This document shows positions 1 to 64,000 of a stretch of 64,000 nucleotides of DNA, piece by piece. Origin of the DNA: a bacterium D16-56. Its GTDB lineage: Bacteria; Bacillota; Clostridia; Lachnospirales; Lachnospiraceae. The position numbers and the translations under genes are program-made. The stretch is taken from positions 1-64,000 of the forward strand of contig RAYY01000021.1 in assembly GCA_003611875.1 (NCBI GenBank), given 5' to 3'. Position 1 is the first letter of the stretch, and every line of letters starts with the position of its first letter. Under the pieces are notes generated by a model, which saw only the letters and a program-made list of their open reading frames with translations, made no database searches and was not told the origin of the DNA.

Positions 1-90
1 GGATTCCGAACCGGCTGACAGCAGGTTCATAATAAATAATGTCGTTTGGAAGCATTCATGAAACAACCCTGGGCTCTCCTTCATTTCTAA

Positions 91-119
91 TGGAAAATAT
101 AATGAAATTGTGTTATAAT
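91..119 (+). promoter_or_regulatory. Extended -10 sigma-A promoter of the SLATT/STAND cassette
   Basis: The -10 TATAAT lies at 114-119 and is preceded by TG one base upstream (111-112), the extended -10 form. A weak -35 TGGAAA lies at 91-96 with a 17-bp spacer. Transcription would start near 126. That rules out the longest reading frame of the first gene, which begins at 39, and supports the TTG start at 180. Confidence 0.6.
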
Positions 120-179
120 AAATATAAGTATATCATTACATTAGTTAGGGCTATCATGTTTCGTGGGAGGTTTCATAGA

Positions 180-668
180 TTGAGTAATCAGAATGCAATT
201 GAACGAAATAAAATATTTTATGAGTGGGTTGAAGATATATCCAATGAAAAAACTAAGGGATACGTTAAGGAACGCATTATAAAGCAAATGGATTGGTACC
301 GTGAAAAGAGTGCTGCATATAAAATGAAATATCAAAGCTGGACAATGGTTTCCATTATTTTAAGCGGGACGATTCCGATTGCATCTGTATTGGCAGACGG
401 AGGACTGATTGTTAAAATATTGATTGCAGCGTTGGGTGCTGCCGTAACAAGTATTAATGCGTATTTAAATTTGCAGAATTACAAAGAACTGTGGAATGTT
501 TATCGGTTTAATCGTGAATGGCTTCTGAGTACATTATATTTGTATTTTAATAAAGTTGGTGTTTTTGGAGGAGAAATGAGTCAGGAAAATCGTGATATTA
601 TGCTCATTGAAATGTGTGAGAATTGTTTTCGGCAGGAGATAAGCGATTGGAGGAGCGGGGACAAATGA
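180..668 (+). CDS. DUF4231/SLATT-family two-TM protein, putative membrane effector
   Basis: 162 residues from a TTG at 180, which has GGGAGG at 165-170 nine bases upstream. The frame is open from 39, but the likely promoter lies inside that extension. The protein has a helical N-terminus, a QMDWYREK segment, two adjacent hydrophobic segments (roughly residues 55-75 and 80-100), then a NVYRFNREWL segment. This is the usual DUF4231 layout. The wider SLATT clan (2TM effectors associated with SMODS, SLOG and STAND proteins) is thought to permeabilise membranes when a sensor is triggered. It is the first gene of a three-gene same-strand cassette. Family assignment is by motif memory; the toxic role is inference. 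Confidence 0.7.
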   Translation: MSNQNAIERNKIFYEWVEDISNEKTKGYVKERIIKQMDWYREKSAAYKMKYQSWTMVSIILSGTIPIASVLADGGLIVKILIAALGAAVTSINAYLNLQNYKELWNVYRFNREWLLSTLYLYFNKVGVFGGEMSQENRDIMLIEMCENCFRQEISDWRSGDK

Positions 669-728
669 TTTTTGTATAATGAGGAATTTTTGTTTTGCGG
701 TGCAAAGCGGAAAGGCTGGATTACGGAT

Positions 729-1280
729 ATGAAGAAAGGTATAGAAAGGATTATCTCAAACAGGTATATTCAGGTTGCAATAGTTTGTCTGATTATGATG
801 AGTTTCATTGTTTTTTTCGGTTATTTTTTCTTGTTATCGGTTAGAACAGCGATACCTGCCGATTTGTTTTCTGCTTTGGTCAATATCATTGTGATTACTA
901 CTATAATTTTGAATATCATTGTAGTGATTTCTATGATTATTATGGCAGTTAAGATACTGGTTTATGGTATTGAGGTTAGGCATGATAAAACATATTGGGA
1001 AGTGGAAGTATGTACTCAGGTTATGGAAACAGAGAATAACCCTTATTGGCTGCCAGTAAGATACAATAATCCAATATTGCCATTTGTGATCGGGCTTGGA
1101 TGTTATATTGCGGTGCCTTGTTTTATATGGATTTACTATTTGCATTTTGAGCTTTCCGGGTTTATGCAGAAGGTTCTTTTTATCCTGATTGAATATGTGC
1201 TAATTGTGGCGATAGTAATTTTAATTCGTCTGGTTAGGCGCTTTCGGGCATTTGAGGTGAAATTGACGGAAAGAATTTAG
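729..1280 (+). CDS. Four-TM membrane protein of the cassette, unknown function
   Basis: 183 residues from ATG 729. A TTG at 672 would give 202 residues, but its spacing to the GGAGG near 650 is poor. Four hydrophobic helices can be seen, near residues 11-33, 44-73, 117-138 and 147-170. The first two form a long pair rich in I and V. Between the second and third is a soluble stretch with a KTYWEVEV core. I recognise no enzymatic motif. It lies 60 bases after the SLATT-type gene and 13 bases before the STAND gene, so it is probably co-transcribed and may form a membrane complex or act as partner or immunity factor. AT-rich like its neighbours. Confidence 0.65.
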   Translation: MKKGIERIISNRYIQVAIVCLIMMSFIVFFGYFFLLSVRTAIPADLFSALVNIIVITTIILNIIVVISMIIMAVKILVYGIEVRHDKTYWEVEVCTQVMETENNPYWLPVRYNNPILPFVIGLGCYIAVPCFIWIYYLHFELSGFMQKVLFILIEYVLIVAIVILIRLVRRFRAFEVKLTERI

Positions 1281-1293
1281 CAGGGTGATATTT

Positions 1294-4200
1294 ATGTTCC
1301 ACAAAATGGTTCGGATATTCGTTAGTTCTACTTTTTATAATTTTAAAAATGAGCGTGACGGGTTAGTTGCAGTATTTCAAGAGTTAAGTGAAGATTGCAA
1401 GTCAGCCGGATTTTCCTTTCAGGTATTGGATATGCGGTGGGGTATTTCTGATGAAGACAGCCAAAACAACCGCACGCTTCAGATTTGTTTTGATGAAATT
1501 ACACGTTGTCGAATGCTTTCTCCGAAACCTAATTTTCTGATTCTGTCAGGTTTATATTATGGATGGATTCCTCTTCCTTCTTTTATAACAAAATATGTTT
1601 GGGATAAGATTCAGGATGAAATTCAGGATGAAATTCCGGAATTTTCTCTATTGAGAAGCTGGTATCTCCATGACAAAAACGATGCAGAAGGTGTTTATAT
1701 TCTTCGGCCGCGTGATGACAATGAAGAAGATAGGAAAACAGATTGGAAAGAGATAGAAATATCTTTGAAAAAGGAGTTGTTTCCCCTTATTCAGAAACAC
1801 TTTTCGGATAAAAGCAAGTATTTTGAGCTTTTGGGGTTGTCTGCTACAGAGCAGGAAATATATAAAGGACTTTTTTGCCATCCAGAGGATAAGGAAAATG
1901 TCTTTGTGCTGGTGCGGACCAAAGAACCAGAGAGCTGTATTAAGCGGGAGTCGGAAGATGCGGCAGCCCATGCGGCGGCGCTTCAGACTCACCTGAAGGA
2001 TTATATGGGAGAGCTGATAGACGAAAATATGCTGTTCTATCAGCCGGGTGATGACTATACGGAGAAAGTCAAGGCTTTTTTGAAACGTGTGATTCGGTCT
2101 CGGATAGAGGAGGTTCAGATACAGGAGGCTGCACTTAGTCCGTTTCAGCGGGAACAGCGTTTGTTTGATGAGGCAGTCAGGCAGGCGGAGACGAACTATG
2201 TTGAAATAAATCATAGTCCGGATGATTTTTTGAGCTATTGCAAAAGTAATCTCGGAGGAATCACTCTGCTTACGGGTGTGTCAGGCAGCGGTAAAAGTAT
2301 GCTGTTAAGGCATTGTTACTATCTGGCCCATGGGATTTTTGTGCTTTCCTGCGCAGATATCCTGCCTTCTTGCAGCAGAGTATCCCATGCATTATGGTTC
2401 TGTCTAAAGCAGTTGGAAGCCAAAGGGATCTTAGGGGCTTTGGATGTGGAACCGGATGCGGAGCATTGTGCGGCATGGTTTGAAAAGCAATTAGAAGGCT
2501 TACGCAGCGACACGCAAGTAACCATATTGCTGGATTCTGTTGATCAGATCTGGGATTGGAATCAGATCGGAGGAAGTCTTTTAGAGTGTAAAATACCTCC
2601 AAATGTTACATTGGTTATTTGCTGTATTTCTGAGGACTCTCTTAATGAAAGAGACCGCGGAAGAATCGTTTCTTGTTATCGGCTCCAGCCATTAGAGGAG
2701 CATGATTCCATCTATCTGTTAAAGAGGATGCTGCATAAAAGAGGTCGGCTTTTGGGGGAGGATGACGAACAGATTATCCGAAAAGGTCTTCCAGAGGAAC
2801 CTACTCCTCTTTATATGCAATTATTGTGCCGACAGCTTCAAAGCAGGAGAAGCTTTGACAGCAGGCCCTTAATTCTGCCTGTGGGAACGAGGGAAAGCAT
2901 TTTCATGCAGCTAAAGGAACCAAGTCAAAATTATAGAAAGTTGTATAACCATGCCATTGGTTATCTGGCCTTGGCTGCAGATGGCCTGAGTGAGCAGGAG
3001 CTTTTGACATTGTTAGAAAAGGATGATCCGGTTCTTCAAGAGATAAAGCAGTATACACACTGGGAAATCAAGCAGGCTCGTTTTACCATTTCTGTGTTTT
3101 GGGCAAGAATTTATTATGATTTGAAAGATTATCTGTCGGAAGTAGACAGCAATGGTATCCTTTTGCTGCGCTTCCATCATGATTTAGTACGTCAAGTTGT
3201 CAAGGATATGGTTGGAAAAGATACGTTGCTGCAGCTTTCTTATGTTATGGGCAGTTACTTTTTGGAGGAACCAGTTTACCTAAATCGGACAAAGGATAAC
3301 AAGCTTGTCAACATTCGCAAGCTTCGGGAACTGATGCCTGCCTTGCGGTTCCAGGATGATTGGACTGCAGCGGCACGTGTGCTTGCTGATCCGGAATATG
3401 TGGATGGATATTTGCGATGCGGCTGGTATCGGGATTTGATGCAGCAGCTTACAGATCTTGGACAGCATAGATCTCTGAACGAGATACACAGGAAAATATT
3501 GGCGCTGCTTCAAGATAAGGCAATGCAATTTCAGCTTTGGGGTGACAGTTTTCTGCCTGCTGCTATGGAATCGGGTATATATCCCCAGAAAAACATGGAT
3601 AATACGGGATGGAAGTACATCCTTCGAAATCGTAAGCAGCCGGTATTGCGAGAAAATATCTGGAAAGATAAAATTCTGCTTCCCAATGCGGCAAATGTTA
3701 AACTTGCTGTAAAAGAGAACGGGGCATTGGCAATTTTGGAGGGGAAGGTACTGAAGCGGTACGATTTGAATCTTCGTTCTGAAATTTATCCGCGTTGTTA
3801 TGTAGATGTAGTGAATGCATTTTTGTACTGGAAGGGAGATTCTCTGTTTGTACGTGATAATTCCTGCAGGATTTCTTTTCTTGATACAGGCAGTGAATTA
3901 GTCCAGGTTCAAAAGGAATCATGCCGTCCTTTGGTGGATTTATATTCTGATGATATCAACAAGATAATACGTGCTGGTGGATTTGTCGAGCGAGATCATG
4001 CGGACTATTTTAAGGACACGGTATTTGAGTACTATTCACATGGAATGTTGAAAAGTACGGAATTATTTTACCCTGATGTAGAGGATATCAAATGTTTTTG
4101 TCATGGAGTTCTTTGCGCAGTGCTGCTTAATCAATGTAGATTGGATATTGTGGATTTAGAACAAAGGCTTTTGCTTGCCTCATATGCAGTACCGAATGCC

Positions 4201-5136
4201 TGTCTTGCGTACTGGAGCCCACAGGGAAAAGAGGTTTTAGTTGTGTTTGAAAGGGATAAGGTTCAGATGTTTTCTTACAGCTATAATCATTCGATGCCTT
4301 TGGCAGCGCCTTGTATGTCAATGAAAAAACATGAAAAAGCATATCGAACACGTGTGGGAAGAAGAGAAATACTGAAGATATTCCAGATGTCTTGTCCAAT
4401 GAACGGAAAAGATACTCCGGCATACTTTGGCAGCGTATTAGGAAGCAGACGTCCGATTTATGCGGCATTTTCTATAGCGGGAAACAGATTGGCGTGTTAT
4501 TACTATTACTTGAATCAAGGTGTTGTCCGTCTTTTTCGGCTCAATGATCGAAAATTATTAGCGGAAAGCACGGTGGATCCTATTTTTTGGAACGATTCTG
4601 TGGGGCGGCCAATTTATTTTGATGAGAATGGATGTGTACTGGTGTTAATCTCCAGAGGGAAAAAACATTTTTGGAAAATGGATTCGCTGAAATGGGAGCA
4701 TAATGTTAAAATGGCGTCAGACAGTCAGACAGGATTTTCTCAGGAACTGCAGGAAAAGTATTTCAGGTGTGTGAAGCCGTGGCTGCCGGTTAGAAACAGA
4801 GGTATTTCTCCGCATAGGAAGGGTATTTTGGATGTTATACGTCAAATAATAATGTTCGTGTTATTGCCGATTATTTGCAGTCAACAGCCTGACAGGGACA
4901 GCGATGGGTTATTGTGTCAAAGCATGCAGCAGATACCCGTTGTGGAAAGTGGCAGCTTTTGGTGGATATTAGACTGCTATCACGGCATGATTCATGTCTG
5001 TGATCAAAATGGATATTGGGTTTGTCATGAGCAGCTGCAGGAGGAAATATTTGATTTCAATGTAATCGGCCGCAAGGTGTATGTATTGCCGACAGATTTG
5101 TCGGATCCGGTAGAACTGGATCTTGTCTCTGTTTAA
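1294..5136 (+). CDS. DUF4062-STAND (NACHT-like) NTPase with long C-terminal sensor region
   Basis: 1280 residues from ATG 1294, six bases after an AGGGTG ribosome site; a GTG at 1285 is possible but poorly spaced. Residues about 5-110 are a DUF4062 domain (VRIFVSST at the start, then MRWGI). This TIR-like module is known at the N-terminus of eukaryotic NPHP3, NWD1 and TEP1. A P-loop GVSGSGKS lies near residue 328 and a Walker B ILLDSVDQ near 406, the STAND form. Helical winged-helix-type sequence follows to about 760. The last 500 residues are beta-rich and propeller-like without clear WD repeats. A hydrophobic stretch lies near residue 1180. By family, such proteins are oligomerising sensors. 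Here it probably senses a trigger and drives the upstream membrane proteins (inference). Confidence 0.75.
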   Translation: MFHKMVRIFVSSTFYNFKNERDGLVAVFQELSEDCKSAGFSFQVLDMRWGISDEDSQNNRTLQICFDEITRCRMLSPKPNFLILSGLYYGWIPLPSFITKYVWDKIQDEIQDEIPEFSLLRSWYLHDKNDAEGVYILRPRDDNEEDRKTDWKEIEISLKKELFPLIQKHFSDKSKYFELLGLSATEQEIYKGLFCHPEDKENVFVLVRTKEPESCIKRESEDAAAHAAALQTHLKDYMGELIDENMLFYQPGDDYTEKVKAFLKRVIRSRIEEVQIQEAALSPFQREQRLFDEAVRQAETNYVEINHSPDDFLSYCKSNLGGITLLTGVSGSGKSMLLRHCYYLAHGIFVLSCADILPSCSRVSHALWFCLKQLEAKGILGALDVEPDAEHCAAWFEKQLEGLRSDTQVTILLDSVDQIWDWNQIGGSLLECKIPPNVTLVICCISEDSLNERDRGRIVSCYRLQPLEEHDSIYLLKRMLHKRGRLLGEDDEQIIRKGLPEEPTPLYMQLLCRQLQSRRSFDSRPLILPVGTRESIFMQLKEPSQNYRKLYNHAIGYLALAADGLSEQELLTLLEKDDPVLQEIKQYTHWEIKQARFTISVFWARIYYDLKDYLSEVDSNGILLLRFHHDLVRQVVKDMVGKDTLLQLSYVMGSYFLEEPVYLNRTKDNKLVNIRKLRELMPALRFQDDWTAAARVLADPEYVDGYLRCGWYRDLMQQLTDLGQHRSLNEIHRKILALLQDKAMQFQLWGDSFLPAAMESGIYPQKNMDNTGWKYILRNRKQPVLRENIWKDKILLPNAANVKLAVKENGALAILEGKVLKRYDLNLRSEIYPRCYVDVVNAFLYWKGDSLFVRDNSCRISFLDTGSELVQVQKESCRPLVDLYSDDINKIIRAGGFVERDHADYFKDTVFEYYSHGMLKSTELFYPDVEDIKCFCHGVLCAVLLNQCRLDIVDLEQRLLLASYAVPNACLAYWSPQGKEVLVVFERDKVQMFSYSYNHSMPLAAPCMSMKKHEKAYRTRVGRREILKIFQMSCPMNGKDTPAYFGSVLGSRRPIYAAFSIAGNRLACYYYYLNQGVVRLFRLNDRKLLAESTVDPIFWNDSVGRPIYFDENGCVLVLISRGKKHFWKMDSLKWEHNVKMASDSQTGFSQELQEKYFRCVKPWLPVRNRGISPHRKGILDVIRQIIMFVLLPIICSQQPDRDSDGLLCQSMQQIPVVESGSFWWILDCYHGMIHVCDQNGYWVCHEQLQEEIFDFNVIGRKVYVLPTDLSDPVELDLVSV

Positions 5137-5290
5137 GTGGAACTATAGGTTATCAGAAATAGTTACTGTTTAGTGATTGGCTGAAATAAATTAGCGGACC
5201 ATGTGAAATCAATGACAGGGTATGTTAAGGGAGCTGTGTAAAGTAAGAAATGATTGGACGGAAGATATGCTGTCATGCAAAAATTTATCG

Positions 5291-5319
5291 TTGCTATCTT
5301 TTGCCAAATATATTATGAT
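5291..5319 (+). promoter_or_regulatory. Probable sigma-A promoter of the fructokinase gene
   Basis: TTGCTA at 5291-5296, 17-bp spacer, TATGAT at 5314-5319. Transcription would start near 5326, 41 bases before the gene. The 230-bp gap after the STAND gene is AT-rich. It marks the change from the accessory cassette to core-like sequence. Confidence 0.5.
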
Positions 5320-5366
5320 AGGAAAAGAAAATGGCAATACATATTTGTTAATGGAGGAGGAGTATT

Positions 5367-6344
5367 ATGAAACGTTTGCTGGCAATCGGAGAAGCATTGA
5401 TTGATTTTATTCCGGCGGAATCCGGAAAAGAGATGAAGCAGGTGTCTGCCTTTGCGCCTGCAGTGGGAGGTGCGCCTGCCAATGTATGCGGAGCTTATGT
5501 GAAGCTGGGCGGGAAGGCGTCCATGATTACCCAGCTTGGAGATGATCCCTTTGGGGATAAGATTGCGGATGAGTTTGCTGCCTGCGGTATTGGATGTGAG
5601 TATGTGAAGCGCACGAGAGAGGCCAATACTTCTCTTGCTTTTGTGGCCTTAAAGGAGGACGGGAACCGGGAGTTTTCTTTTTATCGCAAGCCGGGGGCGG
5701 ACATGCTGATGAAGGCAGATGATATTCAGGAAAGCTGGTTTTCGGATATTTTCGGCCTTCACTTCTGTTCGGTGTCTTTGGGGGACTTTCCCATGAAGGA
5801 AGCTCATCGGCAGGCAGTCCGGTATGCGTCAGAGGCCGGGGCATTAGTAAGCTTTGACCCAAATCTGCGGTTTGCTCTTTGGGAGGATGTGGAGGCGCTT
5901 AAAAGGGTGGTTCGCGAATTTGCACCTATGGCTCATGTGCTGAAGGTGTCGGATGAGGAGCTGGAGTTTATTACAGGTTCAGGGGATATTAAGGAGGCGC
6001 TTCCTCAGCTTTTGACGGGAAAGACCCGTTTGGTGATTTATACCAAGGGATCTGACGGAGCGGAATGCTATACACGCCGGGCCAGCGGGTTTGCACCTGG
6101 GGAAAAGGTGCAGGCAGTGGATACGACAGGTGCAGGGGACGGATTTATTGGCTCGTTTTTGTACTGCCTTTCTGAAGATGGTGTAACGGCGGATACCTTG
6201 GATGACTTGACAGAGGAACAGATGAAGCGGTATCTGGCTTTTGCCAATCGATTCTGCGGCAGAAGTGTAATGGGGCATGGCGCGATTGCGTCTTATCCTT
6301 CCAGGGAGGAAATGGGTTATACTAGCGCCGGGCAGCAGGGGTAA
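5367..6344 (+). CDS. scrK: Fructokinase / PfkB-family sugar kinase
   Basis: 325 residues from ATG 5367 with an excellent GGAGGAGG site. The N-terminus (GEALIDFIP) and the GGAPANV motif are typical of PfkB fructokinases. The C-terminal signature DTTGAGDGF supplies the anion hole and catalytic Asp near residue 255. It phosphorylates fructose, or a related ketose, to the 6-phosphate with ATP in the cytoplasm. It appears to be a single gene with its own promoter. A GH32 enzyme and a broken sucrose-type PTS lie 48 kb away. Substrate choice within the PfkB family is inferred. Confidence 0.85.
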   Translation: MKRLLAIGEALIDFIPAESGKEMKQVSAFAPAVGGAPANVCGAYVKLGGKASMITQLGDDPFGDKIADEFAACGIGCEYVKRTREANTSLAFVALKEDGNREFSFYRKPGADMLMKADDIQESWFSDIFGLHFCSVSLGDFPMKEAHRQAVRYASEAGALVSFDPNLRFALWEDVEALKRVVREFAPMAHVLKVSDEELEFITGSGDIKEALPQLLTGKTRLVIYTKGSDGAECYTRRASGFAPGEKVQAVDTTGAGDGFIGSFLYCLSEDGVTADTLDDLTEEQMKRYLAFANRFCGRSVMGHGAIASYPSREEMGYTSAGQQG

Positions 6345-6431
6345 AGGCTTTTTTACGCGCATGTCCATGACTTTGCGTTTAAAGGGTATCTGAACTGTTA
6401 CACTAAAATACCACGAACAACAGTTCGTAAA

Positions 6432-6470
6432 GAAAAAACACTTGACACCAAGTGTTTTTTCTAGTATTAT
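6432..6470 (+). promoter_or_regulatory. ylxM-ffh promoter overlapping a perfect 12-bp palindrome
   Basis: A consensus promoter, TTGACA at 6442-6447, 17-bp spacer, TATTAT at 6465-6470. Arms GAAAAAACACTT (6432-6443) and AAGTGTTTTTTC (6450-6461) flank a 6-base loop and cover the -35 and most of the spacer. The palindrome could end fructokinase transcription (stem plus T-run), act as an operator for the operon, or both. A smaller repeat, ACGAAC-AACA-GTTCGT, lies just upstream at 6413-6428. Confidence 0.75.
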
Positions 6471-6485
6471 AGTCCAGGTGATGTT

Positions 6486-6827
6486 ATGGAAAATATTCTA
6501 AAGCAGAGCCTTCTGTATGATTTTTACGGCGAACTGCTGACAGAGCATCAGCGTGCGGTATATGAGGATGCGGTGTTTCAGGATATGTCTCTTGGGGAGA
6601 TTGCCCAGGAGCGGGGAATCAGCCGCCAGGGAGTGCATGATCTGGTGAAGCGGTGCGACCGGATTCTGGAAGGCTATGAGGAGAAGCTTCATCTGGTCAG
6701 TAAGTTTGAGAGAACACGGCAGATGGTGGAGGATATTCAGCAGAGGCTTAAACGCTTTCGGGAAACCAAAGACGAGGGGCTGATTACGCAGATTGAGCAG
6801 ATTTCGGCGGATATTATGGAATTATAG
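6486..6827 (+). CDS. ylxM: YlxM/p13-like helix-turn-helix protein of the SRP operon
   Basis: 113 residues, all helical. A sigma-70 region-4-like helix-turn-helix lies near residues 20-60 (LTEHQRAVYEDAVFQD, then SLGEIAQERGISRQGVHD). UPF0122 proteins of this size sit directly before ffh in Firmicutes and modulate SRP function or the operon. The gap to ffh is 20 bases with an AGGAGG site. The promoter palindrome just upstream is a natural candidate target for autoregulation, but that is inference. Confidence 0.9.
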   Translation: MENILKQSLLYDFYGELLTEHQRAVYEDAVFQDMSLGEIAQERGISRQGVHDLVKRCDRILEGYEEKLHLVSKFERTRQMVEDIQQRLKRFRETKDEGLITQIEQISADIMEL

Positions 6828-6847
6828 CGGCAGGCAGGAGGATTTGT

Positions 6848-8215
6848 ATGGCTTTTGAGAGCTTATCTGATAAATTACAGAATGTGTTTAAGAGCCTGCG
6901 GGGCAAGGGGCGGCTGACAGAGTCGGATGTAAAGACTGCTTTAAAAGAAGTAAAGATGGCTCTTTTAGAGGCAGATGTCAGCTTTAAGGTGGTAAAGCAG
7001 TTTGTAAGCTCTGTGCAGACTCGGGCTGTGGGGGAGGAAGTGCTGGGGTCTTTGCAGCCTGGCCAGATGGTGATTAAGATCGTCCACGAGGAGCTGATCC
7101 GGCTGATGGGCTCGGATACCACAGAGATCCAATTAAAGCCGTCCAATGAGATTACTGTGATTATGATGGTTGGCCTCCAGGGAGCAGGAAAGACTACCAC
7201 TACCGCAAAGATTGCGGGAAAGCTGAAGGCCAAGGGGCGCAAGCCGCTTTTAGCTGCCTGTGATGTGTACCGTCCGGCAGCCATTCAGCAGCTGCAGATC
7301 AACGGGGAGCGGCAGGGGGTTCCGGTATTTGCCATGGGAGATCGGCAGGATCCGGTAAATATTGCCAAGGCGGCCCTGGAACATGCGTTAAAGAACAGTT
7401 ATAATGCGGTCATTCTGGATACAGCGGGACGTCTCCATGTGGATGAGGATATGATGGAGGAGCTGGTTCGGATCCGGGAAGCGGTTTCTGTCGATCAGAC
7501 TCTTTTGGTGGTCGATGCCATGACCGGACAGGATGCGGTGAATGTAGCCTCTGTTTTCCAGGAAAAGGTAGGCATAGACGGCGTTATTTTGACTAAGCTG
7601 GACGGGGATACCAGAGGAGGAGCTGCGTTGTCCATCCGCACTGTCACCGGCAGGCCGATTCTATATATTGGTATGGGCGAGAAGCTTTCAGACCTGGAGC
7701 AGTTTTATCCGGATCGGATGGCATCCAGGATTCTCGGTATGGGGGATGTGCTTACCCTGATTGAGAAGGCGGAGCTGGAGATCGATGAGGAGAAGGCCAG
7801 AGAGATGAGTCAGAAGCTGCGCAAGGCAGAATTTGACTACAATGATTTCCTGGACCAGATGCATCAGATCAAGAAGATGGGCGGCCTAGGCGGCATTATG
7901 AGCATGCTTCCGGGCATGGGGCAGCTTAAAGGTGGTATGCCTGAGATTGATGATTCTGCCATGGATCGGGTGGAGGCCATTATTCTCTCCATGACTAAGG
8001 AGGAGCGTGCCAACCCGTCTCTGATGAACCCGTCCAGAAAGCAGAGGATTGCAAGGGGAGCCGGTGTGGACATCAGTGAGGTGAACCGGATCGTCAAGCA
8101 GTTTGACCAGATGAAAAAGATGATGAAGCAGCTTCCCGGCATGATGGGGGGCAAGAAGGGCAGAGGCTTTGGCGGGCTGGGCGGAATGTTCGGCAAGATG
8201 AAGATGCCATTTTGA
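6848..8215 (+). CDS. ffh: Signal recognition particle GTPase Ffh
   Basis: 455 residues, normal length. N domain at 1-90. G domain with P-loop GLQGAGKTTTT near 109, DTAGRLH near 192 and TKLDGD near 248. The C-terminal M domain is methionine-rich, with GGLGGIMSMLPGMGQ and a long Met/Gly tail that binds SRP RNA and signal sequences. It delivers nascent membrane and secreted proteins to FtsY and the translocon. Second gene of the ylxM-led operon. A 283-base gap follows before rpsP. Confidence 0.97.
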   Translation: MAFESLSDKLQNVFKSLRGKGRLTESDVKTALKEVKMALLEADVSFKVVKQFVSSVQTRAVGEEVLGSLQPGQMVIKIVHEELIRLMGSDTTEIQLKPSNEITVIMMVGLQGAGKTTTTAKIAGKLKAKGRKPLLAACDVYRPAAIQQLQINGERQGVPVFAMGDRQDPVNIAKAALEHALKNSYNAVILDTAGRLHVDEDMMEELVRIREAVSVDQTLLVVDAMTGQDAVNVASVFQEKVGIDGVILTKLDGDTRGGAALSIRTVTGRPILYIGMGEKLSDLEQFYPDRMASRILGMGDVLTLIEKAELEIDEEKAREMSQKLRKAEFDYNDFLDQMHQIKKMGGLGGIMSMLPGMGQLKGGMPEIDDSAMDRVEAIILSMTKEERANPSLMNPSRKQRIARGAGVDISEVNRIVKQFDQMKKMMKQLPGMMGGKKGRGFGGLGGMFGKMKMPF

Positions 8216-8498
8216 TTTTCGATAACAGTACATCATTTTCTGCAGTTTTTGCAAATAAGTGGAAATTGACTGTATTTGTTAATAGAGAGCAGCTGTTAGC
8301 AGTCTGCGCCCCCGGCAGGTTACAATGCCAGTCAGCCGGAGGAACAGATGCTGTGGCTGAGGTTTTGGCCGCCGGCCAATTGTTTTGACCGCGCCGTCTG
8401 CTGCCGGCCGGCAACGGCAGTACAGCAGAGGATAGTGTTTGCGCAGTATTTGCGAAAAAGGCGGCACACATCAGTACAGGTTAAGGAGGTGATACGAC
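8216..8498 (+). other. Structured intergenic region between ffh and rpsP
   Basis: No gene in 283 bases. Two GC-rich hairpins are visible: TTGGCC-GCC-GGCCAA near 8365-8385, and a CTGCTGCCG...CGGCAG/CAGCAG stem near 8397-8437. The segment probably contains the rpsP promoter and leader; I found no convincing -35/-10 pair. A strong AAGGAGGTGAT ribosome site lies just before rpsP. Confidence 0.4.
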
Positions 8499-8741
8499 AT
8501 GGCAGTTAAGATGAGATTGAGAAGAATGGGTGCAAAGAAGAAACCTTTCTATAGAATCGTGGTTGCAGATTCCAGATCTCCTAGAGATGGCAGGTTCATT
8601 GAGGAGGTCGGTACCTATGATCCGAATCTGGAGCCGAGCGCAATCAAGTTTAACGAAGAAGCTACAAAGAAGTGGTTAGCTACCGGCGCTCAGCCCACGG
8701 ATCGGGTGGCGAAGCTTTTGAAGACTGCGGGCATCCAGTAA
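8499..8741 (+). CDS. rpsP: 30S ribosomal protein S16
   Basis: 80 residues with the typical start [19 protein letters not shown] and the [16 protein letters not shown] block. Component of the small subunit, needed for 30S assembly. Ribosome site AAGGAGGTGAT. First gene of the rpsP-khpA-rimM-trmD-rplS ribosome and tRNA maturation group, the usual Firmicute order. Confidence 0.98.
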
Positions 8742-8760
8742 TGATGAGGTGATTACTATT

Positions 8761-8988
8761 ATGAAAGAACTGGTTGAAGTAATTGCAAGAGCATTAGTTG
8801 AGAACCCGGATGAAGTAGTTGTGATTGAGACAGAAAAGGACGGGGAGACATTGATTGAACTGAAGGTGGCACCGTCCGATATGGGAAAGGTGATCGGAAA
8901 GCAGGGGCGTATTGCCAAGGCGATCCGGTCGGTCGTCAAGGCGGCCGCTTCAAAAGAAGACAAGAAGGTTGTTGTGGATATTCAATAG
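8761..8988 (+). CDS. khpA: KhpA-type KH-domain RNA-binding protein
   Basis: 75 residues from ATG 8761 (GAGGTGA nine bases upstream; an in-frame GTG at 8749 lies inside that site). A single KH domain with the GKVIGKQGR loop near residues 44-53. In Firmicutes this protein partners with KhpB/Jag and binds RNA, affecting cell division and elongation. It follows rpsP by 19 bases and is itself followed by a hairpin with T-run. Confidence 0.93.
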   Translation: MKELVEVIARALVENPDEVVVIETEKDGETLIELKVAPSDMGKVIGKQGRIAKAIRSVVKAAASKEDKKVVVDIQ

Positions 8989-8998
8989 CTGTCATTGG

Positions 8999-9032
8999 CT
9001 GCCGTCTGGCAAATACAGACGGCAGTCTTTTT
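8999..9032 (+). terminator. Intrinsic terminator/attenuator between khpA and rimM
   Basis: Perfect 10-bp stem CTGCCGTCTG (8999-9008) with CAGACGGCAG (9016-9025), 7-base loop, followed by TCTTTTT. It lies 17 bases before rimM inside an otherwise continuous operon, so it probably lowers rather than ends downstream expression. Confidence 0.8.
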
Positions 9033-9048
9033 AAAATGAGGGATTTTT

Positions 9049-9561
9049 ATGGAAGACTTGCTGCGGGTAGGTGTTATTTCCTCGACCCATGGAGTGCGTG
9101 GGGAAGTGAAGGTATTTCCCACCACAGATGACGCCAGGCGGTTTAAAAAATTGAAAACCGTGATTCTGGATATCAGGCCGGAGCCTGTATTGCTCAATAT
9201 TGAGAATGTTAAATTTTTTAAAAATATGGTGATTTTGAAGTTTAAGGAATTTAACAATATCAATGAGGTTGAGAAATACAAAGGCAGGGATTTGCTGATC
9301 CGGCGGGATCAGGCGGTAAAACTGGGGCCTGACGAGAATTTTATTATAGATTTAGTGGGGCTTTCTGTGGTGACGGATGAAGGCGGGGATTTCGGCACTT
9401 TAAAGGATGTGATGAAAACCGGCGCCAATGATGTGTATGTGATTGAGGGAAGGGACGGGAAGGAATATTTATTTCCTGCCATTAAGCAGTGTGTTTTAAA
9501 TGTGGACTTAGAGGCGCAGACCATTACGGTACACATTATGGACGGGCTTTTAGAGCTGTAA
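9049..9561 (+). CDS. rimM: Ribosome maturation factor RimM
   Basis: 170 residues. N-terminal RimM barrel (VGVISSTHGVRGEVKVFP near residues 7-24) and C-terminal PRC barrel (LVGLSVVTDEGGDFGTL near 101-118). It binds S19 during maturation of the 30S head. It lies between khpA and trmD, 15 bases before trmD. Confidence 0.96.
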   Translation: MEDLLRVGVISSTHGVRGEVKVFPTTDDARRFKKLKTVILDIRPEPVLLNIENVKFFKNMVILKFKEFNNINEVEKYKGRDLLIRRDQAVKLGPDENFIIDLVGLSVVTDEGGDFGTLKDVMKTGANDVYVIEGRDGKEYLFPAIKQCVLNVDLEAQTITVHIMDGLLEL

Positions 9562-9576
9562 GGAGGGACAGGGAAA

Positions 9577-10308
9577 ATGAATTATCATGTTCTTACCTTA
9601 TTTCCGGACATGGTGAGGGACGGGCTTTGCACCAGCATCATCGGCAGGGCTGTGGAAAAGGGGATTTTGTCGGTTGAGGCTATTAATATCCGGGATTATA
9701 CCAGGGAAAAGCATGGACATGTGGATGATGCGCCTTATGGCGGCGGAGCCGGAATGGTGATGCAGGCAGCGCCGGTGTGCGAAGCCTATGAGGCTCTGTG
9801 CGCCCGTCTGGGAAAACGTCCCAGGGTTTTGTATATGACGCCTCAGGGAAAGGTATTTAACCAATCGATTGCCCGGGAGCTGGCCGGGGAGGAGGAATTG
9901 GTATTTCTCTGCGGCCATTATGAGGGGATCGACGAGCGGGCTTTGGAAATGATCGTCACAGATTATCTGTCGGCGGGGGATTATGTGCTGACCGGAGGCG
10001 AGCTGCCTGCCATGGTGATGATTGACTGTATTTCCCGGCTGATTCCCGGGGTGCTGAACAATGATGTGTCGGCGGAGATTGAGTCCTTTCACGACAATCT
10101 TCTGGAATATCCCCAATATACCAGGCCGGAGGTGTATGAGGGGCGGCGGGTGCCAGAGGTTCTGCTTTCCGGGCACCATAAGAATATTGAGATCTGGAGA
10201 CGGCAGCAGTCCATACGCAGGACCTTGGAGAGACGGCCGGATTTGCTGGAAAATGCCAGGCTGACAAAGGATGAGAGGGCATATCTGCAGAAGCTTTGTG
10301 AGGAGTGA
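9577..10308 (+). CDS. trmD: tRNA (guanine37-N1)-methyltransferase TrmD
   Basis: 243 residues, normal length. SPOUT-family enzyme that methylates G37 of tRNAs reading CNN codons, using SAM. The trefoil-knot motifs are present: PYGGGAGMVMQ near residue 58, LCGHYEGIDER near 110 and YVLTGGELPAMVMID near 137-151. Standard neighbour of rimM and rplS. Confidence 0.97.
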   Translation: MNYHVLTLFPDMVRDGLCTSIIGRAVEKGILSVEAINIRDYTREKHGHVDDAPYGGGAGMVMQAAPVCEAYEALCARLGKRPRVLYMTPQGKVFNQSIARELAGEEELVFLCGHYEGIDERALEMIVTDYLSAGDYVLTGGELPAMVMIDCISRLIPGVLNNDVSAEIESFHDNLLEYPQYTRPEVYEGRRVPEVLLSGHHKNIEIWRRQQSIRRTLERRPDLLENARLTKDERAYLQKLCEE

Positions 10309-10355
10309 ATGGATAGAGTTTCGTATGGATGCTTTGGGGAAATTGTAGAAAAAGC

Positions 10356-10384
10356 TTGCATTTATAAGAAAATTATGTTAATAT
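10356..10384 (+). promoter_or_regulatory. Internal promoter and leader of rplS
   Basis: TTGCAT at 10356-10361, 17-bp spacer, TAATAT at 10379-10384. The transcript would carry about 85 untranslated bases before rplS. An L19 autoregulatory leader is known in this position in Firmicutes, but I could not verify its fold here. Confidence 0.6.
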
Positions 10385-10474
10385 CAAATGCGTTGTGACG
10401 AAGAAAAAGAGATGGTCCTCTGTTGCCCGAAAAGCATTAAAGAACATCAAACATATGAAGGAGGTTCACACAAC

Positions 10475-10822
10475 ATGAATGATATTATTAAGAAGATCGA
10501 GGATGAGCAGCTTAAGGAATCCGTTCCGGAGTTTCATGTAGGCGACACGGTTCGGGTGCATAACAAGATCAAAGAGGGAAACCGCGAGAGAATCCAGATT
10601 TTTGAGGGAACTGTGATCAAGAGACAGAACGGCGGCGCTCGCGAGACTTTTACAGTTCGGAAAAATTCTAACGGAATCGGCGTTGAGAAAACCTGGCCTG
10701 TACATTCCCCGTTTGTGGACAATATTGAGGTGGTCCGCAGAGGTAAGGTAAGACGTGCGAAGCTGAACTACTTGAGAGATCGGGTAGGCAAGCGCGCAAA
10801 GGTAAAAGAGCTGGTTAAGTAA
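10475..10822 (+). CDS. rplS: 50S ribosomal protein L19
   Basis: 115 residues from ATG 10475 with GAAGGAGG upstream. The frame is open from 10388, but that extension contains the leader. Typical blocks are [16 protein letters not shown] and [20 protein letters not shown]19 sits at the interface between the subunits. Last gene of the ribosomal group, followed by a clear terminator. Confidence 0.97.
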
Positions 10823-10876
10823 CGGATAAGGAGAGCAGTGGCGGGAATTGATTCCCGGGCTGCTGCAAAAAGCCAT

Positions 10877-10906
10877 GGGACAATGAAAATTGTCCCTTCT
10901 TTTTTC
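10877..10906 (+). terminator. Terminator after rplS
   Basis: GGGACAAT (10877-10884), GAAA tetraloop, ATTGTCCC (10889-10896), then TTCTTTTTT. A second stem around a GGGAAT/ATTCCC core precedes it at about 10832-10870. Confidence 0.9.
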
Positions 10907-10989
10907 CTTTGTCTGTGTGGGTTTTACAGCACGGGGAGATGACTTGGGCAGACTTTTGAGCAAAGGTGTAAAATCGGAGTTTTCCGTTT

Positions 10990-11559
10990 ATGATAGATGG
11001 GGTGGAATCAGTGGATTTTTATAGCAGAGAGGAAGTAAGCACGGTTCGTGTTGTCATGAGCTGGGTGGTGGATGTGACGGTTGTGATTGCATTTGCCTGG
11101 TTTTGTATGCATACCTTTGGAGTACAGATTACGGTGGCGGGTCAGTCTATGATGCCGCTTTTAAATTCCGGTGATGTGATTTGGATGAATAAGCTGGTTT
11201 ATGATTTCGGCAAGCCGGAGCGGCTGGATGTAGTGGTGTTCCAGCGGGAGGATAAATGGACGGTCAAGAGGGTGATCGGGCTTCCCGGCGAGACCATACA
11301 GATTCAGGGCGGATATGTGTATATTGACGGGGAGCGGCTGGCGGCAGAGAACGGGCTGGATCAGGTCTCGCTGGCCGGACTGGCGGAGAATCCCATAGAG
11401 CTGGGAGAGGATGAGTATTTTCTTCTGGGGGATAACCGGGACAGCAGTGAGGACAGCCGTTTTGCCAATGTGGGGAATGTAAAAAGGGAGCAGATTTTGG
11501 GAAAGGTATGGATGCGGGTCTATCCGTTTATGGACATTCGGCTGATCCGCTCCCATTGA
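10990..11559 (+). CDS. lepB: Signal peptidase I
   Basis: 189 residues. One N-terminal membrane helix (about 21-40), then the peptidase S26 boxes: catalytic Ser53 in GQSMMP, general base Lys93 in TVKRVIGLPGE, and LGDNRDSSEDSR near 150. It cleaves signal peptides from secreted proteins on the outer face of the membrane. It stands between rplS and rbgA, as in many Firmicutes. A weak promoter TTGGGC-17-TGTAAA at 10944-10972 may serve it. Confidence 0.95.
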   Translation: MIDGVESVDFYSREEVSTVRVVMSWVVDVTVVIAFAWFCMHTFGVQITVAGQSMMPLLNSGDVIWMNKLVYDFGKPERLDVVVFQREDKWTVKRVIGLPGETIQIQGGYVYIDGERLAAENGLDQVSLAGLAENPIELGEDEYFLLGDNRDSSEDSRFANVGNVKREQILGKVWMRVYPFMDIRLIRSH

Positions 11560-11574
11560 CAGGAGGAATTGGTT

Positions 11575-12570
11575 TTGAATATACAGTGGTATCCGGGACA
11601 TATGACAAAGGCCAAAAGGGCTATGAAGGAAGATATTCGGCTGATTGACCTGATTATTGAACTGGTGGATGCGCGGGCGCCTCTGGCAAGCCGGAATCCG
11701 GATATTGATGATTTGGGAAAAGGAAAGGCGCGGCTGATTCTTCTGAACAAATCAGATCTGGCGGAAGAAAAATGGAATGCTGCCTGGAGCGGCTGGTTTC
11801 AGGAAAAGGGCTTTTATGTGGTGGAGGTCAATTCACGAAGCGGCGGCGGTCTGAAAAGAATCGGCAGCGTAGTGGGAGAAGCCTGCAAAGAAAAGCTGGA
11901 ACGAGATCGCAGAAGAGGGATTTTAAACCGTCCTGTGCGGGCCATGGTGGTAGGGATCCCCAATGTGGGAAAGTCTACCTTTATTAATTCCTTTGCGGGA
12001 AAGGCATGTACGAAAACAGGCAATAAACCGGGAGTAACCAAAGGGAACCAGTGGATCCGGCTGAACAAGACGCTGGAGCTTTTGGATACTCCTGGGATTT
12101 TGTGGCCGAAATTTGAAGATCAGCAGGTAGGGCTTTTGCTGGCAATGATCGGCTCTATTAATGATGAAATTCTGAATCGGGAGGAGTTGGCAGGAGAGCT
12201 TTTAAGGCTAATGGAAACGCGGTATCCCGAGGCGCTTCAAGAGCGGTATGGAATCTGGTCAGAAAAGACTTTGTCAGAAAAAGCTGTGTCAGGAAAAGCC
12301 TTGTCAAAAGAAGCTTTCTCAAGGGAAGAAAAACCAGATCCGGTCAGAATGCTTGAGCAGGTTGCCATGGTGCGCTCCTGTCTGATGAAAGGCGGAGAAT
12401 TGGATCTGGCCAAGGCCGCCGGGATTGTAATTGATGATTTCCGCAGTGGAAAGCTAGGGCGAATTACACTGGAAGTGCCGGAATGGAAGGGAGCAGACGA
12501 AGCGAAGTCTGCAGGAGCGGAAAAGGTGACAGGAAAAGAGAAGACTGCAGAAAAGCGTAGGCAGCAATAA
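11575..12570 (+). CDS. rbgA: Ribosome biogenesis GTPase RbgA/YlqF
   Basis: 331 residues from TTG 11575 (AGGAGG at 11561-11566 is eight bases away; the TTG at 11569 is too close). It begins MNIQWYPGHMTKAKR, as the family does. Circularly permuted GTPase order: NKSDL near residue 63 before the P-loop GIPNVGKST near 130 and DTPG near 173. It drives late 50S assembly. Oddities: residues about 229-250 are a pentapeptide repeat (SEKTL, SEKAV, SGKAL, SKEAF) from a 15-bp tandem repeat, and the C-terminus is a Lys/Glu-rich tail longer than usual. Confidence 0.93.
   Translation: MNIQWYPGHMTKAKRAMKEDIRLIDLIIELVDARAPLASRNPDIDDLGKGKARLILLNKSDLAEEKWNAAWSGWFQEKGFYVVEVNSRSGGGLKRIGSVVGEACKEKLERDRRRGILNRPVRAMVVGIPNVGKSTFINSFAGKACTKTGNKPGVTKGNQWIRLNKTLELLDTPGILWPKFEDQQVGLLLAMIGSINDEILNREELAGELLRLMETRYPEALQERYGIWSEKTLSEKAVSGKALSKEAFSREEKPDPVRMLEQVAMVRSCLMKGGELDLAKAAGIVIDDFRSGKLGRITLEVPEWKGADEAKSAGAEKVTGKEKTAEKRRQQ
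12259..12325 (+). repeat. 15-bp tandem repeat inside rbgA
   Basis: About 4.5 imperfect copies of GTCAGAAAAAGCTTT with a 15-bp period, encoding S-x-K/E-x-hydrophobic pentapeptides. The frame is preserved, so the repeat expands a linker near the C-terminal domain. Confidence 0.7.
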
Positions 12571-12622
12571 AAGAGAAGATTGCAGAAAACACAGGGACTG
12601 CAGGAAAAGAGGAGACTTTACA

Positions 12623-13291
12623 GTGAGAAAACTAAGCGGGGAAAAGCTGGCTGCTGAGAAAGCGCGGTTGGAAAAGATGAGGGAATATGAACATCAATAC
12701 GCTTCTTACAAGGCGATCTGCGGGATTGACGAGGCAGGCAGAGGGCCTTTGGCTGGTCCGGTCGTGGCGGGGGCTGTGATTCTTCCGCCGGACTGTGAGA
12801 TTTTGTATCTGAATGATTCGAAAAAACTGTCCCCAAAGCGCCGGCAGGAGCTGTTTGCAGAGATTCAAGAAAAGGCTGTCGCCTGGAGCATAGGGATTGT
12901 GGATGTAGGGGAGATCGACCGGATCAATATTCTACAGGCCACTTATCAGGCTATGAGAAAAGCCATTGCCGGACTTAAGCCAGCGCCAGACCTGCTTTTA
13001 AATGATGCGGTGGTGATTCCCCAGGTGGAGATAAAGCAGGTCAAGATCATCAAAGGCGATGCCAAAAGTGTGTCCATTGCGGCAGCAAGCATTGTGGCAA
13101 AAGTGACCAGGGATCAAATGATGGAACAATATGATGCCCTGTATCCGGAGTATGGATTTGCAAAGCATAAGGGATATGGGACAGCAGCCCACATGGCTGC
13201 CATACAGGAGCATGGTTTGTGTCCCATTCACAGACAGACCTTTTTGAAGAAATATCAGGGCCGCCTTTCGGAAACATCAAAAGAGGAATAA
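12623..13291 (+). CDS. rnhB: Ribonuclease HII
   Basis: 222 residues from GTG 12623 with GAGGAG eight bases upstream. GIDEAGRGPLAGPVV (Asp36-Glu37) begins the catalytic site; LNDAV and SIAAASIVAKVTRD follow. It removes single ribonucleotides and RNA from RNA-DNA hybrids. A helical N-terminal extension precedes the domain, as in other Firmicutes. An RNase HI gene (32804) is also in this window. Confidence 0.95.
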   Translation: MRKLSGEKLAAEKARLEKMREYEHQYASYKAICGIDEAGRGPLAGPVVAGAVILPPDCEILYLNDSKKLSPKRRQELFAEIQEKAVAWSIGIVDVGEIDRINILQATYQAMRKAIAGLKPAPDLLLNDAVVIPQVEIKQVKIIKGDAKSVSIAAASIVAKVTRDQMMEQYDALYPEYGFAKHKGYGTAAHMAAIQEHGLCPIHRQTFLKKYQGRLSETSKEE

Positions 13292-13326
13292 AGGGGATAA
13301 ACCGGTCAGAATGGAGAGGATGGGGG

Positions 13327-13674
13327 ATGGACAGCCCAAATAAGCGCCGTATCGGAAGCCGGTATGAGAGAATGGCGGCAGAATACCTGAAAAAACAGGG
13401 AGTGGTGATTTTAGAACAAAATTATCAGGCCCGTCAGGGGGAGATTGATCTTATTGGCATGGATAAAGACTATCTGATTTTTGTGGAGGTAAAATACCGC
13501 AAAAATGCAGAGAGCGGAGCCCCGGCGGAGGCAGTGACATTATGGAAGCAGCGCCATATCCGCATGACAGCACAATATTATCTTTACAGCCGCCGGTATG
13601 GGGATATCCCATGCCGGTTTGACGTGGTGTGCATTTTAGATCAAGAGATACAGTGGATCCAGGATGCGTTTTAA
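13327..13674 (+). CDS. yraN: YraN/UPF0102 nuclease-fold protein
   Basis: 115 residues from ATG 13327 with GGAGAGG seven bases upstream; the frame opens earlier, inside rnhB. The motif QGEIDLIGMDKDYLIFVEVKYR (residues about 38-60) is the restriction-endonuclease-like core (E-x-D...E-x-K) of UPF0102. Function is poorly known; it is often beside rnhB. Just after the stop, the last 26 bases are imperfectly duplicated. Confidence 0.9.
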   Translation: MDSPNKRRIGSRYERMAAEYLKKQGVVILEQNYQARQGEIDLIGMDKDYLIFVEVKYRKNAESGAPAEAVTLWKQRHIRMTAQYYLYSRRYGDIPCRFDVVCILDQEIQWIQDAF

Positions 13675-13764
13675 GAGGAACAGAGAATACAAGATACATT
13701 TTAAGAAAAACACAAAATGAAACCTTTACGGAAGGATACACCAAAAAGCAAGGAGTGATAAGGA

Positions 13765-14613
13765 ATGGATTGGAATCGAAAACCAGAAAAAGAGATGCTT
13801 GATATAAAAGAGAAAAATGGTGTGGTCTGGTTGGAATTTCCGGCTCTGGCCGAAATCGGGATGGTGAAGCATGGGTTTTCCACCAGATTAGGCGGCATCA
13901 GTCAAGGGGAATTTTCCACCATGAATTTTACCTTTACCAGGGGAGATAACCCGGAACATGTAAAAGAGAATTACAGGCGAATGGCAGAGGCGCTTCAGGT
14001 GGATGAAAGGCGCATGGTGCTGTCCTGGCAGACTCATACGACCAATGTCCGTGTGGTGACAGAGGAGGATGCCGGAAAGGGAATCTGGCGGGAGCGGGAT
14101 TATCAGGATGTGGACGGGCTTGTTACCAATGTGCCTGGGATTACACTGGTAACTTTTTTTGCGGATTGTGTGCCTCTTTATGTGGCAGATCCGGTTCACA
14201 GAGCCATTGGATTGTCTCATTCCGGATGGAGAGGCACTGTGGAGCGAATGGGGGAGAAAACCTTAAAGGTGATGAGAGAGGAATATGGCACCAGGGCAGA
14301 GGATGTGGTTGTGGGGATCGGACCCAGTATCTGCCAGGATTGTTTTGAGGTGGGGCAGGAGGTAACGGATGCTTTTGCAGAAGCCTTCCCAACGGCTGAT
14401 CTGCGCCAGCTTTTTTATGAAAAGAAAAACGGAAAGTATCAGTTGGATTTGTGGAAAGCCAATGAAATGATATTTCAGGAGGCTGGAGTGGCAAGGGAAA
14501 AGATCCATGTCACGGATATTTGTACTCATTGTAATCCAGAGCTTTTGTTTTCTCACCGGGCAGTGGGAACAAGAAGAGGGAATCTGGCGGCGTTTTTGTG
14601 TCTGGAGGGGTGA
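13765..14613 (+). CDS. pgeF: Multicopper-oxidase-like YfiH (PgeF) family protein
   Basis: 282 residues from ATG 13765 with AAGGAGTGAT. The metal-binding residues of the family are visible: a His in the SWQTHTT block, FFADCVPLYVAD, LSHSGWRGT near 155, and THCNPELLFSHR near 255. Relatives are purine nucleosidases/laccase-domain proteins or peptidoglycan editing factors. Which activity applies cannot be told from sequence. Confidence 0.9.
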   Translation: MDWNRKPEKEMLDIKEKNGVVWLEFPALAEIGMVKHGFSTRLGGISQGEFSTMNFTFTRGDNPEHVKENYRRMAEALQVDERRMVLSWQTHTTNVRVVTEEDAGKGIWRERDYQDVDGLVTNVPGITLVTFFADCVPLYVADPVHRAIGLSHSGWRGTVERMGEKTLKVMREEYGTRAEDVVVGIGPSICQDCFEVGQEVTDAFAEAFPTADLRQLFYEKKNGKYQLDLWKANEMIFQEAGVAREKIHVTDICTHCNPELLFSHRAVGTRRGNLAAFLCLEG

Positions 14614-14698
14614 GGCTTTGTTCCGGATCAAATAGAAAATCATTGATTGACAGTTCCTAAGGATAGAAAACAGTCGGACAATATAGGAGGCAGCGGAA

Positions 14699-15235
14699 AT
14701 GAAGATTTTGATTATGGGCTATAGCGGAAGCGGGAAATCTACGCTGGCAGGGTATTTAGGCAAAAAATATGGCATTCCGGTTCTGCACCTGGATCATGTT
14801 TTCTGGCTTCCTGGCTGGAAAGCCCGACCGCGGGAGGAAATGGGGAAAATGGTTGCCCGGTTTATGGAGGAGCATGATTCCTGGGTGATCGATGGAAACT
14901 ATACAAAGACAGAGTATGAGAGACGGCTGCAGGAGGCAGATCGGATCGTAATTTTGATGTTTAACCGTTTTTTTTGTCTGTACCGGGTATGGAAGCGTTA
15001 TCGGAAATATAAAGGAAGAACAAGACGAGACATGGGCAGGGGATGTACGGAAAAGCTGGACCGGGAATTTGTGTGGTGGGTGCTTTGGGAAGGGCGTACC
15101 AGAGAACGCAGAAGAGAATCAGAAAGGGTAAGAAGACAATACAAGGGGAAGGTGATGGTGGTGAGGAACCAGAAGGAGCTGAATCGGATATATAGGAAAG
15201 GAGGCTGCAAAACCAGGCGGGCGGTATCTAAATGA
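14699..15235 (+). CDS. P-loop adenylate-kinase-like protein (FlaR/topology-modulation family)
   Basis: 178 residues. Walker A GYSGSGKST at residues 7-15, then LHLDHVFWLPGW and WVIDGNY, diagnostic of the small kinase-like family annotated as DNA topology modulation protein. The C-terminal half is very Arg-rich. The physiological substrate is unknown. It stands alone after pgeF and ends convergent to the PRPP synthetase-like gene. Confidence 0.8.
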   Translation: MKILIMGYSGSGKSTLAGYLGKKYGIPVLHLDHVFWLPGWKARPREEMGKMVARFMEEHDSWVIDGNYTKTEYERRLQEADRIVILMFNRFFCLYRVWKRYRKYKGRTRRDMGRGCTEKLDREFVWWVLWEGRTRERRRESERVRRQYKGKVMVVRNQKELNRIYRKGGCKTRRAVSK

Positions 15236-15250
15236 ACCATGGGAGATGCC

Positions 15251-15285
15251 AATGCTCCGTCCGGTCAGAAGCTGGACGGAGCATT
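15251..15285. repeat. Perfect 12-bp hairpin between convergent genes
   Basis: AATGCTCCGTCC (15251-15262) and GGACGGAGCATT (15274-15285) with an 11-base loop. No T-run follows on either strand, so it is a weak terminator at best. The termini resemble those of the larger palindromic element at 40391-40557 (CTCCATCCGGCCAG). Confidence 0.6.
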
Positions 15286-15295
15286 AGTACATCAT

Positions 15296-16504
15296 TCAAA
15301 TAATTCTCTGAAAATATTCATATCCATCTGACTGATACCGACGCACCAGCTTTTGGATTTTCTCTGTGGAAGACAATGCAGCCTCAATGGATACGTCGTG
15401 ATTAAAGGAATTCATAATAGCAGCCAGGTAACGGCTCATATCTGCTTCCAGATACCATTTGCGCTCAAAAAGCGCCGGGGGACGATAGTTTAAATTGGTG
15501 GTAATGACATAGTCAATATAGCCTTTATGATAAAATTCATCAAATTTTTCCACTCCGTTGGTAAAGAGACCAAAGGTACAGCAGATAATGACCTTTTTGG
15601 CTTTCCGCTCTTTCAGCTCTCTTGCAGTATCCAGCATACTTTCGCCGGAAGAAATCATATCGTCAATGATCAGTACTGTCTTGCCTTCTACAGAGGAACC
15701 CAGAAATTCATGGGCCACAATAGGGTTCCTGCCGTCAATGATTCGAGAGTAATCGCGGCGTTTATAAAACATTCCCATGTCCACACTTAGGTTGTTGGCA
15801 AGATACACGGCCCGGTTCATGGCTCCCTCGTCCGGACTGATAATCATAAGATGATCTTTGTCTATTTTTAAGGAACGGTCATAGGCAAACAGGGTTTTGA
15901 TGAACTGATAGGTAGGCATAAAGTTGTCAAAGCCGTTTAGGGGAATGGCATTTTGTACCCTGGGATCATGGGCGTCAAAGGTAATGATATTGGAAACTCC
16001 CATAGAGACCAGTTCTTCCAATGCCATGGCGCAGTCTAAAGATTCCCGCTTGGAACGTTTGTGCTGACGTCCTTCATAGAGAAAAGGCATGATCACATTG
16101 ACCCGATGGGCTGTGGCGGTTGATGCGCCAATGATCCGTTTTAAGTCCTGGTAATGGTCGTCTGGCGACATATGGTTGGTGTAGCCGCAGACCGAATAGG
16201 AAATGCTGTAATTGGTCACATCTACCATGACAAACAGATCTGCGCCTCGGACCGATTCCTGGATCACGGCCTTTGCCTCGCCGGTGCCAAAGCGGGGACA
16301 GGAGCATTTGAGAAGATAAGAATCTTTGTGATAGCCTCGATAATTCAGATCCTTTTGTCTGCGGATCAGTTCCTCTGTGTCGTTTTTCCGAAATTCTACA
16401 ATATGGCTGTTTACTTTTTCTGCCAAGCTTCTGCAGCTTTCTAGCGCTGCAATTTTCAGAGGGGCAATGGGCAAAATATCATTGAATACGTAATTGTTTG
16501 CCAT
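15296..16504 (-). CDS. prs: Ribose-phosphate pyrophosphokinase-like protein, long form
   Basis: 402 residues from the ATG at 16504 (AAAGGAGT nine bases upstream). The C-terminal half has a PRPP-binding loop IIDDMISSGESML (near 280) and a type-I phosphoribosyltransferase fold. FLYEGRQHKRSKRE and FDAHDPRVQNA are PRPP-synthetase blocks. It is about 80 residues longer than usual, with extra N-terminal sequence. This long form occurs in Clostridia beside or instead of the canonical enzyme. It makes PRPP from ribose-5-phosphate and ATP if active. Confidence 0.85.
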   Translation of the reverse strand: MANNYVFNDILPIAPLKIAALESCRSLAEKVNSHIVEFRKNDTEELIRRQKDLNYRGYHKDSYLLKCSCPRFGTGEAKAVIQESVRGADLFVMVDVTNYSISYSVCGYTNHMSPDDHYQDLKRIIGASTATAHRVNVIMPFLYEGRQHKRSKRESLDCAMALEELVSMGVSNIITFDAHDPRVQNAIPLNGFDNFMPTYQFIKTLFAYDRSLKIDKDHLMIISPDEGAMNRAVYLANNLSVDMGMFYKRRDYSRIIDGRNPIVAHEFLGSSVEGKTVLIIDDMISSGESMLDTARELKERKAKKVIICCTFGLFTNGVEKFDEFYHKGYIDYVITTNLNYRPPALFERKWYLEADMSRYLAAIMNSFNHDVSIEAALSSTEKIQKLVRRYQSDGYEYFQRII

Positions 16505-16552
16505 GGTGAACTCCTTTCGGATCAAGAGTTGCAAAAATACTGCACTATCTTA

Positions 16553-16582
16553 CTTATAGCATCTGCAAATACAGAACGTCAA
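16553..16582 (-). promoter_or_regulatory. Promoter of the prs-like gene
   Basis: On the minus strand, TTGACG (16577-16582), 18-bp spacer, TATAAG (16553-16558). The start would fall near 16546, giving a leader of about 40 bases. Confidence 0.6.
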
Positions 16583-16649
16583 TAGAAAGTGTCGCATTTT
16601 GTAAAAAAAAACAAAAGTCCATTCCTTTACAAAGGAGAGGAATGCTGTT

Positions 16650-16769
16650 ATGATTCATATGAAGAAGGGCGGCAGCTTTGGAGAGATAGGAAATCATATA
16701 GGTTCCGGTTGCCTGAACGGCGATAAAGAACATAGAGAGGAAAATCAGCATGGAGAGACAGGGACATAA
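16650..16769 (+). CDS. Possible 39-residue leader ORF before the DUF512 gene
   Basis: ATG 16650 with GGAGAGG (16634-16640) nine bases upstream and stop TAA 16767-16769. It overlaps the DUF512 start by 20 bases in another frame, which would allow translational coupling. The peptide is Gly/His/Glu-rich, with no recognised motif. Evidence is only the ribosome site and position, so this may be chance. Confidence 0.3.
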   Translation: MIHMKKGGSFGEIGNHIGSGCLNGDKEHREENQHGETGT

Positions 16770-18129
16770 AATCAGGGCCATAGAGCCGGGTTCCATTGCA
16801 GAGGAGCTGGAGCTTGAGCCAGGAGATGTGCTTTTAGAAATCAACGGAAATCCGATTCAGGACGTTTTCGATTACAAATATTATGAGGACAGTGAAAATA
16901 TGGTTATGCTGGTTCAGAAAGCGGACGGAGAGCTGTGGGAGCTGGAGACTCTGCATGATTATGAGGATTTGGGAATTGTTTTTGAAAATGGTCTGATGAG
17001 TGATTATAAGTCCTGCTGCAATAAGTGTATTTTCTGTTTTATTGACCAGATGCCGCCGGGAATGCGAGAGACCCTTTATTTTAAGGATGACGATTCCAGA
17101 CTTTCCTTTCTGCAGGGGAATTATATTACGCTGACCAATATGAAGGAGGAGGATATTGAGCGGATTATCCGGTTTCACTTAGCGCCCATTAATATTTCCG
17201 TTCATACCACCAATCCTGAGCTGCGCTGCAGGATGCTTCACAACCGTTTCGCCGGGGATGCGTTAAAGAAGATGGATCTGCTTTTTCACGCCCAGGTGCC
17301 TATGAATGGGCAGATTGTGCTGTGCCGGGGATTTAACGACGGGGCAGAGCTGGAGCGGACGATTGATGATTTAAAGCAATATCTGCCATATATGGAAAGT
17401 GTATCTGTGGTGCCGGTAGGGCTTTCAAGGTTTCGGGACGGGTTAGAGCCATTGGAGCCCTTTGATCCACAGTCGGCAGAAGCTGCCCTGGAAATCATTG
17501 AGCGGTATCAGAGGGAGATCTATAAGGAATATGGGACTCACTTTGTTCATGCCAGCGATGAGTTTTATATTCTGGCTGGCAGGGAGCTTCCGGATGAGGA
17601 CCGATATGACGGATATCCGCAGCTTGAAAACGGGGTAGGGATGCTGCGGCTTTTGGACTGTGAGGTGACAAAGGCTCTGGCAGAGCTGGCAGAGGAGGAT
17701 GTGCCGGCAGAGTGTGAGACAATATCCATTGCCACGGGTCAGCTTGCCTATCCTTATTTGAAAAAGCAGGTGGAAAAGATTACCCGGCAATATTCGGAAA
17801 AAAAGGTTCATGTCTATGCTGTACGCAATGACTTTTTTGGGGAAATGATTACCGTGGCAGGGCTTTTGACCGGGCAGGATATTATGAAGCAGCTTGCAGG
17901 GAAAGAGCTGGGACAGCGGCTTTTGCTTCCGTGCTGTATGTTCCGCAGCGGAGAGGAAGTGTTTTTAGACGATATTACCCGTCAGCAGGTACAAAACACT
18001 TTACAAGTTCCGGTAAATATTGTAAAATCAGGCGGTCAGGATTTGGTGTACGGGATTTTGGGGCTGGAGGAGCCGGAAGAAGGTATGGAAGGATCCGGTT
18101 TTTATGAAGGGTATGAGCTTCGGGAGTAA
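16750..18129 (+). CDS. DUF512 family protein: PDZ plus radical-SAM-like Fe-S core
   Basis: 459 residues. N-terminal PDZ-like region (AIEPGSIAEELELEPGDVLLEING, about residues 10-35), then SCCNKCIFCFIDQMP near 88-101, a CxxC-type Fe-S cluster motif. The middle matches radical-SAM barrels, and DUF512 forms the C-terminus. The family is nearly universal in Clostridia next to der. Its substrate is unknown. The gap to der is 15 bases, so the two are co-transcribed. Confidence 0.9.
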   Translation: MERQGHKIRAIEPGSIAEELELEPGDVLLEINGNPIQDVFDYKYYEDSENMVMLVQKADGELWELETLHDYEDLGIVFENGLMSDYKSCCNKCIFCFIDQMPPGMRETLYFKDDDSRLSFLQGNYITLTNMKEEDIERIIRFHLAPINISVHTTNPELRCRMLHNRFAGDALKKMDLLFHAQVPMNGQIVLCRGFNDGAELERTIDDLKQYLPYMESVSVVPVGLSRFRDGLEPLEPFDPQSAEAALEIIERYQREIYKEYGTHFVHASDEFYILAGRELPDEDRYDGYPQLENGVGMLRLLDCEVTKALAELAEEDVPAECETISIATGQLAYPYLKKQVEKITRQYSEKKVHVYAVRNDFFGEMITVAGLLTGQDIMKQLAGKELGQRLLLPCCMFRSGEEVFLDDITRQQVQNTLQVPVNIVKSGGQDLVYGILGLEEPEEGMEGSGFYEGYELRE

Positions 18130-18144
18130 CGGAGGAGAATATGT

Positions 18145-19473
18145 ATGAGTAAACCAATTGTTGCGATTGTAGGACGTCCCAATGTAGGAAAATCCACCTT
18201 GTTCAATGCACTGGCAGGAGGGACTATTTCCATTGTGAAGGATACCCCCGGGGTCACCAGGGATCGGATTTATGCAGACTGTACCTGGCTGGATATGAAT
18301 TTTACCTTGATTGATACAGGAGGCATTGAGCCGGACAGCAAGGATATTATTTTATCCCAGATGAGGGAGCAGGCACAGATTGCCATTGATACGGCAGATG
18401 TGATCATCCTGATCGTGGATGTGCGGCAGGGGCTGGTGGATTCGGATTCCAAGGTGGCAGATATGCTGCGGCGGTCAAAGAAGCCTGTGATATTGGCTGT
18501 AAACAAGGTAGACAGCTTCCAGAAGTTCGGGAACGATGTGTATGAGTTTTATAACCTGGGGATTGGAGAACCCATACCAGTGTCTGCGGCGTCAAGGCTT
18601 GGCTTAGGAGAGCTTTTGGATCAGGTGGCCGGACATTTCCGGGCGGAACAGCTTGAGGAGGCAGAGGACGACCGTCCCAGAGTGGCGGTTGTAGGAAAGC
18701 CCAATGCAGGGAAATCCTCGATTATTAATAAGCTTATTGGAGCCAACCGGGTGATCGTATCCGATATTGCAGGAACTACACGGGATGCTGTGGACACGGA
18801 GGTGGTCCATGACGGAACGGAATACGTATTTATCGACACGGCAGGTCTTCGGAGAAAAAGCAAAATCAAGGAGGACCTGGAACGCTACAGCATTATCCGG
18901 ACCGTGTCAGCGGTGGAGCGGGCGGATGTGGTGGTGCTGGTCATTGACGCGGCGGAGGGCGTGACGGAGCAGGATGCAAAGATCGCCGGGATTGCCCATG
19001 ACCGGGGCAAGGGAATCATTATTGCCGTGAACAAATGGGATGCCGTCGAAAAGACGGACAAGACCATCTACGAATACACAAAGAAGATTAAGGACACCTT
19101 GTCCTTTATCCAGTATGCGGAGATGCTGTTTATCTCCGCTGTTACGGGCCAGCGTTTGCCGAAGCTGTTTGAGCTGATCGACGTGGTAAGGCAGAACCAG
19201 AATATGCGGGTCGCCACAGGCGTGCTCAATGAGATCATGGCAGAGGCAGTGGCGCTGCAGCAGCCGCCTTCGGATAAGGGCAAACGCCTGAAGCTGTTTT
19301 ACATGACCCAGGTGGCAGTGAAGCCTCCTACCTTTGTAGTTTTTGTCAATGATAAGGAGCTGATGCATTTCTCTTATGTGCGCTATCTGGAAAATAAGAT
19401 TCGGGACACTTTTGGATTTAAAGGGACTGCCCTTAAGTTTTTGATTCGGGAGCGGTCCGGAAAGGAGCAGTAA
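18145..19473 (+). CDS. der: Ribosome-associated GTPase Der (EngA)
   Basis: 442 residues with two tandem GTPase domains: GRPNVGKST near residue 9 and GKPNAGKSS near 183, each with its own DTGG/DTAG and NKVD/NKWD motifs. A C-terminal KH-like domain follows. It is essential for 50S subunit maturation. The stop overlaps the plsY start by one base (TAATG), indicating coupling. Confidence 0.97.
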   Translation: MSKPIVAIVGRPNVGKSTLFNALAGGTISIVKDTPGVTRDRIYADCTWLDMNFTLIDTGGIEPDSKDIILSQMREQAQIAIDTADVIILIVDVRQGLVDSDSKVADMLRRSKKPVILAVNKVDSFQKFGNDVYEFYNLGIGEPIPVSAASRLGLGELLDQVAGHFRAEQLEEAEDDRPRVAVVGKPNAGKSSIINKLIGANRVIVSDIAGTTRDAVDTEVVHDGTEYVFIDTAGLRRKSKIKEDLERYSIIRTVSAVERADVVVLVIDAAEGVTEQDAKIAGIAHDRGKGIIIAVNKWDAVEKTDKTIYEYTKKIKDTLSFIQYAEMLFISAVTGQRLPKLFELIDVVRQNQNMRVATGVLNEIMAEAVALQQPPSDKGKRLKLFYMTQVAVKPPTFVVFVNDKELMHFSYVRYLENKIRDTFGFKGTALKFLIRERSGKEQ

Positions 19474-20108
19474 TGGAGCGGGTTATTTGTCTTATAATTG
19501 GATATGTGTTTGGATTGTTTCAGACAGGCTATCTTTACAGCAAGGCCCACAATATGGATATCCGCAAGTACGGAAGCGGCAATTCGGGCAGTACCAACGT
19601 GCTGCGGGTTATGGGGAAAAAGGCTGCGCTCATTGTGTTTATCGGGGATGTATCGAAAATGATCCTGGCCTGTCTTCTGACTCGGTATCTGTATCGGGAA
19701 CAGCCGGGGATGATGTATGTGTATCTTCTCTATACAGGATTCGGGGTGGTTTTAGGACATAATTTCCCCTTTTATATGGGATTTAAAGGGGGAAAGGGGA
19801 TTGCAGCCTCAGCCGGGCTTTTCGCGGCCTTGGACTGGCGGATCATGGTGGTGTGCCTGGTGGTGTTTGTCCTTGTGGTGGCACTTACCCGCTATGTCTC
19901 CCTGGGGTCCATTCTGGTAATGCTTTTGTTTCTGGCCGGGATGCTGTTCTTTGGCATGAGAGGGGATTACGGAGTGGAGGAACAGGCGCTGCCGGAATTT
20001 TATGTCATGGCTTCGGTCATTACCATGATGGCTGTCTGGCGGCATCGAAGCAACATTAAAAGGCTTTTGTCCGGCACGGAGAACAAGCTGGGGGCAAAGA
20101 AGGCGTAG
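19473..20108 (+). CDS. plsY: Acyl-phosphate glycerol-3-phosphate acyltransferase PlsY
   Basis: 211 residues, multi-pass membrane protein. Signature loops: YGSGNSGSTNVLRV near 31-44 and FKGGKGIAAS near 104-113. It acylates glycerol-3-phosphate with acyl-phosphate to start phospholipid synthesis. It directly precedes gpsA, which makes its substrate. Confidence 0.95.
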   Translation: MERVICLIIGYVFGLFQTGYLYSKAHNMDIRKYGSGNSGSTNVLRVMGKKAALIVFIGDVSKMILACLLTRYLYREQPGMMYVYLLYTGFGVVLGHNFPFYMGFKGGKGIAASAGLFAALDWRIMVVCLVVFVLVVALTRYVSLGSILVMLLFLAGMLFFGMRGDYGVEEQALPEFYVMASVITMMAVWRHRSNIKRLLSGTENKLGAKKA

Positions 20109-20132
20109 GCGGCCGGAAAGGATGGGAAACAG

Positions 20133-21140
20133 ATGGCGCATATTGGAATAATCGGTTCAGGAAGCTGGGGAATCGCTCTGGCTTCCTTGCTGTATCATCA
20201 GGGTAATCAGATTACTGTCTGGTCAGCAATTGAAACAGAAATCCAGGAGCTGAACCGCACCCGGAGACTTGACACATTGCCGGGATTAAAGCTGCCGGAG
20301 GATATGAGCTTTACAGCAGATCTGGAAGAAGCCATGGAGGGAAAGGAGCTGTTGGTATTGGCAGTGCCCTCCATTTATGTGCGGCAGACGGCAGGCAGAA
20401 TGCGCAGCTTCTGCAGGGACGGACAGATTCTTGTCAATGTGGCAAAGGGAATTGAGGACGGAAGCCTGAAGACCCTTTCTGCGGTGATTGGGGAGGAGCT
20501 TCCCATGGCAGAAGCAGCCGTGCTGTCAGGGCCAAGCCATGCAGAGGAGGTAAGCCGCGGACTTCCGACTACTTGTGTGGTGGGAGCTTCCAGACGAGAA
20601 ACTGCAGAGCGGATCCAGGAATACTTTATGAGTCCGGTGTTCCGGGTGTATACCAGTCCGGATGTACTGGGCATTGAGGTTGGAGGAGCTCTCAAAAATG
20701 TGATTGCCCTGGCGGCAGGGATCGCTGACGGGCTGGGATACGGAGACAACACCAAGGCTGCCCTGATTACCAGAGGAATCTATGAAATCACCCGCCTGGG
20801 AATGGCCATGGGAGGAAGGCAGGAGACCTTTGGGGGTCTTTCGGGAATCGGAGACCTGATTGTGACCTGTGCCAGTATGCACAGCCGCAACCGCCGGGCA
20901 GGGATTCTGATTGGGAAGGGATATTCCATGAAGGAGGCCATGGACCAGGTACAGATGGTGGTAGAAGGCGTCTACTCTGCCAAGGCAGGGCTGGCGCTGG
21001 CCGAGAAATATCGGGTTTCCGCCCCCATTATCCAGGAGGTAAATCAGATCTTGTTCGAGGGAAAGCCTGCTCTGGCCGCAGTGAATGATTTGATGCTGCG
21101 GGATAAGACGAAAGAGAGCTCTGGGGTGGGCTGGGAGTGA
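20133..21140 (+). CDS. gpsA: Glycerol-3-phosphate dehydrogenase [NAD(P)+]
   Basis: 335 residues. N-terminal Rossmann motif GIIGSGSWGIALA, SGPSHAEEVSRGLPT near 130 and EVGGALKNVIALAAGIADGLGYG near 187-209 with the catalytic Lys. It reduces dihydroxyacetone phosphate to glycerol-3-phosphate for lipid synthesis. Last gene of the DUF512-der-plsY-gpsA operon. Confidence 0.97.
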   Translation: MAHIGIIGSGSWGIALASLLYHQGNQITVWSAIETEIQELNRTRRLDTLPGLKLPEDMSFTADLEEAMEGKELLVLAVPSIYVRQTAGRMRSFCRDGQILVNVAKGIEDGSLKTLSAVIGEELPMAEAAVLSGPSHAEEVSRGLPTTCVVGASRRETAERIQEYFMSPVFRVYTSPDVLGIEVGGALKNVIALAAGIADGLGYGDNTKAALITRGIYEITRLGMAMGGRQETFGGLSGIGDLIVTCASMHSRNRRAGILIGKGYSMKEAMDQVQMVVEGVYSAKAGLALAEKYRVSAPIIQEVNQILFEGKPALAAVNDLMLRDKTKESSGVGWE

Positions 21141-21535
21141 TACATGGATACTTCTTTTATGGAATAAGCCTGCAGATGCATCGTCAGCAGTTACGGATTT
21201 TGCGGAAGCAATCAGCAGGGATGTTTAGGATGCTGTGCATGCCGGCCGGTCTGCTGCGCCATTTCGCTTTCGTTTGAATCGTTCCGTTTGAATATTTCTG
21301 CATTAAAGTTCTTGACAATGGATTTTTATGCGATTATAATGTTTTTCAGCTTAGAGGGATAAGTTCTATAATATTAATGGAATCTGCTTTCCCAACAGGC
21401 TGACGCGTAAGCGCCGGAATGCGTGTTGTTCTCCGTTAAAGCGCCGGACAGTATACATATTTTTATGCATATGATGTATATCTGTATCAAGCAAGAGCGG
21501 AGAAAATACGAACAACGAAGAGGAGGAACAAAATT
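21141..21535 (+). other. 395-base leader region upstream of livK
   Basis: No gene. It holds the livK promoter (21312-21340) and a long leader of about 190 bases. The leader contains a 10-bp direct repeat AAGCGCCGGA at 21409 and 21439 and a TATACAT/ATGTATA inverted repeat near 21451-21482. It may carry regulation by amino-acid state, but I recognise no named riboswitch. Confidence 0.5.
21312..21340 (+). promoter_or_regulatory. Consensus sigma-A promoter of livK
   Basis: TTGACA at 21312-21317, 17-bp spacer, TATAAT at 21335-21340: a perfect consensus promoter. Transcription would start near 21347. Confidence 0.85.
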
Positions 21536-22771
21536 ATGAGAAAGTTTGTTGGACTTGGACTGGCTGCAGCGCTGGCATTTTCACTGACTGCCTGCGGCGG
21601 CGGAGACTCTGCTGATTCCGGAAGCAAGGAGGCGGCTGCCGGTAATGATGCGGCTGCCGAGACAACCACGGCAGCAGGCAATGAGAGCAACGATGCAGCT
21701 TTGGCAGCAGAGGGCGGAGCATTTAAGATCGGTGTAATCGGACCTTTGACCGGACCGGCTGCGGCTTATGGCATTGCCGTACAGAACGGAGTGGATCTGG
21801 CGATTAAGGAAATTAATGCGGCAGGCGGTGTGAACGGCGCTGTTTTGGAGATGAACTCTCAGGATGACGAGCATGATCCGGAGAAATCCGTTAACGCCTA
21901 CAACACCTTAAAGGATTGGGAGATGCAGATGCTGGTAGGCGCGGTAACCTCCAAGCCCTGTATTGCGGTTGCAGCGGAATCTGCCAATGACAACCTGTTC
22001 CAGATTACCCCGTCTGGTTCTGCAGTAGAGTGTGCTGCTCCGGAAAATGTATTCCGTGTATGCTTTGCTGACCCGGCACAGGGTACGGCTTCTGCCCAAT
22101 ATATCGGTGAGCACAAGTTAGGAAGTAAGATTGCGATTATCTATGACAGCTCTACCGAGTATTCCTCCGGTATCCGTGAGTCTTTTGTGGCTGAGGCTGC
22201 AAATCAGGGATTGGAGATCGTAGCGGATGAGGCGTTTACCGCTGATACCAATACGGATTTTTCCGTACAGCTTGACAAGGCAAAGGATGCCGGTGCAGAT
22301 CTGGTATTTATGCCCATTTACTACCAGGAGGCTTCTGTGATCTTAAAGCAGGCCAGCGATAAGGAGTTTGCGCCGGTATTCTTTGGCGTGGATGGTATGG
22401 ACGGTATCTTGAGCGTTGAGAACTTTGATACCTCTCTGGCTGAAGGCGTTATGCTGCTGACACCGTTCTCCGCTACAGAGGAGGGCAGCAAGGCATTTAC
22501 CGACGCTTATATGGCTGCTTACGGCATTGAGCCGAACCAGTTTGCTGCAGATGCCTATGATGCGGTGTATGCCATCAAGGCTGCTGCTGAAGAAGCTGGG
22601 ATCAGCCCGGACATGGATGCATCTGCTATCTGTGACGCTATGAAAACTGCCATGACGGAGATTACCATTGACGGCCTGACCGGTGAGGGTATGACTTGGG
22701 ACGCAGCAGGCGAGACCGGGAAGGCTCCCAAGGCTGTGAAGATTGTAAACGGTGTGTACGAGATGCAGTAA
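21536..22771 (+). CDS. livK: Branched-chain amino-acid ABC transporter, substrate-binding lipoprotein
   Basis: 411 residues. Lipoprotein signal MRKFVGLGLAAALAFSLTAC with lipid-accepting Cys20, then an Ala/Glu/Thr-rich tether and the periplasmic-binding-protein type-I domain starting FKIGVIGPLTGPAAAYG. It captures Leu/Ile/Val or related amino acids outside the membrane. A terminator and a separate gene lie between it and the permease genes, so it can be made in excess of them. Confidence 0.92.
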   Translation: MRKFVGLGLAAALAFSLTACGGGDSADSGSKEAAAGNDAAAETTTAAGNESNDAALAAEGGAFKIGVIGPLTGPAAAYGIAVQNGVDLAIKEINAAGGVNGAVLEMNSQDDEHDPEKSVNAYNTLKDWEMQMLVGAVTSKPCIAVAAESANDNLFQITPSGSAVECAAPENVFRVCFADPAQGTASAQYIGEHKLGSKIAIIYDSSTEYSSGIRESFVAEAANQGLEIVADEAFTADTNTDFSVQLDKAKDAGADLVFMPIYYQEASVILKQASDKEFAPVFFGVDGMDGILSVENFDTSLAEGVMLLTPFSATEEGSKAFTDAYMAAYGIEPNQFAADAYDAVYAIKAAAEEAGISPDMDASAICDAMKTAMTEITIDGLTGEGMTWDAAGETGKAPKAVKIVNGVYEMQ

Positions 22772-22820
22772 GCTTTTACTGTTTTGATTATGCGAATAAT
22801 TATGTACAAGTAAGAACCTG

Positions 22821-22856
22821 ACAGGGGGTGTCCATGGGGCGCTCCCTGTTTGTTTC
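22821..22856 (+). terminator. Terminator after livK
   Basis: A 13-bp stem with several G-U pairs (22821-22833 with 22837-22849), a 3-base loop, then TTGTTT. Confidence 0.75.
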
Positions 22857-22873
22857 AAAAAATAAAAGTTTTG

Positions 22874-22902
22874 TTGGAAAAGTCTGGAACACCCTTTATA
22901 AT
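22874..22902 (+). promoter_or_regulatory. Promoter of the cell-wall-binding-repeat gene
   Basis: TTGGAA at 22874-22879, 17-bp spacer, TATAAT at 22897-22902. It gives the following gene independent expression inside the liv cluster. Confidence 0.7.
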
Positions 22903-22959
22903 AGGATCAGGAACAGACAAAACAAAAAATAATCAAATCTGTTAAAAGGGGGATATCTT

Positions 22960-23805
22960 ATGAGGAATAAGAAACTGTACAAAATGGCGGCAATGGCTGC
23001 CCTCACGGGAATCATGACAGCAGGCTTTAAAATGACCTCTCTGGCTGTGGGATGGCAGCAGGATTTGACCGGCCGGTGGTATGGCACCAACGAAGATAAC
23101 ACAGAGTGGTATAAGGATGGATGGCAGTGGATTGATGATGACAATGATGGTTATGATCAATGTTATTACTTTGACCCCAATGGGTATGTCCTGGTTAATA
23201 CCACCGCGCCGGACGGCAGCAGGGTAAATGAAGACGGCGCGTGGATCAGCAACGGATATGTCCAGAAGCGGCCTACAAAAGCTCATAATATTAAAGCGGC
23301 GGATATTGATACAGATTTTGCCGATGAGACCTATAACGAATGGGGCGTCAACAGGACAGCCATTGACATGGTCTGCCAGACGCGGGAGGAAAACGCCAAA
23401 TATGGTGAAGTATCTGTAACCTTTCCGTATGGGGCCGATTACACTGACTGCATTGCCGTAGCCTACCAAAACGGATTTCAAGTGATCTACAATGGGACAG
23501 GAGGCATATACCAAAGCCTGATCCTGGATAAGGGCCGCACGGATTTGGAGTGGAGCCTGCTGCTGAAATTTTATTTCCCCAACCATCAGGCTTACAAGGA
23601 CAGGGTCATGGATTCCCAGGAAAAGGAAGACCTGCTAAATGAATTAGGCTTTGATGTGGCAGGTTCCTTAGACAGTGTGAATTTTGTCTTTAAGGATAAT
23701 GACAGATTGTTAAGTATGGACTGGTATTGTACTGACCGGTTAGTCCTGATGGATGTATCAAGGCTTTTAGACAGCAGCAACCCTCGATATACAAAATATA
23801 AGTAG
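22960..23805 (+). CDS. Secreted protein with cell-wall/glucan-binding-type repeats
   Basis: 281 residues. Signal-peptide-like N-terminus of about 29 residues. Residues about 30-95 contain aromatic-glycine repeats (GRWYGTNEDNTEWYKDGW, YYFDPNGYVLVNT, VNEDGAWI), as in choline-/glucan-binding modules of Clostridia. The remaining 180 residues are a domain I do not recognise, without catalytic motif. Ribosome site AAAAGGGGG. It is out of place between livK and livH and has its own promoter, suggesting insertion. Confidence 0.75.
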   Translation: MRNKKLYKMAAMAALTGIMTAGFKMTSLAVGWQQDLTGRWYGTNEDNTEWYKDGWQWIDDDNDGYDQCYYFDPNGYVLVNTTAPDGSRVNEDGAWISNGYVQKRPTKAHNIKAADIDTDFADETYNEWGVNRTAIDMVCQTREENAKYGEVSVTFPYGADYTDCIAVAYQNGFQVIYNGTGGIYQSLILDKGRTDLEWSLLLKFYFPNHQAYKDRVMDSQEKEDLLNELGFDVAGSLDSVNFVFKDNDRLLSMDWYCTDRLVLMDVSRLLDSSNPRYTKYK

Positions 23806-23829
23806 GATGTCTGTTTTGCTCATTTTTAC

Positions 23830-23858
23830 TTGCGCATCCCACTTTCCTATGATATAAT
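23830..23858 (+). promoter_or_regulatory. Promoter of livHMGF
   Basis: TTGCGC at 23830-23835, 17-bp spacer, TATAAT at 23853-23858. Transcription would start near 23865, about 90 bases before livH. Confidence 0.7.
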
Positions 23859-23954
23859 TCGACTTAATGTTTTAATTGCCTGACGTGTTAAATTGTCAGA
23901 ATCCTGGCAGTTTCCCATTAACACAAAAAGAAAAAGGAAAAGGGGTAGGATTTC

Positions 23955-24836
23955 ATGAGTTTTCTTTCATATTTAATCAATGGAATCAGCCTGGGCAGTA
24001 TTTATGCCATCATTGCACTTGGCTACACAATGGTGTACGGAATTGCCAGGATGCTGAATTTTGCCCACGGGGACATTATTATGGTAGGAGGATTTGCCAT
24101 CTTTACCATTGTCAGCACCATGGGGCTTCCTCCGCTTCTGGGGATTCTTGTGGCTGTGGCCGTGTGCACGGTCTTAGGAGTAACCATTGAGCGGGTGGCT
24201 TACCGTCCCTTAAGGGGGGCATCCTCCCTGGCGGTTTTGATCACAGCCATCGGCGTCAGCTATCTTCTGCAGAATGTAGCGTTGCTGATTTTTGGCTCCA
24301 ATGCCCGTCAGTTTACTTCTGTGGTAACACTGCCTAACTTAAAGCTGGCGGACGGCGCCCTGACCATTTCCAGCGTTACCATTGTGACGATTGTTTCCTG
24401 TATTTTGATTATGATTGGCCTGACCTCTTTTATTAACAAAACCAAGATGGGACAGGCTATGCTTGCCGTGTCTGAGGACAATGGCGCAGCCACGCTAATG
24501 GGAATCGACGTAAACCGGACCATTGCCATTACCTTTGCCATCGGCTCTGCCTTGGCGGCTGTGGCAGGGGCGCTTTTGTGCTCCACCTATCCCTCATTAA
24601 CACCTTATACGGGATCCATGCCTGGAATCAAGGCGTTTGTGGCAGCAGTGTTCGGCGGAATCGGCTCGATTCCAGGGGCTTTGATCGGCGGTGTGCTCTT
24701 GGGTGTGATCGAGAATCTGTCGAAAGCATATATTTCTTCTCAGCTTTCGGATGCCATTGTTTTTTCCGTATTGATCCTTGTATTGCTGATACGGCCTACA
24801 GGGATTCTCGGCAGAAAGATCAATGAGAAAGTGTAG
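23955..24836 (+). CDS. livH: Branched-chain amino-acid ABC permease LivH
   Basis: 293 residues, about eight membrane helices. Family motifs: GSIYAIIALGYTMVYGIARMLNFAHGD at the start and a GSIPGALIGG coupling loop near 232. It forms the membrane channel with LivM. Confidence 0.95.
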   Translation: MSFLSYLINGISLGSIYAIIALGYTMVYGIARMLNFAHGDIIMVGGFAIFTIVSTMGLPPLLGILVAVAVCTVLGVTIERVAYRPLRGASSLAVLITAIGVSYLLQNVALLIFGSNARQFTSVVTLPNLKLADGALTISSVTIVTIVSCILIMIGLTSFINKTKMGQAMLAVSEDNGAATLMGIDVNRTIAITFAIGSALAAVAGALLCSTYPSLTPYTGSMPGIKAFVAAVFGGIGSIPGALIGGVLLGVIENLSKAYISSQLSDAIVFSVLILVLLIRPTGILGRKINEKV

Positions 24837-24845
24837 GTGGCCCTG

Positions 24846-25913
24846 ATGAATAAAAAGAAAGTACGAATGCAGAACGGCATCACATACGGGATTGTGGTTG
24901 GATGCTGGATTCTGGTGCAGATCATGGACAAGACAGGCCATATGACCAGCCTATTAAGGGGGATTCTGGTTCCGTTGTGCATGTATTCCATTTTGGCGAT
25001 TTCCCTGAATCTTACTGTGGGAATTCTAGGGGAGCTGAGCCTGGGACATGCAGGCTTTATGTGTGTGGGAGCGTTTTCCGGGGCTTTTTTTACGAAATGC
25101 ATGGAAAATGTCCTTCCAAACCTGCAGGTGCGTTTTTTCCTGGCAATCTTAATCGGTGCAGCCATGGCCGGGGTGTGCGGGATTCTTATTGGGATCCCGG
25201 TGCTGCGGCTCAAGGGAGATTATCTTGCCATTGTAACCCTGGCCTTTGGAGAGATTATTAAGAATCTGATTAATGTGATGTATATCGGGCTGGATCAGAA
25301 CGGATTTCATTTTTCCATTAAGGATACCATGTCTCTTGGAATGGACGAGACAGGGGTAGTTATTATTAAGGGAGCCCAGGGAATTACGGGTACTCCCAAA
25401 GCATCTACCTTTTTGATCGCAGTGGCGCTTCTTCTGATTACCTTGCTGATCGTGCTGAATTTGATTCATTCCCGGGCCGGAAGGGCTATTATGTCCATTC
25501 GTGACAACCGGATTGCAGCAGAATCCATTGGAATCAACATTACCAAATATAAGCTGATGGCTTTTTCCATTTCTGCTGCTTTGGCCGGGGTGGCCGGGGT
25601 ATTGTATGCCCATAATCTGTCTACACTGGCAGCCACACCGAAAAATTTCGGCTACAATATGTCTATTATGATTCTGGTGTTTGTTGTATTAGGAGGACTG
25701 GGAAATATCCGGGGTTCCATGATTGCGGCAGTGATTCTTACCCTGCTGCCGGAGCTTCTCCGCGGGTTAAATGATTACCGGATGCTGATCTATGCCATTG
25801 TGCTGATCGTGATGATGCTGTTTAATTCCAGCCCCAAGGCTATTGAGCTTCGTTCTGTGCTGATGGAGCGGTTTAAAAAGGGAAAAGAACCGGCTGCAAA
25901 GGAGGAAGCGTAG
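24846..25913 (+). CDS. livM: Branched-chain amino-acid ABC permease LivM
   Basis: 355 residues from ATG 24846; a GTG at 24837 abuts the livH stop but lacks a spaced ribosome site. Multi-pass membrane protein with LGELSLGHAGFM near 65 and GGLGNIRGSMIAAVIL near 280, as in LivM. It pairs with LivH. Confidence 0.94.
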   Translation: MNKKKVRMQNGITYGIVVGCWILVQIMDKTGHMTSLLRGILVPLCMYSILAISLNLTVGILGELSLGHAGFMCVGAFSGAFFTKCMENVLPNLQVRFFLAILIGAAMAGVCGILIGIPVLRLKGDYLAIVTLAFGEIIKNLINVMYIGLDQNGFHFSIKDTMSLGMDETGVVIIKGAQGITGTPKASTFLIAVALLLITLLIVLNLIHSRAGRAIMSIRDNRIAAESIGINITKYKLMAFSISAALAGVAGVLYAHNLSTLAATPKNFGYNMSIMILVFVVLGGLGNIRGSMIAAVILTLLPELLRGLNDYRMLIYAIVLIVMMLFNSSPKAIELRSVLMERFKKGKEPAAKEEA

Positions 25914-25914
25914 T

Positions 25915-26673
25915 ATGGCGATGTTGGAAGTGAAAAATCTAAGCATCTCGTTCGGCGGCTTAAAGGCAGTGGATGATTTCAGCGTGACCATAGAAAAGGG
26001 ACAGCTTTACGGGCTGATCGGTCCTAACGGCGCCGGAAAGACGACAGTGTTTAACCTTTTGACAGGGGTGTACCGACCGGATACGGGAACCATTCTTCTG
26101 GATGGAAGAAATATTACCGGCAAAAAGACCACTGAGATCAACCAGGAGGGCATTGCCAGAACCTTTCAGAATATCCGGCTGTTTAAGGAGCTGAGCGTGT
26201 TAGACAATGTAAAGGCCGGCCTTCACAATCATTATAAATATTCTACAATCGAGGGGATTTTCCGCCTGCCCCGATTTTATAAGGTGGAAAAGCAGATGGA
26301 TGAGCGGGCCTTAGAGCTTTTAAAGGTGTTTGATTTAGACCAGGAAGCTGACTATAAGGCGTCCAACCTGCCTTATGGGAAACAGAGGAAGCTGGAGATT
26401 GCCAGGGCTTTGGCTACAGAGCCTAAGCTTTTGCTTTTAGATGAGCCGGCTGCAGGTATGAATCCCAATGAGACGGCTGAGCTGATGGATACGATCCGCT
26501 TTGTGCGGGACAATTTTGATATGACGGTTCTCTTGATTGAGCATGATATGAAGCTGGTTTCCGGAATCTGTGAGCGGCTGACTGTGCTGAATTTCGGACA
26601 GGTTCTGACTCAGGGGGAGACAGCCAAGGTGCTTAATGACAAGCGGGTTATCACAGCTTATCTGGGAGAGTAG
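25915..26673 (+). CDS. livG: Branched-chain amino-acid ABC ATPase LivG
   Basis: 252 residues with AAGGAGG nine bases upstream. Walker A GPNGAGKTT near 37-45, Q-loop in ARTFQNIRLF, LivG-type signature PYGKQRKLEIARAL near 154-167, Walker B LLLLDEPAAGM. One base follows livM. It energises transport with LivF. Confidence 0.96.
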   Translation: MAMLEVKNLSISFGGLKAVDDFSVTIEKGQLYGLIGPNGAGKTTVFNLLTGVYRPDTGTILLDGRNITGKKTTEINQEGIARTFQNIRLFKELSVLDNVKAGLHNHYKYSTIEGIFRLPRFYKVEKQMDERALELLKVFDLDQEADYKASNLPYGKQRKLEIARALATEPKLLLLDEPAAGMNPNETAELMDTIRFVRDNFDMTVLLIEHDMKLVSGICERLTVLNFGQVLTQGETAKVLNDKRVITAYLGE

Positions 26674-26687
26674 GAGGGGAGACGATC

Positions 26688-27398
26688 ATGGCAATATTGG
26701 AAGTAAAGGATCTGGAGGTGTTCTACGGTGTGATCCAGGCCATTAAGGGGATCTCCTTTGAAGTAAATCCAGGCGAGATCATTGCATTAATCGGAGCCAA
26801 CGGGGCAGGGAAGACCACCACGCTGCAGACCATTACCGGGCTGATACCGTCTAAGGCAGGACACATTGTATATGACGGGAAGGACATTACGAAAATGCCG
26901 GGGCATAAGCTGGTATCCATGGGGATGGCCCATGTGCCGGAAGGGCGAAGGGTCTTTGCCCAGCTTACCGTACTGCAGAATTTAAAACTGGGGGCATATA
27001 CCAGGAAGGATAAGACAGAGATTGAGGAAACCTTAAAAGTGATTTATAACCGTTTTCCGCGGCTGGAGGAGAGAAAAAACCAGATGGCAGGAACTCTCTC
27101 CGGAGGAGAGCAGCAAATGCTTGCCATGGGGCGGGCACTGATGTCCCATCCAAAGCTGATCGTGATGGATGAACCGTCCATGGGCCTGTCTCCGATTTAC
27201 GTAAACGAGATTTTTGATATTATTCAGAAGATCAACGGAGACGGAACCACAGTGCTTTTGGTGGAGCAGAATGCGAAAAAGGCGCTTTCCATTGCTCATC
27301 GGGCTTATGTGCTGGAGACCGGGAGGATCGTGCTCAGCGGGGATGCCGGAGAACTGATGAATGATGATTCGGTGAAGAAGGCATATTTAAGTGAGTGA
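26688..27398 (+). CDS. livF: Branched-chain amino-acid ABC ATPase LivF
   Basis: 236 residues. Walker A GANGAGKTT near 36-44, ABC signature LSGGEQQMLAMGRALM near 137-152, Walker B LIVMDEPSMGL. Last gene of the operon; a terminator follows. Confidence 0.96.
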   Translation: MAILEVKDLEVFYGVIQAIKGISFEVNPGEIIALIGANGAGKTTTLQTITGLIPSKAGHIVYDGKDITKMPGHKLVSMGMAHVPEGRRVFAQLTVLQNLKLGAYTRKDKTEIEETLKVIYNRFPRLEERKNQMAGTLSGGEQQMLAMGRALMSHPKLIVMDEPSMGLSPIYVNEIFDIIQKINGDGTTVLLVEQNAKKALSIAHRAYVLETGRIVLSGDAGELMNDDSVKKAYLSE

Positions 27399-27449
27399 TG
27401 AAGCTTATCTGGAATAAAGAAAAAGAATTCAGAAAATACTATCATTTCA

Positions 27450-27480
27450 GGGAAAAGTCCTAGACTTTTCCCTTCTTATT
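27450..27480 (+). terminator. Terminator of the liv operon
   Basis: GGGAAAAGTC (27450-27459), 3-base loop, GACTTTTCCC (27463-27472), then TTCTTATT. Confidence 0.85.
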
Positions 27481-27551
27481 GTGGTAAGATAAGGATATAG
27501 CAAAGCAAAGTATCAGAACAAATTTTATAATTCTTAAGGAGGTTTTTTGCT

Positions 27552-28805
27552 ATGAAAGGAAATGTGATTGTCGGACAGTCCGGAGGTCCCACGGCGGTGA
27601 TTAATTCCAGCTTAGCGGGAGTATACCGTACCGCTATCGACCGGGGGGCCAAGAAGGTTTACGGAATGAGATTTGGGATTCAGGGGCTTTTAGATGAACA
27701 GTATGTAGACTTATCCAAGCACATCAAGAATGATCTGGATGTGGAGATTTTAAAGCGTACTCCGTCCGCTTTTTTGGGAACCTGCCGTTATAAACTGCCG
27801 GATATTCATGAAAATCAGGAGATTTACGGGAAGATCTTTGAGATCCTGGACAAGCTGAATATTGAATGCTTTATCTATATTGGCGGCAATGATTCCATGG
27901 ATACCATTAAGAAGCTTTCCGATTATGCTATTTTAATGGGAAAGAGCCAGAAGTTTGTAGGTGTGCCTAAGACCATTGATAATGATCTGGCACTGACAGA
28001 CCACACGCCTGGGTATGGAAGCGCGGCCAAGTATATTGCCACCTCCACCAAGGAGGTGATTCGGGATGGACTGGGCTTTTCCTATAAGAAAAAGCTGGTG
28101 ACGATTATTGAGATCATGGGTCGGAATGCAGGATGGCTGACCGGGGCATCGGCTTTGTCACGGGGTGAGGACTGTGACGGACCGGATTTAATTTATCTGC
28201 CGGAGGTGCCTTTTGAGATTGATAAGTTTGTGGAAAAGATACGGAAGCTGCTGGAGAAAAAGGATGTGATCGTGGTCGCCATCTCCGAGGGGATCCGCAA
28301 TGCAGAGGGCAAGTATATCAGTGAGATGTCTGCTGCAACAGATTATGTGGATGCATTCGGACACAAGCAGCTCACCGGCTCTGCAAGCTATCTGGCAAAT
28401 GTGATCAATCAGCAGGTCGGCTGCAAGTCCAGAGCCGTGGAATTCAGCACTCTTCAGAGAAGCGCAGCTCATCTGGCTTCCCGAGTGGATGTGAATGAAG
28501 CATTTATGGTGGGCGGCGCTGCCGTTAAGGCTGCCGATGAAGGCGACACCGGAAGAATGGTTGTCATTGACCGGGTGTCTGACGATCCATATCAGAGCGC
28601 AACGGGAATTTATGATGTGCATAAGATTGCAAACGGAGAGAAGCTGGTGCCGAGAGAGTGGATTACGAAAGACGGAACTTATGTGACGGAGGAATTTATC
28701 GATTACGTGCGTCCGTTGATCCAGGGCGATTATCCTTGTGTCATGGTAGGCGGTATACCGCGTCATCTTTATATGTCTTCCGGCCGTGGGAAGAAAGGGG
28801 AATAA
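27552..28805 (+). CDS. pfp: PPi-dependent-type 6-phosphofructokinase
   Basis: 417 residues with AAGGAGG ahead of ATG 27552. GQSGGPTAVIN starts the fold. The site that separates donor types reads GGNDSMDT near 114 and PKTIDNDL near 138. Lys in PKTIDND and Asp in GG-x-DS are the pyrophosphate type, whereas ATP enzymes have GGDGS and PGTIDND. It phosphorylates fructose-6-phosphate, probably with PPi, reversibly. It is longer than ATP-PFK (about 320), also fitting. A small HD gene follows by five bases. Confidence 0.88.
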   Translation: MKGNVIVGQSGGPTAVINSSLAGVYRTAIDRGAKKVYGMRFGIQGLLDEQYVDLSKHIKNDLDVEILKRTPSAFLGTCRYKLPDIHENQEIYGKIFEILDKLNIECFIYIGGNDSMDTIKKLSDYAILMGKSQKFVGVPKTIDNDLALTDHTPGYGSAAKYIATSTKEVIRDGLGFSYKKKLVTIIEIMGRNAGWLTGASALSRGEDCDGPDLIYLPEVPFEIDKFVEKIRKLLEKKDVIVVAISEGIRNAEGKYISEMSAATDYVDAFGHKQLTGSASYLANVINQQVGCKSRAVEFSTLQRSAAHLASRVDVNEAFMVGGAAVKAADEGDTGRMVVIDRVSDDPYQSATGIYDVHKIANGEKLVPREWITKDGTYVTEEFIDYVRPLIQGDYPCVMVGGIPRHLYMSSGRGKKGE

Positions 28806-28810
28806 AATTT

Positions 28811-29245
28811 ATGCTGTCAAAGGCAATTGGAATCGCTACGAATGCTTTTCAGGGCGTCATAGACGCCAAGGGGAATCCCTATATCGACCATGCCATGCGT
28901 GTCATGAGCAAGATGGACACGGAGGAGGAGAAGATCATAGCGGTGCTTCATGACGTGGTGGAGGACACGGAGATGACCCTGCACGAGCTGCAGGAGGCAG
29001 GTTTCTCCCGGACCGTCCTGGAAACAATTGGCATGCTGACAAAAAAACCCGATATGAAGTATTTTGATTACATCGAGGACATTCATTCCAGCGAGCTGGC
29101 GTCCAAAATAAAGATTGCCGAGATTGAGGACAATCAGGACATTATGCGTGTCCGCAAGATGTCGTTCCAGACCTATACGGCGGCGGAGCGGGTAAAGAAG
29201 ACCCTTGCGATCCTTAGGGATGAGGGAAGCGGCGGGAAGTTTTAA
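28811..29245 (+). CDS. Small HD-domain protein, alarmone hydrolase-like
   Basis: 144 residues from ATG 28811 with AAAGGGG; the frame is open upstream but overlaps pfp. KGNPYIDHAMRV near 20-31 and LHDVVEDTEMTL near 47-58 match the HD hydrolase half of RelA/SpoT proteins. There is no synthetase domain. By family, such single-domain proteins (Mesh1/SAH-like) may remove pyrophosphate from (p)ppGpp. It is probably co-transcribed with the PPi-PFK. Activity is inferred. Confidence 0.7.
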   Translation: MLSKAIGIATNAFQGVIDAKGNPYIDHAMRVMSKMDTEEEKIIAVLHDVVEDTEMTLHELQEAGFSRTVLETIGMLTKKPDMKYFDYIEDIHSSELASKIKIAEIEDNQDIMRVRKMSFQTYTAAERVKKTLAILRDEGSGGKF

Positions 29246-29253
29246 AGATCAGG

Positions 29254-29282
29254 TGATAAAATTCTGCCCTTTGGCATATGCT
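29254..29282 (+). promoter_or_regulatory. Possible sigma-E promoter of spoIVA
   Basis: TGATAAA (29254-29260), 14-bp spacer, CATATGCT (29275-29282). Compared with the sigma-E consensus (kmATATT-14-CATACAhT), the ATA core and 6 of 8 -10 bases match. spoIVA is a sigma-E gene in Bacillus. Transcription would begin near 29289. Confidence 0.45.
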
Positions 29283-29293
29283 TATAGCAGTAA

Positions 29294-29396
29294 AGTATTG
29301 CCGGAGATACCCGGATACCAGTGATCCTGTGCATTTTTTCAGACTGTGGATTCTCTGACAGGAGATACTGCAAAAATTCGGCTTTCCGGCAATACT
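29294..29396 (+). promoter_or_regulatory. Large stem-loop leader of spoIVA
   Basis: Perfect 12-bp arms AGTATTGCCGGA (29294-29305) and TCCGGCAATACT (29385-29396). Inside lies a second stem (CAGT..TCCTGT with ACAGGA..ACTG, about 29319-29330 and 29358-29370). It starts just after the likely sigma-E start site and ends 24 bases before the spoIVA ATG. Confidence 0.6.
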
Positions 29397-29420
29397 CCAG
29401 CATAGCAAGGGGGCATCTTC

Positions 29421-30896
29421 ATGGAAAGTTATAATGTATACAAAGATATTAAGGCCCGGACCGGAGGAGAGATCTATCTGGGAGTGGTTGGTCCGGTCCG
29501 CACGGGAAAATCTACTTTTATCAAGCGTTTTATGGAACAGCTTGTGCTGCCGGAAATGGAGGATGAGCATCGGAAGAACCAGACCAGGGATGAGCTTCCG
29601 CAAAGCGCTGCAGGCAAGACCATTATGACCACAGAGCCTAAGTTCATCCCAAAGGAAGCAGCTTTGATTCAGCCTGCAGAAGGGATTTCCGCCAAGGTCC
29701 GGCTCATTGACTGTGTGGGCTTTATGGTGGACGGGGCTGCCGGACATGTGGAGAATGACCGGGAACGGCTGGTAAAGACCCCTTGGTTTGAGGAGGAGAT
29801 TCCTTTTACCCAGGCAGCGGAGATCGGCACACGCAAGGTGATTAAAGACCATTCCACCATTGGAATCGTGATCACCACAGACGGTTCCTTTGGGGATCTG
29901 AAGCGGGATGCGTACATAGGGGCAGAGAATACTGCCATCCAGGAGCTGAAGGAGATCGGAAAACCATTTCTGGTGCTGCTTAATTCTGACCGGCCTTATT
30001 CAGAGGAGACGGTCCGCTTGGCGCGGGAGCTGGAAAAGCAGTACGATGTGACCGTCATGCCGGTGAATTGTGAACAGCTGAAACGAGAGGATGTCCATCG
30101 GATTTTGGAAAAGGTGCTGAAGGAATTTCCTGTGACAGAGGTGGATTTCTTTATTCCCAAATGGCTGGAAATTCTGCCGGGAAGCCACTGGCTGAAGGAG
30201 CAGGCCGTAAAGACGGCTCGAGAGCTGATGACAAAGGTGCGGCAGATGAAGGATGTACCTGCAGATTTTGGAAACGGCGACTCGGAGGTAATCCGTTCCA
30301 TGAAGGTAGATCAGATGGACCTGTCAGATGGAAGCGTATCCGTACAGGTAGCATTAGAGGACGGATATTATTACCAGACCTTAAGTGATTTTGCCGGAAT
30401 CCCGATCACAGACGAATATCAGCTTATGCAGAAGCTTCGGGATCTTGCCTCCATGCAGACTGAATATGACAAGGTGTTAAATGCCATGAACCAGGTGCGG
30501 ATGCGCGGCTACGGCGTTGTCACACCAGAGCGCTCGGAGATTATTTTAGATGAGCCTGCCGTGATCCGCCACGGCAACAAATACGGCGTGAAAATGCGCG
30601 CAGAGGCACCCTCCATCAATTTAATCAAGGCCCATATCCAGACCGAGATCGCCCCGATCGTAGGAAGCGAACAGCAGGCCGAGGATCTCATTGCCTACAT
30701 GAAAGAAAACGCCCGAAAAAAAGAAGATGGAATCTGGGACACAAACATCTTCGGCAAATCCATTGAACAAATCGTAGAAGACGGCATCCAGGCCAAAGTC
30801 AGCCAAATGACAGAAGACTGCCAAATGAAGCTACAAGATGCCCTTCAAAAGATCATCAATGACAGCAGCGGGGGGATGATATGTATCATCATCTAG
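29421..30896 (+). CDS. spoIVA: Stage IV sporulation protein A, spore-coat ATPase
   Basis: 491 residues, normal length. N-terminal TRAFAC-like ATPase with GVVGPVRTGKST (residues about 21-32) and a conserved middle and C-terminus. SpoIVA polymerises on the forespore surface as the base of the coat, using ATP. It shows that the organism forms endospores. Ribosome site AAGGGGG. Preceded by a structured leader; followed by stacked hairpins. Confidence 0.97.
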   Translation: MESYNVYKDIKARTGGEIYLGVVGPVRTGKSTFIKRFMEQLVLPEMEDEHRKNQTRDELPQSAAGKTIMTTEPKFIPKEAALIQPAEGISAKVRLIDCVGFMVDGAAGHVENDRERLVKTPWFEEEIPFTQAAEIGTRKVIKDHSTIGIVITTDGSFGDLKRDAYIGAENTAIQELKEIGKPFLVLLNSDRPYSEETVRLARELEKQYDVTVMPVNCEQLKREDVHRILEKVLKEFPVTEVDFFIPKWLEILPGSHWLKEQAVKTARELMTKVRQMKDVPADFGNGDSEVIRSMKVDQMDLSDGSVSVQVALEDGYYYQTLSDFAGIPITDEYQLMQKLRDLASMQTEYDKVLNAMNQVRMRGYGVVTPERSEIILDEPAVIRHGNKYGVKMRAEAPSINLIKAHIQTEIAPIVGSEQQAEDLIAYMKENARKKEDGIWDTNIFGKSIEQIVEDGIQAKVSQMTEDCQMKLQDALQKIINDSSGGMICIII

Positions 30897-30902
30897 CAGT
30901 GC

Positions 30903-31015
30903 CAAATAAGACTGAAATCATTTTTCGTTGTGCTCGCACATAAGAAAAATGATTTCAGGCTTATTTGATAGGGCGAGAGCCCGTCAGCGCGATGAAGCGT
31001 AGCGGAATCGCGCTG
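30903..31015 (+). repeat. Stacked hairpins downstream of spoIVA
   Basis: Hairpin 1 (30903-30967): CAAATAAG/CTTATTTG plus CTGAAATCATTTTTC/GAAAAATGATTTCAG, one mismatch, with TGTGC-TC-GCACA in its loop. Hairpin 2 (30971-30982): GGGC-GAGA-GCCC. Hairpin 3 (30985-31015): CAGCGCGAT/ATCGCGCTG. It may terminate spoIVA, but the GC-rich second half looks like a dispersed palindromic repeat or structured RNA. Confidence 0.6.
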
Positions 31016-31044
31016 CACTGCGTCCCCACGCGAAAATGAGCAAC

Positions 31045-31155
31045 CACAAACCAAGCCCTTAAGCCTTTAAGCCCTTAAGCCCTTAATCTTTTAAGCCCCA
31101 TAACCCCTTACGCCTCACCCTCCCCATACCCCATATCCCCATACCCCCAAAAAAC
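31045..31155 (+). repeat. C-rich, G-poor spacer with G-quadruplex motif on the minus strand
   Basis: 31049-31098 holds AAGCCCTTAA-type near-tandem repeats. 31118-31148 has five C-runs separated by T, ATA, ATAT and ATA, so the minus strand carries five closely spaced G-runs, a classic G4 pattern. The RNA of this stretch is C-rich and G-poor like a Rho-utilisation site. It ends 20 bases before the next gene. Confidence 0.65.
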
Positions 31156-31174
31156 CAAAGAGGAGGAACCCCAC

Positions 31175-32776
31175 ATGCGTATTGTATTCAGCGGAGCCGC
31201 ACACGAAGTAACCGGAAGCTGCCATTACCTACAGGCCGGTGATACCCATCTACTTGTTGACTGCGGCATGGAACAAGGTTTCAATATCTATGAAAACGTA
31301 GAACCGCCCGTACCCTGGTCTCAGATTAATTATGTACTATTAACCCACGCCCACATTGATCATGCCGGACTGCTCCCATACATTTACGCAAAGGGCTTTT
31401 CCGGCCATGTGATGGCTACCACCGCCACCTGTGATCTGTGTAATATCATGCTGAAAGACAGCGCCCACATTCAGGAAATGGAAGCCGAGTGGAAGAACCG
31501 CAAGGCCCGCCGGGCCGGCGGAGCTGAGGTTAAGCCCCTTTACGAGATGAACGATGCCCTGGGCGTCTTAGAACAGTTTGTTCCCAACACCTATGGAGAC
31601 ATTATAAAATTATCAGACAGCGTAACCATCCGCTTTACCGATATCGGACATCTCTTAGGCTCCGCCTCCATCGAGATCTGGCTGAAGGAGGATGGGGTAG
31701 AGAAAAAAATCGTCTTTTCCGGCGATATCGGCAACAAAAACAAGCCGTTGATCCGCGACCCATCCTATACCCTGTCGGCAGACTATGCCGTTATGGAATC
31801 GACCTATGGCAATCGTCTCCACCAGAAAGGAAAGGATCACATTTCGGAGCTGGTGCGCATTGTCCAGGAGACTTTGGACCGGGGCGGCAATGTGGTCATA
31901 CCGGCCTTTGCCGTAGGCAGAACCCAGGAGCTTTTGTACTATTTCCGCCACATCAAGACCCAGCGTCTGATCCGCGGCCATGAAAATTTTGAAGTTTATG
32001 TGGACAGTCCTTTAGCTGTGGAGGCGACCCATGTTTTTAAGCACAATCAGTTGGAATGCTATGATGAGGAGACCAGAGAGCTGGTAAGGATGGGAGTCAA
32101 TCCTATATCCTTCCCGGGACTGAAGCTTTCCATCAGCAGTGAAGAATCCAAAAATATCAACTTTGATCCCAGCCCCAAGGTGATTATTTCTGCTTCAGGC
32201 ATGTGCGACGCAGGCCGTGTCCGCCATCATTTAAAGCATAACCTGTGGAGACGGGAATGCACGGTGATTTTTGCAGGCTATCAGGCAGAAGGCACTTTGG
32301 GCAGAAGCTTGGTGGACGGGAATCGAACCGTAAAGCTGTTTGGGGAAACCATTGATGTGGAAGCTCATATTGAGACTCTTCATGATATCAGCGGACATGC
32401 TGACCGGGACGGACTTTTAGAGTGGGTGGAAAACTTCGAGAAAAAACCAGAGCAGATTTTTGTGGTCCATGGAAGCGACGATGTGTGCGACCAGTTTGCA
32501 GATCTGGTTACAGAACGGACAGGCATTCCGGCAAAAGCGCCCTTCAGCGGTGCAGAATATGACCTGATTGCCGGTCAGTGGGTGAAAGAGACGGCCGGCG
32601 TTCCCATTGTCACAAAAAGCGTTGCTACGAAAAAGGCGAAAGGGATCTTTGCACGGCTTCTGGCTGCCGGTGAGCGCTTGATGGCAGTGATTGCCCGAAA
32701 TGAGGGCGGCACCAACAAGGATCTGGCCAAATTTGCAGATCAGATCCATTCCCTGTGTGATAAATGGGATCGGTAA
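31175..32776 (+). CDS. MBL-fold beta-CASP RNA-processing nuclease
   Basis: 533 residues with GAGGAGG upstream. Zinc-binding THAHIDHAG near 55-63, IGHLLGSA near 156, FSGDIGN near 182, and ESTYGNRLH near 208, the beta-CASP boundary. SASGMCDAGRVRHH and SGHADRDGL complete the family. These proteins resemble CPSF-73/Ysh1 and cleave or trim RNA. A C-terminal tail of about 65 residues is additional. RNase HI follows by 27 bases. Confidence 0.92.
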   Translation: MRIVFSGAAHEVTGSCHYLQAGDTHLLVDCGMEQGFNIYENVEPPVPWSQINYVLLTHAHIDHAGLLPYIYAKGFSGHVMATTATCDLCNIMLKDSAHIQEMEAEWKNRKARRAGGAEVKPLYEMNDALGVLEQFVPNTYGDIIKLSDSVTIRFTDIGHLLGSASIEIWLKEDGVEKKIVFSGDIGNKNKPLIRDPSYTLSADYAVMESTYGNRLHQKGKDHISELVRIVQETLDRGGNVVIPAFAVGRTQELLYYFRHIKTQRLIRGHENFEVYVDSPLAVEATHVFKHNQLECYDEETRELVRMGVNPISFPGLKLSISSEESKNINFDPSPKVIISASGMCDAGRVRHHLKHNLWRRECTVIFAGYQAEGTLGRSLVDGNRTVKLFGETIDVEAHIETLHDISGHADRDGLLEWVENFEKKPEQIFVVHGSDDVCDQFADLVTERTGIPAKAPFSGAEYDLIAGQWVKETAGVPIVTKSVATKKAKGIFARLLAAGERLMAVIARNEGGTNKDLAKFADQIHSLCDKWDR

Positions 32777-32803
32777 AATTTTAATTAAGGAGATATTTAT
32801 TAC

Positions 32804-33292
32804 ATGACAAAGGTTCAGATCTACACAGACGGCTCTGCCAGAGGAAATCCTGACGGTCCCGGAGGCTATGGAGCTGTACTTCAATTTATGGACAGTAAGG
32901 GGCAGCTTCATGAGAAGGTGTTGTCGGCAGGGTACAAAAAAACAACCAACAATCGGATGGAGCTGATGGCTGCCATTGTAGGGCTAGAGGCATTAAACCG
33001 ACCCTGTCAGGTTGAGCTGTACTCTGATTCTAAGTATCTGACCGATGCTTTTAACCAGCATTGGATCGACAACTGGGTTATGAATAACTGGAGGCGGGGA
33101 AAAAGCGGAGCAGTCAAAAATGTAGATCTGTGGGAACGTCTTCTGGAGGCAAAAGCACCCCACCAGGTCATGTTTATCTGGGTGAAGGGACATGCCGGCC
33201 ACCCGCAGAACGAGCGGTGTGACAAGCTGGCAACTGCAGCAGCAGACGGAGATCACCTGATGATTGACCACGGAGCAGAAAACCATTTATAA
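32804..33292 (+). CDS. rnhA: Ribonuclease HI
   Basis: 162 residues. All four catalytic acids are present: Asp9 (YTDGS), Glu53 (RMELMA), Asp75 (YSDSKY), Asp140 (ERCDKLA), with the nearby His in VKGHAGH. It degrades RNA in RNA-DNA hybrids. It is co-directional with the beta-CASP nuclease, making a small RNA-processing pair. Confidence 0.96.
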
Positions 33293-33391
33293 TTTTTGCA
33301 TAAGCAGAAGGAAATTGGTTACGGTTCTCTTACGAATATTTACTTCTTTTGTCCTCCTGTTCCCTTTCTTGGAAGATTGTGTTATGGTATA

Positions 33392-33422
33392 GGAAAAGGT
33401 TTTGAAAACCTTTTCCTTTTTT
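33392..33422 (+). terminator. Terminator after rnhA
   Basis: GGAAAAGGTT (33392-33401), loop TTGAA, AACCTTTTCC (33407-33416), then TTTTTTC. Confidence 0.88.
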
Positions 33423-33485
33423 CTGTTCGCAGATAAATTTGCAGATAAACGCTTCATGAGAATAAAGAACAGGGTGGGATAATGT

Positions 33486-34382
33486 ATGAAATTTAAGAGG
33501 ATCTGGATTGTCATCTACCTGATTTTGATCCTTGGGATCACCTCTACCAATTATATAAAGAAAGTCACCAGCAAGTCAGGCGATAGTACTTACGAGAGTC
33601 TTCTGTTAGCTTCCCAGCAGACAGAGCTGATGTCCCAGGATGGGGAGCATGGGATGGAAGAAGATCGGGAGGCTGCAGAGATTTCTGAGAATCCGCTTGA
33701 TTTGAATGTGAAAACCCCGGAGGAGAAAACATTAGAGAACAGAGAGAAGGAGGCTTTTACTGATGCCAATAAAAATCAGGAGATCCATCAAAACCAGCAG
33801 CCTCAAAAGACATCAAAGCCTTCGAAAGAAACCGATACCTTTGGCTTTCATCTTGCCACAGCATCCGAGGCGGATGGTTTCCGTCAAAGTGACGGATCGA
33901 TGTCCGAGGCTTTAGGGAGCAGGCAGTCAGCAGGCATTACAGGACAGAAGACAGATGGATCAGAAGACAGTCTGTCTGTCCTTTCTGAGAATGTGGAGAA
34001 TGAGGAGAAAAAGCTGCAGAATACTGCCCTGGCAAGGCTGCAGGAGCTGGACAGCCAGATTGCCCGCAATCGGGCAGAGGATACAGATATGACGGCCAAT
34101 TCCCAGAGAGCGGCAGCGGAGAGTGAGTGGAGGCTGTGGGAGACTGAGCTTCAGCGGATGATGGAGATTTTGAAAGAAAAGCTGGACCGCACCCAGCAGG
34201 ATACTTTGATGCGGCAGCAGAGAGAATGGATACGCAGCCGGGAAGAACAGGCTGTGGAAATATCCCGGAAACAAATGGGAAGCGCTATGGAGGAGGTCAG
34301 CTACAGCCGGGCTTTGGCAGAACTGACACGAGAGAGAAGCTATCAGGTGGCAGAAATGTATGCTGATTTATTTGCCCCGTGA
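33486..34382 (+). CDS. Membrane-anchored LprI-like (DUF1311) protein
   Basis: 298 residues. One N-terminal membrane helix (about 5-22), a low-complexity Glu/Gln/Ser-rich stalk (about 40-200), then a C-terminal domain with WRLWETELQRMMEIL and QQREWIRSREEQ followed by LTRERSYQVAEM. That is the pattern of the lysozyme-inhibitor LprI/DUF1311 family, but without its usual cysteines. Probably an extracytoplasmic envelope protein. Function unknown. Confidence 0.65.
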   Translation: MKFKRIWIVIYLILILGITSTNYIKKVTSKSGDSTYESLLLASQQTELMSQDGEHGMEEDREAAEISENPLDLNVKTPEEKTLENREKEAFTDANKNQEIHQNQQPQKTSKPSKETDTFGFHLATASEADGFRQSDGSMSEALGSRQSAGITGQKTDGSEDSLSVLSENVENEEKKLQNTALARLQELDSQIARNRAEDTDMTANSQRAAAESEWRLWETELQRMMEILKEKLDRTQQDTLMRQQREWIRSREEQAVEISRKQMGSAMEEVSYSRALAELTRERSYQVAEMYADLFAP

Positions 34383-34454
34383 CGAATCAGAATTACCGGT
34401 CAAAGTTTCATTTTCCTTTTTTGATGGCATCTTGCTGAAAAAGGATGCATTACC

Positions 34455-34483
34455 TTGCTTTTTTCTGTTGAATTTGCTATAAT
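34455..34483 (+). promoter_or_regulatory. Promoter of the chemoreceptor gene
   Basis: TTGCTT at 34455-34460, 17-bp spacer, TATAAT at 34478-34483 with a TG extended -10. A leader of about 90 bases precedes the gene. Confidence 0.75.
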
Positions 34484-34580
34484 ACTATCAACATTTTATG
34501 AGCGGTTTGTACAAGAATTGATTTTTGTACTAGAGAAAGCAAGTATCTGTCCGAGCAGGATAGTCGAAAGGGAGGATTTT

Positions 34581-36716
34581 ATGTTTAAAAGCATGAAGCT
34601 GGCGCCGAAACTGGCACTGGCTATAGGCAGTATGCTGACGGTGATTCTGGTGATTTTAATCGGGATAACCGTTTCATTGTCCAGGTCCGCGATCTCGGCC
34701 TCTACCTACAGTGAGCTGACGGAAATATCCAAATCAAATTCGCAGCAGATTCAGAGGATTTTTGACGAGGCAGAATCCGTTGCCCAGAATATGCAGCATT
34801 ATTTGGAGCAGTCCTATCAATTAGTTGAAGATGATCCGTCCTGGGCAGTGGTTCCCTCTGTCCAGGAAGCAAGAGAGCTCTGTAAAAGCTCCATTTACAA
34901 TGAGGTGCTTACACCGATCAGCTACGATGTGGAGGTGTATCTTCGGGAGACTGCCCGCAGCACCGCCACATATAATGAAGATCTGGCAGGGGTGGGGGTG
35001 ATGTTTGAGCCGCATAAGTTTCAGAGCAATATGCGTGGTTATGCATTTTACATCAGTGAGGACAATGCTGACCAGGATATTCAGCCCTTTGGAGTCTATG
35101 AAGCCTATTCTCAGGAGAACTATTACAAGATGGCTGCTGAAGGAAAAAAGCCAGTTGTTACAGACCCCTATGAATATGAGGGCAGCACCATGGTGTCTTA
35201 CGCCTGCCCAGTGTTTCGCAATAACGACCTTACCGGAGTAGTGGTAGCAGATATTAAGGTCAGTAATTTTGATAAAGTAAATGCAGCCAACGAGCATTAT
35301 CCCAGTATGTATGCCACGATCTATAATGATGCAGGAAAAATCATTTATGACAGTGAGGATAAGAATGATATTGGAAGAATGCTTCAGGAATTTACCCCGG
35401 TAGCCTCCGAACTGAAGGCGATCCAGGATAAGATGGCAGAGGGGAATGCATTTCAGATAGAGACTACCCGGGAAGACGGAAGGAAGGTGTGTCGGTTTTT
35501 TACCCCTATCCGAGCCGCCGAGCAGACCTGGTGGTCTTTAACAGCCATCAGTTCAAGGGATATGGATGCTGCGGTGAGAGAAAATGTATTTTGGATGCTT
35601 TTGATTTCTGTGATTGCTCTCGTTATCATTATTCTTACCATTATTCTTGTGCTGCAAAAGATGCTGCGTCCTGTACAGGGGGTAGTGGATGCAGCCAGAA
35701 GCATTGCCGAGGGAAATCTGGACGTGCACTTTGAGGCAGCCAATGAGGACGAGATCGGCATACTTTCCCGGACCTTTGACGGAATGGCTGCAAACCTGAA
35801 TCGGATCGTAACCGATGTAAAATATGTATTAGGGGAGATGGCTGACGGGAATTTTGACGTGCAGACAAAAGCAGCGGACAGTTATGTGGGGGCATTTGAG
35901 GGAGTGCTTCATTCTGTGCGCAGGATGAACCAAAGACTGAGCGGCACTTTAAGCCAGATTGATAGTTCTGCTGATCAGGTATCGGCCGGGAGTGATCAGA
36001 TGTCAGCCGGAGCTCAGGCTTTGTCCCAAGGAGCCGTGGAGCAGGCTTCCTCCATCGAAGAACTGACCTCTGCTATTGAAAAAATCTTAGAGCAGGTGCA
36101 AAAGACTGCAGGCAATGCCTCAAAGGCCAGAGAGTGTTCCTTAACGTCCGGCGACGAGATCACGGTATGCAGCAATCAGATGCGTGACATGATGGAAGCC
36201 ATGGGAGAAATCGGCAAGAAGTCGGCAGAGATCGGCAATATTATCAAAACCATTGAGGATATTGCATTTCAGACCAATATTCTGGCCCTGAATGCTGCGG
36301 TGGAGGCAGCTCGGGCCGGCACGGCCGGTAAAGGCTTTGCAGTGGTGGCAGATGAGGTACGCAATCTTGCCAGCAAATCAGCTACTGCCTCCAACAGCAC
36401 TTCGGATCTGATCCAGGGTGCAGTGAGTGCAGTGGATAAAGGAACCCGGATTGCAAAAGAGACTGCAGATTCGCTTATGAAGGTGGTGGAAAGCACCCAG
36501 ACGGTTTCTGAAATCGTGGATCAGATCGCAGAGGCAGCGGCTGCCCAATCCGATTCCTTAGGACAGGTTACGGTAGGGATGAATCAGATCTCCAGCGTTG
36601 TCCATACCAACTCTGCCACGGCAGAGGAAAGCGCGGCAACCAGCCAGGAGCTTTCCAGCCAGGCGCAGATGCTGCGGAGCTTGGTAGGACAGTTTAGGCT
36701 GCGCAGAGATAAATAA
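34581..36716 (+). CDS. Methyl-accepting chemotaxis protein with dCache sensor
   Basis: 711 residues from ATG 34581 (GGGAGG five bases before); the upstream open frame runs through the promoter. TM1 at about 12-33, extracellular dCache-type domain (about 40-325, ending WWSLTAISS), TM2 near 338-358, HAMP, and a cytoplasmic signalling domain with the hairpin tip EDIAFQTNILALNAAVEAARAG near 560-580. It signals to CheA. The ligand cannot be inferred; Cache domains often bind amino or organic acids. Confidence 0.94.
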   Translation: MFKSMKLAPKLALAIGSMLTVILVILIGITVSLSRSAISASTYSELTEISKSNSQQIQRIFDEAESVAQNMQHYLEQSYQLVEDDPSWAVVPSVQEARELCKSSIYNEVLTPISYDVEVYLRETARSTATYNEDLAGVGVMFEPHKFQSNMRGYAFYISEDNADQDIQPFGVYEAYSQENYYKMAAEGKKPVVTDPYEYEGSTMVSYACPVFRNNDLTGVVVADIKVSNFDKVNAANEHYPSMYATIYNDAGKIIYDSEDKNDIGRMLQEFTPVASELKAIQDKMAEGNAFQIETTREDGRKVCRFFTPIRAAEQTWWSLTAISSRDMDAAVRENVFWMLLISVIALVIIILTIILVLQKMLRPVQGVVDAARSIAEGNLDVHFEAANEDEIGILSRTFDGMAANLNRIVTDVKYVLGEMADGNFDVQTKAADSYVGAFEGVLHSVRRMNQRLSGTLSQIDSSADQVSAGSDQMSAGAQALSQGAVEQASSIEELTSAIEKILEQVQKTAGNASKARECSLTSGDEITVCSNQMRDMMEAMGEIGKKSAEIGNIIKTIEDIAFQTNILALNAAVEAARAGTAGKGFAVVADEVRNLASKSATASNSTSDLIQGAVSAVDKGTRIAKETADSLMKVVESTQTVSEIVDQIAEAAAAQSDSLGQVTVGMNQISSVVHTNSATAEESAATSQELSSQAQMLRSLVGQFRLRRDK

Positions 36717-36724
36717 ATTCTGGC

Positions 36725-36753
36725 TTGCGAAAACCTTGTACCTATGGTAAGAT
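36725..36753 (+). promoter_or_regulatory. Promoter for the small membrane protein and alaS
   Basis: TTGCGA at 36725-36730, 17-bp spacer, TAAGAT at 36748-36753. Confidence 0.55.
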
Positions 36754-36808
36754 ACAAGGATGGAAACAAATGTTTTGATTTATAATATCGTCGGAGGTAT
36801 AACGGATC

Positions 36809-36952
36809 ATGATGCAGGTTGCAGGAAGTTTGATAACGTATGGATTAAAGGTGGTGATTTTTGCGGTGATTGCCTATGCCGGGATCATCGGAGGCAAAAA
36901 ATTAAGAGATAAAAAGGATGCCGAGAAGGCTGTAGATAGCCAGGGCAGATAG
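36809..36952 (+). CDS. 47-residue single-TM protein before alaS
   Basis: ATG 36809 (or 36812) with GGAGG at 36793-36797, stop TAG 36950-36952. Residues about 5-28 form one hydrophobic helix, followed by GGKKLRDKKDAEKAVD, a charged cytoplasmic tail. It has its own promoter and sits 17 bases before alaS, so co-transcription is likely. I do not recognise a function. Ribosome site, hydrophobic pattern and position support a real gene. Confidence 0.65.
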   Translation: MMQVAGSLITYGLKVVIFAVIAYAGIIGGKKLRDKKDAEKAVDSQGR

Positions 36953-36969
36953 TGCGGAGGACATAAGAC

Positions 36970-39612
36970 GTGAAAAAGTACGGCGTAAATGAATTGAGAA
37001 GAATGTTTCTGGAGTTTTTTGAGAGCAAGGGACATCTGGTGCATAAGAGTTATTCCCTGGTGCCTCATAATGACAACAGCCTGCTGTTGATCAACTCCGG
37101 GATGGCGCCTTTAAAGCCATATTTTACAGGACAGGAGATTCCGCCACGAAGACGGATGGCCACATGCCAGAAGTGCATACGGACCGGCGACATTGACAAT
37201 ATCGGCAAGACGGCGCGGCATGGGACTTTTTTCGAAATGCTGGGTAATTTTTCATTTGGGGATTATTTTAAGGATGAGGCGATTCACTGGTCCTGGGAAT
37301 TTTTGACAGAGGTGGTCGGGCTTTCTCCGGATCGTCTGTATCCGTCCATCTATCTGGAGGACGACGAGGCTTTTGAGATTTGGAATAAGAAGATCGGTAT
37401 TCCAGCAGAACGGATTTTCCGTTTCGGCAAGGAGGACAACTTCTGGGAACACGGAGCCGGCCCCTGCGGTCCCTGCTCCGAGATCTATTATGACCGAGGC
37501 GAGCGGTATGGCTGCGGCAAGCCTGGCTGTACGGTGGGCTGTGACTGTGACCGGTATATTGAGGTTTGGAACAATGTATTCACACAGTTTGAGAATGACG
37601 GGCATGGCAATTACACAGAGCTGATTCAGAAAAATATTGATACTGGTATGGGACTGGAGCGTCTGGCTGTTGTGGTGCAGGATGTGGACTCTCTGTTTAC
37701 TGTGGACACCAATAAGGCTCTTTTGGATGCCGTCTGTGCCATGGCCCACACGGAATATCTGGCAGATGAAAAGAAGGATGTGTCTCTGCGTATTATTGCG
37801 GACCATGTGAAATCCTGCACCTTTATGATCTCAGACGGCATTATGCCCTCCAATGAAGGCAGGGGCTATGTGTTGCGCCGTCTGCTGCGCCGTGCGGCCC
37901 GCCACGGTAGGCTTCTTGGGATCAAAGGAAGATTCATGGCACAGCTCTCTGAGACGGTAATTTCCCTTTCCAAAGACGGTTATCCGGAGCTGGAGGAGAA
38001 AAGGGTGATGATCCTGAAGGTCCTGACCGAGGAGGAGGAAAAGTTTAACCGTACCATTGACCAGGGTCTTTCGATTCTGGCGGAAATGGAAGGGGCCATG
38101 TCTAAGAAGGGCGAGACCGTGCTTTCCGGAAAAGATGCCTTTAAGCTGTATGATACCTATGGCTTTCCCCTGGATCTGACCATTGAGCTTTTGCAGGAAA
38201 GGCATATGACCGTGGATGAGGACGGTTTTGCAAGGGCAATGGAGGAACAGAGAAAGAAAGCCCAGGAGGCCAGAAAGACTACCAACTACATGGGAGCGGA
38301 TGTGACGGTCTATCAGTCCATCCCTGCTGAGATTACCAGCAGCTTTGTGGGCTATGACCGATTGGTTCACAGTTCCAGGATCACGGTGCTGACTACCGAA
38401 TCTGAGCTGGTAGAGGCGTTGACAGACGGACAGAGGGGTACGATTCTGGTGGAAGAGACGCCTTTTTACGGCACCATGGGCGGTCAGACCGGCGACACTG
38501 GTGTGATGGAAAGCGGAAACGGCAGTTTTGTTGTGGAGGACACCATTCACCTTTTGGGCGGCAAGATCGGACATGTAGGCCGGATGGCTTCCGGAATGTT
38601 TACAGTAGGAGAGACCGTTGAACTGAAGGTGGGAGCGCAGGCGCGCCGGTCTACGGAAAAAAATCACAGTGCCACCCATCTTCTTCAAAAGGCTTTGCGG
38701 ATGGTATTAGGAGAGCATGTAGAGCAGGCAGGATCCTTAGTGACTCCGGACCGGCTCCGGTTTGACTTTACCCATTTTTCTGCCATGACCAGGGATGAGA
38801 TCAGGAAAGTGGAGGATTTGGTAAACAAAGAAATCCAGGAGAGCCTGGATGTGACCACGCAGGAGATGAGTCTGGATGAAGCGAAGAAAACAGGCGCTAT
38901 GGCGCTTTTTGGCGAAAAATATGGCGAGACGGTACGTGTGGTCAAAATGGGCGATTTCTCTACAGAGCTTTGCGGCGGTACTCATGTGGCTCATACTGGC
39001 CAGATTCACGCATTTAAGATCCTGTCTGAGGCCGGCATTGCGGCCAATGTCCGCAGAATCGAAGCGCTGACCGGTGAAGGGCTGATGGCCTACTATCAGA
39101 AAACAGAAGATGATCTTCATCAGGCAGCCAAGGCAGCCAAGACCACCCCGGCAGAGCTGAAGGCCCGGATTCAGGCTATGACAGAGGAGCTGCGGGCGCT
39201 CCATTCGGAGAATGAGAAGCTGAAGGCTCGTCTTGCCAAGGATTCCTTAGGGGATGTTATGGATCGGGTTCGGGAGATCAACGGCATTAAGGTGCTTGCG
39301 GCCAAGGTCAGCGATGCAGATATGAACGGTCTCCGCAGCTTGGGCGATCAGCTGAAGGAAAAGCTGGGTGAGGGTGTGATTGTCCTGGCCTCTGCATCAG
39401 AGGGGAAGGTCAGTCTGATGGCCACAGCTACTGAACAGGCTCAAAAGAAAGGAGCCCATGCCGGGAACCTGATCAAGGCCGTTGCCGGTCTGGTAGGAGG
39501 AGGAGGCGGCGGCCGGCCCAATATGGCTCAGGCCGGCGGCAAGAATCCGGCCGGAATCGACGTAGCCTTGGAGAAGGTATATGAAGCGGCAGCAGATCAG
39601 ATTAAGGGCTGA
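36970..39612 (+). CDS. alaS: Alanyl-tRNA synthetase
   Basis: 880 residues from GTG 36970 with GGAGG nine bases upstream. Class II catalytic domain (starts ELRRMFLEFFESKGHL; RRMATCQKCIRTGDIDNIG), anticodon-side helices, editing domain with HSATH near 566 and CGGTH near 668, coiled coil, then a glycine-rich C-Ala domain. It charges tRNA-Ala and clears mischarged Ser and Gly. Confidence 0.98.
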   Translation: MKKYGVNELRRMFLEFFESKGHLVHKSYSLVPHNDNSLLLINSGMAPLKPYFTGQEIPPRRRMATCQKCIRTGDIDNIGKTARHGTFFEMLGNFSFGDYFKDEAIHWSWEFLTEVVGLSPDRLYPSIYLEDDEAFEIWNKKIGIPAERIFRFGKEDNFWEHGAGPCGPCSEIYYDRGERYGCGKPGCTVGCDCDRYIEVWNNVFTQFENDGHGNYTELIQKNIDTGMGLERLAVVVQDVDSLFTVDTNKALLDAVCAMAHTEYLADEKKDVSLRIIADHVKSCTFMISDGIMPSNEGRGYVLRRLLRRAARHGRLLGIKGRFMAQLSETVISLSKDGYPELEEKRVMILKVLTEEEEKFNRTIDQGLSILAEMEGAMSKKGETVLSGKDAFKLYDTYGFPLDLTIELLQERHMTVDEDGFARAMEEQRKKAQEARKTTNYMGADVTVYQSIPAEITSSFVGYDRLVHSSRITVLTTESELVEALTDGQRGTILVEETPFYGTMGGQTGDTGVMESGNGSFVVEDTIHLLGGKIGHVGRMASGMFTVGETVELKVGAQARRSTEKNHSATHLLQKALRMVLGEHVEQAGSLVTPDRLRFDFTHFSAMTRDEIRKVEDLVNKEIQESLDVTTQEMSLDEAKKTGAMALFGEKYGETVRVVKMGDFSTELCGGTHVAHTGQIHAFKILSEAGIAANVRRIEALTGEGLMAYYQKTEDDLHQAAKAAKTTPAELKARIQAMTEELRALHSENEKLKARLAKDSLGDVMDRVREINGIKVLAAKVSDADMNGLRSLGDQLKEKLGEGVIVLASASEGKVSLMATATEQAQKKGAHAGNLIKAVAGLVGGGGGGRPNMAQAGGKNPAGIDVALEKVYEAAADQIKG

Positions 39613-39762
39613 GGAACCGTCCTAAGGGAGTGTTCTTAGGCTTCCTTGGGATCTGCGCAGCGATTTGCCGGAGTGAGAACAGCAAGTCTTGGATAACTGT
39701 TCTGAGGGTATTGAAACATCTGCAGGCGGGCAACAAATTTCCCCAGGTTTTGCAAAAAATAG

Positions 39763-39790
39763 TTGACGAATACAGATTTTATGTTATAAT
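39763..39790 (+). promoter_or_regulatory. Promoter of rpsU
   Basis: TTGACG at 39763-39768, 16-bp spacer, TATAAT at 39785-39790. The 254-base gap after alaS has otherwise only a short CCTAAG/CTTAGG hairpin near 39623-39643. Confidence 0.8.
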
Positions 39791-39866
39791 TTAAGCAGTG
39801 CGAATAAATACCCAAACAGTTGTATTATGCACAAGTACACAACTGGAGGGAGGTTAGGTGTGAGCG

Positions 39867-40043
39867 ATGTCGAACGTAATCGTTAAAGAAAACGAAAGCC
39901 TGGACAGTGCATTGCGCAGATTCAAAAGAAACTGTGCAAAGGCAGGGATTCAGCAAGAGATTCGTAAAAGAGAGCATTACGAGAAGCCAAGCGTCAGACG
40001 TAAGAAAAAGTCTGAAGCCGCAAGAAAACGTAAATTTAATTAA
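39867..40043 (+). CDS. rpsU: 30S ribosomal protein S21
   Basis: 58 residues: [20 protein letters not shown], then an Arg/Lys-rich tail ending RKRKFN. Upstream sequence GGAGGGAGG...TAGGTG offers strong ribosome binding. S21 helps start translation on the small subunit. It has its own promoter and terminator. Confidence 0.97.
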
Positions 40044-40050
40044 GCGTTTC

Positions 40051-40085
40051 AAAATCCTCAGTCATAAGGCTGAGGATTTTTTCGT
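40051..40085 (+). terminator. Terminator after rpsU
   Basis: AAAATCCTCAG (40051-40061), 8-base loop, CTGAGGATTTT (40070-40080) followed by T's. The stem also carries elements of a likely sigma-E promoter for yqfC. Confidence 0.9.
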
Positions 40086-40090
40086 ACAAT
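40062..40090 (+). promoter_or_regulatory. Likely sigma-E promoter of yqfC
   Basis: TCATAAG (40062-40068), 14-bp spacer, CGTACAAT (40083-40090). This matches 5 of 7 and 7 of 8 bases of the sigma-E consensus. It overlaps the rpsU terminator. Start site near 40097. Confidence 0.55.
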
Positions 40091-40111
40091 AATAGTAATT
40101 ACCGGAGCAGG

Positions 40112-40390
40112 ATGGGGCCTTTGTTTGAGCAGATGAAAATTGCGGCGGCAGACAATCTAAAGCTGCCCAAGGATGTGGTTCTGGGGGAGGTGCTGGTGTC
40201 ATTTATCGGACGGACCAGCGTGATCGTGGAGAACTACAGGGGAATCTTGATTTATGATGACCAGACCGTAAAGCTGCAGGCAAAGAACTGTAAGCTGCAG
40301 TTTAGAGGAAAACGGCTTCATATTGATTATTATAACCATGATGAGATGAAGATCAGCGGGCTGATTCAGTCCATGGAGTTTGGAGATTAA
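40112..40390 (+). CDS. yqfC: Sporulation protein YqfC (YabP/YqfC family)
   Basis: 92 residues: KLPKDVVLGEVLVSFIGRTSVIVENYRGILIYDD, typical of the YabP/YqfC beta-rich family. Made in the mother cell under sigma-E in Bacillus. Normally followed directly by yqfD; here a 166-bp palindromic element intervenes right after the stop. Confidence 0.9.
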   Translation: MGPLFEQMKIAAADNLKLPKDVVLGEVLVSFIGRTSVIVENYRGILIYDDQTVKLQAKNCKLQFRGKRLHIDYYNHDEMKISGLIQSMEFGD

Positions 40391-40557
40391 ACTAGTACTC
40401 CATCCGGCCAGTAACTGCACTTTCAGTACCGCCTATTTTGCCATCTGCTGCGTTGTCGTTAGTCAACGATGCCACCGCATCGCCTCCCTCCTCCGCCTTG
40501 CAGACTGACAAAATATCCGGCACTGGCAGTGCAATTTCTGGCCGGATGGAGCACTAG
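40391..40557. mobile_element. Palindromic MITE-like element with ATTAA flanks
   Basis: The ends are long imperfect inverted repeats: left ACTAGTACTCCATCCGGCC..., right its near-complement ...GGCCGGATGGAGCACTAG. The pairing continues inward (CCAGTAA/TTTCTGG, TATTTTG/CAAAATA). The centre holds CGTTAGTCAACG and GATGC-CACC-GCATC stems. ATTAA sits on both sides (40386-40390 and 40558-40562), compatible with a 5-bp target duplication that includes the yqfC stop. It encodes nothing. Confidence 0.7.
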
Positions 40558-40630
40558 ATTAAGAATACTTTTGGGTTAACAATACTTTGAAAGAATGAAA
40601 CCGAAAAAGGCAGAAATGGAGTGAATCAGG

Positions 40631-41905
40631 TTGATAGAGGTCTTAAAGCATTATTTAGGAGGTTATCTCCGTGTCAGACTTCGCGGGTTTTCCCCGGAAA
40701 GATTCTTAAACCTTTGCATGGCAAAGCAGATTGTGATCTGGGATTTAAGATACCAGGAGGACAGCTATCAGTTTTTGATTACCGTAAGGGATTTTCGCCG
40801 GGTGCGTCCTCTGGTTCATAAGGCACAGGTGCGGCTTCGAATTTTGGGAAGATATGGACTTCCCTTTTTTTTATATCGTAACCGGCAAAGGAAGCTGTAT
40901 GCCATGGGGGTAGGAGCTTTTTTTCTGGTGCTTCTGGTAATGTCCCAATTTATATGGGACATTACCATTGAGGGGAATTATCGGTTTACGGATGATATGC
41001 TTCTCCATTATCTGGATACCCAGGAGATCCGATATGGAAGAAGAAAGAAAGGGATTGACTGCAGTGGCTTAGAGGAGTCGATCCGCAGCCAATATCCGGA
41101 GATCATATGGGTTTCAGCAAGGATTTCCGGCACTCGCCTGATGATTAAGATTAAGGAAAATGAGGTTATGGGAACCATTCCTTCCAAGGAAAACCATCCA
41201 AGAGACCTAGTGGCCGAAAAGCCGGGCAAAATAACCCGGATGGTGGTCCGAAGAGGAAAGGCTCAGGTAAACGTGGGGGATACTGTGGAGGAAGGTCAGG
41301 TATTGGTCAGCGGAATTGTGCCGATCTATAATGATGCAGAGGAGTTGGTGAGAGAGCAGCTTGTGCGGGCAGATGCAGATATTTATGCAGAGACAGAGGC
41401 TCAATATCAAGAGCTTGTGCCCTTTCTGGCAGTGAAGAGAATCGATACTGGGAAGAACCGGACCGGGCTGCGGCTGCGGCTGGGAGGCATTTCCTTTCTC
41501 TGGATGCTGCCGGCATTAGGAGAAAATCCATGGGAAATTACCTCTAAGAGCAGTCAGGCTGCGATTCTGGGAGATTTCTATCTGCCGGTCTGGGTAGATC
41601 ACATTCAGGCCAGGGAATACCAGATTTATGAGCATTTTCTGACAAAAGAGGAGCTGGAAGGGGAAAAAAATGCCATTCATCAGAAAAGAATCGAAAATTT
41701 TACGGAAAAGGGGGTACAAATTCTCGAAAATAGTGTTAAAATAAGTAATAAGGATTCTGGGTGGGAGGTTTGGGGAAGCTTTCTTTTGGAAGAAAAGATC
41801 GGGGTGGGAAGAAAGCTGGAGCAGACTATAATAGAAGAACCACCATTAACAAACAGTGAGGAGGAGAATGAGCGACAGGATGAGCGTAGTGGAGACAATC
41901 ATTGA
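40631..41905 (+). CDS. yqfD: Sporulation protein YqfD
   Basis: 424 residues from TTG 40631 with GGAGTGA seven bases upstream. One membrane helix near 92-110, then ITIEGNYRFTDDMLLHYL and a long extracytoplasmic region, as in the YqfD family (sigma-E regulon). Its 3-prime end overlaps the phoH start by 38 bases. Confidence 0.92.
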   Translation: MIEVLKHYLGGYLRVRLRGFSPERFLNLCMAKQIVIWDLRYQEDSYQFLITVRDFRRVRPLVHKAQVRLRILGRYGLPFFLYRNRQRKLYAMGVGAFFLVLLVMSQFIWDITIEGNYRFTDDMLLHYLDTQEIRYGRRKKGIDCSGLEESIRSQYPEIIWVSARISGTRLMIKIKENEVMGTIPSKENHPRDLVAEKPGKITRMVVRRGKAQVNVGDTVEEGQVLVSGIVPIYNDAEELVREQLVRADADIYAETEAQYQELVPFLAVKRIDTGKNRTGLRLRLGGISFLWMLPALGENPWEITSKSSQAAILGDFYLPVWVDHIQAREYQIYEHFLTKEELEGEKNAIHQKRIENFTEKGVQILENSVKISNKDSGWEVWGSFLLEEKIGVGRKLEQTIIEEPPLTNSEEENERQDERSGDNH

Positions 41906-42899
41906 TATCCCCATTGAGCATGAACGGAACGTATGCGGTCAGTTTGATCAGTACTTAAAGAAGATTGAGAGAACCTTGCGGGTGACGATTGTGGCGCGGG
42001 ACGGGGCCATTAAGCTGATCGGGCCGGAGGGGATGCTGCAGAAGGCCAAAAGCGTGTTCAACAACTTAGTGGAGCTGTCCAAACGAGGAAATGAGATTAC
42101 AGAACAAAATGTAGATTATGCCTTGTCCCTTTCTTTTACTGATTCCGATCATGAGATTCTTGAGATTGACAAGGACATTATCTGCCGTACTATTAACGGA
42201 AAGCCGGTAAAGCCCAAGACCTTGGGACAGAAGCAGTATGTGGATGCCATACGGAAAAAGATGATCGTGTTCGGCGTAGGCCCTGCAGGAACCGGGAAAA
42301 CATATCTTGCCATGGCCATGGCGATTCAGGCTTTTAAAAACAGTGAGGTTAATCGGATCATACTGACGCGGCCTGCGATTGAGGCGGGAGAAAAGCTGGG
42401 ATTTCTGCCTGGAGATCTTCAGAGCAAGATTGACCCTTATCTGCGGCCTCTTTATGATGCCCTGTATCAGATTATGGGAGCAGAGAGCTTTCTTCATAAC
42501 TCGGAAAAAGGGCTGATTGAGGTAGCGCCTCTGGCCTATATGAGAGGGCGTACCTTGGATAATGCTTATATTATCCTGGATGAGGCGCAGAATACTACAC
42601 CGGCTCAGATGAAGATGTTTCTGACCCGGATCGGTTTTGGCTCTAAGGTGGTGATTACCGGAGATAAGACCCAGAAGGATCTGCCGGGCGGAGCAGCGTC
42701 CGGCCTGGATGTGGCGATGCGTGTTTTGCAGAGAATCGAGGATATTGGATTCTGCAATCTGACCAGTGCAGATGTGGTGCGTCATCCCTTGGTGCAGAAG
42801 ATCGTGCAGGCATATGATTCTTACGAGAAGAAGGAGGAGCGGGGGGACAAGCCGGATAAGGACAGAAAGCGGCATGTAAGGCAAAGAGGGAAAGGCTGA
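41868..42899 (+). CDS. phoH: PhoH-like ATPase
   Basis: 343 residues from ATG 41868 (GAGGAGGAG directly upstream); ATG 41880 is an alternative. KH-like N-terminus, then Walker A GVGPAGTGKTYLA near 135 and Walker B YIILDEAQNTT near 232. An RNA-linked ATPase usually beside ybeY, as here. Confidence 0.94.
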   Translation: MSDRMSVVETIIDIPIEHERNVCGQFDQYLKKIERTLRVTIVARDGAIKLIGPEGMLQKAKSVFNNLVELSKRGNEITEQNVDYALSLSFTDSDHEILEIDKDIICRTINGKPVKPKTLGQKQYVDAIRKKMIVFGVGPAGTGKTYLAMAMAIQAFKNSEVNRIILTRPAIEAGEKLGFLPGDLQSKIDPYLRPLYDALYQIMGAESFLHNSEKGLIEVAPLAYMRGRTLDNAYIILDEAQNTTPAQMKMFLTRIGFGSKVVITGDKTQKDLPGGAASGLDVAMRVLQRIEDIGFCNLTSADVVRHPLVQKIVQAYDSYEKKEERGDKPDKDRKRHVRQRGKG

Positions 42900-42974
42900 G
42901 AGGATTCAAGAAAATAAAAATACAGGAAAACGAAAATACGTAAAATAGAAAATACAGGAGAAAAGGGGAAGGGA

Positions 42975-43472
42975 ATGACAATTCAGATTGAATATGAGAC
43001 GGAAAAGCAGCTTGAGATTCCTTATGAGCAGATTGTTCGGGATATTATTCCGGCAGTTTTGGAGTATGAAAACTGTCCCTATGAGGCAGAGGTGAATCTT
43101 CTGTTTACGGACAATGAGGCCATTCGGGAGATGAACCGGGATTACCGTCAGGTAGATGCTCCTACGGATGTTTTGTCATTTCCCATGATTGAGTTTGACA
43201 GAGAATCGGATTTCAGCCATGTGGAGGACTGTGTGGAGGATTGTTTTAATCCGGAGACAGGCGAGCTGCTTTTAGGGGACATTGTGATCTCGGTGGAAAA
43301 GGTGGCAGATCAGGCCGAGCAGTACGGACATTCCCAGACCCGGGAGCTGGCATTTCTGGTTGCCCACAGTATGCTGCATTTATGCGGTTATGACCACATG
43401 GAGGATGAAGAACGGGAAAGGATGGAGAAAAGGCAGCGACAAATTTTGTCAGGGAAAGGATACAGCCGATGA
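42975..43472 (+). CDS. ybeY: Endoribonuclease YbeY (rRNA maturation)
   Basis: 165 residues. Zinc motif HSMLHLCGYDH near 135-145. It matures the 16S 3-prime end and takes part in ribosome quality control. The spacer from phoH is A-rich with short duplications. Its stop overlaps the next ATG (ATGA). Confidence 0.96.
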   Translation: MTIQIEYETEKQLEIPYEQIVRDIIPAVLEYENCPYEAEVNLLFTDNEAIREMNRDYRQVDAPTDVLSFPMIEFDRESDFSHVEDCVEDCFNPETGELLLGDIVISVEKVADQAEQYGHSQTRELAFLVAHSMLHLCGYDHMEDEERERMEKRQRQILSGKGYSR

Positions 43473-44605
43473 GAAGGATCAGGATCATGGGAATTGCTGC
43501 TTTTTTTGCAGTAATGTCTTTAACAGGATGTGCCAAAAAGGCAGGGTCGGATGAGGTGATTCTGACAGAAAGAGAACCGATTATTATTACACCAGAGACA
43601 GAGCCGATTGTTCTTGAGGAGGAGACAGCAGAAGAAACAGAACCAGAGCCGGAGATTTATGAGCCCTGGGAACGCCTGGAGGCTGACGGGATGGTACGCA
43701 GCTATCTGACTGGGGAAATGGTGCCTGCAGAGCAGGGAAACCGCAGGCCTCTGGCGATTATGATGAGCAATGATAAGGAGTCCCTGCCTCAGTACGGAAT
43801 CAACCGGGCAGGGGTGGTCTATGAGGCGCCGGTAGAGGGATCCATGAACCGGTATATGGCCATTATGGAGAATTATGATGATCTGGACCGGATTGGCTCT
43901 GTGAGAAGCTGCCGTACCTATTATACATACTTTGCCAGGGAATTTGACGCGATTTATGCCCACTGCGGGCAGAGCACCTTTGCAAAGCCATATCTGAAGA
44001 ATGTAGATAACATTAACGGCGTGGAGGGGATTGGCAATACGGCCTATTACCGGACCAGCGACAAAAAAAGGCCCCATAATTTTTATGGAAGCTATGAAGG
44101 GATTCAAAAGGCAATTGAGAAGCTGGGGTATTCCCAGGAATATAATGAGGAGTATAAGGGACACTATTATTTTGCGTCCGAAGATCATCCTGTGGTATTG
44201 GATGGGGAGGGAAGCTTTTCGGCGGTTCTGGTGACACCGGGGTATCCTTACAGCAAGCCCTGGTTTACCTATAAGGAGGAGGACGGGCTGTATTACCGGT
44301 ATCAGTATGGGGGAGAGCATTTGGGCAGTGAAGGCCAGATTGCAGTGAAAAATATTATTATTCAGTGTTGTGCTGCCAGTTATTATGCCACTACGGCTTA
44401 TCGGAATATTAATGTTCATGAGGATTTGTGGGGAGGGTTTTATATTACGAATGGAAGGGCAGTGAATATCTCCTGGAAAAAGGATGGGGAGTTTGGGGTG
44501 ACTCATTATTATGGGCCGGACGGAAAGGAGATCGTGCTGAATCCCGGGAAGACCTGGGTGTGCATTGTGCCTACTTCCGACGCCGGGGAGATTGCGATTC
44601 AATGA
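43469..44605 (+). CDS. DUF3048 (YerB-like) lipoprotein
   Basis: 378 residues. Lipobox LTGC (Cys21), Glu/Thr-rich tether, then the DUF3048 region (NRRPLAIMMSNDKESLPQYGINRAGVVYE and RSCRTYYTYFAREFDAIYAHCG). Extracytoplasmic, function unknown. Translationally coupled to ybeY. A complementary 360-codon open frame on the other strand is a shadow. Confidence 0.88.
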   Translation: MRRIRIMGIAAFFAVMSLTGCAKKAGSDEVILTEREPIIITPETEPIVLEEETAEETEPEPEIYEPWERLEADGMVRSYLTGEMVPAEQGNRRPLAIMMSNDKESLPQYGINRAGVVYEAPVEGSMNRYMAIMENYDDLDRIGSVRSCRTYYTYFAREFDAIYAHCGQSTFAKPYLKNVDNINGVEGIGNTAYYRTSDKKRPHNFYGSYEGIQKAIEKLGYSQEYNEEYKGHYYFASEDHPVVLDGEGSFSAVLVTPGYPYSKPWFTYKEEDGLYYRYQYGGEHLGSEGQIAVKNIIIQCCAASYYATTAYRNINVHEDLWGGFYITNGRAVNISWKKDGEFGVTHYYGPDGKEIVLNPGKTWVCIVPTSDAGEIAIQ

Positions 44606-44813
44606 GCGGTGCTCCCGAAGAAAAATCCTGCGGACTATTGGTAAGGTATTTCAGGACAGTTTCCAGGGCTTTTGAGAAAGCTGCCGCCTTGGATAAGCTA
44701 TGACAGGTAGTACCAGGGGATAAGAACCGGATTCCGCTTGTGGGAGACAGGAATAAGAAATGGAATAATTGGGAAAAATAAGCAGAGAATATCCTTTTGA
44801 TGGAGGTTTTATG

Positions 44814-45224
44814 ATGAAACGGTATATGATCTGCTTATTTTTGTTTGTGGGGGTCAGTGGAGCCTGTCTGGCGACAGGTTATTTTTTAACCAGGGAATAT
44901 AAAAATGAGGCTGCCAGGATGGAGACCGAGACTTCGCGGGAGATCCAGGGGACTGCGGCAGAGACGGAAACTGTGGCGGAAAATCTGGCAGCCGTGAATC
45001 GGAAACAGGTGCAGCATGAGGTGGAAGATATACAGGGGGAATTTTATCTGGTGTCTGAGGATGGATTCCTGCTGGTATTTGGGAAGGACAAGGAGACCAT
45101 TTGTCTCTATACCCATATTCCGTTGATGGATTTTCCGGAAGGGGAACAGGAACGGCTGCGGGAGGGAATCTGGTTTCCGGATATGATGGAGGTGATTCAT
45201 TATCTGGAGTCCTATACCAGCTAA
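44814..45224 (+). CDS. Exported protein with BofC C-terminal-like domain
   Basis: 136 residues from ATG 44814, with GGAGG (44802-44806) seven bases away; the ATG at 44811 is too close. N-terminal hydrophobic segment, Glu/Thr-rich linker, then GEFYLVSEDGFLLVFGKDKETICLYTHIPLMDFP. This resembles the C-terminal domain of BofC, which tunes SigK signalling in Bacillus forespores. The resemblance is from memory. Possibly sporulation-related. Confidence 0.6.
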   Translation: MKRYMICLFLFVGVSGACLATGYFLTREYKNEAARMETETSREIQGTAAETETVAENLAAVNRKQVQHEVEDIQGEFYLVSEDGFLLVFGKDKETICLYTHIPLMDFPEGEQERLREGIWFPDMMEVIHYLESYTS

Positions 45225-45350
45225 GGAGCTGCCCGGAAATCAATGGTGAAATTTTGGACAGCGGTGTTGAAGAAGCTAAGGAATATGGTAGTTATCTTGG
45301 AACGGTCTCTAGGTGGACAAAAAACAGGATGGGAGGCGCAGATAACCGAA

Positions 45351-46595
45351 ATGGGCAAGCAGGTGATTGTGGCAGGGGGAGGGGCTTCCGGGATGGCAGC
45401 GGCGATTATGGCGGCGAGAAAGGGATCGCAGGTTACGATTTTGGAGCATATGGACCGGGTGGGAAAAAAGCTTCTTTCTACGGGAAACGGACGGTGTAAT
45501 CTTACGAATCTGAAGATGGGGAAGGAGTGTTATCGGTCTGACCAGAAGGGGTTTCCCATGAAGGTATTGGAACGGTTTGGGGTGAAGGAGACGTTGGCCT
45601 TTTTTGAGGGAATCGGAGTTTTGACAAAGGATAAGAACGGGTATGTGTATCCGAACTCAGAGCAGGCGGCGGCCGTGTTGGATTTGCTTCGCCTGGAGCT
45701 GGGACGCCTGGGGGTAAAGATTATATTGGGATGTCAGGTGAAGCGGATTGGAAGAAACAGAATCAGGGAGGGATTTCTTGCAGAGACCAGCTTGGGGGAT
45801 TTTGAAGGAGCTGCGGTGATCCTGGCGTCCGGGTCAAGGGCAGCGGCTTTTACCGGGTCAGATGGAAGCGGTTATGAGCTGGTTCGGCAATTAGGGCATC
45901 GGGTAATTGTGCCTTTGCCGGCTTTGGTGCAGCTTCGATGTGAAGGGAAGTATTTTAAACAACTGGCAGGAGTGCGGTGTGAGGCAAAGGTTTTTTTGTA
46001 TTCCGGCGCGAAAAGGCTGGCTTGGGATCAGGGAGAGGTTCAGCTAACAGATTACGGAATTTCCGGGATTCCTGTATTTCAAGTCAGCAGGTTTGCCTCC
46101 AGGGCATTGTATGGAAAACAGCCTGTGAGAGCCGTGGTGGACTTTTTGCCGACTATGGATACGGACAGTGCCAGGGTGTTTTTACAGCAGCGCAGGAAGC
46201 GGCTGGGGCATTTAAAATGCGGGGATTTTTTGACGGGGATATTACATAAAAAGCTGGCAGCAGTGCTCCTGAAGCTAACTGGAATATCCGCAGAGCAGGA
46301 GGCAGGAATGGTGCCGGAGGATCAATGGGAGCGGCTGCTTGTAAAGATAAAAGCATTTGATGCAATTGTGACCGGAACAAATTCTTTTGAGCAGGCACAG
46401 GTTTGCTGCGGCGGGGTGGATACGCGTGAAATCTGTCCAGATAATCTGGAATCCCGCCTGATACCAGGGCTTTATATCGTGGGAGAGCTGCTGGATGTGG
46501 ACGGGATCTGCGGAGGGTATAACCTGCAGTGGGCCTGGTCAACAGGATGCCTGGCGGGAAGCAGTGCAGGGGAATGTAATATGGGAGGAGCATGA
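45351..46595 (+). CDS. HI0933/YhiN-type flavoprotein
   Basis: 414 residues from ATG 45351; the frame opens at 45243, but the family begins right at MGKQVIVAGGGASGMAAAI. FAD-binding GGGASG, GKKLLSTGNGRCNLTN near 42-57, and the C-terminal GGVDTREI and GELLDVDGICGGYNLQWAWSTG. A conserved NAD(P)/FAD oxidoreductase family of unknown substrate. Its stop overlaps the next start. Confidence 0.88.
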   Translation: MGKQVIVAGGGASGMAAAIMAARKGSQVTILEHMDRVGKKLLSTGNGRCNLTNLKMGKECYRSDQKGFPMKVLERFGVKETLAFFEGIGVLTKDKNGYVYPNSEQAAAVLDLLRLELGRLGVKIILGCQVKRIGRNRIREGFLAETSLGDFEGAAVILASGSRAAAFTGSDGSGYELVRQLGHRVIVPLPALVQLRCEGKYFKQLAGVRCEAKVFLYSGAKRLAWDQGEVQLTDYGISGIPVFQVSRFASRALYGKQPVRAVVDFLPTMDTDSARVFLQQRRKRLGHLKCGDFLTGILHKKLAAVLLKLTGISAEQEAGMVPEDQWERLLVKIKAFDAIVTGTNSFEQAQVCCGGVDTREICPDNLESRLIPGLYIVGELLDVDGICGGYNLQWAWSTGCLAGSSAGECNMGGA

Positions 46596-48235
46596 TGATT
46601 CGAATTACCCAATTAAAGCTGCCTGTGGGACATGACAGGAAGGAGCTTTGGAAAAAGGCTGCCCGGATGCTTCGGGTGAGTCCAAAGGAGCTGCTATCCC
46701 TGGATATCCGGAGGCAGTCTTTGGATGCGCGGAAAAAGCCGGAACTTTTTTATATTTACACAGTGGATGTAAAGCTTGCATCCTCGGAAAAGGAAAAGGG
46801 GATAGTGCGCAGAATAGGCAAGCCACAGGTTATCCTGCACAGGGAAGAACCTTATGTGTTTGTAAAGGCAGGAACAGAGCGCCTTTTTCATCGGCCTGTT
46901 ATTGTGGGCACTGGTCCTGCCGGGCTGTTCTGTGGGTTACTGCTGGCCCGCCATGGATACCGTCCTTTGCTTTTGGAGAGAGGGATGGAGGCAGAGAGGC
47001 GGAAAAAGGCAGTAGACTGTTTTTGGAAGACAGGAAAGCTGAATCCTTGCTCAAATGTGCAGTTTGGCGAAGGCGGTGCAGGAACCTTTTCAGACGGAAA
47101 GCTGAATACCCTGGTAAAGGATTCCGGGGGAAGGAATCGGCTTGTGCTGGAGATATTTCGGGAATTTGGCGCTGACGAGGAAATCCTGTATCAAAACAAG
47201 CCCCACATCGGAACCGATGTGCTGAGCCGGATCGTCACTGGAATGCGAGAGGAGATCGTCCGGCTGGGCGGGGAGGTTCGGTTTGAATGTCAGGTTACAG
47301 GATTGATTTTTGATGAGGGAAACAGGGACAAAGAAGATTTTCAAAAAGAAAAAGAACAGGCTGTGATAAAAGGGGTGATCACAGAACGGGGGGAGCGTAT
47401 TTTGTCAGAAGCCGTGATTTTGGCTGTAGGGCACAGTGCGCGGGACACCTTTTCCATGCTGGAGCGCTGCGGTGTCTCCATGTCCCCAAAGGCTTTTGCG
47501 GTTGGACTGCGGATTCAGCATCCCCAGGAAATGATCAATTTGTCCCAATATGGGAGAACACAGCCAGAGGGATTGGGAGCTGCGGACTATAAGCTTACCT
47601 GGAAGGCGTCAGATGGGCGAGGCGTGTACTCTTTCTGCATGTGTCCGGGAGGTTATGTGGTCAATGCATCTTCTGAGGAGGGCAGACTGGCAGTCAATGG
47701 CATGAGCTACCATGACCGGGGCGGTAAAAATGCCAACAGCGCTTTGATCGTGACAGTGACACCAGAGGATTTTTCTGGTTCCCATGTTCTGGCAGGGGTT
47801 GATTTCCAGAGACGGTTGGAGGAGCTGGCCTTTCAGGCAGGCAATGGCAGGATACCGGTTCAGCTCTACAAAGATTTTAAGAAGGGGCAGTTTTCTTCCT
47901 GTTTAGGGGAGGTGGAGCCGCAGATGAAAGGCCAGTGGGCTTTTGGTAATCTTTGTCAGGTTCTTCCGCCGGCTCTCTGTCAGGCTCTTGCAGAGGGAAT
48001 GGAGGGCTTTGGAAAGGCGATCAAAGGGTTTGATCGTGGCGACGCAGTGCTTGCAGGGGTAGAAAGCCGTACATCCTCCCCCATACGCATCTGGCGTGAT
48101 GAAGGACTGGAAAGCTCTGTTAAGGGGCTGTATCCCTGCGGCGAGGGAGCAGGCTATGCAGGGGGAATCACCTCTGCTGCCATGGACGGCATCCGGGCGG
48201 CAGAGGCAGTGGCAAAAAAATATTCGCCGTTATAG
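46592..48235 (+). CDS. FAD-dependent dehydrogenase (COG2509 type)
   Basis: 547 residues. An N-terminal ferredoxin-like region of about 100 residues precedes VIVGTGPAGLFCGLLLARHGYRPLLLERG. Then SNVQFGEGGAGTFSDGKLNT and the C-terminal GEGAGYAGGITSAAMDG. Widespread in Clostridia, substrate unknown. Four-base overlap with the previous flavoprotein gene. Confidence 0.88.
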   Translation: MMIRITQLKLPVGHDRKELWKKAARMLRVSPKELLSLDIRRQSLDARKKPELFYIYTVDVKLASSEKEKGIVRRIGKPQVILHREEPYVFVKAGTERLFHRPVIVGTGPAGLFCGLLLARHGYRPLLLERGMEAERRKKAVDCFWKTGKLNPCSNVQFGEGGAGTFSDGKLNTLVKDSGGRNRLVLEIFREFGADEEILYQNKPHIGTDVLSRIVTGMREEIVRLGGEVRFECQVTGLIFDEGNRDKEDFQKEKEQAVIKGVITERGERILSEAVILAVGHSARDTFSMLERCGVSMSPKAFAVGLRIQHPQEMINLSQYGRTQPEGLGAADYKLTWKASDGRGVYSFCMCPGGYVVNASSEEGRLAVNGMSYHDRGGKNANSALIVTVTPEDFSGSHVLAGVDFQRRLEELAFQAGNGRIPVQLYKDFKKGQFSSCLGEVEPQMKGQWAFGNLCQVLPPALCQALAEGMEGFGKAIKGFDRGDAVLAGVESRTSSPIRIWRDEGLESSVKGLYPCGEGAGYAGGITSAAMDGIRAAEAVAKKYSPL

Positions 48236-48258
48236 AAAAGAAGGAAAGATGATCTTTT

Positions 48259-49110
48259 ATGTGCATACAGAAACGAGAAAAATTAAAAGAGAAAAAAAGA
48301 ATTGTGATCAAAATCGGTTCCTCCTCCCTGACTCATCGGGAAACCGGAAAGCTGAATCTTTTGAAAATAGAAAAGCTGGTTCGGATTCTCTGTGATCTGA
48401 GAGGGGAAGGGCGGGATGTGGTTCTGGTTTCTTCCGGAGCTATTGCGGCAGGAAGGCAGGCTCTTGGCAGTCAGACCCGTCCGTCCAGCATTTCCGAGAA
48501 ACAGGCATATGCAGCGGTAGGGCAGGCGCGGCTGATGATGGTTTATCAAAAGCTGTTTTCGGAGTATAATCATGTGACGGCCCAGGTGCTTTTGACCAAA
48601 AACACCATGATTCATGAAGCATCCCGATATAATGCCCAAAATACATTTGACGAGCTGATGAATCTGGGCGTGATTCCCATTGTCAATGAAAATGATACGG
48701 TCTCTACCCATGAGATTCAGTTTGGGGATAATGACCGGCTTTCCGCGATCGTGTCAGCTCTGATTGGAGCGGATCTGCTGATCCTGCTGTCGGATATTGA
48801 AGGTCTTTACACTGATGATCCCAGGAAAAATCCGGATGCCCGGTTTATCCAGATGGTGGAGGAAATCACCCCTCAGCTTCTGAAAATGGGGAAAGACACG
48901 GCAGGAAGCGATGTGGGAACCGGAGGAATGTCGGCAAAGCTGGCGGCAGCCCGGATTGCCACTGACAGCGGGTCCGACATGGTGATTGCCAATGGAGACA
49001 ACGTGGAGATAATTCATGAGATCATGGAAGGACAGCCAAAGGGCACACTTTTTATGGCTCACCCGAATTTGGATTTTGATTTGATGGATTATATTTGTTA
49101 TGAATATTAA
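48259..49110 (+). CDS. proB: Glutamate 5-kinase without PUA domain
   Basis: 283 residues. Amino-acid-kinase fold: RIVIKIGSSSLT, SSGAIAAGRQALG, VNENDTVS, GTGGMSAKLAAARIA. First step of proline synthesis from glutamate. The C-terminal PUA domain of longer ProB enzymes (about 370 residues) is absent. ProA lies 900 bases downstream, separated by two genes. Confidence 0.94.
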   Translation: MCIQKREKLKEKKRIVIKIGSSSLTHRETGKLNLLKIEKLVRILCDLRGEGRDVVLVSSGAIAAGRQALGSQTRPSSISEKQAYAAVGQARLMMVYQKLFSEYNHVTAQVLLTKNTMIHEASRYNAQNTFDELMNLGVIPIVNENDTVSTHEIQFGDNDRLSAIVSALIGADLLILLSDIEGLYTDDPRKNPDARFIQMVEEITPQLLKMGKDTAGSDVGTGGMSAKLAAARIATDSGSDMVIANGDNVEIIHEIMEGQPKGTLFMAHPNLDFDLMDYICYEY

Positions 49111-49164
49111 AGCATCTATGAAAAGAGAGGAGGGAAACGACACAGAAAGTGTGTCAACAAAGCG

Positions 49165-49392
49165 ATGGATCTGAATAAGATAGAAAGAATTAATGAATTG
49201 TACCATAAGTCCCAGTCCATTGGTCTGACTGAAGAAGAAAAAGCAGAACAGGCCGCCCTGCGCAAAGCCTATATTGAAGCAATCCGTCAAAATATGAGGG
49301 CGAATTTAAACAGCATTTCCGTTCAGGAGGAGGATGGCTCCATTACAGACTTAGGAAAGAAATACGGTGGGATTCGCGATGAACAGTCATAA
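49165..49392 (+). CDS. DUF896 (YnzC-like) small protein
   Basis: 75 residues: KIERINELYHKSQSIGLTEEEKAEQ, diagnostic of DUF896. The nearest ribosome site, GAGGAGGG at 49127-49134, is 30 bases upstream, but a GACACA-GAAAG-TGTGTC hairpin (49139-49155) would bring it closer. No nearer in-frame start exists. Function unknown. Confidence 0.9.
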   Translation: MDLNKIERINELYHKSQSIGLTEEEKAEQAALRKAYIEAIRQNMRANLNSISVQEEDGSITDLGKKYGGIRDEQS

Positions 49393-49960
49393 GGAATCGG
49401 TTCGGAAAGCAGTTCGACGCCAAAGAAAACAACTGGAAAAAGAGAATAAAAGACAGATGGATGAAAAAATCCTGGAACAAGTGCTGGCTCTGCCTGAGAT
49501 TGATCAGGCAGAGCTGGTTTATGCCTATGCCTCTACGGACGGAGAAGTGGATACCTGGGGGCTGATTCGCCGATTGTGGATAAAGCAGATCCGGGTTGCT
49601 TTGCCGAAAGTAGAGGGAAAAGAGCTTGTTTTTTATATTGTGGATAACTTTGAATCGTTGGTTTCCGGCAGCTTTGGCATCTTGGAGCCAGAAGAAGGCA
49701 GCCTGCCTGCTTTGGGGATAAGTGCGCCGGTAATCACACCGGGACTTGCCTTTTCTCGTAAGGGGGAAAGAATTGGGTATGGCGGAGGGTATTATGACCG
49801 GTTCTTTTTCAAGGAGCCGGAGCATGTGCGGATTGGGCTGGCTTATCCTTTTCAGGTTCAAGAGCTGGATTGTGTACAACAGCATGATCAGAGGATTCAC
49901 AAAATTGTGACGCCGGAGGAGGTGATTTTGGGAAGTGGAAAACAGGCAGACAACAGCTAA
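49379..49960 (+). CDS. 5-formyltetrahydrofolate cyclo-ligase family protein
   Basis: 193 residues from ATG 49379, overlapping the DUF896 gene by 14 bases. Basic N-terminus (RKAVRRQRKQLEKENKR) and RIGYGGGYYDRFF near 133-145, the ATP/substrate motif. It converts 5-formyl-THF to methenyl-THF. Confidence 0.92.
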   Translation: MNSHKESVRKAVRRQRKQLEKENKRQMDEKILEQVLALPEIDQAELVYAYASTDGEVDTWGLIRRLWIKQIRVALPKVEGKELVFYIVDNFESLVSGSFGILEPEEGSLPALGISAPVITPGLAFSRKGERIGYGGGYYDRFFFKEPEHVRIGLAYPFQVQELDCVQQHDQRIHKIVTPEEVILGSGKQADNS

Positions 49961-50031
49961 AGGCAAAAGATTTTCAGGGAAGCTGACAGCCGGCATGTGA
50001 CGATATATTATTATACGAGGAGGAACCATGT

Positions 50032-51276
50032 ATGGATTTGATTGAGATTGGCAGAAAGGCTAAAAAGGCTGCAGGTTATTTGAACAAGCTGGGGGTTGAG
50101 CGGAAAAATGAGGGACTGCGGCAGGCAGCCCGCGCTCTTGTGGATGAGCAGGATGTGATTTTATCTGCAAATCGACAGGATGTGGAACGTGCTGTACAGT
50201 CCGGCATGAGCCGGGGATTGGTAGATCGGCTGGAGCTGAATCCTGACCGGATCCAGGGGATGGCAGACGGGCTGATGCAGGTGGCGGCTTTGGAGGATCC
50301 GGTGGGGGAGGTTGTTTCGATGAAACAGCGGCCCAATGGTTTGATGATTGGAAAAAAGAGAGTTCCTTTAGGGGTTATTGGGATCATCTATGAAGCCAGG
50401 CCCAATGTGACAGCGGATGCTTTTGGCCTCTGCTTTAAGACTGGCAATGCTGTAATCCTGAAAGGCGGAAGTGATGCGATTGCTTCCAACCAGGCGATTG
50501 TATCTATAATGCAGAAGGCTCTTAAGACTGCAGGGATTCTGGAAACCTCTGTTCAACTGATCACGGATTCTGACCGAGAGGTGACGAAAAAGCTGATGCG
50601 TCTGAATCAATATGTGGACGTGCTGATTCCCAGAGGCGGAGCGGGCCTGATTCGTACAGTGGTGGAAAACAGCACGGTGCCGGTGATTGAGACAGGAACC
50701 GGTAATTGCCATATCTATGTGGATGAGGGAGCGGATTTAGATATGGCGTTGAACATTATTGTGAATGCAAAAACCCAGAGAATCGGAGTATGCAATGCCT
50801 GTGAATCCCTGATTGTAAATCGGGCAGAGGCAAAGAGGTTTTTGCCTCTGCTGGCAGAGACGATGAGAGAAAAGCAGGTGGAGGTGCGGGCGGATCAGGA
50901 TGCCTGTATGTTGATTCCGGAATTTTTGACAGCAGAGGAATGTGACTGGGGAATGGAGTATCTGGACTATAAGCTTTCTTTAAAACTTGTATCCTCGTTA
51001 GATGAGGCAATTGCCCATATTAATCAATATAACACAGGGCATTCGGAGGCAATCATTACCAGAAATTATGCCAATGCCCAAAGATTTTTGGAGGAGATTG
51101 ATGCAGCGGCAGTGTATGTAAATGCCTCTACCCGATTTACAGACGGAGAAGAATTTGGATTTGGCGCTGAGATTGGAATCAGTACCCAAAAGCTCCATGC
51201 GAGAGGGCCTATGGGATTGGAGGCGCTGACAACCTTTAAATATATTATTTATGGAAATGGGCAGGTTCGGCAGTGA
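50032..51276 (+). CDS. proA: Gamma-glutamyl phosphate reductase
   Basis: 414 residues. Aldehyde-dehydrogenase fold with [17 protein letters not shown] near 112-128 and the catalytic Cys in [15 protein letters not shown] near 248-262. It reduces glutamyl phosphate to the semialdehyde in proline synthesis. A decoy ATG lies four bases upstream, out of frame. Confidence 0.96.
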
Positions 51277-51316
51277 CAACCAATGATGGTTAAAGAATAG
51301 GAATCGTAAGAAAAAT

Positions 51317-51353
51317 GAGGGGTTAAGAGGGAAAATCCCCCTTAAACCCCCTC
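51317..51353. terminator. Long G/C hairpin between proA and the minus-strand genes
   Basis: GAGGGGTTAAGAGGG (51317-51331) pairs with CCCCCTTAAACCCCCTC (51337-51353) around AAAAT with one or two bulges. It is probably a bidirectional terminator for convergent transcription, although no T-run follows closely. Confidence 0.5.
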
Positions 51354-51418
51354 CTGATTGCCATTGTATCATAAATGTCGAAAAAAGTCAAATGAAAAAC
51401 TCTCTCTAAGGTAGAAAA

Positions 51419-52318
51419 TCAGAAATCAAACAAGCTGAGCTGTTTCGGGCTTTCATACCCTCGCTTATATGCATGGATAATATCCTTCATCTGATACAGG
51501 ATTTTGTATTTTTGGCATTCGTCTGTAAAAAGCTTCCACAGCTTTTTTGCTTTCGGGCTATGGCACTCATATTGGCTGCGATAAGTTTTTACATATTTGT
51601 CAGCTAATCCTTGTCCGGGAAACAATGTTTCCAGATTTTTGAAATACCATTCCCTTTGGCTGTCCCTTAGGGTCATGCCAAAAGCAGCATAGATAAACCT
51701 GGCTCCGGCTTGGTGAGCAGCTTTTGTGATTTCCAGAATATTTTCTTCACTGTCCTCCAGAAAAGGCAGGACCGGCATGAGAAGGATTCCTGCAAAGAAG
51801 CCTTTGCTGCTTAGGTCTGAGATTGCGGCGAAACGTTTGGAAGAATCTGCGGCTCCTGGTTCGATTCTTTTTGCCAGCTTGTCGTCTGCAGTGGTGATGG
51901 TTACTTTACATAAAACCGGGGAATGCTCCCTGATGCTTTCCAGTATATCAGTATCCCTTAGAATCAATGGACTTTTGGTGGCAATGGCAGCGCCAAAGCC
52001 AAAGGCGTCCATGAGCTCCAGACTGTGCCTGGTCAGGTTAAGATCTTTTTCAAAAGGATTATAGGGGTCACTCATGGCTCCGGTTCCCACTACGCCTTTT
52101 TTGACCTTTCGCCGCAAATCGTCCCGAACCAGCATCAAAGCATTTTCCTTTGCCCTTACCTGATCAAAATTCTGTATCTGGTAGCAATCAGAACGGCTGT
52201 CGCAGTAAATACAGCCATGACAGCAGCCTTTGTATATATTCATATTATAGTCAATGCCAAACCATGTGCTGTCCTTTGTTTTTGTGACAATGGTTTTGGC
52301 TGGAATGTATTGGACCAT
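51419..52318 (-). CDS. SPL-like radical SAM protein
   Basis: 299 residues. CxxxCxxC cluster at Cys32, Cys36 and Cys39 (KGCCHGCIYCDSR), then the conserved VGTGAMSDPYNPFE near 75-88. This is the Rv2578c/SplB-related group of radical SAM enzymes, not the true spore photoproduct lyase. Substrate unknown. It ends the minus-strand pair, four bases after the lipoprotein gene. Confidence 0.85.
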   Translation of the reverse strand: MVQYIPAKTIVTKTKDSTWFGIDYNMNIYKGCCHGCIYCDSRSDCYQIQNFDQVRAKENALMLVRDDLRRKVKKGVVGTGAMSDPYNPFEKDLNLTRHSLELMDAFGFGAAIATKSPLILRDTDILESIREHSPVLCKVTITTADDKLAKRIEPGAADSSKRFAAISDLSSKGFFAGILLMPVLPFLEDSEENILEITKAAHQAGARFIYAAFGMTLRDSQREWYFKNLETLFPGQGLADKYVKTYRSQYECHSPKAKKLWKLFTDECQKYKILYQMKDIIHAYKRGYESPKQLSLFDF

Positions 52319-52322
52319 GCTT

Positions 52323-52871
52323 TTACCCTTCCTCTGTTTCTTTTCGGATCAACTCCTTCAGGCTTTGCGTAAATTCCTCCCATTCTTCAGGATAATGGGT
52401 TGCGCCATATTCCCTATAGGATCCCATTTCATAATCAATTGTGTAATCAAATAATACCTCCATGGTGCAGTAGTCCCCGGATGGCCAGTATGGACGGCCG
52501 TTGTAGACGGTAAGCGCATATTCGGAAAGGAGGCGCCTTAGGTCTTCTGCCTGTTCCTGGCTCAGGTCATATGTTTGAGTCTCCTGTCCTTGAATGAAAA
52601 CAGAAGCAGTATTGTGATTGAGGTCAATGGTATACTGACTTGTTTCAATGGTACTGTTTGGAGAAGACTTGCTTTGAATGACAGCCTTTTTCACAGAAGG
52701 CGCTTTTCTTAGTCCCTCTAATTGTATTTGCTCTGGATCTGGAACATTGTTTTCTGTCCCTGATTCAAGCTCCATGGAATCGGAGGCGCTTGCAGGCAGG
52801 GTTTCACTTTTGCCGCAGGCGCATAGTCCGAAAAATAAAAGTAAAGTGCAAATTATAACCCCTTTTTTCAT
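52323..52871 (-). CDS. Uncharacterised lipoprotein
   Basis: 182 residues. Lipobox GLCAC (Cys19). Then a Ser/Glu-rich linker and a small domain with IDLNHNTASVFIQGQ and a WPSGDYCTMEVLFDYT segment. I do not recognise a family. Co-transcribed with the radical SAM gene. Confidence 0.7.
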   Translation of the reverse strand: MKKGVIICTLLLFFGLCACGKSETLPASASDSMELESGTENNVPDPEQIQLEGLRKAPSVKKAVIQSKSSPNSTIETSQYTIDLNHNTASVFIQGQETQTYDLSQEQAEDLRRLLSEYALTVYNGRPYWPSGDYCTMEVLFDYTIDYEMGSYREYGATHYPEEWEEFTQSLKELIRKETEEG

Positions 52872-52937
52872 TTGCTTTCTCCTGATTTGAAGATTTGGAT
52901 TTTCTATAAAACCTTTAAATGTTAATTTATTGCTTTG

Positions 52938-52966
52938 ATTATAACATATGGCAATGTCTGTTGCAA
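52938..52966 (-). promoter_or_regulatory. Promoter of the lipoprotein-radical SAM pair
   Basis: On the minus strand, TTGCAA (52961-52966), 17-bp spacer, TATAAT (52938-52943). Confidence 0.7.
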
Positions 52967-53043
52967 TTATGCTGATGGAATCAATGAGATGGCAGGAATG
53001 AATTTTAAGACACGCCCTGAAAGCAGCCAGCTATAAGGTGTCC

Positions 53044-53072
53044 CTATTTTTGCACAGCTATCAGGCAAAAAA
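53044..53072 (+). promoter_or_regulatory. Shared 29-bp element, copy 1 (before GH32)
   Basis: Contains TGCACAGCTATCAGGCA followed by A's. A near-identical stretch, TGCACAGCCGTCAGGCA, recurs at 57338-57366. A TTGACA lies 10 bases downstream (53082-53087), though no well-spaced -10 follows. Possibly a regulator site common to the two sugar loci. Confidence 0.45.
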
Positions 53073-53140
53073 AATGATTTTTTGACAATGGAATTTTGGA
53101 GTAGAATAGGAGACAGAAAAGAGGAAAGGAGAGAGGTGGT

Positions 53141-54412
53141 ATGAGACCGGGATATCATATTACACCGAAACAGGGCTTTTTAAACGATCCTAACGGCCTG
53201 GCCCAGTTTCGTGAGAAGTACCATGTGTTTTACCAGTGGCTGCCGGATGTGGTTTTGCATGGCAGTAAGAGATGGCGCCACTGCGTATCGGAAGATCTGG
53301 TTCACTGGATTGATCAGGGCTGCGGGTTAGAGCCTACAGAGTGGTACGAGAAGCAGGGATGCTATTCTGGTTCCGGTATTGTGTCAGAGGGTAAATATTA
53401 TATCTTCTATACCGGAAATGTCAGGGATAGGGAAGGTGGACGCAGGACCTATCAATGTATGGCTGTATCAGAAAACGGAGAGACATTTGCCAAAAAGGGG
53501 CCTGTGGTCTGTCTTCCCAGAGGATATACGCCTCATTTCAGAGATCCGAAGGTTTGGAAGAAAAACGGACGCTGGTGGATGATGGTGGGTGCGCAGACAA
53601 CAAAACATAAAGGGAATGTTGCGTTGTTTGTATCAGAGGATCCTCAAAATTGGAGATGGGTGGGGAATCTTCTGGAGGAATCCAGAGACTGGGGATTTAT
53701 GTGTGAATGTCCGGATATTCTTGAAATTCAGGGACAGGAGTTTTTGGTGCTGAGCATACAGAAAAGGGAAGGCTCTGTCGGAATGGTATTTGCCGGGAGG
53801 ATGGATTACCAGAGAGGGCGGTTTCTGACAGATCCAAAATCGGGAAGATTCATTGATGAGGGGCTTGACTTTTATGCGCCTCAAAGCTTTTGGGATGAGT
53901 CGGGCAGGTGTCTTATGCTGGGATGGATCGGAGCGGGAACCCAGGAATATCAGCTGAGCCAGCCTGCGGCAGAGGAAGGGTGGCTTCACAGTCTGACCAT
54001 ACCAAGAGTGGTCGGCCTGTATAAAGGAAAGCTGTGTCAGAGGCCGGCAGAGGAGCTGAAAATGTTAAGAGGAAAGGAAATGTCGGCAGAGGGTAAGGGG
54101 AGTATTGTCATAGACAGAGGAAGCGCAAGCCTGGAGATCCTGGCAGAATGTCCGAAGGGAGAGAATGTGGCGTTTGATCTGGGAACTGTCCTGATGATGG
54201 ATTATATAAAGGAAAACCATCTGGTTCGATTTCGAAGAAAAAGATGGGGTATGCCAGGATATGACGAGAAAAGCTTTTCCCTTGGCAGTCTTGACAGGAT
54301 ACATATATTTCTGGATTATTCCACGGCAGAGGTGTTCTTAAATGACGGAGAGACCACATTTACTTTTAAAGCATATTTTGATAAAAATACAGAAATGAGA
54401 TTTTTTTTCTGA
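53141..54412 (+). CDS. GH32 fructosidase (sucrose/fructan hydrolase)
   Basis: 423 residues. The three GH32 acids are visible: nucleophile Asp16 in NDPNG, Asp in FRDPKV near 134, acid/base Glu in CECPD near 189. Five-blade propeller domain followed by a C-terminal beta-sandwich. No signal peptide, so it acts inside the cell on sucrose, sucrose-6-phosphate or a short fructan. Next to a truncated sucrose-type PTS gene. Confidence 0.9.
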   Translation: MRPGYHITPKQGFLNDPNGLAQFREKYHVFYQWLPDVVLHGSKRWRHCVSEDLVHWIDQGCGLEPTEWYEKQGCYSGSGIVSEGKYYIFYTGNVRDREGGRRTYQCMAVSENGETFAKKGPVVCLPRGYTPHFRDPKVWKKNGRWWMMVGAQTTKHKGNVALFVSEDPQNWRWVGNLLEESRDWGFMCECPDILEIQGQEFLVLSIQKREGSVGMVFAGRMDYQRGRFLTDPKSGRFIDEGLDFYAPQSFWDESGRCLMLGWIGAGTQEYQLSQPAAEEGWLHSLTIPRVVGLYKGKLCQRPAEELKMLRGKEMSAEGKGSIVIDRGSASLEILAECPKGENVAFDLGTVLMMDYIKENHLVRFRRKRWGMPGYDEKSFSLGSLDRIHIFLDYSTAEVFLNDGETTFTFKAYFDKNTEMRFFF

Positions 54413-54454
54413 GGGGAAGATTACGATAAATACATGGCTACTGGAGGTGGCGTA

Positions 54455-55423
54455 ATGGCTAACACACCGGATTATAAGGAGATTGCAAATCAGATCATTG
54501 AAATTGTGGGAGGAGCAGAGAATATTCTTTCGGCGGCTCACTGTGCCACAAGGCTTAGACTGATCGTGAAAAACAGAGAGATCATTGACGACAAAAAGGT
54601 AGAGGAGGTGGAGCTTGTAAAGGGCTGCTTCTTCACAGCAGGGCAATATCAGATTATCCTGGGTACAGGGATTGTCAATAAGGTATACGAGGAGGTAATC
54701 AGGCTTGGCATTTCTGGCTCGTCTAAAAATGAACAGGCTGCTGCTGCGGCAAAGAACGGCAACACTGCCCAGCGTCTGGTGCGCGTATTTGCAGATGTGT
54801 TTGTGCCGATCATTCCGGTTATGGTGGCAACCGGGCTGTTTATGGGGCTCAGAGGGCTTTTGACCCAGGAAGCGCTGCTTGCCTTTCTGGGAACCTCACC
54901 GGAGGCTATCCCTCAGCAGTTTTTGGATTTTACCTCCATTCTGACAGATACGGCATTTGGCTTTCTTCCTGTGCTTGTATGCTGGTCGGCGTTTAAGAAA
55001 TTCGGCGGTTCACCCATCCTTGGCATTGTTCTCGGGCTGATGCTGGTAAACAATATTCTTCCTACCTCATGGGATGTGGCACAGGGAACCGTGGAGCCTA
55101 TGATCTTTTTCGGCTTTATTAAAGTCAGTGGATATCAAAGCTCTGTACTTCCGGCATTTATAGTGGGTGTTACCTGGCTGTTTGCGCTGCCCCTTGGCAT
55201 CGGCGGCCTGATATGGGGTGCCCTGTGTCAGGTGATTGTGATCACAGGCGTCCATCATGCCCTGAATCTTGTTGAGATCGAGATGCTTGCAGGTACTGGC
55301 TGGAATCCAGTCAACCCTGTAGGCTCCTGCGGCATAGTGGCACAGGCAGGAGCTGCCATGGCCGTGGCCGTAAAATCGAAATCCGTAAAGATGAAATCAA
55401 ATGTTCCATTCCCGGGCTCATGA
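54455..55423 (+). pseudogene. Truncated PTS sucrose-type EIIBC component
   Basis: 322 residues from ATG 54455 (GGAGGTGG upstream). The EIIB domain is intact, with phospho-Cys30 in AAHCATRLR. EIIC begins VFADVFVPIIPVM and ends at MAVAVKSKSVKMKS; the final 12 residues are unrelated. Full-length proteins run to about 450-480 residues, so the last third of the channel is lost at a junction near 55395-55402. Probably non-functional. Confidence 0.8.
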
Positions 55424-57236
55424 AAACAGCCTTGTAGATCGGCTCCCCCTGATACCTGGCCATGGGCAGGGTGTCCCGGTCACTTTCCATCTGCCTCTGC
55501 CACCGCAGCAGCTCACTGTTGGCATGGTTCTGGATGCTTTTCTTCAAAAAAATCTTAAAGGATTCATCCATATAGCTGTGGTCTCTGCTTTCCATAATAT
55601 AATAAATGCCGCTTTCATCCAGGGCGGAGAATACCCTTTCTCTCTGTTCTCCGGTCATAGGACAGTCATAGATAACCTGGCCTTCATATTCAATATAGCC
55701 GCCGGCACTGCAGATGAAGCCGTCAAAGCCGAATGGGAGAAGGGGGGACAAAAGACCGTAATTGCGGCCGGACAGGATATCTAAGGGCTCTTTAAGCCTC
55801 ATTTCTATAGACTGATCTGTGAAATTTTGTACAAATATATATTCACAATCCGCATCAGCCCGGCTGGATACCTCAATGCCGGATTCCAGAGGCTGTTCCT
55901 GATTGATTACATCCACGTTCAGCCCGTTTTTCCGCAGAGCCTCATAGGACTTTAAGACAGCTTCGTGGTAAAACAGTCCCCTGTTTCTGGGTCCCTGGGC
56001 GTTTTCCATTGCCCAGCGGTTTTCCATATCATATATCAGAGCAGCAGGTGCTATTACCTGGCTGTCCTGGATTTTGGACAATGCCTCAAGAGCTATTCCT
56101 GTTTCTGTCACCTCCCGGAAGACACGGGTATCCTCCCCTCCGTAATGATCAATCACTGCGCCGTGGAATTTTTCAAAGCCGCCCCGGCTCTGGCGTATCT
56201 GGAAAAACTGCACACTGCAGGCGCCGTGGGCGATGGCATGAAGTGAGGATGTCATTAAAAGCCCCGGCCTTTTTAAGCAGCTGACTTCCTGCCAGTTTAC
56301 GCCGGACGGGCTGGATTCCATCATAAGAAATGGCTTATGCTTCATGGAACGCATCAGGTCATGCTGCATTCCCGTTTCATAGGCAGTGGGCAGATATTCC
56401 GGCTGGTGCCAGATGGGATAGCTGTCCCAGGAAACATAATCAAGATGTTTTGCCAGTTCCGGGTAATTAAGACCTGTATAATCTTCCATAAAATTGGTAG
56501 TTACAGGCTGAAGAGCTCCTGCCATGCGGAGGGAGCGGACCTCATGCAGGAGAAAGTCTGCTGTCTGTGTTGTGACGAAACGCTTCCAGTCAAGATTCAA
56601 ACCGTGAAGCCCTTCCTCTCCCAGGGAAGAAGGGCTTTCCACCTGACAAAAGGAATCGTAGGTATGACTCCAGAAGGAAGTCCACCATGCATGGTTCAAG
56701 GCATCTGTTGTCTGGTATTTATTTTTCAGCCAGCTGCGGAATGCCTTCTGGCACAGGGGACAGTGACATTCTCCATCGTATTCATTGGAAATATGCCACA
56801 TAATAACTGCCGGGTGTTCCCGAAAGGCTTCTGCCAGCTTTTGATTGATCGTTCCTACCTTCTGTCGGTATACCGGGGAGGTGTAGCAATGATTGTGCCG
56901 TTCTCCGTACCGATACCTTATCCGGTCTTCCCTCATTCTGAGAACCTCCGGATATTTTTGTGAAAGCCACCGGGGACGTGAGCCGGAGGGGGTTGCAAGG
57001 ATGATATGAATGCCGTTGTCATACAGACGGTCTGCCATGTCCTTCAGCCACTGAAAATGAAAGACTCCCTCCTGTGGTTCCAGCGCAGACCAAGAAAAGA
57101 CCCCTAAGGTGACTGTATTGATTCGGGCCTTTTTCATCAGCTCCATATCCTGGCGCAGGATGTCAGGGCGATCCAGCCACTGCTCGGGATTGTAATCTCC
57201 GCCATAGATGAATTTGCCAAAAATATTCTTTTTCAT
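55311..57236 (-). pseudogene. GH42 beta-galactosidase, internally deleted and fused to HAD
   Basis: 641-residue open frame from ATG 57236 (AGGAAAGG site). Residues 1-440 are a good GH42 catalytic domain: FIYGGDYNPEQW, acid/base Glu152 in SNEYDGEC, nucleophile Glu307 in MMESSPSG. After NVDVINQEQPL it jumps to GIEVSSRADADCEYIFVQNF, so about 190 residues of the middle domain are missing (near 55880). At SGRNYG (about 55765) it passes into HAD sequence. Chimeric length mimics a normal GH42. Activity doubtful. Confidence 0.75.
55400..55765 (-). pseudogene. Fragment of a Cof-type HAD hydrolase
   Basis: The minus-strand reading (FGFDGFICSAGGYIEYEGQVIYD, then ESGIYYIMESRDHSYMDESF and GEPIYKAVFMSPGM) matches the cap region of HAD-IIB phosphatases. 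The N-terminal DxD catalytic motif and the C-terminal Asp motifs are missing. It is fused in frame after the GH42 remnant and cut at the EIIBC junction. Confidence 0.6.
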
Positions 57237-57337
57237 ACGTATCCTTTCCTTGAAGACACAAAATGTGTTATCTGATTGCTTTGAGTATAAGGCTTTTTGA
57301 GGCGGCAAACAAGAATCAGAAGGGGAGAAAGCGTTCT

Positions 57338-57366
57338 TATTTCTGCACAGCCGTCAGGCAAAAAAG
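57338..57366 (+). promoter_or_regulatory. Shared 29-bp element, copy 2
   Basis: Second copy of the element at 53044-53072, about 85% identical, in the divergent region between the GH42-type ORF and the SDR gene. Confidence 0.45.
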
Positions 57367-57396
57367 TGAGAAAATATAAAAATGCACAAAAAAATA

Positions 57397-57425
57397 TTGA
57401 CAAAACCGTTTTCATAAGATAATAT
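57397..57425 (+). promoter_or_regulatory. LacI-controlled promoter of the SDR gene
   Basis: TTGACA (57397-57402), 17-bp spacer, TAATAT (57420-57425). The spacer is filled by operator O1, so repressor binding should block RNA polymerase. Confidence 0.8.
57401..57414. promoter_or_regulatory. LacI-type operator O1
   Basis: CAAAACCGTTTTCA, minus strand TGAAAACGGTTTTG. Near-palindrome of the LacI/cre type around CG, between -35 and -10. Confidence 0.75.
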
Positions 57426-57438
57426 ATATAACATAATA

Positions 57439-57452
57439 TGAAAACGGTTTCT
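57439..57452. promoter_or_regulatory. LacI-type operator O2
   Basis: TGAAAACGGTTTCT, 38 bp centre to centre from O1, just after the expected transcription start. Two sites could allow looping or a roadblock. Confidence 0.75.
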
Positions 57453-57487
57453 TGCGAAACCTGAAACTATAGAAAGGAGAGATGCTT

Positions 57488-58270
57488 TTGCCGTCACAAA
57501 ATATTAAAAAAACAGCCTTTGTTACAGGCGGGAGCCGGGGGATTGGACTTGCTGTGGCACGGGAGCTGGGGCAGGCCGGATATCGGCTGGCGATTCTGGC
57601 TACCAGGCCAGAAAATTTTTATCCGGAATCCATGAAGTATCTTCAGGAGGCAGAGGTAACATATCATTGGTTTTCCGGAGACATAGGAAGCTCAGAGGAT
57701 CGCAGAAGAATTGTCAGGGAGGTGGCCGAGAGCTTAGGAGAGATCCACGTATTGGTGAATAATGCCGGAGTAGCGCCTAAGATCCGGGCAGATTTGCTGG
57801 ATATGACTGAGGAAAGCTATGACTATGTTATGGATATCAACACCAAAGGCAATATGTTTATGACTCAGCTGGTGGCGAACCAGATGTGCAGGCAGCCGGT
57901 CTATGGCAGTAAGAGAGGGACGATTATCAATATATCCTCTTGCTCCAGTGAGGTTTCTTCTGTCAACCGGGGAGAATACTGTATCTCAAAGGCAGGGATT
58001 TCCATGCTTACCAAACTGTATGCAGATCGGCTGGCCTCTGAAAGAATTTATGTATACGAGATACGGCCAGGGGTGATTCGGACCGATATGACAGCCGCAG
58101 TGGAGGAAAAGTATGAGAAGCTGATTCAGCAAGGGGTGTTTCCCATTGCCCGGTGGGGATTGCCGGAGGATGTGGCGAAAGCAGTCAGAGCCTTCTGTTC
58201 AGATGATTTTTGCTATACCACAGGCAGTGCCATTGATGTGGACGGGGGATTTCACATCCGCCGCCTGTAG
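57488..58270 (+). CDS. Short-chain dehydrogenase/reductase (FabG-like)
   Basis: 260 residues from TTG 57488 (GGAG eight bases before; ATG 57482 is too close). NAD(P) motif TGGSRGIGLA, NNAGVAP, ISSCSS...YCISKAG (Ser-Tyr-Lys triad) and a C-terminal VDGGFHI. Classical SDR oxidoreductase, substrate unknown. Controlled by O1/O2. The LacI gene follows 120 bases later, making it a likely target gene of that regulator. Confidence 0.9.
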   Translation: MPSQNIKKTAFVTGGSRGIGLAVARELGQAGYRLAILATRPENFYPESMKYLQEAEVTYHWFSGDIGSSEDRRRIVREVAESLGEIHVLVNNAGVAPKIRADLLDMTEESYDYVMDINTKGNMFMTQLVANQMCRQPVYGSKRGTIINISSCSSEVSSVNRGEYCISKAGISMLTKLYADRLASERIYVYEIRPGVIRTDMTAAVEEKYEKLIQQGVFPIARWGLPEDVAKAVRAFCSDDFCYTTGSAIDVDGGFHIRRL

Positions 58271-58389
58271 AGAGGAAAAAGAACCTTTGAAAATCTGTGG
58301 AAAAAATGCCATGAAAATGTTATCATGAAAGAAACGCAGCTTGAGAAGATACCGGGCGGCTGCGAAATGTTATTAAAGGAGATTGGATT

Positions 58390-59400
58390 GTGATGGCAGG
58401 CATTCGTGATGTGGCAAAGAGAGCAGGGGTTTCTCCCAGTACCGTATCAAGAGTATTTTCAGGAGCGGCATTTGTAGAGCAGGAGACAAAGGAAAAAGTG
58501 ATCTGTGCTGCCAGAGAATTAAAATATAAACCCAATCTTGCAGCCAGAAGTCTTAAGAAAGGCAGCAGCAAATTGATCGGGCTGATTATTCCGGATATTA
58601 TGAATCCGTATTATCCGGAGGTCGTAAAATATCTGGAAGCCGGCGCGGCTAAGTTTGGATATGCTTTGATTCTCTGCGATGCGTTAGGAGATATTGAAAA
58701 AGAAAAAGAATATTTTAAAATGCTGCAGTATTTGTTTGTAGACGGGATTTTTTATATCGCGTCTACGGATAATATCGAACATATCCGCCCTTATGCGGGA
58801 AGTATTCCCATGGTGGTGATAAATCGTAACTTTGATTTGAATGCTCCCTGTATTAATCTTGATAATGTTGACGGCGCCTGTCAGGCTATGAGCCATTTGC
58901 TGGAAAACGGACACAGAAGACTTGCCGTGTTTGTCAATGGCAAGGAAAGCCAGTACAATCAAGAGCGCATGGAGGGTTGTTTCAAGGCGTGTGCCGATTA
59001 TGGAATTGCCAGGCGGGAGCTGACGATCATTCAGGATGTGGCTTCGGATGATATTGCTTACCAGAAAACCTGGGAATTAATGAGAAGGCCGGATCGGCCT
59101 ACAGGGATTTTTATGTTTAATGACTTTATGGCCTACGGCGTTTATAAAGGAATTACAAAAAATGGCCTGAAGGTTCCGAATGATGTGTCCATTGTGGGGT
59201 TTGATGATATTCCCCAGGCAAAATATTTAGATCCGGCGCTGACTACTTTGCGTCACTCTCTTTTGGATAACGCAGACCAGATTTTTGAGTGTTTGAGAAA
59301 GCAGATAGAAAGCGGTGCTTGTGCCCCTTACAGTTATACCAGCAACAAGGGGAGGATGATTTTTCGGGAATCGGTCCGGGATATTCGAAACAAGCCGTAA
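58390..59400 (+). CDS. LacI-family transcriptional regulator
   Basis: 336 residues from GTG 58390 or ATG 58393. Helix-turn-helix IRDVAKRAGVSPSTVSRVFSG at the start, hinge PNLAARSLKKGSSKLIGLIIPDI, then a sugar-binding-type core (GFDDIPQAKYLDPALTTLRH). It is the obvious owner of the three nearby operators. Inducer unknown. Confidence 0.95.
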   Translation: MMAGIRDVAKRAGVSPSTVSRVFSGAAFVEQETKEKVICAARELKYKPNLAARSLKKGSSKLIGLIIPDIMNPYYPEVVKYLEAGAAKFGYALILCDALGDIEKEKEYFKMLQYLFVDGIFYIASTDNIEHIRPYAGSIPMVVINRNFDLNAPCINLDNVDGACQAMSHLLENGHRRLAVFVNGKESQYNQERMEGCFKACADYGIARRELTIIQDVASDDIAYQKTWELMRRPDRPTGIFMFNDFMAYGVYKGITKNGLKVPNDVSIVGFDDIPQAKYLDPALTTLRHSLLDNADQIFECLRKQIESGACAPYSYTSNKGRMIFRESVRDIRNKP

Positions 59401-59497
59401 AATAAACCGTAAAAATCATGAAATATTTTAAGGCAGCGTACCTGGTGGGAAGCAGGAGGTTTTTGAAAAATCTAAAAAGAAGAATGTATGTGCATTA

Positions 59498-59511
59498 TGA
59501 AACCGTTTTCA
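59498..59511. promoter_or_regulatory. LacI-type operator O3
   Basis: TGAAACCGTTTTCA, the best palindrome of the three, 136 bases before the aroE-like gene. It probably places the aroE-TRAP-flavoprotein operon under the same repressor. No strong promoter was recognised nearby. Confidence 0.7.
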
Positions 59512-59646
59512 ATAGAAAATAGGGACAGAAATGCGGAAGCACGTAGATCTGGTCGGTTATAATCACGAGCATGGTTTTTCTGCCAAATGATGGAGAACAA
59601 TAAATCCTTTGGATTACGGGTATCTGTATAGGGAAGGAGGTCATTT

Positions 59647-60561
59647 ATGGAAGCCCAACTGGTAAATGCCAGAACAAAAATTTATGCCATTTTAGGCGAT
59701 CCGATTTCTCATTCCATGTCGCCGGTTATTATGAATGCTTCATTCCGCCGGTTTGGTATGGATTGTGTGTTCTTGGCGCTGAAATGCGGAAAAAAGGATG
59801 CGGACTGTGTAATGAAAGCCCTGCGCTGTGTGGACTTGGCAGGGTATGTCTTTACCATGCCCATGAAGGAAGCAGTAGGTGAATATTTAGATGAATGGAA
59901 GGATGAGGCACTGCTCACCGGGGCCGTGAACTGTGTGCTGAACAAGGATGGATACTTGACGGGATATAATACAGACAGTATGGGATTCTGGACTGCAGTC
60001 AGAGAAAAATGCGATCCAAAAAGAACTATCCGGAAGGTCTTTGTTATGGGGATGGGTGGATTTGCCAAGGCAGCGGCAGCACAGGCAGCCTTGCAGGGCG
60101 TATCGGAGATCGTGGTGGCAAATCGTCTTTGGGAAACAGTATTTGTGAAAGGGTTTGAGGAATTTGTAAAGCGTCTTAGGGTGTGCTGTCCCCAGGTAAA
60201 TGTACAGATTCTTGACTGGAATGTCAGGAGCTGGGAAGCAGCGCTTTCTGACGCGGATGTGGTGGTCAATGCCACCTCCAACGGATTGAACGGCAAGGGG
60301 GATCTGAGGGAGATCTTTCCTTATGAGGCAGCGGCAGAGCAGGCCATTTTCTTTGATGCCATTTACAGTCCGCTGAAAACAGATTATCTTTCGGAGGCAG
60401 AGGCGCGGGGGCACAAGATTGTAAACGGACTGGACCTGCTGGCTCATCAGGGAACCTGTTCCTTTAAAATCTGGACCGGGATGACCGTCAGTCCGGATGT
60501 GATGCGCAGGGATGCGTTAGAATTTATGAAACACAATGAAAGGATGAACGGGAAACCATGA
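59647..60561 (+). CDS. Shikimate/quinate dehydrogenase-like protein
   Basis: 304 residues. SHSMSPVIMNASF (substrate side), catalytic Lys in TMPMKEAVG near 80, GYNTDSMGF near 110 (Asp), GMGGFAKAA nucleotide loop. The usual N-V-T-x-P-H-K reads V-F-T-M-P-M-K here, replacing the Asn and His that line the site. Together with the TRAP genes this suggests a catabolic rather than aromatic-synthesis role (inference). Confidence 0.8.
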   Translation: MEAQLVNARTKIYAILGDPISHSMSPVIMNASFRRFGMDCVFLALKCGKKDADCVMKALRCVDLAGYVFTMPMKEAVGEYLDEWKDEALLTGAVNCVLNKDGYLTGYNTDSMGFWTAVREKCDPKRTIRKVFVMGMGGFAKAAAAQAALQGVSEIVVANRLWETVFVKGFEEFVKRLRVCCPQVNVQILDWNVRSWEAALSDADVVVNATSNGLNGKGDLREIFPYEAAAEQAIFFDAIYSPLKTDYLSEAEARGHKIVNGLDLLAHQGTCSFKIWTGMTVSPDVMRRDALEFMKHNERMNGKP

Positions 60562-60630
60562 AATCCTTAAGCAGATAAAATAAAACAAATAAAATATGGC
60601 AGATAAAATAAAAAATCAGGAGGCAGCTTT

Positions 60631-61695
60631 ATGAAAAAAACATGGAGTATACTATTGACACTGGCAATGGGAATCAGCCTGGCAGGCTGTTCTTCAGCAG
60701 GAAGCGGCGCAAAGGAGACACCGGCTCCAGCCGCACAGGAAACAGCCATGTCTGCTCAGCCAGAGGCCCGGAAAGATAACCAAGGGGCAGAGTATGTTTT
60801 GAATCTGGGGGATGTGCTGGCAGAGGATCATCCCCATTCCCAATCCTATTACTGGTTTGCAGACCGGGTAAAGGAGCTTACTGACGGAAAGGTGCAGGTC
60901 AATGTATTTGTCAATTCTGCATTGGGGAATCAGGCAGACCTGATCGAAGGTCTGGGACTGGGAACGGTACAGATCGCCAAAAGCATGACCACAGGACTGT
61001 CAGTATACTGCCCGGAAATCCAGGTGTTTGATCTGCCCTATATGTTCACCAGCACGGATCAGTTTTTTCAGGTGATTGACGGAGAGATCGGAGAATATTT
61101 TGCCAATGATGTGCTGGGAAAACAGGATATGGTGGGAATCGCTTATTTCTATGCAGGAAGCCGAAACATCTATTCCTCCAAGCCCATTCGTTCCCTGGCA
61201 GACGTAAAGGGAATGAAGCTGAGAGTTCCGGAATCACCGATTTTTATGAGTCTCTGTGAATCCTTTGGATGCAGCGGCACACCCATGTCAGTGGGAGAGC
61301 TTTATACGGCCCTTCAGACCGGTGTAGTGGACGGGGCGGAAAATGCGCCGATTTTCTATTTCTCACAGAAGCATTATGAGGCGGCTCCTTATATTACTAT
61401 GACAGAACATATTATGACACCGGATGTGGTAGTTATGAGCAAAAGCTATCTGGAATCCATGCCGCAGGAATACCAGGATAAGATCCGGCAGGCAGGAAAA
61501 GAAATGATGCAGTATGAGCGGGATTTGTGGTTTTCTCAGGAAGAGGATGCTGTGGAAAAGCTGAAGGAAGAAGGCGTGGAGGTAATAGAGGTAGATAAGA
61601 CCGAGTTTAAGAATGCGGCGGAAAAGGTGTGGGAAAACTATACGGATATTGTAGGTCAGGATATGATCGATAAGATCCAGGCACTGGCAAAATAA
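60631..61695 (+). CDS. dctP: TRAP transporter solute-binding lipoprotein (DctP family)
   Basis: 354 residues. Lipobox LAGC (Cys20), a linker, then the DctP fold with GNQADLIEGLGLGTVQ and MKLRVPESP near 195, whose Arg binds the substrate carboxylate. Captures an organic acid outside the membrane. Preceded by a duplicated A-rich spacer and AGGAGG. Confidence 0.93.
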   Translation: MKKTWSILLTLAMGISLAGCSSAGSGAKETPAPAAQETAMSAQPEARKDNQGAEYVLNLGDVLAEDHPHSQSYYWFADRVKELTDGKVQVNVFVNSALGNQADLIEGLGLGTVQIAKSMTTGLSVYCPEIQVFDLPYMFTSTDQFFQVIDGEIGEYFANDVLGKQDMVGIAYFYAGSRNIYSSKPIRSLADVKGMKLRVPESPIFMSLCESFGCSGTPMSVGELYTALQTGVVDGAENAPIFYFSQKHYEAAPYITMTEHIMTPDVVVMSKSYLESMPQEYQDKIRQAGKEMMQYERDLWFSQEEDAVEKLKEEGVEVIEVDKTEFKNAAEKVWENYTDIVGQDMIDKIQALAK

Positions 61696-61742
61696 ACAGC
61701 AAACCAAAGCTGCCGGCAGATTTTTGGGAAAGGATTGTACAG

Positions 61743-62207
61743 ATGAACAAATTTTTCAGAATATTGAGAAAAACAGAGACCATAATAACGGTGATTTCTA
61801 TGATAGCCTTTACGATCGTCGGTTTTTTGCAGGTCTTTTTCCGGGTGTTTTTAAAAAGTCCTCTGGCATGGTCAGAGGAAGCCTGCCGCTATCTGTTTAT
61901 CTGGTCCATGATGCTGGGAGCGATCTTAGTGGCGGCGGAAAACGGTCACTTTCGGGTGGATTTTCTGGTTTCAAAGCTGCCGGATCCTCTGCAGCGAATC
62001 ACAACAGGCTTGTCCTGTTTGCTGATGGCGGTTTTTTCATTACTTATTATTTATTATGGCTATAAGCTGATGATGTCCAATACGACCAGGGTAAGTCCTG
62101 CTCTTGGGATTCGGATGATGTATATTTACCTGATATTTCCGATTAACGGGATTCTGGTTTTACTGCATCTGGCTGAGGGAATCGTAAAGGGCGGAAAGGA
62201 GAAGTAA
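61743..62207 (+). CDS. dctQ: TRAP transporter small permease (DctQ family)
   Basis: 154 residues, four membrane helices. SPLAWSEEACRYLFIWSMMLGA near 39-60 is the DctQ motif. It pairs with DctM. Two bases separate it from the next gene. Confidence 0.92.
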   Translation: MNKFFRILRKTETIITVISMIAFTIVGFLQVFFRVFLKSPLAWSEEACRYLFIWSMMLGAILVAAENGHFRVDFLVSKLPDPLQRITTGLSCLLMAVFSLLIIYYGYKLMMSNTTRVSPALGIRMMYIYLIFPINGILVLLHLAEGIVKGGKEK

Positions 62208-62209
62208 TT

Positions 62210-63481
62210 ATGGCGCTGGTATTTGTATTATTGCTGCTTATGCTGCTTTTGGGAGTGCCGATTGCATACGGAATCGGGCTGGCAGCTTCTTTTGGGCTTT
62301 TGACAGCAGCAGGGGTCAATCTGGCCGTGGTTCCTCAGAGGATGTTTACTATGCTGGACTCATTTTCCCTGTTGGCAATTCCCTTTTTTGTGCTTGCCGG
62401 CAATCTTATGGACCGGGGAGGTATCTCAAAAAAGCTGATTCGCTTTGCATCCTGTATCGTAGGCCACATCCGGGGAGGACTGGGGATGGTGACGATTCTG
62501 GCCTGTATGCTTTTTGGAGCAATCTCCGGTTCCGGCTCGGCAGCCAGCGCAGCCATTGGCTCACTGACCATACCGGCGATGAAGAAAAAGGGCTATGACG
62601 GGGAATTTGCCGGCGCCATTACTGCGGTTTCCGGTCCGCTGGGAATTATCATACCACCCAGTGTGGTTATGGTGATTTATGCCACCACTGCCAATGTGTC
62701 TGTGGGACAAATGTTTCTGGCAGGATATATTCCTGGTATTCTTCTGGGACTTGGAATGATGATTTCCGTTTACTGTATTGCACTGAAAAGGCATTATCCG
62801 GCAGAAAGCAGGGCCAGTATTCAGGAGTTTCTGATCTCCCTGAAGGAAGCAATATGGGCGCTATTGATGATCGTCATTATTATGGGAGGTATTTTCGGAG
62901 GATTTTTTACCGCTACGGAAGCTGCCTGTGTAGCAGTATTTTATGCATTACTGGTAGGGCTTTTTATTTATAAGGAGCTGAAGCCGTCGGATCTGGGGAG
63001 AATATTTGAGGACAGTGCAAAGACCTCAGCAGGAATTATGTTCTGCGTGGCGACCACCAATATTTTGGCCTGGCTGATGACAAATCAGCAGATTCCCATG
63101 AAGGTGGCGGCTGTACTGGGTTCCTCCATTAACAGCAAGATCCTGATGCTGATTATGGTAAACGTGATTTTTCTGATTCTGGGAACATTTTTGGACTCGA
63201 CACCGGCCATTATTCTGGCAGTTCCCATCCTGCTTCCGCTGGTGCAGCAATATGGGGTGGATCCGGTACATTTTGGGATTATCACAACGGTAAATCTGGC
63301 AATTGGTATGAGCACACCGCCGGTGGGGATCACCCTGTTTGTATCATCCAGCATATCAGAGACGCCTCTGACTACAATGGTAAGGTTTATGTTGCCCATA
63401 TGGGCAGTCATGGTTGGGATTTTGCTGGTGATTACGTACATTCCGCAGATATCCATGCTGCTGCCAGCAATCTTTGGTTAG
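62210..63481 (+). CDS. dctM: TRAP transporter large permease (DctM family)
   Basis: 423 residues, about twelve helices. PFFVLAGNLMDRGGIS, GAISGSGSASAAAIG-like loop near 104-118, and MSTPPVGITLFV near 366-377. Ion-driven uptake with DctP and DctQ. The flavoprotein gene follows by 12 bases. Confidence 0.95.
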   Translation: MALVFVLLLLMLLLGVPIAYGIGLAASFGLLTAAGVNLAVVPQRMFTMLDSFSLLAIPFFVLAGNLMDRGGISKKLIRFASCIVGHIRGGLGMVTILACMLFGAISGSGSAASAAIGSLTIPAMKKKGYDGEFAGAITAVSGPLGIIIPPSVVMVIYATTANVSVGQMFLAGYIPGILLGLGMMISVYCIALKRHYPAESRASIQEFLISLKEAIWALLMIVIIMGGIFGGFFTATEAACVAVFYALLVGLFIYKELKPSDLGRIFEDSAKTSAGIMFCVATTNILAWLMTNQQIPMKVAAVLGSSINSKILMLIMVNVIFLILGTFLDSTPAIILAVPILLPLVQQYGVDPVHFGIITTVNLAIGMSTPPVGITLFVSSSISETPLTTMVRFMLPIWAVMVGILLVITYIPQISMLLPAIFG

Positions 63482-63493
63482 AGGAGGGGTTGT

Positions 63494-64000
63494 TTGAATA
63501 CGAAGCTGGAACAAAACAGGGGACAACAATACATCGAAGAATGTCAATGCAATACCTTGATTATCGGCAGCGGGGCAGCAGCCTTTAATGCGGCAGACAG
63601 CCTCTATGATCTGGGGGTAAAGGACATTCTTCTGGTGACAGAAGGCATTTATATGGGAACCTCCCGGAATACCGGTTCTGACAAGCAGACCTACTACAAG
63701 CTTTCTCTGGCTTCCGGGGAACCGGATTCTGTGTATGACATGGCTCGTTCTCTTTATGACGGACAATCGGTCAATGGAGATACGGCTCTGGTGGAGGCAG
63801 CCCTGTCGGCAAGATGCTTTTTTAAATTAGTGAATCTGGGTGTGCCTTTTCCCTGTGATAAATATGGTCAGTATGCAGGCTATAAGACGGATCATGACCC
63901 TAAAATGCGGGGAACCTCCTGCGGGCCCCTGACATCAAAATACATGACACAGCAGCTGGAGCAGTCTGTCAAGAAGAAAAATATTCCGATTCTGGATCAT
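63494..64000 (+). CDS. FAD-binding oxidoreductase, cut by the window end
   Basis: 169 codons from TTG 63494 with AGGAGGGG upstream; no stop before the edge. LIIGSGAAAFNAADSL near 21-36 is an FAD-binding motif, and TSRNTGSDKQTYYKLS and TSCGPLTSKYM resemble the fumarate-reductase/aspartate-oxidase flavoprotein group. As the last visible gene of the TRAP operon it may reduce or oxidise the imported acid. Confidence 0.8.
   Translation, partial: MNTKLEQNRGQQYIEECQCNTLIIGSGAAAFNAADSLYDLGVKDILLVTEGIYMGTSRNTGSDKQTYYKLSLASGEPDSVYDMARSLYDGQSVNGDTALVEAALSARCFFKLVNLGVPFPCDKYGQYAGYKTDHDPKMRGTSCGPLTSKYMTQQLEQSVKKKNIPILDH

What the first reader, a model, noticed from the sequence alone, without database searches (positions are those of the whole stretch)
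91..5136. Three-gene SLATT + four-TM + DUF4062-STAND cassette: candidate undescribed defence system
Seen: a two-TM DUF4231/SLATT protein, a four-TM protein and a 1280-residue protein with an N-terminal DUF4062 domain, a P-loop (GVSGSGKS), a STAND Walker B (LLDSVDQ) and a 500-residue beta-rich tail, all on one strand with tight spacing, their own promoter and AT-richer sequence than the core genes that follow. Known: STAND NTPases sense phage proteins (Avs, bNACHT), SLATT proteins are proposed pore-formers, and DUF4062 is TIR-like. Inference: the STAND protein senses infection and triggers the membrane proteins or an N-terminal NAD/nucleotide activity. I do not recall this exact combination as a named system.
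Basis: partly seen in the sequence, partly recalled or inferred. Interest (0 to 1): 0.88.

Follow-up and report, generated by a model that had tools for sequence, protein, structure and literature searches.

The report
Bacterial TEP1-like switch with membrane partner
A bacterium carries a large switch protein built in the same order as the human vault protein TEP1, with a probable NAD-destroying front end and a membrane protein encoded just before it; it is probably a suicide-type defence against viruses, and the third gene that was noticed looks like a local extra.

Summary
The three genes are real: SLATT_1 (180-668), a four-TM protein (729-1280) and a 1280-aa DUF4062-STAND protein (1294-5136); the promoter at 91-119 is well supported.

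The recurring unit is smaller than proposed. I found the STAND family in four other genomes. In 5 of 5 loci a multi-TM gene lies directly upstream, against 1 of 15 other DUF4062 loci. SLATT fills the next slot in 1 of the 4 loci where that slot is visible. Only the window and L002 membrane proteins are recognisably related.

The DUF4062 domain is of the human TEP1 type (TEP1 structure E 7e-37, KpSwz 0.025). The place of the TEP1 catalytic Glu, E188, is kept in 5 of 5. Behind it come a NACHT-like NTPase, an NWD1-type winged helix (weak, three members) and a tail with weak propeller matches: the TEP1/NWD1 order.

A May 2026 preprint (PMC13174449, read in part) shows DUF4062 to be a TIR-like NADase in phage defence (Swarozyc) and in TEP1. 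So the effector chemistry is described; this STAND subfamily with a membrane partner is a new variant.

Function is inferred; two of three TEP1 pocket Arg are Tyr here, so NADase activity is uncertain.

The parts
1..71 (.). End of a repeated, probably mobile element at the contig edge
   Evidence: Exact 71-mer at six contig ends of G000, all reading inward, diverging at base 72
91..119 (+). Promoter of the operon (-35 TGGAAA, -10 TATAAT)
   Evidence: Consensus scan; -35 starts 20 nt after the repeat end, as in the five other copies (19-20 nt)
180..668 (+). SLATT_1 / DUF4231 membrane protein (TTG start); first gene, not conserved with the others
   Evidence: neighbours
729..1280 (+). Four-TM membrane protein, partner of the STAND protein
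   Evidence: Four hydropathy peaks; low-confidence model with four long helices (pLDDT 59.5); 44% identical homologue in the same place in L002
1294..5136 (+). DUF4062-STAND protein, 1280 aa, TEP1/NWD1-like order of domains
1294..2133 (+). DUF4062 (TIR-like) domain, about aa 1-280
   Evidence: Pfam aa 7-92; alignment of A4 to human TEP1 TIR-like domain 11gz_A over chain residues 4-218
1855..1857 (+). Codon of E188, place of the TEP1 catalytic Glu E1008
   Evidence: Hand count on the alignment; SATEQE in 5 of 5 family members; E188 invariant in 7 of 7 domains
2275..2298 (+). Walker A, GVSGSGKS
2524..2547 (+). Walker B, ILLDSVDQ
2926..3183 (+). NWD1-type winged-helix region, about aa 545-630 (placed from relatives)
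   Evidence: PF25469 in L029 (9.2e-5), L030 (3e-4), L092 (0.019), all below cut-off; no match in the window protein itself
3661..5133 (+). C-terminal tail, probable beta-propeller sensor
   Evidence: Sub-cut-off matches of relatives to COPA/B second propeller, ANAPC4_WD40 and TFIIIC_delta propeller; AlphaFold failed

Best explanation
A two-gene immune module, membrane protein plus STAND switch, with an extra SLATT gene at the head of the operon in this genome. The STAND protein is a bacterial protein of the TEP1/NWD1 kind. At rest its C-terminal tail holds the NACHT-like NTPase monomeric (inferred from APAF-1). An infection signal, perhaps a phage structural protein, reaches the tail or the membrane partner; the NTPase exchanges nucleotide and oligomerises (inferred); the clustered DUF4062 domains become active and hydrolyse NAD+, so that the cell stops before phage are made (shown for DUF4062 of KpSwz and, as enzyme, of TEP1; inferred here). 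The upstream membrane protein holds the switch at the membrane, or senses or adds membrane damage (inferred only from its constant place).
For: DUF4062 over cut-off in 4 of 5 members scanned as whole proteins or main pieces (window, L002, L029, L092; the L030 piece scanned lacks the domain's start). TEP1 TIR-like structure matched at E 1e-9 by the window domain alone and 7e-37 by a seven-domain profile. Catalytic Glu place kept in 5 of 5, Walker A in 5 of 5. NWD1-type winged helix and propeller matches in relatives. Multi-TM gene directly upstream in 5 of 5 against 1 of 15 other DUF4062 loci (Fisher 4e-4, or 0.002 with near-copies counted once). Rare, patchy spread over two families of one order, and poor G+C. 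DUF4062 defence activity: PMC13174449.
Against: No defence gene was identified beside it in the window, and no experiment exists for this family. Of the three Arg of the TEP1 pocket only R954 has its counterpart (R60); R908 and R976 are Y15 and Y88, and Ala there lowers TEP1 activity. NWD1, NWD2 and NPHP3, of the same order, showed no NADase activity (PMC13174449). The tail fold is not confirmed. Three of five membrane partners are not recognisably related to the window's. The upstream rule was seen first and tested afterwards, on controls that I happened to have fetched.
Confidence: 0.45

Rival explanations
1. One three-gene system: SLATT is a pore-forming effector, the four-TM protein assists, the STAND protein sets both off.
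For: SLATT is the first gene behind the operon's own promoter, on the same strand, 60 nt before the four-TM gene. SLATT genes join other defence systems: L025 has SLATT_1 63 nt after an RdrB-like ORF, and RADAR variants with SLATT are reported (PMC11676413, passages).
Against: Absent from the slot in L002, L030 and L092; no other close SLATT_1/DUF4062 pair in 195 relatives.
Confidence: 0.22
2. DUF4062 is here a non-enzymatic signalling or oligomerising domain, as may hold for NWD1/NWD2/NPHP3, and the membrane protein is the true effector that depolarises the cell.
For: Y15 and Y88 in place of two pocket Arg; the membrane gene is constant in place and evolves faster (dN 0.47 against 0.20).
Against: E188 is kept in 5 of 5; Arg stands at the R976 place in L029, L030 and L092 and at the R908 place in L029, so at least L029 looks complete apart from its BB-loop Arg.
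Confidence: 0.22
3. The membrane protein is an inhibitor or immunity partner that keeps a toxic STAND NADase silent, as in a toxin-antitoxin pair.
For: Directly upstream in 5 of 5, gaps of -11 to 36 nt, fast divergence.
Against: Partners of L029, L030 and L092 are not recognisably related to the window's, odd for proteins that must bind one conserved switch.
Confidence: 0.08
4. Not phage defence: a membrane-linked NAD+ or stress regulator of the host.
For: No defence island is seen in the window; downstream genes look like core genes by eye (ffh and ribosomal genes).
Against: Rare and patchy: long matches in 0 to 2 genomes per search beyond the own one; low G+C; next to a mobile-element end.
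Confidence: 0.13

Closest known systems
TEP1, NWD1, NWD2 and NPHP3 (eukaryotic DUF4062-NACHT proteins; PMC13174449)
   Same: Order DUF4062 - NACHT - helical - (WD40); DUF4062 aligns with TEP1 over the whole domain, catalytic Glu in place; NWD1-type winged helix in relatives.
   Different: Bacterial, with a membrane gene upstream; two of three TEP1 pocket Arg are not kept; propeller not confirmed; no vault part.
Swarozyc (KpSwz; PMC13174449, PDB 10wc)
   Same: DUF4062 as N-terminal domain; likely NADase-driven abortive defence.
   Different: KpSwz chain is 326 residues with a winged-helix AUX domain and no NTPase; its DUF4062 matches the profile only at its N-terminus (0.025).
Avs and bNACHT STAND defence proteins (recalled; PADLOC-DB tested)
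   Same: Large STAND NTPase with an N-terminal effector domain and a C-terminal sensor.
   Different: No match beyond P-loop scores of 11-15 bits to mad3, NsnB and mad8 in PADLOC-DB 2.0.0.
RADAR with SLATT accessory gene (PMC11676413, passages)
   Same: Same SLATT_1 family as window 180-668.
   Different: There SLATT follows RdrB (L025); here it heads a STAND operon.

Membership tests
DUF4062 (TIR-like NADase domain) | Profile match over the curated cut-off | tested here: met
   32.6 bits against 24.7
DUF4062 (TIR-like NADase domain) | Catalytic Glu (TEP1 E1008) | tested here: met
   E188 by hand count; kept in 5 of 5
DUF4062 (TIR-like NADase domain) | Pocket Arg R908, R954 and R976 of TEP1 | tested here: not met
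   Y15, R60, Y88: one of three kept. These Arg are known to matter for TEP1; whether they define the family is not known
DUF4062 (TIR-like NADase domain) | NADase activity | not testable with these tools
   Needs an assay
TEP1/NWD1-type STAND protein | DUF4062 followed by NACHT NTPase | tested here: met
   Walker A and B at aa 328-335 and 411-418; NACHT 15.6 bits, below its cut-off
TEP1/NWD1-type STAND protein | NWD1-type winged helix | tested here: inconclusive
   Below cut-off in L029, L030 and L092; no match in window or L002
TEP1/NWD1-type STAND protein | WD40 propellers (not in NPHP3) | tested here: inconclusive
   Weak propeller matches in relatives; AlphaFold failed; no clear internal repeat
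Swarozyc | DUF4062 plus short winged-helix AUX domain that binds the portal | tested here: not met
   Profile A4 matches KpSwz only at its N-terminus; the window protein has an NTPase and a long tail instead
SLATT_1 | Profile match over the curated cut-off | tested here: met
   88.2 bits against 41
Avs / bNACHT | Match to catalogued STAND defence models | tested here: not met
   Only P-loop matches of 11-15 bits in PADLOC-DB 2.0.0

The most novel reading that the evidence does not exclude
A membrane-coupled bacterial NLR family of the TEP1/NWD1 type, in which one conserved NADase switch is wired to exchangeable, fast-evolving membrane proteins that read phage action at the membrane or finish the cell there. 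It would be a bacterial counterpart of the whole TEP1 switch and not only of its effector domain.
Probability: 0.3. Interest if true: 0.72.

Novelty: new variant of a known kind. Interest (0 to 1): 0.52.

Why it matters
TEP1 was reported to be an NADase only in 2026 and its trigger is unknown (PMC13174449). A bacterial protein with the same order of domains and a constant membrane neighbour would let such a switch be studied with phage genetics: what the tail senses, whether the NTPase gates DUF4062, and why a membrane protein is needed. It would also extend DUF4062 defence from the compact Swarozyc type to NLR-type receptors.

Tried and rejected
Three-gene cassette as the unit: rejected for SLATT. 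The absence in L002, L030 and L092 rests on ORF lists and on a tblastn that also misses the SLATT_1 gene of L025, so a diverged SLATT further upstream is not excluded; L002 and L092 show only 521 and 482 nt before the membrane gene, and L029 shows nothing. The genomes of L029, L030 and L092 were not in the 195.

Common two-TM module in all five membrane partners: the alignment hinted at it; segment-preserving shuffles did not support it (L092-L030: 74 of 1000 as good; L029-L030: 130; the seven other cross pairs: 461-779; window-L002: 0).

First version of the upstream control placed one start wrongly (L010) and gave none for L097; repeated with stated starts, same result: 5 of 5 and 1 of 15. 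The 15 controls are the DUF4062 loci whose surroundings I had fetched, not a random draw; L031/L032 and L009/L098 are near-copies, L011 is cut by its contig end and not shown to be STAND.

Empty site: nine genus-mates have fructokinase orthologues at 85-89%. In the ten neighbourhoods fetched the gene upstream differs in most (L072 and L076 share a cluster), and shared sequence begins at window 5276-5366, so no clean empty site.

Tail fold: AlphaFold with two sequences failed; the four-TM model is low confidence; no fold search was run on either. Profile self-comparison gave no off-diagonal match better than E 0.02.

Relatives in phages, plasmids and viral contigs: none, except DUF4062-only matches in 2 plasmids. 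Genome sets overlap between calls, so their counts cannot be added.

Source of the 71-bp repeat: not found in 144 other relatives; its transposase is not in view.

Paper search returned words that merely begin with 'slatt', and one search for 'Swarozyc' returned nothing although the preprint holds the name, so neither tells anything about absence.
Full report
What is there. Three genes lie on the plus strand at the very start of contig G000:C115: SLATT_1 at 180-668, a four-TM protein at 729-1280 and a 1280-residue DUF4062-STAND protein at 1294-5136, with gaps of 60 and 13 nt. SLATT_1/DUF4231 and DUF4062 are over their curated cut-offs; the NTPase matches AAA_22, AAA_16 and NACHT below cut-off; the four-TM protein matches nothing over cut-off. 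The genes are poorer in G+C (0.36, 0.35, 0.42) than 5367-64000 (0.485).

Promoter and left edge. Window 1-71 recurs exactly at six contig ends of the same genome, always reading inward, with divergence at base 72. In 6 of 6 a sigma-A-like promoter pair (9 to 12 of 12 matches) follows, its -35 starting 19-20 nt after the repeat; the summed score was 63 against a shuffle mean of 37.7 and a maximum of 49 in 5000 mononucleotide shuffles. TnGBS elements insert 15-17 bp upstream of sigma-A promoters, a habit shared by ISLre2 and part of ISKra4 (PMC3942029, passages read). The left edge is therefore probably such an element, though no transposase is in view, and the promoter at 91-119 is probably real. 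SLATT then is the first gene of its operon and not the tail of another. What lies further left cannot be seen.

Relatives of the STAND protein. A scan of the species genomes with exact peptide patterns found one, L002, a Lachnospiraceae MAG, 69% identical over the whole length. Profile searches added G402 (L029, 32-33%) and G297 (L030, 34% over the piece aligned) among 344 genomes of the order (2 of 48 in their own family), and G862 (L092, 35%, intact frame) among 397 genomes of the family. The remaining matches in these calls, in the 150-genome family sample and in the 299-genome phylum sample covered only DUF4062, only the NTPase region, or both in proteins of other make-up. The STAND genes of L029 and L030 are broken by frame changes. 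No relative was found in phages or viral contigs, and only DUF4062 matches in 2 plasmids.

Neighbours. In L002 the gene 13 nt upstream is a four-TM homologue, 44% identical; before it lies the end of a Hypoth_Ymh gene (43.4 bits against 25). In L092 the gene upstream codes for 299 aa with six hydropathy peaks and overlaps by 11 nt; in L029 for a protein with five peaks, overlapping by 4 nt and cut by the contig end; in L030 for an 80-aa two-TM protein 36 nt away. So 5 of 5 members have a multi-TM gene directly upstream, against 1 of 15 other DUF4062 loci (L094, two peaks, at a contig edge): Fisher 4e-4, or 0.002 with near-copies and the window/L002 pair counted once. The rule was noticed before it was tested and the controls are a convenience set. 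The membrane proteins of L029, L030 and L092 are not recognisably related to that of the window. SLATT stands before the membrane gene in 1 of 4 visible cases. Of 195 relatives, 17 have a DUF4062 match and 16 a SLATT_1 match (14 and 3 over cut-off); two have both, and only G000 has them close together.

The DUF4062 domain. Among PDB sequences the window domain finds only the human TEP1 TIR-like domain, 11gz_A (E 1e-9, limit 0.1). A profile of seven DUF4062 domains from this genome and relatives aligns to its whole length (7e-37) and to KpSwz only at the N-terminus (0.025). By hand count on these alignments (chain offset 893, which fits R908, R954 and R976), TEP1 E1008 falls on window E188 in SATEQE, present in 5 of 5 family members; E188 is invariant in the seven domains. 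Of the three pocket Arg, R954 corresponds to R60 (kept in 4 of 5, not L029), R908 to Y15 (Arg only in L029) and R976 to Y88 (Arg in L029, L030 and L092). Ala at R908 or R976 lowers TEP1 activity, and NWD1, NWD2 and NPHP3 showed none (PMC13174449). Catalysis by the window protein is therefore likely but not safe.

The rest of the STAND protein. Relatives match NPHP3_N (L029 3.1e-5, L092 0.025) and the NWD1-like winged helix (L029 9.2e-5, L030 3e-4, L092 0.019), and in the tail COPA/B second propeller (L030 5.4e-4), ANAPC4_WD40 (L030, L092) and TFIIIC_delta propeller models, all below cut-off. Together this suggests DUF4062 - NACHT - winged helix - helical - probable propeller, the order the preprint gives for TEP1 and NWD1. 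AlphaFold could not confirm the tail (pLDDT 31.5).

Mechanism. Shown elsewhere: DUF4062 hydrolyses NAD+ in KpSwz and TEP1; KpSwz gives abortive infection and is set off by a phage portal (PMC13174449). Shown here: the kept Glu and P-loop, the TEP1-type domain, the constant membrane neighbour, and constraint on both genes with the membrane gene changing faster (dN 0.47 against 0.20, dS about 1.3). Inferred: sensing by the tail, NTPase-driven clustering, NAD+ loss, and the role of the membrane protein.

Known or new. Searches of the open library for DUF4062 with STAND, defence or phage, for NACHT/TIR/SLATT/DUF4062 and for NWD1/TEP1/NACHT list one work on DUF4062 in bacterial defence, the May 2026 preprint. 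It mentions auxiliary domains and operons in supplementary figures that I could not see, so this architecture may already be listed there. A search joining STAND NTPase, antiphage, membrane protein, propeller and NADase found none. I file the finding as a new variant of a known kind.

Noticed in passing
window 1-71; L101-L105: End of a repeat at six contig ends of this genome, each 19-20 nt before the -35 of a promoter-like pair: looks like a TnGBS/ISLre2/ISKra4-type element with promoter targeting (PMC3942029 passages).
   Followed up: partly
L025 1429-3300: SLATT_1 gene 63 nt after an ORF that matches RADAR RdrB (3.5e-34 in PADLOC).
   Followed up: partly
window 5367-6344; L069-L078: Fructokinase-like gene with orthologues at 85-89% in nine genus-mates but with different upstream neighbours in most: a gene that seems to move alone with its promoter.
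   Followed up: partly
L031 7133-9994; L032 9870-12731: Bacterial DUF4062 - NACHT - NPHP3-type helical - TPR protein (NPHP3_hel at its cut-off in L031), divergent from an lgt-like gene, without a membrane gene upstream.
   Followed up: no
L094 2-4427: Another large DUF4062 protein with a two-TM gene 55 nt upstream at a contig edge: the single control that behaves like the family.
   Followed up: no
L002 249-422: End of a Hypoth_Ymh gene just before the four-TM/STAND pair in L002.
   Followed up: no
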